The notes under the pieces were generated by a model. That model was not told the origin of the DNA, searched no databases, and saw only the letters and a program-made list of their open reading frames with translations. A program made the position numbers and the translations under genes. From Candidatus Bathyarchaeota archaeon (lineage in GTDB: Archaea > Thermoproteota > Bathyarchaeia > 40CM-2-53-6 > RBG-13-38-9), in assembly GCA_026015185.1 (NCBI GenBank), contig JAOZGX010000008.1, positions 1 to 37,741 of the forward strand: a DNA stretch of 37,741 nucleotides. The letters are read 5' to 3'. Below, in pieces: positions 1 to 37,741 of this stretch (positions within the stretch are counted from its first letter, which is position 1; each line of letters opens with the position of its first letter).

Positions 1-660
1 TTTTGTTCTAAGATCTTCTTCACTGACATTTATCGTTTGATCTATACCTAACTCTTTGGCAACTTTAAGATTGATTTCAGCAATGTCAGTAGCTATGACT
101 TGCTTTGAACCAAGAATCTTAGCAGAAACTGCGGCTCCAATTCCTACTGGTCCTAATCCTATGACAAGATTTGAGTTATCTTTAATATTTGCTCTTCTTG
201 CTGCATGAAGACCTACAGCTATGGGCTCGGCTAGAACTCCAGATGTGTAAGACACATTTTTCTTAAGCCGATATACCCTATCTGCAGGGGTAGCAAAGTA
301 TTCGGCAAATGTGCCCTTCCAACCTGCAACGCCCGGCACTATCCGTTCGGGACAGATATTATATCTTCCTTGAAGACAAAAAGAGCATTTGCCGCATGTT
401 ATCAAAGGTTCAACTGCAACTCTAGTTCCAATATCTAATCCCGTAACTTTTGATCCGAGTTCACAGACATTTCCTGAAACCTCATGCCCAAGTATTACTG
501 GTGGTTTTCTGAAGGGATGCACTCCTTCATAGGTATGCAGATCCGATCCACACACACCTGCTTCAATAACTTCAATTAGAACTTCGTTGTCTCTTACTTC
601 TGGTTTTTTAACGTCCTGAATCTCTATTTTGAATGGTTTTTTAAGAACTGCAGCCTTCAT
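1..660 (-). CDS. Zinc-dependent alcohol dehydrogenase (MDR family), C-terminus outside window
   Basis: Medium-chain dehydrogenase that oxidises an alcohol or polyol with NAD(P), probably cytosolic. The frame is open from ATG at 660 to the window edge, giving the first 220 residues. Visible are the catalytic-zinc region (CGSDLHTYEG, then GHE near residue 60), the structural zinc cysteines (CGKCSFC followed by NIC, residues 89-103) and the start of the Rossmann fold (VIGLGPVGIG, about residue 167). This matches the threonine/sorbitol dehydrogenase branch, but the substrate cannot be read. A TATA-like stretch lies near 703-717 on this strand. It is divergent from the short-chain dehydrogenase at 824. 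The end is missing only because the window stops. Confidence 0.9.
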   Translation of the reverse strand, partial: MKAAVLKKPFKIEIQDVKKPEVRDNEVLIEVIEAGVCGSDLHTYEGVHPFRKPPVILGHEVSGNVCELGSKVTGLDIGTRVAVEPLITCGKCSFCLQGRYNICPERIVPGVAGWKGTFAEYFATPADRVYRLKKNVSYTSGVLAEPIAVGLHAARRANIKDNSNLVIGLGPVGIGAAVSAKILGSKQVIATDIAEINLKVAKELGIDQTINVSEEDLRTK

Positions 661-823
661 GGTTAATAATGCCTTTTCATTTTTTCTATAATAGAAAACG
701 CAATAAGTGTATAAAAGTTAAAGTGAAGTGGCTTCACAGCTTCTATCTTGAAAAAATTTCAAAAAATTTACATTCATGTATGTATAGTTAAGTTAAATTC
801 ACCTTTAAAATTGGCGAATTGAA

Positions 824-1573
824 ATGAGATTAAAAGATAAAGTTGCGATAATTACGGGTGCTGGCCGTGGTATCGGTCGTGCAATTACAAAACTCTATGC
901 GCAAGAAGGAGCAAAAGTTGTAATAAATTACAATAGGTCTGAAAAAGAGGCTATTAGCCTTGCAGAGGAAATTCAAACACAAGGTGGAGAAGCATTGGTC
1001 ATAAAAGCCAATGTAGCAAAATCGAATGAAGTTAATGATATGGTTAAGAAAGCTGTAGAGAAATTTGGGCGCATAGATATTCTTGTAAATAATGCAGGCA
1101 TACTTATTTCTGCACCGTTCGACGAAACAACAGAAGAGATTTGGGACGAAACTATGGAAGTCAATATGAAAGGGCCATATTTGTGCTCAAAAGAGGTCAC
1201 TCCCATCATGCAAAAACAAGGCAAGGGTAAAATAATCCATATTTCTTCTATATGTGGACTATCTGAGCGATCAGCTTTGAGGAATACAGCTTATGTAGCT
1301 TCCAAAGCTGGAGTTATAGGTCTGACACGTTCTATGGCATTGCATCTTGGCCCAAACATAAATGTAAACGCAATTTGTCCAGGTCTTACAGATACTGATA
1401 TGGCAGCTAATTTGGGGCCTGAAAGATTGAAAGCAGGAGCTGAAGAAGCCATTCTAAAGAGAATTGGTAAGCCTGAAGATATTGCAAATGCAGCATTGTT
1501 TCTTGCATCGGATGAGTCAGATTTCATAACAGGAGAGGTCTTGACTGTATCAGGTGGCAGGGGAATGAGGTAA
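824..1573 (+). CDS. Short-chain dehydrogenase/reductase, FabG-like
   Basis: NAD(P)-dependent oxidoreductase of the classical SDR family, 249 residues, the usual length. It shows the cofactor motif TGAGRGIG near residue 12, the NNAG motif near 89, the catalytic serine in HISSICG, and the YVASK tyrosine/lysine pair near residue 158. The C-terminal FLASDESDFITGEVLTVSGG is typical of 3-oxoacyl-ACP-reductase-like enzymes. The substrate is unknown: archaea lack standard fatty-acid synthesis, so a sugar, polyol or hydroxyacid role is as likely. It is divergent from the alcohol dehydrogenase at 660, so the two could act on the same substrate (inference). A CG-rich word lies two bases after the stop. 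Confidence 0.93.
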   Translation: MRLKDKVAIITGAGRGIGRAITKLYAQEGAKVVINYNRSEKEAISLAEEIQTQGGEALVIKANVAKSNEVNDMVKKAVEKFGRIDILVNNAGILISAPFDETTEEIWDETMEVNMKGPYLCSKEVTPIMQKQGKGKIIHISSICGLSERSALRNTAYVASKAGVIGLTRSMALHLGPNINVNAICPGLTDTDMAANLGPERLKAGAEEAILKRIGKPEDIANAALFLASDESDFITGEVLTVSGGRGMR

Positions 1574-1574
1574 A

Positions 1575-1586
1575 TAGCACGCGTTA
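1575..1586. repeat. CG-alternating intergenic word (TAGCACGCGTTA)
   Basis: One member of a recurring intergenic motif with alternating purine and pyrimidine around CGCG, here two bases past the SDR stop codon. See the finding on this motif. Confidence 0.35.
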
Positions 1587-1654
1587 TTAATAAGAACGAT
1601 CAAAGAACCCCAAGTTAATATTTGTGCTATTATTATATGTGATGTTGGTTTATC

Positions 1655-2134
1655 GTGCGAAAGCATTCATTTAAAATTGGGTTTAGTTTCGGTGTGACAT
1701 CTGGGATAATCACCACATTAGGATTAATAGTAGGCCTGCATTCTGGTACTCATTCAAAACTTGTTATTATTGGAGGAATTCTAATCATTGCAATTGCTGA
1801 CGCGTTTTCAGATGCGCTAGGAATTCATATCTCTGAAGAATCAGAGAATAAACATAGCTCAAAAGAAATCTGGGAATCCACTATCTCTACATTCATCTCT
1901 AAGTTTGTTTTTGCTTCAACTTTCCTTGTACCCATTTTATTATTGGAATTGTCAACCGCGATCATATTTAGCGTTATCTGGGGATTGTTAGTATTAGCCA
2001 TTCTGAGTTTCAACATAGCAAGGGAACAACAAAAAAAGCCTTTGAAAATAATTCTGGAGCATATAATAATCGCGTTGTTAGTAATAATTACGACCCATTA
2101 TATTGGTGATTGGATCTCGACAACTTTCGGATGA
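1655..2134 (+). CDS. VIT/CCC1-like integral membrane protein
   Basis: Small membrane protein of 159 residues with about four to five hydrophobic segments. The N-terminal half (SGIITTLGLIVGLHSGT, then IIAIADAFSDALGIHISEES) matches the first two helices of the VIT1/CCC1 family of iron/manganese vacuolar transporters and the related archaeal TIGR00267 group: a small-residue-rich helix, then an Ala-Asp helix ending in an acidic SEES segment. It is shorter than plant VIT1 (about 250) and lacks the cytoplasmic metal-binding helices, so metal transport is inference. The start is GTG at 1655; an ATG at 1637 is in frame but followed at once by a stop. Confidence 0.65.
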   Translation: MRKHSFKIGFSFGVTSGIITTLGLIVGLHSGTHSKLVIIGGILIIAIADAFSDALGIHISEESENKHSSKEIWESTISTFISKFVFASTFLVPILLLELSTAIIFSVIWGLLVLAILSFNIAREQQKKPLKIILEHIIIALLVIITTHYIGDWISTTFG

Positions 2135-2189
2135 TTGTTACTAAGATAAATAACTCTTATTGAGAATTTCAATGACAAAAAAATTCATC

Positions 2190-2221
2190 TTGTGCAGGTA
2201 CTCTTTCGAGTGCCCACACAA
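2190..2221. terminator. Strong hairpin between convergent genes
   Basis: Inverted repeat TTGTG-CA-GGTACTC-TTTC-GAGTGCC-CA-CACAA, 12 pairs with a 4-base loop. It lies between the plus gene ending at 2134 and the minus gene ending at 2253. A run of seven T follows on the minus side and a run of A on the plus side, so it could end transcripts from both directions. Archaeal termination usually depends on T-runs rather than hairpins, so an RNA-processing or stabilising role is also possible. Confidence 0.5.
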
Positions 2222-2252
2222 TAAAAAAATAGGTGTTTTTCATTCAAATATT

Positions 2253-3650
2253 TTACTTCTTTCTTCTTGAAAAGCTAAGGAATCCAACGATTGCAACTAA
2301 AGCTACAATCACAGCTCCAATAATTCCCAATTCTGTCGTTCCTAGAGTAAATCCTTCTTGAACTAACGGAGCTTCCTCAGTAACTGCGGGTGTTTCCTCA
2401 GGAGTTGTTGTTGGTGCTGGTTCCTCAGGAGGCTCTGTGGTTGGTTCAGGCTCTTCTGGCTGTTCTGTTGTTGGCGCGGTTGGAGTTGATGCTGCAGTTA
2501 GAGCGATATTATCAATGTATACAGTAGGTGGATGATACATACCCATACTCGCCGTTTCAGCAATGATAGTTACATAGCTGAAAGATCTAAGGGCGGAAGA
2601 ACCGAAGGCACTTATGAAATCGTCTTTCAAATTCCTGTCAATATACTGCCATTCCAAAGTAGGTTCTGTTACCAATATGTTAGCTTCATTGGGTAAAAAT
2701 TCTCTATAAGGAAGCGGGGATTGTTTCTCTGTATCTTGTGCTATTATTTGATAATTTATACGATAAGCGTCTTCAAATTCAACAGATACCTGAGATAGGG
2801 CAGTTCGGAGTATATTTGTATCCACTAAAGTCGATCTTGCTTTGAATGAAATTCGGGCGTCGCCATCCAGCATAGTCTCTGGGATCACTTGTTCTATACC
2901 TGTACGCATAGAAGATCCGTGAGCATGTTTGTAAACATGGAGTTTTAAGCATTTACTTGATGAAACGGGTACGGCTTGTTGACTTCTTGGAATGTCTTCA
3001 GCAAGTTGTACAGATTCGATGCCAGACACCCAATATGTTCCGCCGCTTCTATTGTCCATATTCCATCCATAAAACCAATTCTCGAAACCGCCATTGACAA
3101 CTGAGCCCCAGCTCCTATCAGAATCTACGTTTATGGAAATTGTTCTAGTATCCATGAGTACGAAATGCTCTCTGTGGAGCATATAAGGCACGCTTGCATA
3201 AGCATCTACGACTAGCTCTACTGTGTGAGATGCGGATTGAGGATATTGGTAATCAACGGTTGCTGTGGTTTCCTCCAATTCTCTACCTACTAGATAATAG
3301 GATACACCTGGGCGTTCTTCAGGGGAGCCAATTATCCACTTAATATCAGAGGGTAATCCAATATCACTTGAGTGGCTGGCAATTTGTGCTTTTTCAAAAA
3401 CATCTGTATAAGCTCCTTTCTGATAGATGAATATATGAAAACCAGTAGCATGTAACAAGTAATGCTCAACTGTAACTTCAATAGGTATGTTTTCGCCCAA
3501 TTGAACAGAAAATGGATAGTCAACTCTTTTGATCGCGACTGAATAACCTGCAGAAGCATTTTGTGCTGATACAGTTGGAGCGCTTAAGATTCCTAGAATT
3601 CCGATTAAGAGAAGCGATATCAAAAAGACATTTTTTATTTTCTTAAACAT
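2253..3650 (-). CDS. Secreted, C-terminally anchored surface protein with a carbohydrate-binding-like domain
   Basis: 465 residues, extracellular and anchored. An N-terminal signal peptide (KIKNVFLISLLLIGILGIL, ending near ...SAQNA) is followed by a beta-rich region. A domain beginning VNGGFENWFYGW and ending near PTVYIDNIALT (about residues 205-387) resembles CBM4/9-type jelly-roll carbohydrate-binding modules. Then comes a Pro/Thr/Glu stalk (about 392-427), a transmembrane helix (about 437-459) and a basic tail SRRKK. The same NGGFE...W domain occurs in the protein at 28800. No catalytic motif is visible, so it is likely an S-layer-associated or adhesive protein (inference). Its TATA box sits directly downstream of an inverted repeat at 3688-3709; the mRNA should have almost no leader. 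Confidence 0.8.
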   Translation of the reverse strand: MFKKIKNVFLISLLLIGILGILSAPTVSAQNASAGYSVAIKRVDYPFSVQLGENIPIEVTVEHYLLHATGFHIFIYQKGAYTDVFEKAQIASHSSDIGLPSDIKWIIGSPEERPGVSYYLVGRELEETTATVDYQYPQSASHTVELVVDAYASVPYMLHREHFVLMDTRTISINVDSDRSWGSVVNGGFENWFYGWNMDNRSGGTYWVSGIESVQLAEDIPRSQQAVPVSSSKCLKLHVYKHAHGSSMRTGIEQVIPETMLDGDARISFKARSTLVDTNILRTALSQVSVEFEDAYRINYQIIAQDTEKQSPLPYREFLPNEANILVTEPTLEWQYIDRNLKDDFISAFGSSALRSFSYVTIIAETASMGMYHPPTVYIDNIALTAASTPTAPTTEQPEEPEPTTEPPEEPAPTTTPEETPAVTEEAPLVQEGFTLGTTELGIIGAVIVALVAIVGFLSFSRRKK

Positions 3651-3677
3651 TTTTAATCGATAATTTACTTATATATT

Positions 3678-3709
3678 GATATATTTAAGTGTTAGGAAAA
3701 ACTAACACT
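3678..3709 (-). promoter_or_regulatory. TATA box with adjoining inverted-repeat operator for the gene at 3650
   Basis: On the minus strand AGTGTTAG and CTAACACT (8-base arms, 6-base spacer, 3702-3709 and 3688-3695) run straight into the TATA box TTAAATATATC (3678-3688), whose predicted transcription start is near 3655. The same arrangement occurs at 20277-20304 and a close version at 23238-23265. A factor bound there would sit over the BRE. Confidence 0.6.
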
Positions 3710-3762
3710 AATAGTATGCGTGCTCATTTGACCGGTTATATTAATTAAAATGGTTATATTTT

Positions 3763-4374
3763 ATGAAATTTGATGGAAATCTTAATAGGGTTTTGGAAAC
3801 AATCGCTCTTAATGGTCTTGTCTCAGGTTACAAACTCAGTAAAATATTAGATACCCCCTTGACAAATGCTCAGCGTTGGCTATCTATTCTTTATGATTCA
3901 GGGGAATTAGACATATATAAGGAGGAGAAGGGGGCGAAAAAGAGGAAGAAGGTATTGTACGGTTTAACTCCAATTGGATTGTATACCGCACTATCACAAC
4001 CTAAGGTAAGGCGTAATTTCTTTAAGGTATTCGATCAATTTCTTGAAGCACGTACGCTAAATGATAAAGCATTAGATTCAGAAGCAAAAGTAAAGATAAT
4101 TGAAGATTTGAAAACCCGAGATATCGCAAAAAAAGTAAAAAAATTTTACATTGCTGTGTCCGATGGTCTTCTAAATCTTTATGACATTAATTCCCTAAGC
4201 GACAGCATGGTCATCGATCTGGCCATTTATATTGCAACTAGGAAGGAACCTAAGAAAATGCTGTCGATTTTTGCACACCTTTACAATCGCTCTCCAAATT
4301 TTAGAAGGGTGATCGAAGACTATTTTCAATCGGATTTAATTCTCTACAAAAAAATGAAAAGTAAAGTCAAATGA
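3763..4374 (+). CDS. Winged-helix DNA-binding protein, function unknown
   Basis: 203 residues. The N-terminal 70 residues form a likely winged helix: VLETIALNGLVSGYKLSKIL, then LTNAQRWLSILYDSGELDIYKEE as recognition helix and start of the wing, and KVLYGLTPIGLYTAL as the last strand and helix, in the style of archaeal MarR/PadR-like regulators. The C-terminal 130 residues are mostly helical with many Lys and no family I recognise. TATA-like DNA at about 3733-3745 suggests a leaderless message. Its last four bases overlap the start of the methyltransferase-like gene at 4371 (ATGA), so the two are translationally coupled and the regulator may control that neighbour (inference). Confidence 0.75.
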   Translation: MKFDGNLNRVLETIALNGLVSGYKLSKILDTPLTNAQRWLSILYDSGELDIYKEEKGAKKRKKVLYGLTPIGLYTALSQPKVRRNFFKVFDQFLEARTLNDKALDSEAKVKIIEDLKTRDIAKKVKKFYIAVSDGLLNLYDINSLSDSMVIDLAIYIATRKEPKKMLSIFAHLYNRSPNFRRVIEDYFQSDLILYKKMKSKVK

Positions 4375-4970
4375 ATCCTCTTTATCTATTAGGATTTTGT
4401 ACTTCTTTAACAGTGCACGCTAACGGAGAGGCGATAAAGTCTATGGAGCTTCTAAAGCAAATACGCGCTATTGGGCTACTTCCTGTAATGGTTATAATAG
4501 TAATCCCTACATTTCTTATTTACTTAACAAGTTCTATTCGCTTTGGTTGGTTTTTACCTTCGCCATTTAATATAATACCTATCTTTGTTGGGATATTTCT
4601 AATTACAATTGGCCTAATATTTTGTATTAAAAGTACATTTTTATTAGCGATCATTGGAAAAGGTACGCTAGCACCGTGGGACCCTAAACAAAAACTCGTA
4701 GTCGAAGGTGTTTATCGCTATGTTCGCAATCCAATGATTATTGGAATTTTCCTGATTCTATTAGGTGAAGCTATGTTATTTGGCTCTATTTTTCTTTTCT
4801 ACTGGTTTATCATATTTTTTATTGGAAATTTAATCTATATTCCGTTGTTTGAGGAACCTAGTCTAGAAAAAAGATTTGGGAAAAATTTTATTCTATACAA
4901 GAAGAACGTACCTCGATGGATTCCACGTCAAACTCCTTGGGATGGTCCGTTAGGTTATAAGGAAGGCTAG
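4371..4970 (+). CDS. Isoprenylcysteine carboxyl methyltransferase-like membrane protein
   Basis: 199-residue membrane protein with about four transmembrane helices. The C-terminal half carries the ICMT/PEMT family signature: GVYRYVRNPMIIG near residue 116, then IPLFEEPSLEKRFGKNFILYKKNVPRWIPR, the SAM- and substrate-contacting end. Family members methylate lipids or prenylated cysteines with S-adenosylmethionine; in archaea the substrate is unknown and could be a membrane lipid. The annotated start overlaps the upstream stop by four bases; an internal ATG at 4443 (MELLKQ) is the alternative and would remove a poorly conserved 24-residue lead. Confidence 0.8.
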   Translation: MNPLYLLGFCTSLTVHANGEAIKSMELLKQIRAIGLLPVMVIIVIPTFLIYLTSSIRFGWFLPSPFNIIPIFVGIFLITIGLIFCIKSTFLLAIIGKGTLAPWDPKQKLVVEGVYRYVRNPMIIGIFLILLGEAMLFGSIFLFYWFIIFFIGNLIYIPLFEEPSLEKRFGKNFILYKKNVPRWIPRQTPWDGPLGYKEG

Positions 4971-5088
4971 ATAAGCAAATCAACTAATCAGTGATTTTTA
5001 AAGAAATTTCCTAAAATACAAAAAAGCATATGTTATGATTAAATAAAAGGTTTGATTGATTAATTATTTTATTAATGGTGATAAAGCC

Positions 5089-5865
5089 ATGTCTAGAGAG
5101 TTTATCGATGAATTTCTAAAAAACGCAAAGATTAAGAGACCTCCCCAAAAATTGTTGAATGAATTCAAAAATCTCGAGACTTCATTAATCTATGATACGC
5201 TTTGGCAAAATTTTGGAATAGATACACATCTATTAGGATTAAAGCCGATTTTCGACTTTATGAAAGATAAAGTATACGTAGGAACAGCCATTACAGCTAA
5301 AGAAGTATCCACGATAAAAGAACCGATTAAAGTTGTAATTAAAAGATTCGAAGAAACTGGAAGATCAAGAATTGATCATATCCTAGCATGTATAGATTTT
5401 GCTGAACCCGGAGATATTATTGTGATTGATGGTGAAGGACGAGAGGATTTAGGTCTATGGGGAGATAATACGTCAATGCTCGCGAAGAGAAATGGAATCT
5501 GTGCTGTAATTCTTTACGGAGCAGTAAGAGATGTAGCCAAAATTAGAAAAATTGGATTTCCAGTTTTCGCTAAAGGGATAAGTCCAAAGAGCTCTGGATA
5601 TGATCTAGAATCGATAGGTTTCAATGTACCTGTGACTTGCGGTGGTGTTCAAGTCAGACCTGGAGATATTATTGTAGGCGATGAAGATGGGGTAATAAAT
5701 GTACCTTTAGAATACGCAGAAAGAGTTTTAGAGCAAGCTACGGAGATTCAAACCAAGGAAAAAATGACTGAAAAAGCAATAAAGAAGTCTAGATACGCTC
5801 TTGAATCATATCCCGCTGGTAGACCAGAAATATTAAAGAAAATAGGAAAATTAGATAAAGACTAA
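5089..5865 (+). CDS. RraA-like family protein (HMG aldolase/RraA fold)
   Basis: 258 residues with the RraA/4-hydroxy-4-methyl-2-oxoglutarate aldolase fold. Recognisable parts are GDIIVIDGEGREDLGLWGDN, AVILYGAVRDVAKI, GFPVFAKGISPKSSG and VQVRPGDIIVGDEDGVINVP, including the Gly-Ala-X-Arg-Asp motif of the substrate and metal site. Family members cleave hydroxy-oxo-acids, decarboxylate oxaloacetate, or (bacterial RraA) inhibit RNase E; the archaeal role is open. The 50-residue N-terminal helical extension and C-terminal tail resemble demethylmenaquinone-methyltransferase-like family annotations. I chose ATG 5089 over the TTG at 5056 because GGTGAT lies seven bases ahead of it. Confidence 0.85.
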   Translation: MSREFIDEFLKNAKIKRPPQKLLNEFKNLETSLIYDTLWQNFGIDTHLLGLKPIFDFMKDKVYVGTAITAKEVSTIKEPIKVVIKRFEETGRSRIDHILACIDFAEPGDIIVIDGEGREDLGLWGDNTSMLAKRNGICAVILYGAVRDVAKIRKIGFPVFAKGISPKSSGYDLESIGFNVPVTCGGVQVRPGDIIVGDEDGVINVPLEYAERVLEQATEIQTKEKMTEKAIKKSRYALESYPAGRPEILKKIGKLDKD

Positions 5866-5867
5866 GG

Positions 5868-5876
5868 TCGCGCGCT
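5868..5876. repeat. CG-alternating intergenic word (TCGCGCGCT)
   Basis: Member of the recurring CG-rich word, in the 12-base gap between the convergent genes ending at 5865 and 5878. Confidence 0.35.
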
Positions 5877-5877
5877 T

Positions 5878-6192
5878 CTAGATTTTTGCATTCTTTCGAA
5901 CTTCGATCAGCATTTTACAATTCTTCTTGTCCTCATCTTGCTTCCATGATGCATCTACTATAACATCGCAGTCTTTTTTTGAATTTGGATCCGCTGTGAA
6001 AGAAGATTTTGCGCATCCGTTTTGATCGGTCTTAATTTTAACAGGTTTGACTTTCCCCGCCTCTTTAGGGCTTACAGAAAATTTCACTTCCATATCTTTT
6101 AAGGGATTATAATTGTCATTAATTTCTATAGTTATTGTGCTATCTCCACCAGGAGGAATAGTTCTTGGTTCTCTTTTCATTGAATAACCCAT
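5878..6192 (-). CDS. Small Ig-like (Big-1 type) domain protein
   Basis: 104 residues forming one predicted immunoglobulin-like beta sandwich: TIPPGGDSTITIEI, then PLKDMEVKFSVSPKEAGKVKP, then IKTDQNGCAKSSFTADPNSK and VIVDASWK. The 'free to add and improve' pattern (G-x-A/T-x-x-x-F-T-A) is that of Big-1/invasin domains. There is no signal peptide or membrane segment from the ATG at 6192, and no longer start in frame is evident, so it is either cytosolic or a partner for a surface protein. It is 122 bases from the rhomboid gene on the same strand. Function unknown. Confidence 0.65.
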   Translation of the reverse strand: MGYSMKREPRTIPPGGDSTITIEINDNYNPLKDMEVKFSVSPKEAGKVKPVKIKTDQNGCAKSSFTADPNSKKDCDVIVDASWKQDEDKKNCKMLIEVRKNAKI

Positions 6193-6314
6193 TCTTAATC
6201 AATTCCTTCAAATCAGTTGAAATTTGTTTTCAAAAGATATCACAATAGGATTAAAATCTTACTGAATATTAGCCCGTGAGCTTAGTTTATTGGACCATAT
6301 TCCTTTGCACATAC

Positions 6315-6974
6315 TCAATAAATTCTGTATAAAGGATGCCAATACCTTCTTCTTGTAAATACCCTGATAAATACTAATCCTGCTACAAAGCCACCTATAT
6401 GCGCCCAATATGCGACTGACGAACCGGAACCTAGGAAGGCAAGCGTAAATTGGTATACAAACCAGATTCCGATCATAATGTATGCCGGTACCCATATAAT
6501 CCTGATGAAAAAGAAAAGTGGGATGGCCGTAAGTATTTTTGCTCTTGGAAATAGAACAATGTATGCTCCCAAGACTCCTGAAATTGCTCCCGAAGCTCCA
6601 ATTGCTGGTATGGATGATCCTAAATTGGTCAAAATATGAATTGCTGAAGCCATTACTCCACAAAAGAGATAAAAAATGATGTAGATGCCATGTCCGCACA
6701 TGTCCTCTACATTATCTCCAAAAATATATAGGTAAAGCATGTTTCCTCCCAGGTGAAGTAGATTAGCGTGGAGAAACATAGAGGACAGAAAAGTGTAGTA
6801 AGCACCTTCGAGAACTATTCCGGTCGGTGAGAGTCCAAAATCCATTACAGCCCCTTCATAATGAGATGAGTCCCCTAATATTTGCCAAATGAAAATAACT
6901 ATGCAAAAAAAAATTACGGACCAAGTTATATAAGGACGGATACTTGAAGGATTTCTATCTTTTAGAGGAAACAT
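6315..6974 (-). CDS. Rhomboid-family intramembrane serine protease
   Basis: Membrane protease that cleaves transmembrane helices of substrates within the bilayer. From the ATG at 6974 the protein is 219 residues and begins MFPLKDRNPS, a common rhomboid N-terminus; a GTG at 6986 would add four residues. It has six to seven membrane segments, FLHANLLHLGGNMLYL (the conserved HxxxHxxxNM of helix 2), the nucleophile in GASGAISG (Ser about 128) and the catalytic histidine in AHIGGFVAG (His about 192). All key residues are present, so it should be active. Its substrate is not indicated; the many anchored surface proteins nearby are candidates (inference). Confidence 0.95.
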   Translation of the reverse strand: MFPLKDRNPSSIRPYITWSVIFFCIVIFIWQILGDSSHYEGAVMDFGLSPTGIVLEGAYYTFLSSMFLHANLLHLGGNMLYLYIFGDNVEDMCGHGIYIIFYLFCGVMASAIHILTNLGSSIPAIGASGAISGVLGAYIVLFPRAKILTAIPLFFFIRIIWVPAYIMIGIWFVYQFTLAFLGSGSSVAYWAHIGGFVAGLVFIRVFTRRRYWHPLYRIY

Positions 6975-7055
6975 CTTTCGTGTCACTAGGAATTATTTAA
7001 CACATATTATCAAAGAACCGTTACCATTTATGTAAGAAAAATATTACAATGGACA

Positions 7056-7871
7056 CTAGGCTGAAAGAAAGCCACCATCAATAGGTATTGAAGTACCATG
7101 AACATAACTTGATATATCACTAGCTAAAACCAAAGCCATGCAAGCAACTTCATCTTGTTTACCAAATCTACCGAGAGGCAATCTTTGTCTATATTCGACC
7201 GCTGTTTTAATGATGCCCAATTTCAGTTTAAAGATCTCTTTTATTATATTCTTCACGCCCGGGGTCATTATCCCGCCTGGCATAATAGCATTTATCCTAA
7301 AATTACGTTTACCATATTCTTTGGCCAATGCTCTAGTGAGAGCAATGACGCCTGCTTTGCTTACACTGTAATGTGCCAAGTCTTCCTTGAAAGGGAGCAT
7401 AGCCTCGATTGAGCTGACATTTATTATTACCCCTCCCTTCTCTAACCTTCTTTCAATCATGTTCCGACACATCCAAAAGATTGAGTTTAGATTGGTTTCA
7501 AGAACTTTCTTTAAAGACTCTCCATCTATCTTCAAGAAGCTGATGAATGGATATATTCCAGCATTGTTTACTAAAATACTAGGTTCCTTACCTTCCAATT
7601 CATTCCATAAAGCATCAATTTCTTCTTTTTTTGAGAGGTCAACGTTATGTATGCTAATATCCACATCAAATTCAGAGAGTTCATCCTTTACTGCTTTCAG
7701 TTTTTTCTCGTTAACATCTACGAGTTCAAGATTTGCTCCTGCTTCGGCAAATCTAGAAGCTATAGCTCTGCCAATTCCCATGGCAGATCCAGTAATTAAA
7801 GCTCTCTCTCCGCTCAACGAAACGAGTTCAGATAAAGGTTTAACCTTGGATTTTTTCGAAAACATACTCAT
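7056..7871 (-). CDS. Short-chain dehydrogenase/reductase
   Basis: 271 residues, classical SDR. It shows TGSAMGIGRAIA (cofactor site, near residue 27), the NNAG motif near 104, INVSSIEAM with the catalytic Ser, and YSVSKAGVIALTRALAKEYG with the catalytic Tyr/Lys near residue 168. The C-terminus ends SYVHGTSIPIDGGFLSA. An acidic residue after the second strand (ELVDVNEKK) points to NAD rather than NADP. There is a 20-residue charged N-terminal extension. The start is the ATG at 7871; ATG 7865 is an alternative. It is distinct from the SDRs at 824 and 24413, and its substrate is unknown. Confidence 0.92.
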   Translation of the reverse strand: MSMFSKKSKVKPLSELVSLSGERALITGSAMGIGRAIASRFAEAGANLELVDVNEKKLKAVKDELSEFDVDISIHNVDLSKKEEIDALWNELEGKEPSILVNNAGIYPFISFLKIDGESLKKVLETNLNSIFWMCRNMIERRLEKGGVIINVSSIEAMLPFKEDLAHYSVSKAGVIALTRALAKEYGKRNFRINAIMPGGIMTPGVKNIIKEIFKLKLGIIKTAVEYRQRLPLGRFGKQDEVACMALVLASDISSYVHGTSIPIDGGFLSA

Positions 7872-8046
7872 TACCTTGAATAAATTATATTAAAAGAGTT
7901 ATTTAATTCGGGTTGGAATTGACTAAAGAATTAATGCATGCTATCATTAATTTTATATTTTAAACAGTAATCTATTAGAAGAATGCTAGTTTGAAAATAA
8001 CGTATGTTTCCGTTTTAAATAAAAAATCAATTAATGAAAGGAATAA

Positions 8047-8787
8047 ATGAATATGGCGCCCCGTGATGCTACGCCTAATTTTGGTACCAATCGCATAGAG
8101 GCTTTAACTGATGGTCTATTTGCTATCGTTATGACCATATTGGTACTGGAGCTCAGTTTGCGTGTACGAACACATGTTCTTAATGAATCGGTTACCACTA
8201 TGCAAATACTAAACGAGATGTGGCCAGAATTCAACAATTATATGATAAGCTTCTTATTCTTGGGGATTTTTTGGATTTTACATCATTATCAGTTCCATTA
8301 TATTAAGCGCGTTGATGGTGTGATGGTTTGGATAAACATCCTATTTTTAATGACTGTTGCCCTAATACCCTTCTGTAATAGTGTTGTTGCGTACCTTGGT
8401 CTCTCGCACGCTTTAGCCATATTATATTTTGGAATTTGTTCAGTATCTTTTCTTTTGCTTTATATTTCATGGTGGTATGCTATCAGGAATCGTCGATTTG
8501 TTGATAGTAAAATAAAACAACGAACAATAGATTTCATGAAAAAAATGCTAATAATTGCCATTATCATACCATCAAGCGGAATCATCATCTCTTTCTTTAA
8601 TGTTGAATATAGCTTTACGATTCTTAGCCTATTGGCCCCATTTTTAATAATTTTTACCGCAGTAGGGGGTAATTATTTAGAGTCTTCGGGGAGGATGAGT
8701 AGAAAAGCATTATCCATCTTGATAGTTATATATTTCATTTTATCATTAGTTATAGCCGGCTACCTAGAAAGTTTTCTGAATTTATAG
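8047..8787 (+). CDS. TMEM175-family (DUF1211) potassium channel-like protein
   Basis: 246-residue membrane protein with six predicted helices. The first helix has the TMEM175 signature: RIEALTDGLFAIVMTILVLE corresponds to the R-x3-FSDGVFAIAxT-LVL motif whose hydrophobic residues form the pore gate of prokaryotic TMEM175 tetramers. Here Phe-Ser-Asp is replaced by Leu-Thr-Asp, a conservative change. FLGIFWILHHYQFHYIKRVDG is the conserved helix 3 region. Prokaryotic members are about 200 residues and conduct K+ with low selectivity; this one is slightly longer. It stands alone, preceded by 175 bases of AT-rich DNA. Confidence 0.85.
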   Translation: MNMAPRDATPNFGTNRIEALTDGLFAIVMTILVLELSLRVRTHVLNESVTTMQILNEMWPEFNNYMISFLFLGIFWILHHYQFHYIKRVDGVMVWINILFLMTVALIPFCNSVVAYLGLSHALAILYFGICSVSFLLLYISWWYAIRNRRFVDSKIKQRTIDFMKKMLIIAIIIPSSGIIISFFNVEYSFTILSLLAPFLIIFTAVGGNYLESSGRMSRKALSILIVIYFILSLVIAGYLESFLNL

Positions 8788-8854
8788 AAACTATATAGCG
8801 ACGATTGTCAGAGTATTATTCATCTTATATATGCAAAAAGAATTTAGTCTATTC

Positions 8855-9046
8855 TCATTTTGATGCAATTTTTCTAATAGCACAAACTGCCTTGTAAGCA
8901 TCTTCTAAATTATTATAAAATGCAAAGGAAGCCCTTACTGCTCCTGGAAGTTTTACTAAATCCTTTGGAGCTCCTGCCATCATTAATACAGATCTTAATC
9001 CGTAGCGCGCGCGCTCCTCCAAACAAGAAGAAAAGCTATAAATATT
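8855..9046 (-). pseudogene. C-terminal remnant of a class V aminotransferase / cysteine desulfurase
   Basis: This otherwise empty stretch has a minus-strand frame ending at a TGA (8855-8857) whose last 50 residues read like the end of a SufS/CsdA-type cysteine desulfurase: LMMAGAPKDL, LPGAVRASFAFYNNLEDA, then YKAVCAIRKIASK. 'GxVRASFxxYNxxED' is the family's C-terminal signature. No start codon precedes it except internal Met residues, a stop closes the frame at 9047-9049, and the PLP lysine and catalytic cysteine parts are absent. The CG palindrome 9004-9015 lies at the point where similarity fades. It is a dead fragment rather than a gene. Confidence 0.6.
9004..9015. repeat. CG-alternating palindrome AGCGCGCGCGCT
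   Basis: Perfect 12-base palindrome, the longest copy of the recurring CG word, sitting at the upstream edge of the desulfurase remnant. Confidence 0.45.
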
Positions 9047-9091
9047 TTACGAGTTAAAAAATGCTTAAAGATTTAAGGAACTATCTTAGCA

Positions 9092-9835
9092 ATGCAGTTA
9101 AGATTGGCTTTCGATATTTTCTTGCACTATTTTTTGATCAGCATTTCATTTCTTGGTCTTTGCCTTCTTCCAATTTTGACTTTCAACAACTCACACGCCT
9201 CAACAACCTTAATTTATACTCCTTTACAGAGAGCATTGGTTGGTTTGATTTTCGGAGGAATCTGTCTTCTAGGTATAATGGCTGCAATCTTTCCATCAAG
9301 ATGCTCACAAATGTTGTATCTTGGGAGAAGTAAGAATAGTTTTTACTATAGGTCGAAAAATAATATTAAAGAAGACAAAATGAGGATCAGAGGACATCAC
9401 CCTACATGCGACAACTTTTCTGGACATATTATTCAGTTAGGCGGTAAAACATATTGTGCAGGTTGCTTGGGAATGATTATTGGAGCCGTAATAGCACTTT
9501 TTGGAGGCTTATTCTATTTTTCTACTGGGCTTTATCTCAAAGAGGGCGCCATAGTTATTTTCTGGTTGGGTTTTTTTGGGGTTGCTGGTGGTTTGCTTCA
9601 TTTCACACTATTCAATCTAAGTGGAATTTTTCGACTTTTCTTTAACATTCTATTTGTCCTAGGATCATTTTTTCTTTTCATCGGAATTGATATGATTACT
9701 AATAATCTAGCTTTAGATCTTTATGTCCTCATATTAATCATTTATTGGATCATAATTCGAATTATGGTTTCTCAACAAAGACATCAGAAGATTTGTATGT
9801 TGTGCAATCTGAAACCATGTAGTTCTTACGAATAA
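9092..9835 (+). CDS. Membrane protein with DUF2085-like Cys/His cluster
   Basis: 247 residues. Two N-terminal membrane helices (about 8-28 and 45-66) and a basic loop precede a soluble cluster RGHHPTCDNFSGHIIQLGG followed by KTYCAGCLGMIIG. This matches the DUF2085 pattern in which a His/Cys pair and a CxxC-like CaGC motif flank a short loop before a membrane helix. Four more helices follow, and the tail has another Cys cluster (CMLCNLKPC). The spacing suggests metal binding, but the function is unknown. An internal Met just before RIRGHHP could be the start of a shorter, more standard family member. A TATA box at about 9035-9047 fits transcription ahead of ATG 9092. Confidence 0.65.
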   Translation: MQLRLAFDIFLHYFLISISFLGLCLLPILTFNNSHASTTLIYTPLQRALVGLIFGGICLLGIMAAIFPSRCSQMLYLGRSKNSFYYRSKNNIKEDKMRIRGHHPTCDNFSGHIIQLGGKTYCAGCLGMIIGAVIALFGGLFYFSTGLYLKEGAIVIFWLGFFGVAGGLLHFTLFNLSGIFRLFFNILFVLGSFFLFIGIDMITNNLALDLYVLILIIYWIIIRIMVSQQRHQKICMLCNLKPCSSYE

Positions 9836-9852
9836 AAAATGCATGCGATCTA

Positions 9853-11277
9853 CTAAAAGAGTGTTTCAAATTGTTGAATAATGCCTTGGGTAGCCATATA
9901 CAAAAAGAGTCTTCTTTTTAGCTTATTGGTGGAAAAAACTCCTTCGATTCTTCTTTTGAAAGAGCCGTAAAAGCTTCTATAACACTCGTAGAGTTCTTCC
10001 TGTACTCTCCTTCTTGACAAGGTTTCTGTGGGCATGATAGCATGAGCCATATCATAATGTGACCAGTTAAAGTCCTTTATCCATCCATTTCGTCTGGCTT
10101 TTTCAAAAATCTCAGTACCAGGAAATGGTGTATAGACAGTGAAAATAGCAAAATCTGGATCCAGTTCATGCGCGAACTCTCGCAAGTTGGATATTGATTC
10201 AGCCGTGTCTTTTCTTTCACCTATAATAAACATTGCATGGGAGAAGATGTCATTCTTCTTCAATATCTCAATGGCTTTTTCAGCATCATATCGAGTAATG
10301 CCCTTCTTGTAACATTCAAGAGTTGATTCTCTAGGACTCTCCACACCAACCATTACCCAGTAAAGACCAGTTCTGCGCATTTTAGGCAGGCTTTTTCTGT
10401 TTTTGATAACATCATCACATCTCCACTGAACAAACCACATCAGATCGTCTCCGATTTCGCGTTTACTGAGTTCATCAGCAAGACTAGCTGCACGCCCACC
10501 CGATCCAAAATCATCATCAGTTAGCCAAATGAATCTACTTCCAAAGTTTTGATAACAGAATTCTATCTCATCAGCTATACGTTTTGGGGATTTCAATCTC
10601 CAAGCCCCATGCCAATGTTGCCATTGCGTACAGAAAGTACATTGATGTGAGCAGCCCCTTGCGCCTTCTATCAATACATATGGAGCTTTGCGACCTGCCA
10701 TTGCAGCAAAATGATATTTGTCAATGATATCTTTGACAAAATGGTAGCCGGGATATGGAAGATCATTAAGATTGTCAATCAAAGGTCTGGAGGGATTATG
10801 AAAGATCTTCTTATCGATTCTAAATGAGATGCCCTTAACTTTTGAAAAGTAAGACTTCCTTTTTGCGACGTTGACCAGCTCTACCAAAGTTTGTTCACCC
10901 TCTCCTTTCACGATTACATCGATCTCAGGATATAACTGGAGACTTTCTTGAGCTGTGGCTGTGAAATGTTGTCCTCCTGTAATAGTTAGGATATTAGGAT
11001 CAACTTTTTTTGCGATGTTTAAGGTTCTAGCAACGACAGATGTATTGCATGTGGCCAATGAGGATGAAGCCACTATATCTGGATTAAAAGACTCGATCTG
11101 TTTTTTTAATCCTTTCCAATCTATTTGTAGAGCATTACAGTCCAGAACTTTAATTTCAGCATCTTTTGCTTCCCTTTCGAGGTAAGACGCAAGCTGAATA
11201 ATCCCAAATGGTGGAGGCACATACTCCCCCATAACGAACCATATTTCCTTCGGCGGTTCAACAAATAAAACTTTCAT
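9853..11277 (-). CDS. B12-binding-domain radical SAM protein
   Basis: 474 residues from ATG 11277. The N-terminus (MKVLFVEPPK, then ASYLERE, then IVASSSLATC and ITGGQHFTATA, KGEGEQTLVEL) is a Rossmann-type cobalamin-binding-like domain, and the middle is a radical SAM barrel with the cluster motif CSHQCTFC (Cys 209, 213, 216). The order matches the BchE/methyltransferase-type class B enzymes, which use S-adenosylmethionine and often cobalamin to methylate or cyclise unactivated carbons. The substrate is unknown; lipid, hopanoid-like or cofactor modification are possibilities. A longer in-frame start at 11349 adds 24 residues unlike the family. A four-residue gap separates its end from the convergent gene at 9835. 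Confidence 0.92.
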   Translation of the reverse strand: MKVLFVEPPKEIWFVMGEYVPPPFGIIQLASYLEREAKDAEIKVLDCNALQIDWKGLKKQIESFNPDIVASSSLATCNTSVVARTLNIAKKVDPNILTITGGQHFTATAQESLQLYPEIDVIVKGEGEQTLVELVNVAKRKSYFSKVKGISFRIDKKIFHNPSRPLIDNLNDLPYPGYHFVKDIIDKYHFAAMAGRKAPYVLIEGARGCSHQCTFCTQWQHWHGAWRLKSPKRIADEIEFCYQNFGSRFIWLTDDDFGSGGRAASLADELSKREIGDDLMWFVQWRCDDVIKNRKSLPKMRRTGLYWVMVGVESPRESTLECYKKGITRYDAEKAIEILKKNDIFSHAMFIIGERKDTAESISNLREFAHELDPDFAIFTVYTPFPGTEIFEKARRNGWIKDFNWSHYDMAHAIMPTETLSRRRVQEELYECYRSFYGSFKRRIEGVFSTNKLKRRLFLYMATQGIIQQFETLF

Positions 11278-11424
11278 GGATGTTATCTCGTAGATACCTA
11301 CTATATACCATTTGAAGTTATTGGACAGGTAAACATGTATTAAAATCAACAGCGATAATCTATGGATAGAATAAACAGATTTTTAGAATGCTTTGTTTGG
11401 TATAGATAAAAAAAGAGGGAAGAA

Positions 11425-11625
11425 TTATCGGTTCCGCATCAGTCCGTATAATGCACCTACTATTACAAGTACTCCAAAGATTACTACTATGGCGGGCCAC
11501 ATCTCTACTTTTAAATAGCCTAGCTCGTTAAGACCCCAGATAATTATTATTAGGCCGAGAAATAAACCGAAGATAGCGTTGCCTCGAGGAAGTCCAAAAC
11601 ATTCTTCTTTTTTATGCCTGCTCAT
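11425..11625 (-). CDS. Small two-helix membrane protein
   Basis: 66 residues. A charged N-terminus MSRHKKEECFGLPRG is followed by two membrane helices (about 18-32 and 43-60) separated by ELGYLKVEMWP, and the protein ends in RNR. The layout 'GLxLIIxGxxxLxxxxxxxxWPxxxIxxGxxxxxxG' matches the LiaF/DUF5668-type transmembrane domain common in archaea and bacteria. The function of such short stand-alone copies is unknown. It is probably its own transcription unit. Confidence 0.7.
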   Translation of the reverse strand: MSRHKKEECFGLPRGNAIFGLFLGLIIIIWGLNELGYLKVEMWPAIVVIFGVLVIVGALYGLMRNR

Positions 11626-11677
11626 TTTTTTTCACTTTACTAGTCTTATGCACTATTTATTTTTAAAATTAATTGAG

Positions 11678-11692
11678 CATACGCGTGTTAGG
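11678..11692. repeat. CG-alternating intergenic word (CATACGCGTGTTAGG)
   Basis: Member of the recurring CG word, with the ...GTTAG ending also seen at 35112-35125. It lies between the small membrane protein and the tRNA-Gly gene. Confidence 0.35.
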
Positions 11693-11728
11693 TGGATTGC
11701 TCTTTTAAGGTGTGTGTGGGTACCTTGG

Positions 11729-11838
11729 TGCGGCCACCGGGATTTGAACCCGGGTTAGAAGCTTTCTCCTAGTCTAATGGGAAGTTCAGGCGTTTTCTTA
11801 AACGACTCCCGTCCTAGACCAGGCTAGACCACGGCCGC
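11729..11838 (-). tRNA. tRNA-Gly (anticodon CCC or UCC) with two introns
   Basis: The 110-base gene folds as a tRNA only after removing 35 bases. Acceptor GCGGCCG pairs with TGGCCGC (7 pairs incl. one G-U), D stem GTCT/GGAC, T arm CCGGG-TTCAAAT-CCCGG, discriminator A. The best anticodon stem is GGAGT (11805-11809) with GCTTC (11758-11762). A single intron would place G at position 33, which is always U. Two introns, 11784-11804 (contains hairpin GTTT-AAGA-AAAC) and 11764-11777 at the canonical 37/38 site, give loop TTCCCAA with anticodon CCC; shifting both cuts by one gives UCC. Both read glycine, matching the acceptor and D-arm. CCA is not encoded. Isotype is inferred by hand folding. Confidence 0.7.
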
Positions 11839-11849
11839 ATTTTCTAAAA

Positions 11850-12713
11850 TTAAATTATTAAAAAAATAAGCATGGCTGTAAAAGCCCCAACGATAGTGGA
11901 AAGAAAATTGACCATATTATTATCCAACCATTCCATTCCCTTTATATGCCTTGAAGTTTTTCCACAATGTTTTATATTATCAGTAATTTTATTACAAGCA
12001 GAGCATCTAAAAAGGCCTTGGATTGTAGCTCCCAATATGCTATCAAAGGTACACCCAACAGTCCCAGCTATTAATGCCACTAAAACTAGCTTAAATGAAT
12101 TCCATTCAAATAATGGGCCTCCCAAGTATAGAAGCCAAGCTGAAGTTCCAATTACAAAAGATCCAAATAATGTTGCAAGTTCACCTAAAGGAGAAACTCC
12201 GCCAGAGGTACCCGCAGGGACTTTCTTACTAAGCTTAATTATTAATCTTGGAGGTTTTGGATTCAATAACCCAACTTCTGTTGCAAGTGTATCTGATGTA
12301 GCTGTCCCAATGGCTCCAAGAAAACCAGCAAGGAAGATCTTACCTCCGAAAACACCCTCGCATAGAGCCATGATTGCTGCTATGGCCCCGTTTGCTAATA
12401 CATTGGGCCATGCTCTGGCTCCGCCTTTCTCCTGAGCCATTCCAGTCTTTCTTTTTGCTTCATACTTGTATTTAGTAAATTGACCTGCAACGAGGTGGAA
12501 TACAAGAAGTACGATAAACCACTTCCATCCGTATTGGGGAATAATAAACACTGATAAACCTACTAGAATCCCAGCAATCAAACCTGAGTAATCAACTATC
12601 TTCGCTTTAAAAGAAGCAAGTCCAAAAAAGGAGACTGCTATGATACCAGCAATTACCGTCCAAAGATCCAAGCCCGAAAACTCCGTTAGAATCGTATATT
12701 GGATTTTTTTCAA
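11850..12713 (-). CDS. DUF92 family membrane protein, VTE6-like prenyl-phosphate kinase candidate
   Basis: 287 residues, about seven membrane helices. The conserved DUF92 core is clear: GGARAWPNVLANGAIAA (about residue 97), then GTATSDTLATEVGLL, PPRLI, VPAGTSGGVSPLGELATLFGS. Plant VTE6, which phosphorylates phytyl phosphate to phytyl diphosphate, belongs to this family (established); cyanobacterial homologues share it. In archaea the natural substrate would be geranylgeranyl phosphate for lipid synthesis (inference), supported by the divergent polyprenol-kinase-like gene at 12789. A four-Cys insertion near residue 235 (CSACNK...KHCGKTSRHIKG) looks like a small metal site. The start is TTG 12713 with a TATA-like element at about 12742-12754. 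Confidence 0.85.
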   Translation of the reverse strand: MKKIQYTILTEFSGLDLWTVIAGIIAVSFFGLASFKAKIVDYSGLIAGILVGLSVFIIPQYGWKWFIVLLVFHLVAGQFTKYKYEAKRKTGMAQEKGGARAWPNVLANGAIAAIMALCEGVFGGKIFLAGFLGAIGTATSDTLATEVGLLNPKPPRLIIKLSKKVPAGTSGGVSPLGELATLFGSFVIGTSAWLLYLGGPLFEWNSFKLVLVALIAGTVGCTFDSILGATIQGLFRCSACNKITDNIKHCGKTSRHIKGMEWLDNNMVNFLSTIVGAFTAMLIFLII

Positions 12714-12788
12714 CTAATCTAAAAACTTAACACATGAACGCTTTATAAATTCTGATTGATTTACGATAAGAGTCAAAAGTGATAGGTC

Positions 12789-13496
12789 ATGAAAGTCTCT
12801 ATTCCGGATATCTTTATGGTAATTCTTGTATATTTGATAGTCTTAATGATAATTGGTATCGCAAGGTATACAAAGAACAAATACAGTCTTTCGCCGATTA
12901 TGTCCAGACATATCATACATCTATTCTGTGGAGATGCTATGCTCTTGCTACCATTCTTTACAACATGGTTCTATCCATTCTTGATTCCACTTGGAATGGG
13001 CATACTTATTGGTATGGGATTGGTGTCTAAGAAGGAGGGGGGCATAAGAGCCCTAATGGTTGATGATAGCCAATATTCAAAACTTCATGCTTTTGGCCCA
13101 CTTTATTACATAGTAAGCATCGGAATACTCGTCCCATTTACATGGGAGAAAATAGTAGTTGGAATGGGTGCTGTAATGATCATGGCATGGGGAGATGGAT
13201 CTGCATCATTAATAGCACCAAGAATTAAAGGCCGTCATAAATACCCTTGGAGCGATAAAAGTATAGAAGGGAGTTTTCTAGTGCTAGTCTTTGGATTTTT
13301 AGGAGCATTATTGGCATGGACGGTTGCCACTCTAACAGGAGTCTCTTCATTACCTATAACTAGGATAATAATGGTCTCATTCTTAGGAGCCATGATAGGT
13401 ACAATAGCTGAAGGTGCTTCAATCGGCCCTCTTAAACCATTTGATAATTTCACAGTTCCATTGTTATCAGCTTCAGTAATGTATCTTGCAATCTGA
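12789..13496 (+). CDS. Polyprenol/phytol kinase-like protein (CTP-dependent, VTE5/SEC59 family)
   Basis: 235 residues with six to seven membrane helices. The family signature of dolichol kinase/phytol kinase/diacylglycerol kinase is present: SRHIIHLFCGDAM near residue 38 (the R-K/H-xxH motif), MAWGDGSASLIAPRIKGRHKYPWSDKSIEGS near 137 (nucleotide and Mg site GDG-A-xxG, then K-S-xEG-S), and GTIAEGASIGPLKPFDNFTVPLLS near the end. These enzymes phosphorylate isoprenoid alcohols with CTP at the membrane. A geranylgeraniol or polyprenol substrate is likely in archaea (inference). GTGATAGG ahead of the ATG can serve as ribosome site. Divergent from DUF92, with 75 bases between starts. Confidence 0.85.
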   Translation: MKVSIPDIFMVILVYLIVLMIIGIARYTKNKYSLSPIMSRHIIHLFCGDAMLLLPFFTTWFYPFLIPLGMGILIGMGLVSKKEGGIRALMVDDSQYSKLHAFGPLYYIVSIGILVPFTWEKIVVGMGAVMIMAWGDGSASLIAPRIKGRHKYPWSDKSIEGSFLVLVFGFLGALLAWTVATLTGVSSLPITRIIMVSFLGAMIGTIAEGASIGPLKPFDNFTVPLLSASVMYLAI

Positions 13497-13507
13497 GGTT
13501 GAATAAA

Positions 13508-14575
13508 TCATAGATTATCAAGAATTTTCTGGTCCTCATAAGAGGATAGGTTTGATACTTTGACGCCTATCAATCTGACTTTTTTCAAGGAATGAAGAAA
13601 TGGTTCAACTAACTTGCGAGCGACTTTCTTCAAAACTTCTTTCTTATTTGTTGAAAGGGAGAGGGATCTGGCTCTAGTAAAAGTCTCAAAATCTTCATAA
13701 CGTATCTTTACGGTGACAGTTTTGAAGAAGTAATCATAATAATTGACTTCTATTAGTAGATCCTCACAAAGCTGGTCTATAGTGGAATTCACTAGATCAG
13801 CATCCGATACATCATGCTCAAAAGTATGCTCCCTACTGAAGGATTTAGGTTCACGTTCTTCTAGTACTTCAGAATTATCTATACCCTGTGCTATCCTATG
13901 AAATTCTGCACCCCAAGATCCGAATTCAACTACTAGTTTGTTAATGCTATATGAGACTAAATCTCCAATAGTAATTATGCCTATATTATTTAGACGGTTT
14001 TTTGTTTTTGGACCAATTCCTCTAATCTTGCTAACTTCAAGAGGTGCTAAAAAGTCCTTTGCATTTTTCTCTTCCACAACGATAAGTCCATCGGGTTTTC
14101 TAAAATCACTAGCTATCTTAGCAATGAGTTTATTTGGTCCAATGCCAATCGAGAGTGTTAAACCTTCTTTCTTTTTAATCTCTTCTTTGATCTTCTTAGC
14201 TAACTTTTCTGCTCCATCCAGGTTTTTGGTTCTTTGGCTTACATCCAAGAAGGCTTCATCTATGCTTACTTGCTCAAATTTATCAGCATAAGACCTCAAG
14301 ATCAACATTATTCGCTTTGAGACTTGAGCATAAAGCGACATATTCACTGGCAAATAAATTGCCTCTGGGCATAGCTTCCAAGCCCTTGAGATAGGCATAG
14401 CTGAATGAATTCCATATTCTCTAGCTTCATAATTACATGTACTCACTACACCTCTGCCTTCTCCGTTTTTAGGGTCAGCACCAACTACTATTGGCTTTCC
14501 TGTATATTCTGGATTGTTTTTTTCTTCAACAGCTGCATAGAAAGCATCGAGATCGGCATGCATTATTATTCGCAT
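13508..14575 (-). CDS. dinB: DNA polymerase IV (Y-family, Dpo4/DinB-like)
   Basis: Low-fidelity translesion DNA polymerase, 355 residues, the normal length for archaeal Dpo4. The N-terminal palm begins MRIIMHADLDAFYAAVEE with the first metal aspartates, followed by the steric-gate and fingers segments (VVSTCNYEAREYGIHSAM) and SIDEAFLDVS with the catalytic Asp/Glu. The thumb has the helix-hairpin-helix IRGIGPKTKNRLNNIGI, and the little-finger domain follows (ARSLSLSTNKKEVL). The C-terminus ENQKILDNL-like end lacks a clear QxxLxxFF PCNA box. No partner genes for SOS-like control are nearby. Confidence 0.97.
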   Translation of the reverse strand: MRIIMHADLDAFYAAVEEKNNPEYTGKPIVVGADPKNGEGRGVVSTCNYEAREYGIHSAMPISRAWKLCPEAIYLPVNMSLYAQVSKRIMLILRSYADKFEQVSIDEAFLDVSQRTKNLDGAEKLAKKIKEEIKKKEGLTLSIGIGPNKLIAKIASDFRKPDGLIVVEEKNAKDFLAPLEVSKIRGIGPKTKNRLNNIGIITIGDLVSYSINKLVVEFGSWGAEFHRIAQGIDNSEVLEEREPKSFSREHTFEHDVSDADLVNSTIDQLCEDLLIEVNYYDYFFKTVTVKIRYEDFETFTRARSLSLSTNKKEVLKKVARKLVEPFLHSLKKVRLIGVKVSNLSSYEDQKILDNL

Positions 14576-14681
14576 AAATTAAGTAAAAACAAATTGAACC
14601 TATTAACTCAATCTATAATTTTTATTGACAAGAAGCGAAAGTGTTATAGAGTAATATTGTTGACGTTATTTATGATGAAAA

Positions 14682-14807
14682 ATGTCCTACAGATGGATAG
14701 AAGATCGCTGTTGGCGATGTGGATATTTGCTTTATGGAACCAACGCAGCGGGACTAGCCTACTGCCCAACGTGTGGAATATATCAACAACTGAAGCAAAA
14801 ATATTAA
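14682..14807 (+). CDS. 41-residue zinc-ribbon protein
   Basis: Short ORF with start ATG 14682. It reads MSYRWIEDRCWRCGYLLYG, then TNAAGLAYCPTCGIYQQL and ends KQKY. The two pairs CWRCG and CPTCG, 16 residues apart, are a classic zinc ribbon, and codon use is protein-like. The 5' region has AT-rich promoter-like DNA, and GATGA a few bases upstream may act as a weak ribosome site. Such tiny rubredoxin-like ribbons occur widely in archaea, often as RNA- or transcription-associated proteins; no function can be assigned. It sits between dinB (divergent) and the nucleoside hydrolase (convergent). Confidence 0.65.
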   Translation: MSYRWIEDRCWRCGYLLYGTNAAGLAYCPTCGIYQQLKQKY

Positions 14808-14834
14808 GTAAACATAAGTAACGCATGCAATATT

Positions 14835-15827
14835 TTATTCTAAAATCGTTTCTAAAAATAATTTTTTAAATTCTTGATAATCTAGGTCTAGGCAAACTTC
14901 TATTGGCTTGTAACCTTTTGGCTCTGATACTGGCGCCCTATTCGCTACTATCTGGCCTAAAGTTGGCCCTTTCTGTGTCTCTACATCAATAAAGAATTTC
15001 TCACTTTTGATAGTGTCCATTAAATTTCTATTTAATGCAATTGCCATAGCTAAAGCATCATGCATATAGCATGCGTCTTCATCCAATCCATTACGTAATC
15101 TAGTAGTTTTCATATAATGAGATAAAGTCCTACGAATGAATTCGGCAATAACATTGTCTGTATCTTCCAATTCGTGAATATCAACTTCCTTAAAAGAATT
15201 CTTTTTAGTAACATCAAGTGGTACTAGTAGAATAGGCATTCCTGATTGGAGTACGATTTTAGCAGCATCTGGATCTGTATATACATTGAACTCGGCAACA
15301 GGATTGATCTTACTGGATGCATTAATAGCTCCTCCCATGATGACTAAGTTTGATAAATTATCCTTAATTCTAGGGTCTCGATTTACTGCTTTTGCAATAT
15401 TAGTTAAAGGTCCTGTGGCAACCAAGGTTATGGGTTCTTTGCTTTCAAGGATTGTCGAAATGATTAAATCTATGGCTTCATATTCCGAAGGGATTTTATC
15501 AGGTATTTTATACTTTCCAAATAATTCCTCGGTATTTCCTAATCCATCAGTTCCATGCATATGTTTACCTATTTCCGGATTAAATTGATGAAAAAGAGGT
15601 TCTGGTGAGCCCTCTGCTATTGGTGGATCCCTTTCTTTTAACCAATGCTTCCCTGCGAGATAAAGAAGCTTGACAATATTCCTAATTCCAACTTCACTTG
15701 TTACATTTCCAGCTACACTTGTTATGGCCTTTAATTTACACATCCTTGATTTAATTGCCAACAAAATAGCAACCGCATCGTCAATTCCTGGATCGCAATC
15801 ATAGATAATAGATACCAAGGAAATCAT
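14835..15827 (-). CDS. Inosine/uridine-preferring nucleoside hydrolase
   Basis: 330 residues. Hydrolyses the N-glycosidic bond of ribonucleosides to ribose and base, in purine/pyrimidine salvage; cytosolic. The calcium-binding signature DCDPGIDDAVAILLAI is at residues 10-25, followed by ATGPLTNIAKA, IMGGAINASSKINPVAEFNVYTDPDAAKIV and the C-terminal HDALAMAIAL aspartate. All calcium ligands and the ribose-binding Asn/Glu are present, so it should be active. The exact base preference cannot be told. ATG 15827 is 153 bases from the tRNA-Pro start and directly follows the tRNA on the same strand. Confidence 0.95.
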   Translation of the reverse strand: MISLVSIIYDCDPGIDDAVAILLAIKSRMCKLKAITSVAGNVTSEVGIRNIVKLLYLAGKHWLKERDPPIAEGSPEPLFHQFNPEIGKHMHGTDGLGNTEELFGKYKIPDKIPSEYEAIDLIISTILESKEPITLVATGPLTNIAKAVNRDPRIKDNLSNLVIMGGAINASSKINPVAEFNVYTDPDAAKIVLQSGMPILLVPLDVTKKNSFKEVDIHELEDTDNVIAEFIRRTLSHYMKTTRLRNGLDEDACYMHDALAMAIALNRNLMDTIKSEKFFIDVETQKGPTLGQIVANRAPVSEPKGYKPIEVCLDLDYQEFKKLFLETILE

Positions 15828-15870
15828 CCTTTGAGGTAATATTAAAAAAGGTTCTAAAAAAATTGAAAAA

Positions 15871-16024
15871 TGGTGGGGTCGGCGGGATTTTCAAGGTTTT
15901 TACCATTTGAACCCGCGACCGCCAGCGTGCTGGGCTTAGCTCCCCAGGTTCACCGCTCCAAAAGAGCTCTGGTATCCTTTTGGCGGTTTTAATATACACC
16001 TAGACCAAGCTAGACGACAACCCC
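15871..16024 (-). tRNA. tRNA-Pro(GGG) interrupted by four introns, CCA encoded
   Basis: The ends pair as an acceptor stem (GGGGTTG 16018-16024 with CGACCCC 15875-15881), followed by A and encoded CCA. Between them the gene is 151 bases, 75 too long. Removing 15976-15998 (23), 15949-15968 (20), 15924-15937 (14) and 15887-15904 (18), exactly 75, restores a 76-base tRNA: D stem GTCT/GGAT, anticodon stem CCAGC/GCTGG, loop CTGGGGA (anticodon GGG), variable CGGTC, T arm GCGGG-TTCAAAT-CCCGC. The introns lie in the D stem (about 23/24), anticodon stem (30/31), anticodon stem (41/42) and T loop (60/61). The third carries CCCAG, which can pair with exon CTGGG as in bulge-helix-bulge substrates. Exact cuts may slide by up to three bases (flanking AGG and GCT repeats). 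Confidence 0.85.
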
Positions 16025-16262
16025 TCTCCAAATAACACCTCTTTTCTATACTCCACTAGAATTTCATAAATATATCTAAAATTTTTTATCTATTCATTTC
16101 GCTTGCTGTATGATTTATCACGGCCTAGTAGATTTAATAGTTTTCAATTCGAATAAAATTATTATCAATAGTGCACACTTTTTGGTTTTGATTATGGAAA
16201 ATGCTTCCAGAATCATCGTTAGAAATTAAAAAGAAAAATCAAACTTAGGAGAGCAATCAGCT

Positions 16263-16682
16263 TTGAAAATTTTCTCAGGTAGTATTGAAATAAGGAGTGG
16301 TTCTAGAAAACAGATAGCGAATATCACGGATAGATTAGATGAACTCATAACAGGTTCGGGTATACAAAACGGTGTCTTAACAGGGCTAGTAAAACATTCC
16401 ACAACTTTCCTAATCATAAGCGGCATAGAAGAGAGTCTAAAGGATCTGTTAAATCTACTAGAGAACATTATAAACGAAGGGAAATTAAATAAAACTTCAG
16501 CAAGAACCAATATGGAATCCGTGATTTTACATTCCCATTTACAGAATTTGATCGCAGGGGCAAGTATAAGTGTGCCTCTAATGAATGGTAAATTAGATCT
16601 AGGTGAAGGGCAGTCTATTTATTTTGTAGAGCTGGCAGGACCTAGGGATAGAGAGATCTCAGTTACCATTATTGGAGAATAA
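16263..16682 (+). CDS. YjbQ/UPF0047 family (secondary thiamine-phosphate synthase-like)
   Basis: 139 residues, full length for the family. Motifs: GVLTGLVKHSTTFLIIS (conserved His), ARTNMESVILHSHLQNLIAGASISVP with the HxH pair, and the end GQSIYFVELAGPRDREISVTIIGE. Bacterial members have weak thiamine-phosphate synthase activity; the true role is debated. Start is TTG 16263 with an AGGAG ribosome site eight to twelve bases ahead, better than any ATG. The thioredoxin-reductase-like gene follows 35 bases later on the same strand and may be co-transcribed. Confidence 0.9.
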   Translation: MKIFSGSIEIRSGSRKQIANITDRLDELITGSGIQNGVLTGLVKHSTTFLIISGIEESLKDLLNLLENIINEGKLNKTSARTNMESVILHSHLQNLIAGASISVPLMNGKLDLGEGQSIYFVELAGPRDREISVTIIGE

Positions 16683-16717
16683 AGTTGAATAAATAATCAT
16701 CATCGGATCGATCGTTT

Positions 16718-17611
16718 ATGATGAACTTTGACATAGTAATAATTGGCGCAGGACCAGCAGGTCTACAGTCAGCTATTTACGCAGCCCGAAGTAAGACTAG
16801 GGTCGTTGTTTTAGGAAGAGTCAAGAAGAGTTCTCTAGCAGACGCTCATATAGAGAATTACTGCTGTCTGGATGAAACTCAAAATGGACTGGATTTTCTA
16901 AAAACTGGTACCGAACAGACCAGAAAATTCGGTGCGCAAATCTTTGAGGAGGATGCTCTCAAGATTGAGAAGAAAGATGGTAAATATCTTGTAAAAACCG
17001 AGAGTGGAAGTGAGCTCATAGCAAAGGCTTTGATAATGGCCGCAGGTGTAAGAAAGAACAGATTAGGCATCAAAGGGGAGAGGGAGTTCCTAGGAAAAGG
17101 AGTCAGCTTTTGTGTTGAATGTGATGTAAATTTCTTTAAAGGCAAAAAGGTGGCTGTCATCGGAAATGGAAGTGCAGCTGCTAGTGGTGCCTTACTCCTT
17201 TTGGCCTATGGAAATCAAGTCTATCTAATCTGCGATGAATTGAATGTTGATGACCGTTTGGCGGGACAGATAAAAGCATCAGGTGTTGAGGTGCTCAAAG
17301 GCGTTAAAGCCAAGGAGATAAAGGGCAAAAATAAGGTAGAAGGACTCTTGCTTGAGAACGGGAAGAGCCTCAATGTAGAGGGTGTTTTCATAGAACTTGG
17401 TTCAAAGGGAACCGTCGAATTACTAGGAAAGCTAGGAATAGAACTCGATGATTTTGGATTTATTAAAACAAACAAAAAACAAGAGACAAATGTAGTTGGA
17501 ATATATGCTGCTGGAGATGTTTGTGGTCCACCATTTCAAGTGGCAAAATCAGTAGGAGAAGGGTGTGTAGCCGGTTTGAATGCAACACAATATGTTAGAA
17601 ATCTTAAATGA
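16718..17611 (+). CDS. Thioredoxin-reductase-like FAD/NAD(P) flavoprotein
   Basis: 297 residues, slightly shorter than bacterial TrxB. The FAD motif is DIVIIGAGPAGLQSAIYAAR (residues 5-24), the redox cysteines CVEC are at 132-135, the NAD(P) motif is VAVIGNGSAAASGA (about 144-157), and the C-terminal FAD motif is GIYAAGDVCGPPFQVAKSVGEG. The active site reads CVECDVNFF where E. coli has CATCDGFF, so the loop differs. Family members reduce thioredoxin or related disulfide carriers with NADPH or, in some archaea, F420H2. The partner is not in this window. It probably shares a transcript with YjbQ upstream. Confidence 0.93.
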   Translation: MMNFDIVIIGAGPAGLQSAIYAARSKTRVVVLGRVKKSSLADAHIENYCCLDETQNGLDFLKTGTEQTRKFGAQIFEEDALKIEKKDGKYLVKTESGSELIAKALIMAAGVRKNRLGIKGEREFLGKGVSFCVECDVNFFKGKKVAVIGNGSAAASGALLLLAYGNQVYLICDELNVDDRLAGQIKASGVEVLKGVKAKEIKGKNKVEGLLLENGKSLNVEGVFIELGSKGTVELLGKLGIELDDFGFIKTNKKQETNVVGIYAAGDVCGPPFQVAKSVGEGCVAGLNATQYVRNLK

Positions 17612-17661
17612 TGCAACATACATGCTACGTTATTTTAGTTTTTAGGATCTCCTCTCTTAAC

Positions 17662-18231
17662 TTAGACAATTTCCAGAGGTTTCATCTCTCTTTGAATTAG
17701 CTTCGCTTGTTTTGTATCTAAAGCTTCCTCCTCCAGAGGAGCAATTAAGATGCAATTGCTTTGCTCAAATCGATTTCTAGTTAATTGTAGGAATTTCATA
17801 AGGGATTCAAAACCATAATTGACGATTAAATACTCTATGCCATCTAGTAGGACGATCCCCTCTTTGGCCCTATCTATGAATTGGCTGATCAAAAGAGACA
17901 AATCTAATAAAGAATGGACAGCTGTCTCATCTTCAACTTCTTCATTGGTCAACCATACCATTGACGCATTCTTAAGATCGTACCGATGTCTTACCCTTGG
18001 AGGAAATTCTCTAGTGATACAGAGACCTTTCAAACCACTGATAACTTGTTCAGCAAAAACATTGTAAGCCTTATCCCAATGAGTTTTGATCATGTAAGAG
18101 CATCCTCGCTCTAACCATTGCTTACTCCTTTCTCCAATCTCTATTTTGTTGAGAGGGTTTACCAAAACATTTTCCATTTCATACATCAATATGATCACCG
18201 TGCATTGAGTTCTATACCCCATTAGCAGCAT
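17662..18231 (-). CDS. DUF835 domain protein
   Basis: 189 residues. The DUF835 fold covers most of the protein: GCSYMIKT near residue 45, the WLTNEEVEDETAVHSLLDLSLLISQFIDR segment and the signature GIVLLDGIEYLIVNYGFESLMKFLQLTRNRFEQSNCILIAPLEEEALD. DUF835 resembles the RecA-like/MEDS fold and is common in archaeal signalling proteins, often fused to sensor domains; here it stands alone. The first ATG at 18231 overlaps the upstream coding region by 20 bases; ATG 18186 (MYEMEN) is an alternative. It follows the secreted protein at 18212 in one operon, which suggests a link between cell-surface protein and signalling (inference). Confidence 0.85.
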   Translation of the reverse strand: MLLMGYRTQCTVIILMYEMENVLVNPLNKIEIGERSKQWLERGCSYMIKTHWDKAYNVFAEQVISGLKGLCITREFPPRVRHRYDLKNASMVWLTNEEVEDETAVHSLLDLSLLISQFIDRAKEGIVLLDGIEYLIVNYGFESLMKFLQLTRNRFEQSNCILIAPLEEEALDTKQAKLIQREMKPLEIV

Positions 18232-20242
18232 TCTTAATAGATTTCAGGACTTGGAAAACGCCTTGATCATATGCTAAGAATTTTCCACCATCGGATATCA
18301 TCTTATCAGAAACGTATCCTTTCATCGAGTAAGAGCCGCCTGAAGCTTGATCAGACAATTTAAAGCTTATGCGAATAGTAATTGGGCCTTCATCATCCTT
18401 GACAGTATTGTTAATTATATTTTCGATCGTTATTACCTGTATAGGAATCCCGCTATGATCCTCTACTTCGATCCAAATAATTCCGTCTAATTCGGCGCCT
18501 CCGTTATTTATATCCAGAACCACGCTTACGGTTTCTCCCGGACTAAAAATATTCTTCTCTAAATTATTTGCATCTGTAGAATAGATAGTGGCTATAATGA
18601 TGCCTGGATCTGAGCTTTCGCCTACAACAAATGACTGCTGGCCGTAAGCATCTCGAATGCCCATCTTACTTGCAGTAATAAAAACTTGATACGTTCCTGG
18701 TTTGGAATTATCGCCTAGAGTAAAATTATTATAAAAACTTTCATGCACATCGGTTGTTGTAAGGCCTATGTGAGTAACATCACCTGAATGATCTACTACT
18801 TGTATAGAAATTGAAACGTTATGTGTAGAAATGCCTGAATCACCAATTCTTCCGTTGATATAAACAGTTTCTCCTGGATTGTATGCTAGCTTATCTGTGG
18901 AAATTTCCACTTGTAATGAAGCTCCAGATATAATAAGAACCACACTTGTAGCACATATAGGTCCATCCCCAGAATTGCACTCGCCTACTATTGTCAGATA
19001 GTATATGCCTGGAGATGCTAGGAAACCTGTCCTCACAAGAAATGTGATTTCTTGTTCACCTTCTTGGCTAATAACCATAGGATTTGTGCTGAACTCTGAT
19101 GTGCAATTTTTTGGTAATCCCTCCACTGAGAAATTTATTGGATCGTCGCCAAGGCCAGAGGTTGAGATAAATATATTATACTCTACAGAATCGCCAGGGA
19201 CCACCAATTGTGAATTTGGATTTACTTTAAAATTGAATTTAACTTCTGTGCTGCTTTTGATCCTTAACGTTACATCAAATTTTCTTACCTCATTCAAATG
19301 CTTAGCTGAGATTGTAAGGTTATAAATGCCAAAAGGTGTGTCTGAATCAGAAATAATTTTCATTTTCGAATTGAATGGTGGGATTCCTGAAGAATTTTCG
19401 AAAATTACTTCAGCATCACTAGGCAATCCAGAGATATCAAGTGGAATCTTGTTATAATATTCCCCGATAGAAAGGATTTCCACATCGTAAATAGCTGTTT
19501 CGCCTGCATTAATTGCCTGGAAGTCCGGATTAGCTGATAGTGAAAATTCCTTAGGGAGCTTGGTCTCAGTTCCAACATATACCATATCATAATATACTGT
19601 TTGAATAACCCCGGTGCCATAGACATCCGCTAAGACCAAACCTATACCAGTTATATCAATATTTTGAGGTGGGGCCCAAACTGCTGTATAATCTTCATAT
19701 AAATTCCTTTCATGAGGCATCCATACTTTTTCAGGCTCATGAAACACGAAAGAGTAGGATAATGAACTATTTATACGCGACCCATAATATTCAGAGACAT
19801 AATATCCAATTTTACCATTGCTGAATTGGTAATAGATACCAATATAGCTGAAATGCTTTAAGGGAACGTTCCAAACGAAAGCAGAAGCAGTATCCTCCAT
19901 AAGAGGAATAACAAAGCCTTTTTCAGTGAAATCATAATGATACCTGCAGACAGCCGATTGTCTTGGTTTTGTAGTTTGAGCTGAGAAAGATAATGATTTC
20001 TTTCCTTCGTAAGAAATATCTGCCTGTGTTTTGAATTCTATAGTTTCCCATCTGCCCTCATGTTCTAGTTTCCATTCGTCAATTCTACGCTCAAAATTCT
20101 CATAAAATAAGCTGGCTTCTCTGTAATCCTTTTTATCATTGTCTTCTTTACCCATAACATTGGGTGCATTTGAAATGCTAACTAAATTCATGCAGACAAG
20201 CAATAGAACCAATAATGAGGTGGAAGATATCCTGGCCTTCAT
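18212..20242 (-). CDS. Large secreted protein with repeated Ig-like domains
   Basis: 676 residues. An N-terminal signal peptide (about 5-25, ISSTSLLVLLLVCMNLVSI) is followed by a lectin-like beta domain (YENFERRIDEWKLEHEGRW..., about 45-230), then four to five Ig/CARDB-like repeats. Two repeats share the pattern F-x-x-x-NP-x-x-Q-x-x-x-x-G-x-x-x-x-Y (starting near SLSANPDFQAINAGETAIY and FKVNPNSQLVVPGDSVEY). The later repeat STDKLAYNPGETVYINGRI to TYQVFITASKMGIRDAY is closely related to the first domain of the protein at 21602. There is no C-terminal membrane helix, so it is released or retained by binding. Many N-x-S/T sites suit archaeal N-glycosylation. Promoter at 20277-20304. Confidence 0.85.
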   Translation of the reverse strand: MKARISSTSLLVLLLVCMNLVSISNAPNVMGKEDNDKKDYREASLFYENFERRIDEWKLEHEGRWETIEFKTQADISYEGKKSLSFSAQTTKPRQSAVCRYHYDFTEKGFVIPLMEDTASAFVWNVPLKHFSYIGIYYQFSNGKIGYYVSEYYGSRINSSLSYSFVFHEPEKVWMPHERNLYEDYTAVWAPPQNIDITGIGLVLADVYGTGVIQTVYYDMVYVGTETKLPKEFSLSANPDFQAINAGETAIYDVEILSIGEYYNKIPLDISGLPSDAEVIFENSSGIPPFNSKMKIISDSDTPFGIYNLTISAKHLNEVRKFDVTLRIKSSTEVKFNFKVNPNSQLVVPGDSVEYNIFISTSGLGDDPINFSVEGLPKNCTSEFSTNPMVISQEGEQEITFLVRTGFLASPGIYYLTIVGECNSGDGPICATSVVLIISGASLQVEISTDKLAYNPGETVYINGRIGDSGISTHNVSISIQVVDHSGDVTHIGLTTTDVHESFYNNFTLGDNSKPGTYQVFITASKMGIRDAYGQQSFVVGESSDPGIIIATIYSTDANNLEKNIFSPGETVSVVLDINNGGAELDGIIWIEVEDHSGIPIQVITIENIINNTVKDDEGPITIRISFKLSDQASGGSYSMKGYVSDKMISDGGKFLAYDQGVFQVLKSIKNAANGV

Positions 20243-20276
20243 CTATTTCCTTTCCTTCCGAATTTAGTATGTTTTC

Positions 20277-20304
20277 CATATATTTAAGTGTTTTTTTGTA
20301 ACAC
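20277..20304 (-). promoter_or_regulatory. TATA box with GTGTTA-type inverted repeat for the gene at 20242
   Basis: On the minus strand GTGTTACAAAAAAACAC (20288-20304) is followed at once by TTAAATATATGG (TATA, 20276-20287). The predicted transcription start near 20252 leaves about ten leader bases. The layout matches 3678-3709. Confidence 0.6.
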
Positions 20305-20366
20305 ACATTTGCTTATACGTTTAAGTTCGTAAGCAACACGCAGAAACATTCAAATATGCATTGATA

Positions 20367-20380
20367 TCTATCAAGATAGA
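20367..20380. promoter_or_regulatory. Inverted repeat TCTATC-AA-GATAGA upstream of the helix-turn-helix gene
   Basis: Perfect 6-base arms around AA, just upstream of a TATA-like GAATATAAAATC (about 20388-20399) that would start transcription at or next to ATG 20422 (leaderless). It could be an operator for that gene's own product. Confidence 0.4.
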
Positions 20381-20421
20381 GATTCGAGAATATAAAATCA
20401 AAACCTCTGCTGGTAACGTTC

Positions 20422-20796
20422 ATGACCGACGAAGAGTTCAAAATCATTGAATTGCTTAAGAAAATTAATTCTAATTTGGAATCTCTCAGCATGAAAGTTG
20501 AAAAGTTAATTAAAGTCCAAGAGGATTTCCTAGGAAGGCTAGGACACAAAGGTAAGACCTTGGATTTAGATGAGATGCCGTTAGATGTTGCGACATTATT
20601 ATATCTACCTGACCATCTAAGAAAAACAGCATTAGCAATATCCGAACTCAAAGAAGCTACAGCGTCTGAGGTCTCTGAGAAAACGGGTCGTGTAAGAGCT
20701 GCTGAGAGTGATTATCTAAACCAGCTTGTATCCCAAGGTCATCTTAAGAAGAAGAGAAAAGGTCATGACGTCTACTTTTACATTGAGGAGGAGTAA
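20422..20796 (+). CDS. Coiled-coil plus winged-helix DNA-binding protein
   Basis: 124 residues. Residues 1-35 are a charged heptad-like helix (MTDEEFKIIELLKKINSNL...), a likely dimerisation coil. Residues 50-124 form a winged helix: DVATLLYLPDHLRKTALAISEL, then ATASEVSEKTGRVRAAESDYLNQLVSQGHLKKKRKGHDVYFYIEEE, with recognition helix and beta wing as in MarR-type proteins. It probably has a leaderless message (TATA about 24 bases upstream). The MinD-like ATPase follows, with GAGGAGGAG ribosome site inside this gene's end, so they form one operon. Its likely targets are its own promoter region (20367-20380) and perhaps the divergent secreted-protein gene. Confidence 0.8.
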   Translation: MTDEEFKIIELLKKINSNLESLSMKVEKLIKVQEDFLGRLGHKGKTLDLDEMPLDVATLLYLPDHLRKTALAISELKEATASEVSEKTGRVRAAESDYLNQLVSQGHLKKKRKGHDVYFYIEEE

Positions 20797-20800
20797 TATT

Positions 20801-21598
20801 TTGGGAAGAACTTTAACAATTCATTCTTATAAAGGTGGTACTGGCAAGACTTCTATTGCAGCCAACCTTGCAGCATCATATGCTAAGAATGGATCGGATG
20901 TTTGTATTTTAGATTATGATTTTAGAGCACCAAGTATGCAAGTATTATTCAAAGGAAAACCAAAGAATTATCTAACTGATTTCCTTGATGAAAAATGTGA
21001 TATCTCTGACGTTCTGATCGATGTAACAAAGAAAAATAAAACTAAAGGAAAGCTATTAGTGGGTTTGGCTGATCATTCTACAAAAACAATGCGTGAAATA
21101 ATGACTAAAGATAGGAAATGGGAGATGAAAGCACTTCACCTTACACTCTCTGCAAAAGCTGCTCTCTACAAAGACCTTAATGTTGATTATATAATTTTTG
21201 ATACAAGTCCAGGTATGCATTATTCATCAATAAATGCTCTAGCAGCTTCAGATTTTGCCTTGCTTGTAACAAAGATGGACGAATTTGATTTTGAAGGGAC
21301 AAAAGAATTGATTAATGGAATCTATGATGTGCTGGGTAGGAAAACCGGAATTTTGCTTAATAAAATCCCTACAATGCACGTTCCAATTGGAGATGGGCAG
21401 AAAAAACTGGAAGAAAAACTTGGCCGATCTTTTAATCTTCCAATCTTTGGAATGATACCTTGTTATTGTGATGTTCAAGCGGACGGTGGAAAGACTATAT
21501 ATGCATTACAACAACCGCAACATCCTTTTTCGCAATCTATAGAACAGTTAACCGAGAAATTGGAGAATTATTTAGGGAAGTTAGATTCGTCTGAATAA
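20801..21598 (+). CDS. MinD/ParA-family deviant Walker A ATPase
   Basis: 265 residues. The deviant Walker A motif KGGTGKTS is at residues 10-17, the switch I/A' segment CILDYDFRAPS near 40, and Walker B YIIFDTSPGMHYSS near 125, with the usual ParA-like fold after it. Start is TTG 20801, seven bases from GAGGAGGAG; an upstream ATG at 20726 would put 25 residues from a different frame in front and is rejected. MinD/ParA proteins dimerise with ATP on membranes or DNA to position cell structures. No clear amphipathic membrane-targeting C-terminus is seen. Its neighbours are a helix-turn-helix protein and two surface proteins; a role in placing a surface structure is inference. Confidence 0.92.
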   Translation: MGRTLTIHSYKGGTGKTSIAANLAASYAKNGSDVCILDYDFRAPSMQVLFKGKPKNYLTDFLDEKCDISDVLIDVTKKNKTKGKLLVGLADHSTKTMREIMTKDRKWEMKALHLTLSAKAALYKDLNVDYIIFDTSPGMHYSSINALAASDFALLVTKMDEFDFEGTKELINGIYDVLGRKTGILLNKIPTMHVPIGDGQKKLEEKLGRSFNLPIFGMIPCYCDVQADGGKTIYALQQPQHPFSQSIEQLTEKLENYLGKLDSSE

Positions 21599-21601
21599 TT
21601 C

Positions 21602-22645
21602 CTAGCCTTTAAGTTTTTTTTCATATTCTTTTTTTAGCTTTAGGTAGGTTTCCTCATCAATCTCGTTCTTGGCTTTCATTTCCTCTAATTTTGCCAATGC
21701 TCTTGCTGTTGCCAAATATTCTTTATCTTTTATTGGCTCAATTATCTTTTCAATTTTTTTAAGATATGATTTATCGATCTTCTTGAAATATACTAGAAGC
21801 ACAAATATTACGATGACTAATAGAATTATTATCAAAATCCAAAATAAATCAAAGTCTCTGTAGATGAAGAAATATTCTGGAAAATTCATCTCCTCACCTT
21901 CGATGATTTGAAGAAATGCTAAAGTTGAATGATTTATTCCATTCCCTTCACCAGAAATTGTAAGATTATAAGTTCCTATTGGCGTATCTTCAAAGGTCTC
22001 CATATATAGAGTTGAATTAGGTTCAGTAGTCAAAACATCCTTAAAGAAAGCGGAAGCATTACTAGGTGTTCCTTGAATGTCTAATGATATTGGGAAGTTT
22101 GTGCCTTTTGTCCTAATCAAAAAAATACTATAATTAGCAGTTACTCCTTGCTCAATGGCTTGGATGTCTGGAATAACTGAAATTGAAAAATCTAGTATAA
22201 GAATTGAAAATGGAAGTTCTAAATTAGCATCAATGTAACCAACTTTGGTGGCTGTTAAATAGATAGTGTAATTACCCGGTAAATAATCTCCTTTCATTAC
22301 AAATTCATTCAAAAAAGTACCATCTGATTTGGAATAAACCAAAGCTATGTGAGCTGTACTTCCTAGAGGATCTGCAACTTGAATTGACATAGAGGCTTTT
22401 GGAACGGTTTTATTTGATTCATCAATAACTCTGCCTGCAATTGTTATAAGTGCATTACCAGCTTCATCGTACTCTATATTCATTGAAGTGGTCACCACTA
22501 ATCCGCCTCCTATATATCCATAGGTCCTGCTTGTATCATAAGCGAAGTCTAAAGTAACAAAGGGTAAGAAAAGTAGTAATATCAAAATAATTGACATTGA
22601 GCTAGCTCTTATAGTTCTCGAGTTTTCTGGTGTGAGCGAATTCAA
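21602..22645 (-). CDS. Membrane-anchored Ig-domain protein with SHOCT-like cytosolic tail
   Basis: 347 residues. A signal sequence (about 15-35) precedes two Ig-like domains, about 40-150 and 150-245. Both are close relatives of repeats in the 18212 protein: the segment IDESNKTVPKASMSIQVADP matches GDSGISTHNVSISIQVVDH there, and ISVIPDIQAIEQGVTANYSI matches the NP-x-x-Q-x-x-x-x-G repeat. A transmembrane helix lies at about 262-287 (FWILIIILLVIVIFVLLVYF). The cytosolic tail ends ALAKLEEMKAKNEIDEETYLKLKKEYEKKLKG, resembling a SHOCT oligomerisation motif. TTG start 22645. It converges on the MinD-like gene with three bases between stop codons, so it is a candidate membrane partner of that ATPase (inference). 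Confidence 0.8.
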   Translation of the reverse strand: MNSLTPENSRTIRASSMSIILILLLFLPFVTLDFAYDTSRTYGYIGGGLVVTTSMNIEYDEAGNALITIAGRVIDESNKTVPKASMSIQVADPLGSTAHIALVYSKSDGTFLNEFVMKGDYLPGNYTIYLTATKVGYIDANLELPFSILILDFSISVIPDIQAIEQGVTANYSIFLIRTKGTNFPISLDIQGTPSNASAFFKDVLTTEPNSTLYMETFEDTPIGTYNLTISGEGNGINHSTLAFLQIIEGEEMNFPEYFFIYRDFDLFWILIIILLVIVIFVLLVYFKKIDKSYLKKIEKIIEPIKDKEYLATARALAKLEEMKAKNEIDEETYLKLKKEYEKKLKG

Positions 22646-22879
22646 GGAACTTCCTTTTTTGTTATCGCTAATCTTGATTTAAAACGTTTCGCAGTGCCTA
22701 TTTAAGAATGGTCGTCATGCGATATATTAGAATTTAAAATGAAATGATTCAATTATTGAAATTATGGAAAATAGAGGTGATGCCTAAAATGTAAGTTTAA
22801 TTCACGTAAAATATTTTAAATAATTGAAGAATTAAGATATGATTAAAAACACAAAACCATTAGGCACTTATAATCGTAT

Positions 22880-23015
22880 CCAGTGAAGAGGGAAAGGCGC
22901 AAAACCCTCTCCACTGGTTCCGGGCTTCATACAGGTTTGGTGGCAGGGAAGGTATTTCCATTTGTGATTTGAAGGGGGGTTGGGGTAGAACCCACCTTCT
23001 GAGTCAAGTTTTTTT
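22880..23015 (+). ncRNA. Structured noncoding RNA candidate, family not recognised
   Basis: A 395-base gap without coding potential holds two strong hairpins. The first is CCAGTG-A-AGAGGG / CCCTCT-C-CACTGG with a 12-base loop (22880-22917). The second is GAAGG-G-GGGTT / AACCC-A-CCTTC with a 7-base loop (22971-22999), followed by TGAGTCAAG and a run of seven T (23009-23015). Between them lie GC-rich segments and a small GGAA/TTCC hairpin. The local G+C is far above the AT-rich background, as expected for a structural RNA in a hot- or AT-rich-genome archaeon. The T-run sets the plus orientation. It lacks SRP, RNase P and tRNA signatures. The upstream end could be as early as about 22840. Confidence 0.55.
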
Positions 23016-23040
23016 CGAGCATGAATTATTTAGTTTTACT

Positions 23041-23187
23041 CTAACTTTTCTTTCCAAACTTCGCCATTGATGTGCTACAGCTTGGACATTTTGATCTGAA
23101 TAGAGTCTTTCCATCTCTATCTTCAGAACTTATCTGCTCCTGCATTACTTCTTTTTTTTCTCTGCATTTTAAACAGAAGAATTCCAT
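23041..23187 (-). CDS. DUF5679-like zinc-ribbon protein
   Basis: 48 residues from ATG 23187: MEFFCLKCREKKEVMQEQIS, then SEDRDGKTLFRSKCPSCSTS and MAKFGKKS. Two Cys pairs CLKC and CPSC, about 30 residues apart, plus GKTLFRSKCPSCSTSMAKFGKK match the archaeal DUF5679 zinc ribbon. A longer in-frame start at 23265 would run through the promoter and is unlikely. The TATA box at 23238-23247 predicts a start near 23217 and a 30-base leader, and the GTGTTA-type inverted repeat adjoins it. Function unknown. Confidence 0.75.
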   Translation of the reverse strand: MEFFCLKCREKKEVMQEQISSEDRDGKTLFRSKCPSCSTSMAKFGKKS

Positions 23188-23237
23188 TATGAAGCACCAA
23201 TTTTTTATCTTCAAGTAAATATGTGTATCACAAAAGC

Positions 23238-23265
23238 ATATATAAAACTTGTGTTTTTGTAACAC
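23238..23265 (-). promoter_or_regulatory. GTGTTA-type inverted repeat between divergent TATA boxes
   Basis: On the minus strand GTGTTACAAAAACAC (23251-23265) lies three bases upstream of TTTTATATATGC (23237-23248), the TATA box of the zinc-ribbon gene. On the plus side CTTATATATTA (about 23274-23285) is a second TATA box for the small gene at 23340. It is the third copy of the motif seen at 3688 and 20288. Confidence 0.6.
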
Positions 23266-23339
23266 ACAACAACACTTATATATTATTTGGCTTTTTTATT
23301 GAAATCCCAATCGAAATTAATCACGGAGGTGAACGTCCT

Positions 23340-23426
23340 TTGAGTAGAAAGACTATGGTTTTTGGAGCTTTGGGAGCAATAGTGGCTACAGCTATTATCT
23401 CAATACTATTGAAAAAGAGAAAATGA
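23340..23426 (+). CDS. Tiny single-span membrane protein (28 residues)
   Basis: TTG at 23340 with an excellent ribosome site GGAGGTGA (23325-23332) seven bases ahead. It encodes MSRKTMVFGALGAIVATAII followed by SILLKKRK, one hydrophobic helix with a basic end, cytosolic-side positive. The TATA box at about 23274-23285 fits. No family is recognised. The strong ribosome site and promoter, not the sequence itself, support it. A longer in-frame ATG at 23223 would include the promoter and is rejected. Confidence 0.45.
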   Translation: MSRKTMVFGALGAIVATAIISILLKKRK

Positions 23427-23468
23427 TCTAATCTTAACCACTGTTTTTTAACTTGGATTATTAACAAA

Positions 23469-24269
23469 TTATTTTTTTATCATTTCTAAGAATTGAGAGG
23501 TTGAAAGTGTTCTTCTTTCGAAGCTTCTTTCTTTAATAAGTTTTGTAAAACGATTTTTAAAATCCTCGAAATCATTCCCGTATATATGGAAACTATTGGA
23601 GAAATCAACATATTGCCCAGGCTCAATTTTAGCACCAATTTTCTTGGACAAATCTTTTGAGATTTTTTTCTGTAATTCAGTAAAAGCATACATATTCCAA
23701 AAAGCTGCTTTATATGCATCCCTTGAGCGCCAGCATGTTTCCATCACAAGTTTATTATCAACAACACGACACCAGATCCGCTGTAAACACGGTGGATGTT
23801 CTAAAGATGGATCAATCCAAGGTTTCCATGTTATTGCCTGGGCTCTTCTGCTGAAACCCTGAACTTTGATTTTTTTCCCTTCAAGTTGAACTTCTTTGCT
23901 TTTGGATAATCTCTCTATCATATATTCAATTTGGTCTGTTTTCAAATTATCTGCGACAATATAATTAAAAAGGCGTTCATGATACTCATAGGGCCTTTTG
24001 CCCTCATACACAAAATGATCTTCCGAGCCTTCAACCACTTCTTTAACGTATTTATCTAGGTCCTCAAGCCCACCGCAAAGACCTCCCAAGTGTATTCTTG
24101 GCTCAGAGAAGGGTTCACGAATTACCATGAGCATTGTACAATCCTTACTCCATTGATCATATTCTGTAAATAAATGAGCCCCATCTTTCCATAGAGCCAA
24201 TACGGCATCTTCCCAGACCTTTGTTAGATTATCGCCTTCAATAGAGAGGATTGGAAGAGATTCTTTCAT
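23469..24269 (-). CDS. Thymidylate synthase/dCMP hydroxymethylase family protein
   Basis: 266 residues in the ThyA fold, cytosolic, methylating or hydroxymethylating a pyrimidine nucleotide with methylene-folate or -pterin. The catalytic Cys is in HPPCLQRIW (about 161). The phosphate-binding RSRD (about 181-184), the pyrimidine-recognising Asn in FWNMY (about 192) and the His/Tyr pair in SFHIYGND (about 228-230) line up with E. coli C146, R166-D169, N177 and H207/Y209. The Asn favours a dUMP-type substrate over dCMP. The N-terminal third, with its folate-related residues, diverges strongly, as in archaeal ThyA. Start ATG 24269 has GGTG eight to eleven bases upstream. It may be the genome's thymidylate synthase, or a tRNA/nucleotide-modifying relative. 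Confidence 0.8.
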   Translation of the reverse strand: MKESLPILSIEGDNLTKVWEDAVLALWKDGAHLFTEYDQWSKDCTMLMVIREPFSEPRIHLGGLCGGLEDLDKYVKEVVEGSEDHFVYEGKRPYEYHERLFNYIVADNLKTDQIEYMIERLSKSKEVQLEGKKIKVQGFSRRAQAITWKPWIDPSLEHPPCLQRIWCRVVDNKLVMETCWRSRDAYKAAFWNMYAFTELQKKISKDLSKKIGAKIEPGQYVDFSNSFHIYGNDFEDFKNRFTKLIKERSFERRTLSTSQFLEMIKK

Positions 24270-24370
24270 CAAAGAGCACCTAGATAAGCTAATATAACAA
24301 AATTTTTCTTCTATTTATAGAAATTTTATCTATTTTAAATTGAGTTATCAAACTCTGAAATAAAAGAATA

Positions 24371-24385
24371 TAGCGCGCGTGCTAA
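24371..24385. repeat. CG-alternating intergenic word (TAGCGCGCGTGCTAA)
   Basis: Copy of the recurring CG word in the 143-base divergent gap between 24269 and 24413, 28 bases upstream of the SDR start. Confidence 0.45.
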
Positions 24386-24412
24386 ACCTTTCTTTCACTA
24401 AAGGGTTAAAAA

Positions 24413-25228
24413 ATGAGATTCAAAAATAAAGTAGTTCTTATCACTGGAGGTGCTAGCGGTATAGGAAGAGAAACAGCGATTCAATTTGCAAAAAATGGTG
24501 CAAAAATTGGAATTTTCGACTTGGATCAGAAAAAAATCCAGTCCGTTCGAAAAGAGATAATGAGCTATTGTGATGATTATGTTTCCATTACTGGTGATGT
24601 TAGGGATAAAAAAAGGATTCAGGAATGCGTGAATACTTTATTTGAAAAATATAGTAATATAGATTATCTCATTAACAGTGCAGGTATTTTGAAGGATGAT
24701 ATGATTGATAGAGTGTCGGAGAAAATTTTTGATGAAGTGTTAGCGATAAATTTGAAGGGTTCATTTCTATTTATGCAAGCATGTGTCAGAAATTGGATAA
24801 GAGAGCCAAAAGCTCGTATTAAAGCAGCAAAAAAGGAGGGAAAACCTATACCTAAACCCACCACTTTTCCAGACAAGCGGATCATTAACGTCAGTAGCAT
24901 GGCAGCCGAAGGAAATGTCGGTCAAATTGCGTATGGTGCTTCAAAAGCTGGTGTAATTGGAATGACCAAAACCGCTGCTAAGGAGTTGATTCAATATAAT
25001 ATAAGAACTCATGCTGTAATGCCCGCTTTGATATATTCTCCTATGACTGACGATTTAGTAACTAAAGACGATGGGAAATGGAGAAAATACTATGAATCTC
25101 GTAATCCTTTGGGAATAGGAGAACCAAAACATGTGGCGGATGTAATATTGTTTTTATGCGGAGAAGAATCTTGCTATATGAATGGTGCAATAATTCCTAT
25201 AAGTGGTGGGCGCATCCATAGCTTGTAA
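24413..25228 (+). CDS. Short-chain dehydrogenase/reductase with an insertion
   Basis: 271 residues. The cofactor site is TGGASGIGRETA (residues 11-22), with an Asp after strand 2 (IFDLDQKK) favouring NAD(H). NSAG near 87, INVSSMA with the catalytic Ser near 161 and YGASKAGVIGMTKTAAKEL with the Tyr/Lys near 176 are intact. A basic insertion between strands 4 and 5 (RARIKAAKKEGKPIPKPTTFPDK, about 125-150) is longer than in typical SDRs and resembles that of glucose- or hydroxyacyl-dehydrogenase-like archaeal groups. Ends FLCGEESCYMNGAIIPISGG. Substrate unknown. Confidence 0.92.
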   Translation: MRFKNKVVLITGGASGIGRETAIQFAKNGAKIGIFDLDQKKIQSVRKEIMSYCDDYVSITGDVRDKKRIQECVNTLFEKYSNIDYLINSAGILKDDMIDRVSEKIFDEVLAINLKGSFLFMQACVRNWIREPKARIKAAKKEGKPIPKPTTFPDKRIINVSSMAAEGNVGQIAYGASKAGVIGMTKTAAKELIQYNIRTHAVMPALIYSPMTDDLVTKDDGKWRKYYESRNPLGIGEPKHVADVILFLCGEESCYMNGAIIPISGGRIHSL

Positions 25229-25438
25229 AAGATTCTTAGTGTAGTGTAAATAACGCCAATATTAATGTCATATCCAAATTTTTCTACTTACAAGTTGACT
25301 GGACATTTAAGGTTCCATCTATTCTTTGCTTCTAAGAAAAATGAGTTTATATTCAAAATAGAGTAAAATTAAAATTCTTCTAAAAATCCCATGATTTAAA
25401 ATACTTTTTTGAAAAGAAATCCTTTGATTGGATGAAAT

Positions 25439-26263
25439 TTGAATTCTGAAGTTGTAATTACAAAGGGTAAAAGAACTGTTGATACTGTTAAAGAATCTTT
25501 GAAGCCAATAATATCCCCAGGGGATTTAGCGGATAAGAAAATTCTAATCAAAGTGAATTTCATATCAACAAAAACATGGGAGACTGGTGCAACTACTGAT
25601 CCAATATTGGTAGAAGCCCTTATTCAATATTTCCAGCCATTCAATGAGGGAATATATGTAGTCGAATCTGATGCAACAATTACTAGAGCTGAGGAAGCTG
25701 CCAAAGCTACTGGGATGCTTGAACTATGTGAAGTATATGGAATAAAATTCATAAACCTAACAAAATATCCTGAACAGATTAAAATGAAAGTCCCTAATCC
25801 AGAAGTATTATCTGAAATTAATTTTCCTACGATAGCTTTAGAAAGTCATATAATAAGCGCGGCTAAAATGAAAACCCACAGCGATACACAAGTAACTTTA
25901 GGTTTGAAGAACATGTTTGGTATCTTACCTGATACACCAAAGTCGAAATATCATAACTTAGGGATTGATGAAGTAATCGTAGACATCAATAATGTATGTA
26001 GACCTAGTCTTACAGTAATAGATGGTTTTGTCGCAATGGAGGGTTCCGGACCGGTTAGTGGTCAGCCGATAGAGATGGAGTTAGTGATCGCAGGGAAAGA
26101 TGTTGTATCTACTGATACAATAACATCGAAAGTTATGGGATTTGATCCTTACGAGATCGACCACATTAAAAAAGCTGCAAAGAAAGGATTGGGTGAGATG
26201 AAGAATATAAAAGTTCTCGGTGAAGATTTATATAAAGTTACAAGAATATTCAAAAAAGCGTAA
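25439..26263 (+). CDS. DUF362 family protein
   Basis: 274 residues. The domain covers most of the protein: ILIKVNFISTKTWETGATTDP, YVVESDATITRAEEAAKATGM, ISAAKMKTHSDTQVTLGLKNMFGILP and PSLTVIDGFVAMEGSGPVSGQP. DUF362 proteins often carry ferredoxin clusters; this one has no CxxCxxC motif, so it is the cluster-free type seen in archaea. The role is unknown (an iron-sulfur or oxidoreductase assembly function is sometimes inferred). Start is TTG 25439 near GGATGAAA. A TATA-like element lies near 25395. The rhodanese gene follows 43 bases later on the same strand. Confidence 0.85.
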   Translation: MNSEVVITKGKRTVDTVKESLKPIISPGDLADKKILIKVNFISTKTWETGATTDPILVEALIQYFQPFNEGIYVVESDATITRAEEAAKATGMLELCEVYGIKFINLTKYPEQIKMKVPNPEVLSEINFPTIALESHIISAAKMKTHSDTQVTLGLKNMFGILPDTPKSKYHNLGIDEVIVDINNVCRPSLTVIDGFVAMEGSGPVSGQPIEMELVIAGKDVVSTDTITSKVMGFDPYEIDHIKKAAKKGLGEMKNIKVLGEDLYKVTRIFKKA

Positions 26264-26306
26264 ATTATAGAAAGAAGAATTAGTCATAAGGAGTCTGATT
26301 GCTACT

Positions 26307-26792
26307 ATGGGAAAATTGAGTTTAAAAGAAATTACAGTACCACCGCTAGTTGGATTGCTAATAGCCATTGCCATACTCTCAAGTGTTGAATTAATTAACC
26401 AAGAAATAAGCGTAACATATCATAATACACAGGAGCAAATAATAAAACCAGAAGTTGAGAGTGTACTAAAGAAAATTACTACTCAAGAAGCGTATACTTT
26501 GATCCAAGATAATAAAGGCAATGAGAATTTTGTAATTCTTGATGTACGAACTCCTGAAGAAATTGCTAATGGTGCAATAGAAAATTCGATTAAAATAGAT
26601 TATTATTCTGATACTTTCCTAGAAGAAATCGATGAGCTTGATAAAGAAAATACATATTTAGTATATTGCAGGTCTGGGGGTCGAAGCGGTGAAGCTACGA
26701 AGTTGATGGAGGAGTTAGGTTTTCAAAAAGTTTACGATATGTCAGGAGGATTTAGCCAATGGGAGGCAGAAGATCTGCCATTCGTCAAGTAG
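26307..26792 (+). CDS. Membrane-anchored rhodanese-domain protein
   Basis: 161 residues. One N-terminal membrane helix (about 13-28, PLVGLLIAIAILSSV) anchors a rhodanese domain (about 55-160) facing outward. The domain has FVILDVRTPEEIANGAI, the active-site loop CRSGGRSG (Cys about 123) and the end VYDMSGGFSQWEAEDLPFVK. Rhodaneses transfer sulfane sulfur from thiosulfate or persulfides to acceptors such as cyanide or thiols. The catalytic Cys and loop are intact. It is 43 bases after DUF362 and may share its transcript; both could be tied to sulfur or iron-sulfur handling (inference). Confidence 0.88.
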   Translation: MGKLSLKEITVPPLVGLLIAIAILSSVELINQEISVTYHNTQEQIIKPEVESVLKKITTQEAYTLIQDNKGNENFVILDVRTPEEIANGAIENSIKIDYYSDTFLEEIDELDKENTYLVYCRSGGRSGEATKLMEELGFQKVYDMSGGFSQWEAEDLPFVK

Positions 26793-26827
26793 AATTTTGA
26801 ACGTTAAAAAAATAAGGCTCGCTATTT

Positions 26828-27523
26828 TTAGTTTCCAACTTTTATTCTTTTTACTAAAGTAGGTGGAGAATAAGGTAAGTTCAATTTTTTTAGTGCTCTT
26901 TGTATAGATTCGGGATTCTGTAAGAGGTTTTTAATGCCTTTAATATGAGCAGCTCCAAGAAGAGCCAACAAATTAGGATTTTCTTTCTTTTCAAGTTTGT
27001 TTGAAGCTATAGATGCCAATCTAGCAGCCATTAAAGCATTCCTTTCCTCTATTAAGACCCTCCATATGGGCGCAGCATATTTCTTTAACCGATCGAGATT
27101 TTTATTCGACTTTTGAATTGCTTCGTCTTTATACCCTTGTTCCCAAAGCCAAGGTAGATTCTCATCTCCATTCAAGAGATGAAGTTTATTCCATGAGACC
27201 CAAAGTTTTGTAACCATTTGTATTCTATTCTTCATCTCTTTTTCTGCCATATCAACTAGCCAAATATTAGCATCAGAATTGCCTAGGGCCTCACTAGCTG
27301 CAATGAACTCGCATTTCGTGGAGCATGAATCTCTTCTACGACACCAATTGCAAATTTTGCTCATAAAGTTAAATCTTCTCGGATCCAATTCGACCGCTAA
27401 ATCTTGTGTTTTGCTTTTTTCGACTGCTTCACTGGCCTCTTTGACACTCCTCTTTGTGAAGTGAGCAGTTCCTAAGAGTTGGATGAAACGTGTGTAATCA
27501 GTGTCGTAGATGTCGACTTGCAT
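26828..27523 (-). CDS. TraB/PrgY family protein
   Basis: 231 residues. The TraB/PrgY/GumN domain shows LLGTAHFTKRSVKEASEAVEK (residues 16-36), LAVELDPRRF (about 42-51) and the second conserved histidine in LLALLGAAHIKGIKNLL (about 187-203). The family includes PrgY, which limits peptide pheromone activity, and TIKI metalloproteases; the paired GTAH/GAAH His residues with Glu suggest metal-dependent peptidase activity (established for some members). There is a Cys-rich segment CNWCRRRDSCSTKC (about 58-71), a likely zinc site not typical of bacterial members. It is the last gene of a winged-helix/Hsp20/TraB operon; only 12 bases separate it from hsp20. Confidence 0.87.
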   Translation of the reverse strand: MQVDIYDTDYTRFIQLLGTAHFTKRSVKEASEAVEKSKTQDLAVELDPRRFNFMSKICNWCRRRDSCSTKCEFIAASEALGNSDANIWLVDMAEKEMKNRIQMVTKLWVSWNKLHLLNGDENLPWLWEQGYKDEAIQKSNKNLDRLKKYAAPIWRVLIEERNALMAARLASIASNKLEKKENPNLLALLGAAHIKGIKNLLQNPESIQRALKKLNLPYSPPTLVKRIKVGN

Positions 27524-27535
27524 AGTCTCGTCTCA

Positions 27536-28093
27536 TCACTCAATTCTTATCTTCTTCGCTTTATCACTCTTTACAGTTCTCTTTTTGGGTATACTAGCTT
27601 CCAAGACACCGTTTTTGTATGTGGCTTTGATTTTCTTAGAATCTACATCTGCAGTCGGAAGTTTTAAGGTCTTATAGAAACTCTTTGCTTTAATTTCAGC
27701 TTGTCCTTCAGAAATATTTAGTTGTATATCATCTTTTTCCACTCCGGGTAACTCCACGATCAGTTTCACGGATTTCTCTTCTTCAAAGACATCAGCTAGA
27801 GGTTCGCGTATTTCACCTGGCTGTGGTTTTGGCACAAAGGGTAATTTTGGCTTTCCTGGACGTCGTAAAGAGTCTAGTGGATCAATTTCAGTTGGCAATT
27901 CATTGGAAGAGAATTGTCCATATGCCACATAGCCCTTCATGTTCGGCTCGTTTATCTCTTTCACATCCCATTGACCTTTTAGGTCGCCTCTTTCAACAGC
28001 TTCATCGAATGCTGTCATCTCCTTATTGATTCTCTCAATGAAATTTTTATGAAATAGTTCCATATCACGAAAAACATGATCAAAATAATCCAT
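27536..28093 (-). CDS. Small heat-shock protein, Hsp20/alpha-crystallin
   Basis: 185 residues. An N-terminal acidic helical arm (MDYFDHVFRDMELFHKNF, to about residue 95) is followed by the alpha-crystallin domain: REPLADVFEEEKSVKLIVELPGVEKDDIQLNISEGQAEIKAK, about 100-165, with the closing 'ATYKNGVLEASIPKK' strand near 160-170. It ends with basic residues and IRIE, an I-x-I-type motif that docks into the groove of neighbouring subunits. It holds unfolding proteins soluble under heat stress, in the cytosol as large oligomers. A strong GGAGGTGA ribosome site precedes ATG 28093. It lies 20 bases after the winged-helix gene in the same operon. Confidence 0.95.
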   Translation of the reverse strand: MDYFDHVFRDMELFHKNFIERINKEMTAFDEAVERGDLKGQWDVKEINEPNMKGYVAYGQFSSNELPTEIDPLDSLRRPGKPKLPFVPKPQPGEIREPLADVFEEEKSVKLIVELPGVEKDDIQLNISEGQAEIKAKSFYKTLKLPTADVDSKKIKATYKNGVLEASIPKKRTVKSDKAKKIRIE

Positions 28094-28113
28094 AACTAAC
28101 TTTCACCTCCAAA

Positions 28114-28527
28114 TTACCATTCTTCAAAATCTTGGAGAACTCCTAAAAGACGCCTTAAAGCTAGGCTAACCATAAGGAACTCAGCCTGACTTTGTCTTGG
28201 GCAAGAATATTTTCCATCATCTGATTTCTCTAAGAGCCCGCTTCTTGCTAATTTTCTCGTACTCTCCCATACGATCTTTGGATTAAGTCCTAAATCTCTC
28301 ATGAAGTCTGCAAAACCGATAGTTAGATCTTCATCCTCGAAAATACGTTTCATCATCCTCAGTCTAGCTTCATTTGAAAGAGCATCGAAAAATAATGAAA
28401 ATCTGTCAAAATCTCCTTCAAATTCTTCTAACTCATCTACCAATTCTTCTTTAGACCAATTTTCTGCAGCCAATGGCATTTCGAATAAGATGTCACCATT
28501 CCTTACAAGTAGTAATTTTAGGGCCAT
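28114..28527 (-). CDS. ArsR-type winged-helix regulator, likely heat-shock repressor
   Basis: 137 residues. The winged-helix core is ALSNEARLRMMKRIFEDEDLTIGFADFMRDLGLNPKIVWESTRKLARSGLLEKSDDGKYSC (about 49-108), preceded by a hydrophobic strand-like N-terminus and an acidic helix and followed by a dimerisation helix (FLMVSLALRRLLGVLQDFEEW). It is the first gene of the operon with hsp20 and traB. Two direct TTACYNNATGGTAA-like sites flank its TATA box (28549-28585), suggesting autorepression. In Pyrococcus, the ArsR-like Phr represses hsp20 in the same way (established); direct homology to Phr is inference. Confidence 0.85.
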   Translation of the reverse strand: MALKLLLVRNGDILFEMPLAAENWSKEELVDELEEFEGDFDRFSLFFDALSNEARLRMMKRIFEDEDLTIGFADFMRDLGLNPKIVWESTRKLARSGLLEKSDDGKYSCPRQSQAEFLMVSLALRRLLGVLQDFEEW

Positions 28528-28548
28528 TCTCCATCTACCTGGTGGTAA

Positions 28549-28585
28549 TTACTAAATGGTAATATATAAACTTACTGGATGGTAA
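28549..28585 (-). promoter_or_regulatory. Promoter with two operator-like repeats flanking the TATA box
   Basis: TTACTAAATGGTAA (28549-28562) and TTACTGGATGGTAA (28572-28585) are direct repeats 23 bases apart, each with TTAC/GTAA inverted ends. The TATA box (minus GTTTATATATT, about 28561-28571) lies between them. The predicted transcription start is near 28540, 13 bases ahead of ATG 28527. A dimeric factor on both sites would block TBP and TFB. Confidence 0.65.
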
Positions 28586-28667
28586 TAGGGTGAGAATTTG
28601 TGAGTTCAATAGCTAAAAATGGGGCTAATTTTGTTTTCGGATTTAGGTTCATGTCATCATTTCGTAA

Positions 28668-28677
28668 AGCGCGCGCT
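28668..28677. repeat. CG-alternating palindrome AGCGCGCGCT
   Basis: Perfect 10-base palindrome, identical to 31204-31213, in the 270-base intergenic stretch between the regulator start and the convergent end of the surface protein at 28800. I see no other feature in that stretch. Confidence 0.45.
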
Positions 28678-28799
28678 GTTATACGAATACAAACAGGGGA
28701 GAGTGGAAAGAAAGTTGTTCAACATAAACTTTTTTTACTTTTATAGAATTTGCATTAAAATCTCTTTGACAATTCATTTTTTTAGAATTAGAACATATG

Positions 28800-30209
28800 C
28801 TATGAACTTAATTTTCGGATCGCTGTTTTCGATTTGCGAAGGAATAGAATTATAGATGCGATAATAGCCAGGATGACTAAAATGATTGTTACCAATCTGT
28901 AGTCTATCTCATGAGATGCCTTAGCTGATTCTTGTTCCCATATGGCCCTAATGTTTTTAGGACCATCCATTTCGATAGTTACTGCGGTTTCATTAGATTC
29001 TATATCGCCATCCCAACCCTTGAAAATATATTGCGTATCATTAACTTCAACTTGAGTAGACTCTATAGAAAGTATGGCTGAATCCCCCTCTGGATGCCAA
29101 CCTTCACCTATAGCATTACTCAATTCAGTAGAAGCATTGAGAAAATACTCCGTGCTATATTGAAAATGGTATTCATTATTTGGTTCACAAGCAAATGAAT
29201 TTTTTATGCATGTACTTCTTATATTTGAGTCTACTTGAATGTAGGGCAGGACTAATATTGAGCAGTTTTGGTTAGGTAAATATTCAAGTTCTATCGATTC
29301 TCCATCGTTAACCTTCATAGTAGAATTATTGAAGAATAAATCAGTATAATTTTGGAATTTTAAGCCGGATACCCTTACACTAAAACCATACAACTTTCTA
29401 GTAAGCGATATATCGTCCCAATATGTTCCAGCATCAAAAGCATCCATAATCATTGTTTCAAGTTTTATCCGAATAGCGGATATATTCTCTTTCTCATTTA
29501 ATTCAAACTTTGATTCAAAGTCTTGTCTTAAATTACGTTTAACAAATACCCAATACATAGGCTCAATCTCAGTGGTATCATCTGGAACTGAAGCTATTAT
29601 TCCCACCGATGGAGCCGAATCATCATCTGTCTCATTAGATAACCTTATTGTGAAATCAGTCTCATCTGTATAATTTCCAGGAGTTTTGATATCTGTATAC
29701 CATGCTATTACATAGTTTATCCTTAATGTGCGATTAAAAGAAGTCTCAAAAATTGCAGATGATTGAATTACCGTAAAGGGATTTTTACCGATCGCGTAGG
29801 GTTTGACCCAGAAACTAAATTCTAAATCAAGATCATTGAGTTCTTTTACATCTTGATATACCTCGCCTCCAAGTGCATAATTCCTACGAGGGGGCGGAAA
29901 AACTAGTAATGCGCTTTCTCCAGTATGAGCTGTGCCATTTGTAAGATAAATTGATCTAGCGGGATAATATTCAGATTTAGTCCAGTTTATAAGGCCGAGT
30001 TCAAAACCACCATTTGCAAGTAACTCTGTTCCATTATCCTCAAGATTTTCAGAGTTAATTTCGATGATTCCAGTGTTGTCAAAATCCTTGTCTACAGAGA
30101 CTGCTATAGCAGAAAGTAATATTGAGGAGAAAAGGAGAAGCAAAGCTGAAATAAATACAAGTTTGGTCAATAATTCTCTAATCAAATTGAAAATCATCCA
30201 TTTGTTCAT
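28800..30209 (-). CDS. Secreted, C-terminally anchored surface protein with InlB B-repeat-like domain
   Basis: 469 residues from ATG 30209. An N-terminal signal (LTKLVFISALLLLFSSILL) leads into a NGGFELGLINW... domain (about 60-270) like the one at 2253, of CBM-like jelly-roll type, ending GTYWDDISLTR. A second domain (about 345-435) carries GWHPEGDSAILSIESTQ and FKGWDGDIESNETAVTIEMDGPKNIRAIWE, the signature of divergent InlB B-repeat domains. Then follow a membrane helix (about 443-460) and a basic tail. The ATG at 30233 lies upstream of the predicted start (TATA 30237-30244), so 30209 is preferred. Adhesion or cell-wall binding is inference. Many N-x-S/T sites. Confidence 0.8.
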   Translation of the reverse strand: MNKWMIFNLIRELLTKLVFISALLLLFSSILLSAIAVSVDKDFDNTGIIEINSENLEDNGTELLANGGFELGLINWTKSEYYPARSIYLTNGTAHTGESALLVFPPPRRNYALGGEVYQDVKELNDLDLEFSFWVKPYAIGKNPFTVIQSSAIFETSFNRTLRINYVIAWYTDIKTPGNYTDETDFTIRLSNETDDDSAPSVGIIASVPDDTTEIEPMYWVFVKRNLRQDFESKFELNEKENISAIRIKLETMIMDAFDAGTYWDDISLTRKLYGFSVRVSGLKFQNYTDLFFNNSTMKVNDGESIELEYLPNQNCSILVLPYIQVDSNIRSTCIKNSFACEPNNEYHFQYSTEYFLNASTELSNAIGEGWHPEGDSAILSIESTQVEVNDTQYIFKGWDGDIESNETAVTIEMDGPKNIRAIWEQESAKASHEIDYRLVTIILVILAIIASIILFLRKSKTAIRKLSS

Positions 30210-30298
30210 TTTTAGGGACAAGATTAAAAGCATTACTATATATATGAAATGATTTTGTTGGGACTTATTTCAGATTTATTATTTTGGAGTTAGTTTAT

Positions 30299-31201
30299 AT
30301 GGAATCAAGAAAATATAAAGTCGCAGTAATTCAATCGGCTCCTCCATATCCCATTAGCAAGAAAAAATCTATTGAAAAAGCCTGCCAACTTATTGAGGAC
30401 GCAGGGAAAAAAGATGCCAAAATAATAGTTTTGCCTGAAACTTTTATTCCTGCCTACCCTAATTGGGCAATTGAAGCTAAAATTCCAATAGAATGGGATA
30501 AGAAATGCATGAACTTAATTAGAGAATCAATAGAAATACCGGGTCCAGAAATAGAACTGTTATGTAATGTAGCAAAATCTATTGGATCAATGGTTTGTAT
30601 AGGTGTGAATGAACGAGATAAAAATCGTAAAAATTCAATCTATAATTCACTTGTTTTTATAGGACCAGATGGGAAGATCGTTGGGAAGCACCGAAAACTG
30701 ACTCCTGTTTACCGTGAAAAAGTATTTTGGACAAATGGTTCTGTTAAGGATCTGAATTGTGTTTTTAATACTCAATTCGGAAGGGTGGGAGGATTAATTT
30801 GCGCTGAGCATCTAAATTCTTTAATAAAATCAGCTATGGTTATACAAGGCGAAGAAATTCATATAGCTTGCTATCCTGGTTGGAGTCTTTTACCCAAACA
30901 TATTCTGGATCTCTCCATAAGGCAATATGCAATTGAGTGTCAATGCTTTGTACTAGCTGCTTCACAATTTATTGACCAAGTAAAAGAATCTGATGATATC
31001 GAAGCAAATTGGGATTTTTATGGTGGAAGTGGCATAGTGGATCCTACAGGAAAATACATTGCTGGTCCTTCATACAATAAAGATGAAATATTGTACGCTG
31101 AGGTTGATCTATCAAAGATTCTTGAGAGAAAAGTTTGGATTGACGTAACTGGGAAGGATGCAAGATGGGACATAATACAATTTCTTAAAGATTTCGAATA
31201 A
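30299..31201 (+). CDS. Nitrilase-family carbon-nitrogen hydrolase
   Basis: 300 residues. The catalytic triad of the nitrilase superfamily is intact: Glu in VLPETFIPAYP (about 47), Lys in GKHRKLTPVYREK (about 133), and Cys in GGLICAEHLNSL (about 168). The CAEH (C-x-E-H) motif and the length fit the true nitrilase/cyanide hydratase branch, which converts nitriles to carboxylates and ammonia, rather than amidases or carbamoylases. Cytosolic, no signal. ATG 30299 is nine bases after GGAG; a TTG at 30284 is possible but less likely. The role is detoxification or nitrogen supply (inference). It is divergent from the surface-protein gene at 30209. Confidence 0.92.
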   Translation: MESRKYKVAVIQSAPPYPISKKKSIEKACQLIEDAGKKDAKIIVLPETFIPAYPNWAIEAKIPIEWDKKCMNLIRESIEIPGPEIELLCNVAKSIGSMVCIGVNERDKNRKNSIYNSLVFIGPDGKIVGKHRKLTPVYREKVFWTNGSVKDLNCVFNTQFGRVGGLICAEHLNSLIKSAMVIQGEEIHIACYPGWSLLPKHILDLSIRQYAIECQCFVLAASQFIDQVKESDDIEANWDFYGGSGIVDPTGKYIAGPSYNKDEILYAEVDLSKILERKVWIDVTGKDARWDIIQFLKDFE

Positions 31202-31203
31202 AA

Positions 31204-31213
31204 GCGCGCGCTA
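31204..31213. repeat. CG-alternating palindrome AGCGCGCGCT
   Basis: Perfect 10-base palindrome two bases after the nitrilase stop codon, identical to 28668-28677. A third CG-rich word (31262-31270) lies 50 bases on, at the start of the QueT leader. Confidence 0.45.
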
Positions 31214-31232
31214 GACTCAACTGGCTCATTCT

Positions 31233-31324
31233 TTAAATAACTGTACAATCTAGGATAATTCTAGCGCGTGAGTGGTCCTCCCACCCGTTGCGCAAAATAA
31301 ATCCCGGAGTAGGGAGGTGAATAA
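31233..31324 (+). promoter_or_regulatory. Promoter and candidate riboswitch-like leader of the QueT-like gene
   Basis: TATA box TTTAAATA (31233-31240) puts the transcript start near 31260 and makes a leader of about 65 bases. The leader starts with a hairpin, GCGC (31264-31267)/GCGC (31289-31292) enclosing GTGG-TCCTC-CCAC, whose loop and flank TCCTCCC (31276-31282) are complementary to GGGAGG (31312-31317) of the ribosome site GGAGGTGA. A second stem TCCC-GGAGTA-GGGA (about 31302-31315) overlaps the same site. Two alternative folds would expose or hide the ribosome site. It does not fit the known preQ1-I or preQ1-II consensus. Confidence 0.55.
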
Positions 31325-31831
31325 TTGAAAGTAAATAGTACAAGGGAAATCGCCCTAGCAATTATCTTTGCTTCATTATATGCTTTGGCCGTTATCGCAC
31401 TGGCACCAATTAGTTTTAACATTTTTCAAGTCAGAATTGCTGATTCATTATTACCACTTTCAATAATTTTCGGATGGCCTTCTGTTCTAGGTATTACAAT
31501 GGGGACTATAGTGGCTAACTTCTTTGGAGGCTTAGGTATAATTGATGTAGTAGGAGGAGCAATAGCAAATTTTATCGCTACATTATTAGCCTGGAAAATT
31601 GGATTTAAAAAGACAGAGTGCAGTAAGGTCTTTGCAATTGTCACAGAGATTTTAGTAGTAACTTTGGTGGTTGGTAGTTATCTGAGCTTCTTATTCAATA
31701 TACCCATATTAGTAGGACTATTTGGCATTATGATTGGAAGTATAATTTCAATAGGTTTCTTAGGATATTTGTTGCTAACATTGATATCCCGAAGATATAT
31801 CGTCAATGCACTCAAATCCATTGGACTTTAG
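31325..31831 (+). CDS. QueT-family transporter (queuosine/archaeosine precursor ECF S-component-like)
   Basis: 168 residues, about five to six membrane helices. The QueT/COG4708 signature is clear: FASLYALAVIALAPISFNIF, QVRIADSLLPLSIIFGWPSVLG, TMGTIVANFFGGLGIIDVVGG and AIANFIATLLAWKIG. Family members take up preQ1 or related deazapurines as S-components of ECF transporters (established for some). Archaea make archaeosine from preQ0, so uptake of preQ0 or a relative is plausible (inference). No EcfA/EcfT genes are in this window. TTG start at 31325, five bases after GGAGGTGA. Confidence 0.88.
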   Translation: MKVNSTREIALAIIFASLYALAVIALAPISFNIFQVRIADSLLPLSIIFGWPSVLGITMGTIVANFFGGLGIIDVVGGAIANFIATLLAWKIGFKKTECSKVFAIVTEILVVTLVVGSYLSFLFNIPILVGLFGIMIGSIISIGFLGYLLLTLISRRYIVNALKSIGL

Positions 31832-31895
31832 TTGAATCTGAAATAGGAAATTTAAAAAATAATGGTTGTAGGTTTCTAATCTAGTGTGTTTTTTG

Positions 31896-33158
31896 ATGCG
31901 GATAGAACTCTCATATGGCAAGAAAAAAGTAGATTTTGAAATAGAAAAAGATCAGTTATTGAAGGTTTTAACGCCTTCAGAAATACCACCTTCAAAGAGT
32001 CCTGAGCTTGAGGTTGAAAGCTCATTAAAAAATCCTATTGAAGGACCCACCATTGAGGAATTATCTCCAAAGGATAAGACTATCGCTATCGCAGTAGATG
32101 ATATGACACGAGTAACACCTACACACATCATACTTCCAACATTATTGAGGCTTCTAGAGAAATCTGGTGCTAAGAAAGAAGATATTAAGATCATTATAGC
32201 TCTAGGAACCCATCGGTCTATGGATCAAAAAGAGATAAAAGAAAAATATGGAGAAGAAATAGTTGAACGTTATGAAGTCATTAATCATGAATTTGAAGAT
32301 CAATCTGAGCTTGAGTATCTCGGAAATATCGTTGAAGACGTTCCAGTATGGATAAATAAAGACTATTTAAAAGCAGATATAAGAATAGCAACAGGAAACC
32401 TTATTCCCCATTTTAATGCTGGATGGGGTGCTGGAGCTAAAATCCTACTTCCTGGATTGGCAGGGGAAGAGACTGTAGGAAGAATGCACATTCATTCTTC
32501 AATCACTAATCCAAATGCTCTAGGTATTGTAGAGAACCCCACACGGGAGATAATAGATGCTTTTGCTGAGAAAGTTGGCATACATCTGCTTATCAACACA
32601 GCGATCAATCGAAATAAAGAAATTGTAAAAGTCTTCTCTGGTCATTTTATGAAGGCGCATAGAGAGGGAGTTGAATTCGCAAAGAAGATATATGGAGTTA
32701 AGACACCTGAGAAAGCAGATGTTACAATATCAAGCAGTCATCCAGCCGATATTGAATTTTGGCAAGGTCAGAAAGGCATATTCTCGGCGGATCTCGCAAC
32801 AAAAGATGATGGCGGTATTATATTATTAACGCCTTGTCCTGAAGGCATAGCCGTTATGCATCCCAAGATATTAGATTATTTGAAAAATAGCTATGAAGAT
32901 TTGAAGAAAATTTCAAGGTCAAGAGATATTGAAGATCCAGTTGGACTTGCGATCTCAATATGTTTGGCTTACGTAAGGGAAAAACATCCGATCTATATAG
33001 TATCAGATTGCTTAACCAATGAAGAAGTTGGAAAAATGGGCTTTAAAAAATCTGAAAGTATTGAAGAGGCTATGGAAATCATAACTAAAAATCAGGGTTC
33101 AAACCTAAAATACAACATTCTAACTTATGGAGGAGAGACTTACCCCATAGTTGAATGA
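31896..33158 (+). CDS. larA: Nickel-pincer lactate racemase family (LarA, DUF2088)
   Basis: 420 residues. LarA interconverts D- and L-lactate or related 2-hydroxyacids using a nickel-pincer nucleotide bound to a Lys. Residues equivalent to Lactobacillus plantarum H108, H174, K184 and H200 are seen at H106 (GTHRSMD), H172 (IPHFNAGWGAGAK), K182 and H198, the same spacing shifted by two. AIAVDDMTRVTP (about 65-75) is the family's first motif. The larBCE genes that make the cofactor are not in this window. ATG 31896 is preferred over GTG 31884. The true substrate could be another 2-hydroxyacid. Confidence 0.92.
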   Translation: MRIELSYGKKKVDFEIEKDQLLKVLTPSEIPPSKSPELEVESSLKNPIEGPTIEELSPKDKTIAIAVDDMTRVTPTHIILPTLLRLLEKSGAKKEDIKIIIALGTHRSMDQKEIKEKYGEEIVERYEVINHEFEDQSELEYLGNIVEDVPVWINKDYLKADIRIATGNLIPHFNAGWGAGAKILLPGLAGEETVGRMHIHSSITNPNALGIVENPTREIIDAFAEKVGIHLLINTAINRNKEIVKVFSGHFMKAHREGVEFAKKIYGVKTPEKADVTISSSHPADIEFWQGQKGIFSADLATKDDGGIILLTPCPEGIAVMHPKILDYLKNSYEDLKKISRSRDIEDPVGLAISICLAYVREKHPIYIVSDCLTNEEVGKMGFKKSESIEEAMEIITKNQGSNLKYNILTYGGETYPIVE

Positions 33159-33267
33159 TTCATTAATCTAATATTTAAAAAATAGATTAATCAATTCTAG
33201 ATTAAGATCTTTTAAGATTCAATTTCGAGAAAAAACCAATGATAAGTAAAATATTGGCGTTTTAAGA

Positions 33268-33927
33268 TTGAAAATTTTTAAGAATATAAAGTTAGAATAT
33301 GATGTTGATGAGATAATAAATTTCTGTCATATGGAAAGAATGAAGGGAAAGATAGATAATATAGCAGACACAATATCTGAGGGGTACAAGCTTCTAGATC
33401 CTAAGGCAATGTATAAACCAATTAAGATATATGAGATTAAAGGGAGTCGTCTGATACTTGATGATGGAACCTTTTTTGAAAGTAATTTGTTAGTAGAGAA
33501 GTTAAAATGTGCAAATGAACTTGCAATTTATATTGTGACAATTGGACCTGCTCTAGAACAGAAAGTAGCAGAACTTGGATCAGTGGATTTGGTTAAATCC
33601 TTTATACTAGACTATGTTGGAACCTATGCTTTACGCCAGGTATTCAATTTTATAAGAAAGGATTATCGGCCAAATAATTTAAAAAAGATATCTAAATTCA
33701 GTCCTGGATCAACATCCAATTGGGATATGAGTCAACAAAGAGTGTTATTTGATATTCTTGGGCCGAAAAAAGTAGAGGAAGCAATAGGAGTCAGCCTAAA
33801 TGAATATTGTGTAATGATCCCAAGAAAATCCGTATCAGGGGTAATTGGTGAGACTGAAGAACAATTTCAGGAATGTCAGATTTGTGAAAGAAGGTGTGAA
33901 TTTAGAAGAGCTCCATTTAAAGGCTAG
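33268..33927 (+). CDS. Stand-alone MetH-activation-domain-like protein
   Basis: 219 residues from TTG 33268. The C-terminal two thirds matches the vitamin B12-dependent methionine synthase activation domain: NELAIYIVTIGPALEQKV, DYVGTYALRQVFNFIRKD, KFSPGSTSNWDMSQQRVLFDIL, and IGVSLNEYCVMIPRKSVSGVIGET. In MetH this domain binds SAM and supports reductive reactivation of Cob(II)alamin. It ends with ECQICERRCEFRRAPFKG, a Cys-rich tail that may bind iron-sulfur or zinc. Free-standing versions occur next to corrinoid methyltransferase systems in archaea and acetogens (established). Its partner is not in this window. Confidence 0.85.
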   Translation: MKIFKNIKLEYDVDEIINFCHMERMKGKIDNIADTISEGYKLLDPKAMYKPIKIYEIKGSRLILDDGTFFESNLLVEKLKCANELAIYIVTIGPALEQKVAELGSVDLVKSFILDYVGTYALRQVFNFIRKDYRPNNLKKISKFSPGSTSNWDMSQQRVLFDILGPKKVEEAIGVSLNEYCVMIPRKSVSGVIGETEEQFQECQICERRCEFRRAPFKG

Positions 33928-33971
33928 GAATTTTTAGTTAACTCTCGCTATTGTTTCATAATCATTCTAGT

Positions 33972-35021
33972 TCATATACATATCCAGAAGAATTCCACAT
34001 AATCTGGAGAATTAAGAATTCTGACATCTGTTGGGAGATGGATATGATTGCCTCTAAAGCCTATGTATTTCAATGATCCCGCTTCATAAACGAAACCACA
34101 TCTATCATGATGTTTATCTATATCTATAGCTTCGACCCAATATGAGTTTACTATACGTGCGGTTCCTATACTCTCATACCATTTTAGTTCGTAATTGATC
34201 TTTCCTTGATCTGCCAATGAAAGTATAACATCAACAGCAGTTGTCAAATCCTTCTTGTAGATGTCATACCGGATATTATGTGGAGTAACCTCCACATTCT
34301 TGAATTCCTTATTGAAAGTGCGCCCATTTATAATCACTTTTGGAATAATTAATTTATCCTCATTATTCTTTCTCCTGTTAACTTCATTCTCGAATACGGA
34401 ATAAATTTCCTCCAAATATGAACGATCTACATTGAAAAATGTGAGGATGGCCCCATCCTTCCATGGATAATGATCTATTCTGAATACATTATCCTCAGGC
34501 CAACCTCCATCATAGTAGATCCTATACCACCAGTCACTTTCTCCATTTATGGAGTCAATAATATGTGAATTCAAGGAATTATCGAAATGATATTCAAGGT
34601 CTATCGATCCCTGCTTTTTTAGATGGACAAGCATGTCAAAAATTGAGAAATAACCTGGATTGAAGATATCTGATCTTAGAGTATTGACCTCGGTTGGATC
34701 GAACATAAAGTTCTTATTACCGATCTTAACTGAGCCACTCAACTTTGGAATTGTATCTTCAATAGAAAAATCTCCAGAGGAAGGTGTTGGAGTAATTGTT
34801 TCTTGAATGGTAGGCAGTGATGCAGTTGTGGATTGGTTAGTGGGTTGGGGGAAAATCGTAGATTTTGTCGTATCTGAAGTGTCATTAGTAAGTTCTAGAT
34901 ATGGCTCAGATCTATTCCTAGATAAGTAGTATGCTGCTCCTCCAATTGCCATTGTGATTAGAGTCGCTCCTGTAACGGAAAGGAATCTCCGTCTGCTGAT
35001 CTTTTCTTTAGCCAAAATCAA
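33972..35021 (-). CDS. Tat-exported protein with DUF4430-like domains
   Basis: 349 residues. Twin-arginine signal: KISRRRFLSVTGATLITMAIGGAAYYL (motif SRRRFLS at residues 9-15), followed by a Ser/Thr/Pro-rich linker (about 45-85). The body holds at least one, probably two domains resembling DUF4430 (transcobalamin-like): FSIFDMLVHLKKQGSIDLEYHF...HIIDSINGESDWWYRIYYDGG, about 125-175, and a more divergent copy DLTTAVDVILSLADQGKINYELKWYESIG... about 255-300. The pattern 'W-W-x-Y' before a substrate loop is family-like. It is folded before export, possibly with a cofactor; ligand unknown. Start TTG 35021. Confidence 0.72.
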   Translation of the reverse strand: MILAKEKISRRRFLSVTGATLITMAIGGAAYYLSRNRSEPYLELTNDTSDTTKSTIFPQPTNQSTTASLPTIQETITPTPSSGDFSIEDTIPKLSGSVKIGNKNFMFDPTEVNTLRSDIFNPGYFSIFDMLVHLKKQGSIDLEYHFDNSLNSHIIDSINGESDWWYRIYYDGGWPEDNVFRIDHYPWKDGAILTFFNVDRSYLEEIYSVFENEVNRRKNNEDKLIIPKVIINGRTFNKEFKNVEVTPHNIRYDIYKKDLTTAVDVILSLADQGKINYELKWYESIGTARIVNSYWVEAIDIDKHHDRCGFVYEAGSLKYIGFRGNHIHLPTDVRILNSPDYVEFFWICI

Positions 35022-35093
35022 AAAGCTCTATAACAATGTTATATTCAATAGCATAAAAACAAGGATTAAAAAACATATCGATGGATTTTTCAT

Positions 35094-35125
35094 GCACGTG
35101 CTAAATTGAAGTACGCGCATGTTAG
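35094..35125. repeat. Two CG-alternating words (GCACGTGCTAA, TACGCGCATGTTAG)
   Basis: Two members of the recurring CG word, 7 bases apart, in the intergenic stretch between the starts of 35021 and the end of trpB2 at 35196. The ...GCTAA and ...GTTAG endings match other copies. Confidence 0.4.
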
Positions 35126-35195
35126 TAAAACGCAGTGGATAGTTAGCACTAATTGAGTTTTCAAATAGGTGGAAAAAAAGAAAAAAGGAGAATTA

Positions 35196-36584
35196 TTAGT
35201 ATGGTAATTTTTCAATCCAAGGATAGAGTTCCGTTAGTTTGTTTATTGATTTTTCGATTTCTTTACTTGGATAGTCGTAAACTTTTAATTTTCCATCCAT
35301 GTAATCCTCATAGGCTTTCATATCAAAATGCCCATGGCCACACAATAAGAACATAATAGTCTCTTCTTTGTTCTCTTTCTTACATTCTAAGGCTCTATCA
35401 ACTACTGCCTTGATAGCATGGCTTGGTTCCGGAGCAGGAATGTGACCCTCAGATTTTGCAAAAAGCACAGCAGAATCAAAAACTTCTAACTGGTTATAAG
35501 CCTTGGTTTGTACTTTTTCTTCACTTATGAGATTGCATAAAGTAGGTGAATCACCATGATAACGCAATCCTCCAGCATGGATTGGTGGTGGAATAAATTC
35601 ATGGCCTAAAGTGTACATTTTATGTAATGGAATCATTCTAGCTGCATCGCCATGATCGAACATATATTTACCTTTAGTCATAGTAGGACAAGCAGTTGGT
35701 TCAACTGCTAAGAAGTTTACTTCCTTAGGTGCTTTACCACTAACCTTGTCATAATAGAAGGGAAATGAAAGTCCAGAGAAGCTACTGCCTCCTCCCACGC
35801 ACCCCACTATTAAATCAGGATAATCATCGATTAATTCGAATTGTTTTTTTGCCTCTAAACCTATTACTGTTTGATGCATCATAACATGGTTTACAACACT
35901 GCCTAGAGTATATTTTGAGCCATCGCTTGTAACTGCATCCTCAACAGCTTCACTAATTGCAATCCCTAAACTCCCTGAACACTCTGGATCTTTTTCCAGT
36001 AATTGTTTGCCAAACTTTGTCCTATCGCTAGGGCTTGGGTATACATCCGCTCCCCATATTTGCATCATCGTTTTACGATAAGGTTTTTGATGGTAGCTTG
36101 CATTAACCATGTATACAGCGGACTTTAGTCCAAATAGATGGCATGCAAACGATAAAGCTGAACCCCATTGGCCAGCTCCTGTCTCTGTTGTTAATCTTTC
36201 TTGACCTTCTTTCATATTGTAATAAACTTGTGCTACTGAAGTGTTGGGTTTATGGCTTCCAGGGGGGCTAACTCCTTCATTTTTAAAGTATATTTTTGCG
36301 GGAGTGCCTAAAGCTTCTTCAAGACCCGTGGCTCTAATAAGTGGCGTTGGTCTCCACATAGCCCAAATCTCGCGAATCTCTTCAGGTATAGCTATCCATC
36401 TATCAGGGGACATTTCCTGCTTTATTAATTCTTTAGCGAAAACTGGCTCAAAATCAGTTGGATCTATCGGTTTTTGAGTGGCTGGATTTATCGGTGGTGA
36501 TAATGGTTTTGGTAAATCAGGCAGAATATTATACCATTCCTTTGGAATATCATCTATTTGTAAATCTACTCTTTGACGATTCAT
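35196..36584 (-). CDS. trpB: Tryptophan synthase beta-like protein, type 2 (TrpB2)
   Basis: 462 residues, the length of the TrpB2 group, which is about 50-60 residues longer than TrpB1. PLP lysine in PPGSHKPNTSVAQ (K112), then AGQWGSALSFACHLFGLKSAVYM, and the glycine loop VGCVGGGSSFSGLSFPFY, all as in fold-type II PLP enzymes. The C-terminal FLLCGHGHFDMKAY differs from TrpB1. TrpB2 condenses indole and serine to tryptophan alone or with weak TrpA contact. No other trp gene is in this window. ATG 36584 is preferred over 36617, as GAGGG precedes it. It is divergent from the ACT-domain regulator, sharing a palindrome. Confidence 0.93.
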   Translation of the reverse strand: MNRQRVDLQIDDIPKEWYNILPDLPKPLSPPINPATQKPIDPTDFEPVFAKELIKQEMSPDRWIAIPEEIREIWAMWRPTPLIRATGLEEALGTPAKIYFKNEGVSPPGSHKPNTSVAQVYYNMKEGQERLTTETGAGQWGSALSFACHLFGLKSAVYMVNASYHQKPYRKTMMQIWGADVYPSPSDRTKFGKQLLEKDPECSGSLGIAISEAVEDAVTSDGSKYTLGSVVNHVMMHQTVIGLEAKKQFELIDDYPDLIVGCVGGGSSFSGLSFPFYYDKVSGKAPKEVNFLAVEPTACPTMTKGKYMFDHGDAARMIPLHKMYTLGHEFIPPPIHAGGLRYHGDSPTLCNLISEEKVQTKAYNQLEVFDSAVLFAKSEGHIPAPEPSHAIKAVVDRALECKKENKEETIMFLLCGHGHFDMKAYEDYMDGKLKVYDYPSKEIEKSINKLTELYPWIEKLPY

Positions 36585-36622
36585 GAATAACCCTCTTTCG
36601 TGTCTTTTAAGTAGCATTCGAA

Positions 36623-36655
36623 TTATATTTATAACTTACTAGTACATTAATGTAC
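36623..36655. promoter_or_regulatory. Divergent promoter with palindrome GTACATTAATGTAC
   Basis: The perfect 14-base palindrome at 36642-36655 lies between trpB2 and the ACT regulator. A shared AT box TTATATTTATAA (36623-36634) serves as TATA in both directions. For the regulator it predicts transcription from about 36658-36661 (leaderless), with the palindrome at the start site; for trpB2 it lies just upstream of TATA. Confidence 0.6.
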
Positions 36656-36660
36656 ATAAT

Positions 36661-37164
36661 ATGTGGGAAGTTGTATCGGAAAGGTTAAGGGAATATCCGG
36701 AAAGATTGACCGTAGCAAGAATAATAATTGAGAACGGTTTAAGCATAAGAGATGGTAAAATTTATTGTAACGAAATAGAGATACCACCAATTCGAGTAGC
36801 CAGAGTTACAAAACTAGATCGACGGACAGTGTCATGGGCAATTAAGATGATTGAGGATGATGAATATTTACAAAAGCTATTTAGCAATATAAGATCTGCT
36901 GGCCATTCTTTGAAAGATGTTGCAAAACACCTTAACTTCGGTGTTGTTGAGATTACGCCAATTGATGCTAGGACTCCAGGAATATTATCTAAAGCATCTA
37001 CTTTGATAGCTCAAAAAGGAATAAGCATTCGTCAAGCCATAGTAGATGACCCAGAATTATCTCCAGAACCGAAATTAACATTTATTACCGAAGAAAGAAT
37101 GCCTCCAGAATTAATTCCTGAAATTTTAAAAATTAATGGTGTTGAAAAAGTATCGATTTATTAA
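36661..37164 (+). CDS. ACT-domain regulator of amino-acid metabolism (COG2150-like)
   Basis: 167 residues. The N-terminal half is a helix-turn-helix: LTVARIIIENGLSIRDGKIYCNEIEIPPIRVARVTKLDRRTVSWAIKMIEDDEYLQKLFSNIR. The C-terminal half (about 90-167) is an ACT domain: VVEITPIDARTPGILSKASTLIAQKGISIRQAIVDDPELSPEPKLTFITEERMPPELIPEILKINGVEKVSIY, which binds an amino acid. Archaeal COG2150 proteins combine these two parts. Divergent from trpB2 with a shared palindrome at 36642-36655, suggesting tryptophan-responsive autoregulation (inference). Probably leaderless. Confidence 0.88.
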   Translation: MWEVVSERLREYPERLTVARIIIENGLSIRDGKIYCNEIEIPPIRVARVTKLDRRTVSWAIKMIEDDEYLQKLFSNIRSAGHSLKDVAKHLNFGVVEITPIDARTPGILSKASTLIAQKGISIRQAIVDDPELSPEPKLTFITEERMPPELIPEILKINGVEKVSIY

Positions 37165-37242
37165 ACATCTATTCAAAAGAAATGAAAAATAATTAATTTT
37201 GGCTTTAGAAAAAATAATTTTGAGATTAAAACGTGTGCCTCT

Positions 37243-37741
37243 ATGAGTGAAATTAAAAAGCTTAGTCTTGAGCAAATGGATGAGGGACGTAAAAAAGCTT
37301 TATTCAATTCAGACGAACTTTTAAGTGATGCAAAAACTCTTCTTGAAAATGGAAGGTGGGCAAGAGCATTTTTACTATCTCTTTTATCAATGGAGGAATT
37401 GGGAAAATATATACTTTTGGTGAGTCTTTCTTCGATTCCTAATTATAATAAGATCGATTGGAAAAAATTTTGGAAAATGTACGAATTCCACAAGATTGAT
37501 GGAGACGATATTCATTTATTAGGATTCTTCTTTGCTGAATTGAAATCTTTAAAAAATTTAGAAAAAAATCTAAAAGGACTTCAGAATGAAGGTGAAAATA
37601 TTTTGACTTCCCTAGGAGACCTTTCATTATTCTCAGACTTTCAAAAAAATGGCTTCCATAGTCCTGAGGAAGTTATTACTAATGAAATTGCATCATATTG
37701 GGTTAGAGTTGCTGAGAGATATCTAAACTCGGTAAAATCTT
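37243..37741 (+). CDS. AbiV-like protein, 3' end outside window
   Basis: ATG 37243, open to the window edge (166 residues seen). The N-terminal half FNSDELLSDAKTLLENGRWARAFLLSLLSMEELGKYILLVS has the AbiV/HEPN-like pattern: helix with LL-x-DA, then 'A-x-x-L-x-x-x-SxEELGK'. AbiV proteins cause abortive infection in Lactococcus by blocking phage translation (established for AbiV); archaeal homologues are uncharacterised. It is the only hint of phage defence here; what follows to the right is unknown. Confidence 0.7.
   Translation, partial: MSEIKKLSLEQMDEGRKKALFNSDELLSDAKTLLENGRWARAFLLSLLSMEELGKYILLVSLSSIPNYNKIDWKKFWKMYEFHKIDGDDIHLLGFFFAELKSLKNLEKNLKGLQNEGENILTSLGDLSLFSDFQKNGFHSPEEVITNEIASYWVRVAERYLNSVKS

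Follow-up and report, generated by a model that had tools for sequence, protein, structure and literature searches.

Multi-intron tRNA genes are known in archaea, and three introns is the reported maximum for a single archaeal tRNA gene (PMC4033280, PMC8450103, PMC4390854), examples being tRNA-Pro(UGG) of P. islandicum and tRNA-Glu(UUC) of P. calidifontis (PMC4390854). Among complete genomes assessed by tRNAscan-SE 2.0, Pyrobaculum calidifontis ranks highest, with 71 introns in 46 genes (PMC8450103). In Thermoproteales such as Pyrobaculum and Thermofilum, several short BHB introns can occupy canonical and noncanonical sites of one gene, most tRNA genes are interrupted, and the endonuclease is of the (alpha-beta)2 type. 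Such endonucleases cut relaxed BHBs efficiently, a crenarchaea-specific loop being responsible for their broad specificity (PMC6379350). In the Asgard groups Atabeyarchaeia and Freyarchaeia, introns interrupt 92-95% of tRNA genes, frequently at noncanonical sites, and more than half of the genes are multi-intron (PMC11291895). Three-intron tRNA genes have also been described in algae, for tRNA-Ile of Cyanidioschyzon (PMC9602550) and for tRNA-Met and tRNA-Cys (PMC4090602).

Here we describe a tRNA-Pro(GGG) gene with four introns in a stretch of 37,741 nt (the window) from a Candidatus Bathyarchaeota archaeon. The gene resembles those of Thermoproteales in all the respects listed above, but it has four introns rather than three, encodes a different isoacceptor and belongs to a different, uncultivated archaeal lineage; it thus lies outside the at-most-three pattern of their multi-intron tRNAs, three being a limit of the literature and not a biological rule. 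Frequent noncanonical introns are shared with Atabeyarchaeia and Freyarchaeia, which are a different archaeal group; full Asgard-type actins were not found here, the matches being weak and crenactin-like. One distant actin-family (crenactin-like) gene lies at G000:C114:40024-41010, with similar genes in G002, G011 and G012. Together with an endonuclease of (alpha-beta)2 type, the weak actin matches would fit placement in TACK, for example among Bathyarchaeia. Like the algal three-intron tRNAs, the gene is interrupted across its D, anticodon and T arms, whereas the algal genes are eukaryotic, have three introns, and differ in sites and enzyme. Full-text searches of openly readable papers turned up no archaeal tRNA with four introns. 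The initial annotation, made from the DNA sequence, had placed four introns at or beyond what is known, in keeping with the published maximum of three. Four introns would thus suggest a new extreme, with a prior example possible.

Gene Structure

By direct sequence reading the gene occupies the minus strand of the window from 16024 to 15871, a strand that the initial annotation had left unstated. It measures 154 nt from G1 to the CCA (151 nt without CCA), and its ends read GGGGTTG...CGACCCC A CCA; both the acceptor arm and the T arm are intact. Its parts, all on the minus strand, are as follows.

16063..16078, minus: putative TATA-like promoter element of archaeal type, AGATATATTTAT, some 45 nt upstream, proposed from sequence only
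16002..16024, minus: exon 1, acceptor 5' strand, positions 8-9, D stem 5' strand and D loop to 20b, GGGGTTGTCGTCTAGCTTGGTCT; matches intronless orthologues L116-L123
15979..16001, minus: intron 1, 23 nt, D loop 20b/21, AGGTGTATATTAAAACCGCCAAA; the BHB has 4 central pairs, 3 inner pairs and 2 outer pairs
15969..15978, minus: exon 2, position 21, D stem 3' strand, position 26 and positions 27-30, AGGATACCAG
15949..15968, minus: intron 2, 20 nt, anticodon stem 30/31, AGCTCTTTTGGAGCGGTGAA; the BHB has 4 central pairs and 4 or more inner pairs but lacks an outer helix
15942..15948, minus: exon 3, positions 31-37 with U33 and the GGG anticodon, CCTGGGG
15928..15941, minus: intron 3, 14 nt, canonical 37/38, AGCTAAGCCCAGCA; BHB with 4 central and 2 inner pairs
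15906..15927, minus: exon 4, position 38, positions 39-43, variable loop, T stem 5' strand and T loop to 59, CGCTGGCGGTCGCGGGTTCAAA
15888..15905, minus: intron 4, 18 nt, T loop 59/60, TGGTAAAAACCTTGAAAA; the BHB has 4 central pairs and 2 inner pairs, and the full 5-bp T stem serves as its outer helix
15871..15887, minus: exon 5, position 60, T stem 3' strand, acceptor 3' strand, discriminator A73 and encoded CCA
15856..15870, minus: T-rich run directly after CCA, a possible terminator judging by its letters

The four introns (23, 20, 14 and 18 nt) total 75 nt, and their removal leaves a mature tRNA of 79 nt with CCA or 76 nt without. A strict 4-bp central BHB helix is present at all four, flanked by 3-nt bulges in which cleavage would fall after nucleotide two; the 30/31 intron is alone in lacking an outer helix and is therefore a relaxed BHB. 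The outer helix of intron 3 is the anticodon stem itself, once intron 2 has been removed. All five exons are collinear within the 154 nt, so this is neither a split nor a permuted tRNA gene. The spliced product leaves a standard cloverleaf of identifiable isotype, which ARAGORN calls as tRNA-Pro(ggg), 79 nt.

The isotype given in the initial annotation is thus upheld by ARAGORN on the spliced sequence, and its four introns of exactly 75 nt leaving 76 nt, its D-loop and T-loop sites (20b/21 and 59/60) and its count of three noncanonical sites (those two and 30/31) all stand. Its statement that the canonical 37/38 site is unused was mistaken: a 14-nt intron lies exactly there, placed so because orthologues without that intron read CTGGGG^CGCTGG. 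The two anticodon-stem sites it described are in fact one stem site, 30/31, plus 37/38, and the segments differ slightly from those it implied.

Detection and Intron Junctions

As the initial annotation had anticipated of standard finders, two simple tools miss the unspliced gene: ARAGORN calls no tRNA on it, and Rfam at gathering thresholds finds no tRNA in the whole window. tRNAscan-SE 2.0, which iterates BHB removal, might detect it. We wrote a splice decoder that lists candidate introns conforming to the BHB rule and rates the cloverleaf left after their removal, the answer not being supplied; its final scoring is anticodon-aware, allows a third interior intron and penalises long variable arms outside Leu and Ser. 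The four-intron parse ranked first with a score of 71.0. None of 1,000 dinucleotide shuffles of the gene interior, with acceptor and T arm kept, reached that value (best 65.5, mean 47.0, sd 5.6). An earlier hand reading of the D-loop intron with a UUGG/CCAA central helix, and hence a shorter D loop, was replaced by the UGGU/GCCA register, which gives the same D loop as intronless relatives and tRNA-Pro(CGG).

Relatives that lack individual introns fix the junctions independently of the decoder. The f5 orthologues L024 and L031 lack the 20b/21 intron and read GGTCTAGGAT across the junction; these and the f2 orthologue L030 also lack the 30/31 intron, all reading CCAG^CCTGGGG, and two f5 genomes read uninterrupted GTCTAGCTTGGTCTAGGATACCAGCCTGGGG through both sites. 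The f3 orthologues lack the 37/38 intron (CTGGGG^CGCTGG; CTGGGGCGCTGG across the site) and the 59/60 intron, where the junction is GGGTTCAAATCCC. Ungapped class-level orthologues without introns match the predicted mature tRNA at 74/79 (L116) and 72/79 positions (L117-L119), and the D loop of the same-genome paralogue tRNA-Pro(CGG), on contig C60, is identical and uninterrupted. Natural intron-minus orthologues confirm every predicted junction.

Conservation Across Related Families

Every f1 genome that yielded the gene, eight in all (G000-G007, from six genera), has the same four introns; the f1 genome G008, which is 82% complete, did not yield it. Because these close relatives keep the same four interruptions, the gene is real and probably working. 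Intron lengths and sequences vary, but the intron helices are kept with compensatory changes: at the first inner pair, all cells counted across the four introns (11 + 10 + 12 + 11) show a standard pair, several inner pairs have changed on both sides, and the first inner pair of the 59/60 intron is GU, GC, UA or CG. Helices that persist through compensatory change are what selection for splicing, not decay, would predict.

Beyond f1, the order's other families have two to four introns drawn from seven sites. In f2 there are four (G009) or three (G014, without 30/31); the G009 gene was parsed by hand and has a weak 37/38 BHB with 3 of 4 central pairs. Family f3 mostly has three introns (20b/21, 30/31 and 45/46), with a fourth at 7/8 in G022 (L164, G022:C57, minus strand) that forms a perfect BHB of 4 central, 5 inner and 5 outer pairs. 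Four introns are also present in f6 G013 (L162, G013:C15, minus strand), at D-loop 15/16, 20b/21, 30/31 and variable-loop 45/46, and f5 has two. The more distant f9 G040 has three (20b/21, 30/31 and 37/38), and several class-level orthologues have none. Taken across families, these combinations show that seven sites (7/8, 15/16, 20b/21, 30/31, 37/38, 45/46 and 59/60) are used in one orthologous gene, and that four introns were reached by at least three combinations, those of the window, f6 and G022 types. A survey of relatives had been proposed in the initial annotation, and introns are indeed absent at the same sites in f5, f2 G014, f3 and some class-level orthologues.

Alternative Readings

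Three other readings of the locus were considered, and we regard each as improbable. The least unlikely accepts the introns but shifts some junctions by at least 1 nt, for example placing the anticodon intron after position 38, as in the initial annotation. Junctions can indeed slide, through four possible registers for intron 1 and five for intron 4. Sliding leaves the mature sequence unchanged, however, and the strict BHB rule selects one register for each of these two introns, while introns 2 and 3 have no sliding ambiguity and C38 is retained in orthologues without intron 3. A shifted junction is thus a slim prospect.

Slimmer still is the chance that the locus is a tRNA-Pro pseudogene or remnant in decay, its insertions random, and that a working gene lies elsewhere. 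The assembly is 96.6% complete, which leaves room for such a gene in a gap, but no second tRNA-Pro(GGG) was found in the genome, the best other match to the mature sequence being a tRNA-Gly at 78%. The initial annotation had named a second, uninterrupted tRNA-Pro(GGG) gene, combined with a lack of transcripts from this locus, as grounds for rejecting its reading, and the 96.6%-complete assembly contains none that we could detect. All stems of the gene in the window are intact, its CCA is encoded, and its architecture is maintained, with compensatory intron changes, throughout the eight f1 genomes. We give least credence to a three-intron tRNA that retains the CUAAGCCCAGCACGCUGG stretch and has a long variable arm of class II. 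That parse came first (64.5) in an initial decoder run without anticodon-aware scoring and with fewer introns allowed, yet the four-intron parse beats it once both are allowed. On that reading the anticodon stem would be mismatched (CCAGC/GCTAA) and a proline tRNA would carry a long variable arm; it is refuted by the f3 and class-level orthologues, whose sequence there, CTGGGGCGCTGG, has a 5-nt variable loop.

Probable Splicing Enzymes and a Possible Order of Excision

The genome encodes two PF01974 tRNA-intron endonuclease proteins, one catalytic and one non-catalytic. The alpha subunit (C26, 186 aa) is nearest to the enzymes of Aeropyrum, Sulfolobus and Pyrobaculum, and its loop residue Lys39 aligns with A. 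pernix Lys44 of the crenarchaea-specific loop; the beta subunit (C93, 171 aa) lacks the catalytic His. An RtcB ligase is also encoded, and so both a ligase and an endonuclease predicted, from the PF01974 pair and the specificity-loop Lys, to cut relaxed or noncanonical BHBs are present. Excision of the four introns would most likely fall to a heterotetrameric (alpha-beta)2 endonuclease carrying the crenarchaeal specificity loop, and the exons would then be joined by RtcB to yield a 79-nt tRNA reading CCC and CCU. Transcription of the precursor, intron excision and ligation are all presumed steps here. We consider it highly probable that this is a functional tRNA-Pro(GGG) gene, the only one detected, with four BHB introns that are cut by the (alpha-beta)2 enzyme and exons that are joined by RtcB.

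Every splicing intermediate was folded as unmodified, protein-free RNA, and central-helix probabilities were read from the ensembles. In the predicted ensemble of the full precursor, the 59/60 central helix has a probability of 0.88 and the other three range from 0.06 to 0.36. Predicted removal of the 30/31 intron raises the 20b/21 motif from 0.06 to 0.85 and the 37/38 motif from 0.36 to 0.98, and removal of the 20b/21 intron raises the 30/31 motif from 0.09 to 0.83. The 20b/21 and 30/31 introns thus appear to mask each other, because removal of either exposes the other. Within window positions 15949-15990, minus strand, base pairs can form between the 3' portion of intron 1 (around ACCGCCAAAAGG) and intron 2 (CTTTTGGAGCGGT). 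In the predicted folds, pairing between the two introns hides both splice motifs until one intron is gone. The 59/60 motif would be available from the start, and the 37/38 motif would gain its outer helix, the anticodon stem, only after excision of the 30/31 intron; excision of the four introns may be at least partly ordered. Since only the 59/60 BHB forms well in the precursor ensemble, splicing in the cell may depend on an order or a partner outside the model. At minimum energy the mature sequence, folded without modifications, adopts a structure other than the cloverleaf, a common outcome for unmodified tRNAs.

Other tRNA Genes of the Genome

Automatic decoder parses scoring at least 66 were obtained for 30 tRNA genes, a sample and not the full tRNA set, which together contain 48 introns (1.6 per gene). 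Seven have no intron, three have one, 16 have two, three (Lys-TTT, Ser-TGA and Met-CAT) have three, and Pro-GGG is the sole gene with four. tRNA-Pro(CGG), at G000:C60:1262-1370 (plus strand), is interrupted at 37/38 and 59/60, sites that it shares with Pro(GGG), and tRNA-Pro(UGG) was not found in G000 with the patterns used. Also in the window, tRNA-Gly(CCC), at 11729-11838 on the minus strand, carries a 21-nt intron at 30/31 and a 14-nt intron at 37/38. In G000, introns lie at 30/31 in Pro-GGG, Gly-CCC, Asn, Phe, Lys-CTT and Met, and all six of them end in GAA; the common ends hint that 30/31 introns may have spread between genes. Several 16S rRNA genes of relatives (L147-L149, L154 and L155) measure 1730-2391 nt against a 1478-position model, suggesting 16S introns or insertions in the order.

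A broader proposal would hold that the order is the most tRNA-intron-dense lineage known, that its Pro(GGG) gene repeatedly reached four introns via at least seven sites, and that mutual masking of two introns makes splicing of the window version an obligately ordered cascade. Taken as a whole we put this forward tentatively, and think it rather unlikely to hold in full.

Implications

The gene would raise the number of introns per tRNA gene above the published maximum of three, and as a conserved state. Its relatives constitute a natural series of zero, two, three and four introns at fixed sites of one orthologous gene, so that intron gain, intron loss and splicing order become directly testable. 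Where multi-intron genes are missed, tRNA counts in metagenome genomes of this kind will be too low, and such undercounts feed completeness estimates and codon-usage models.
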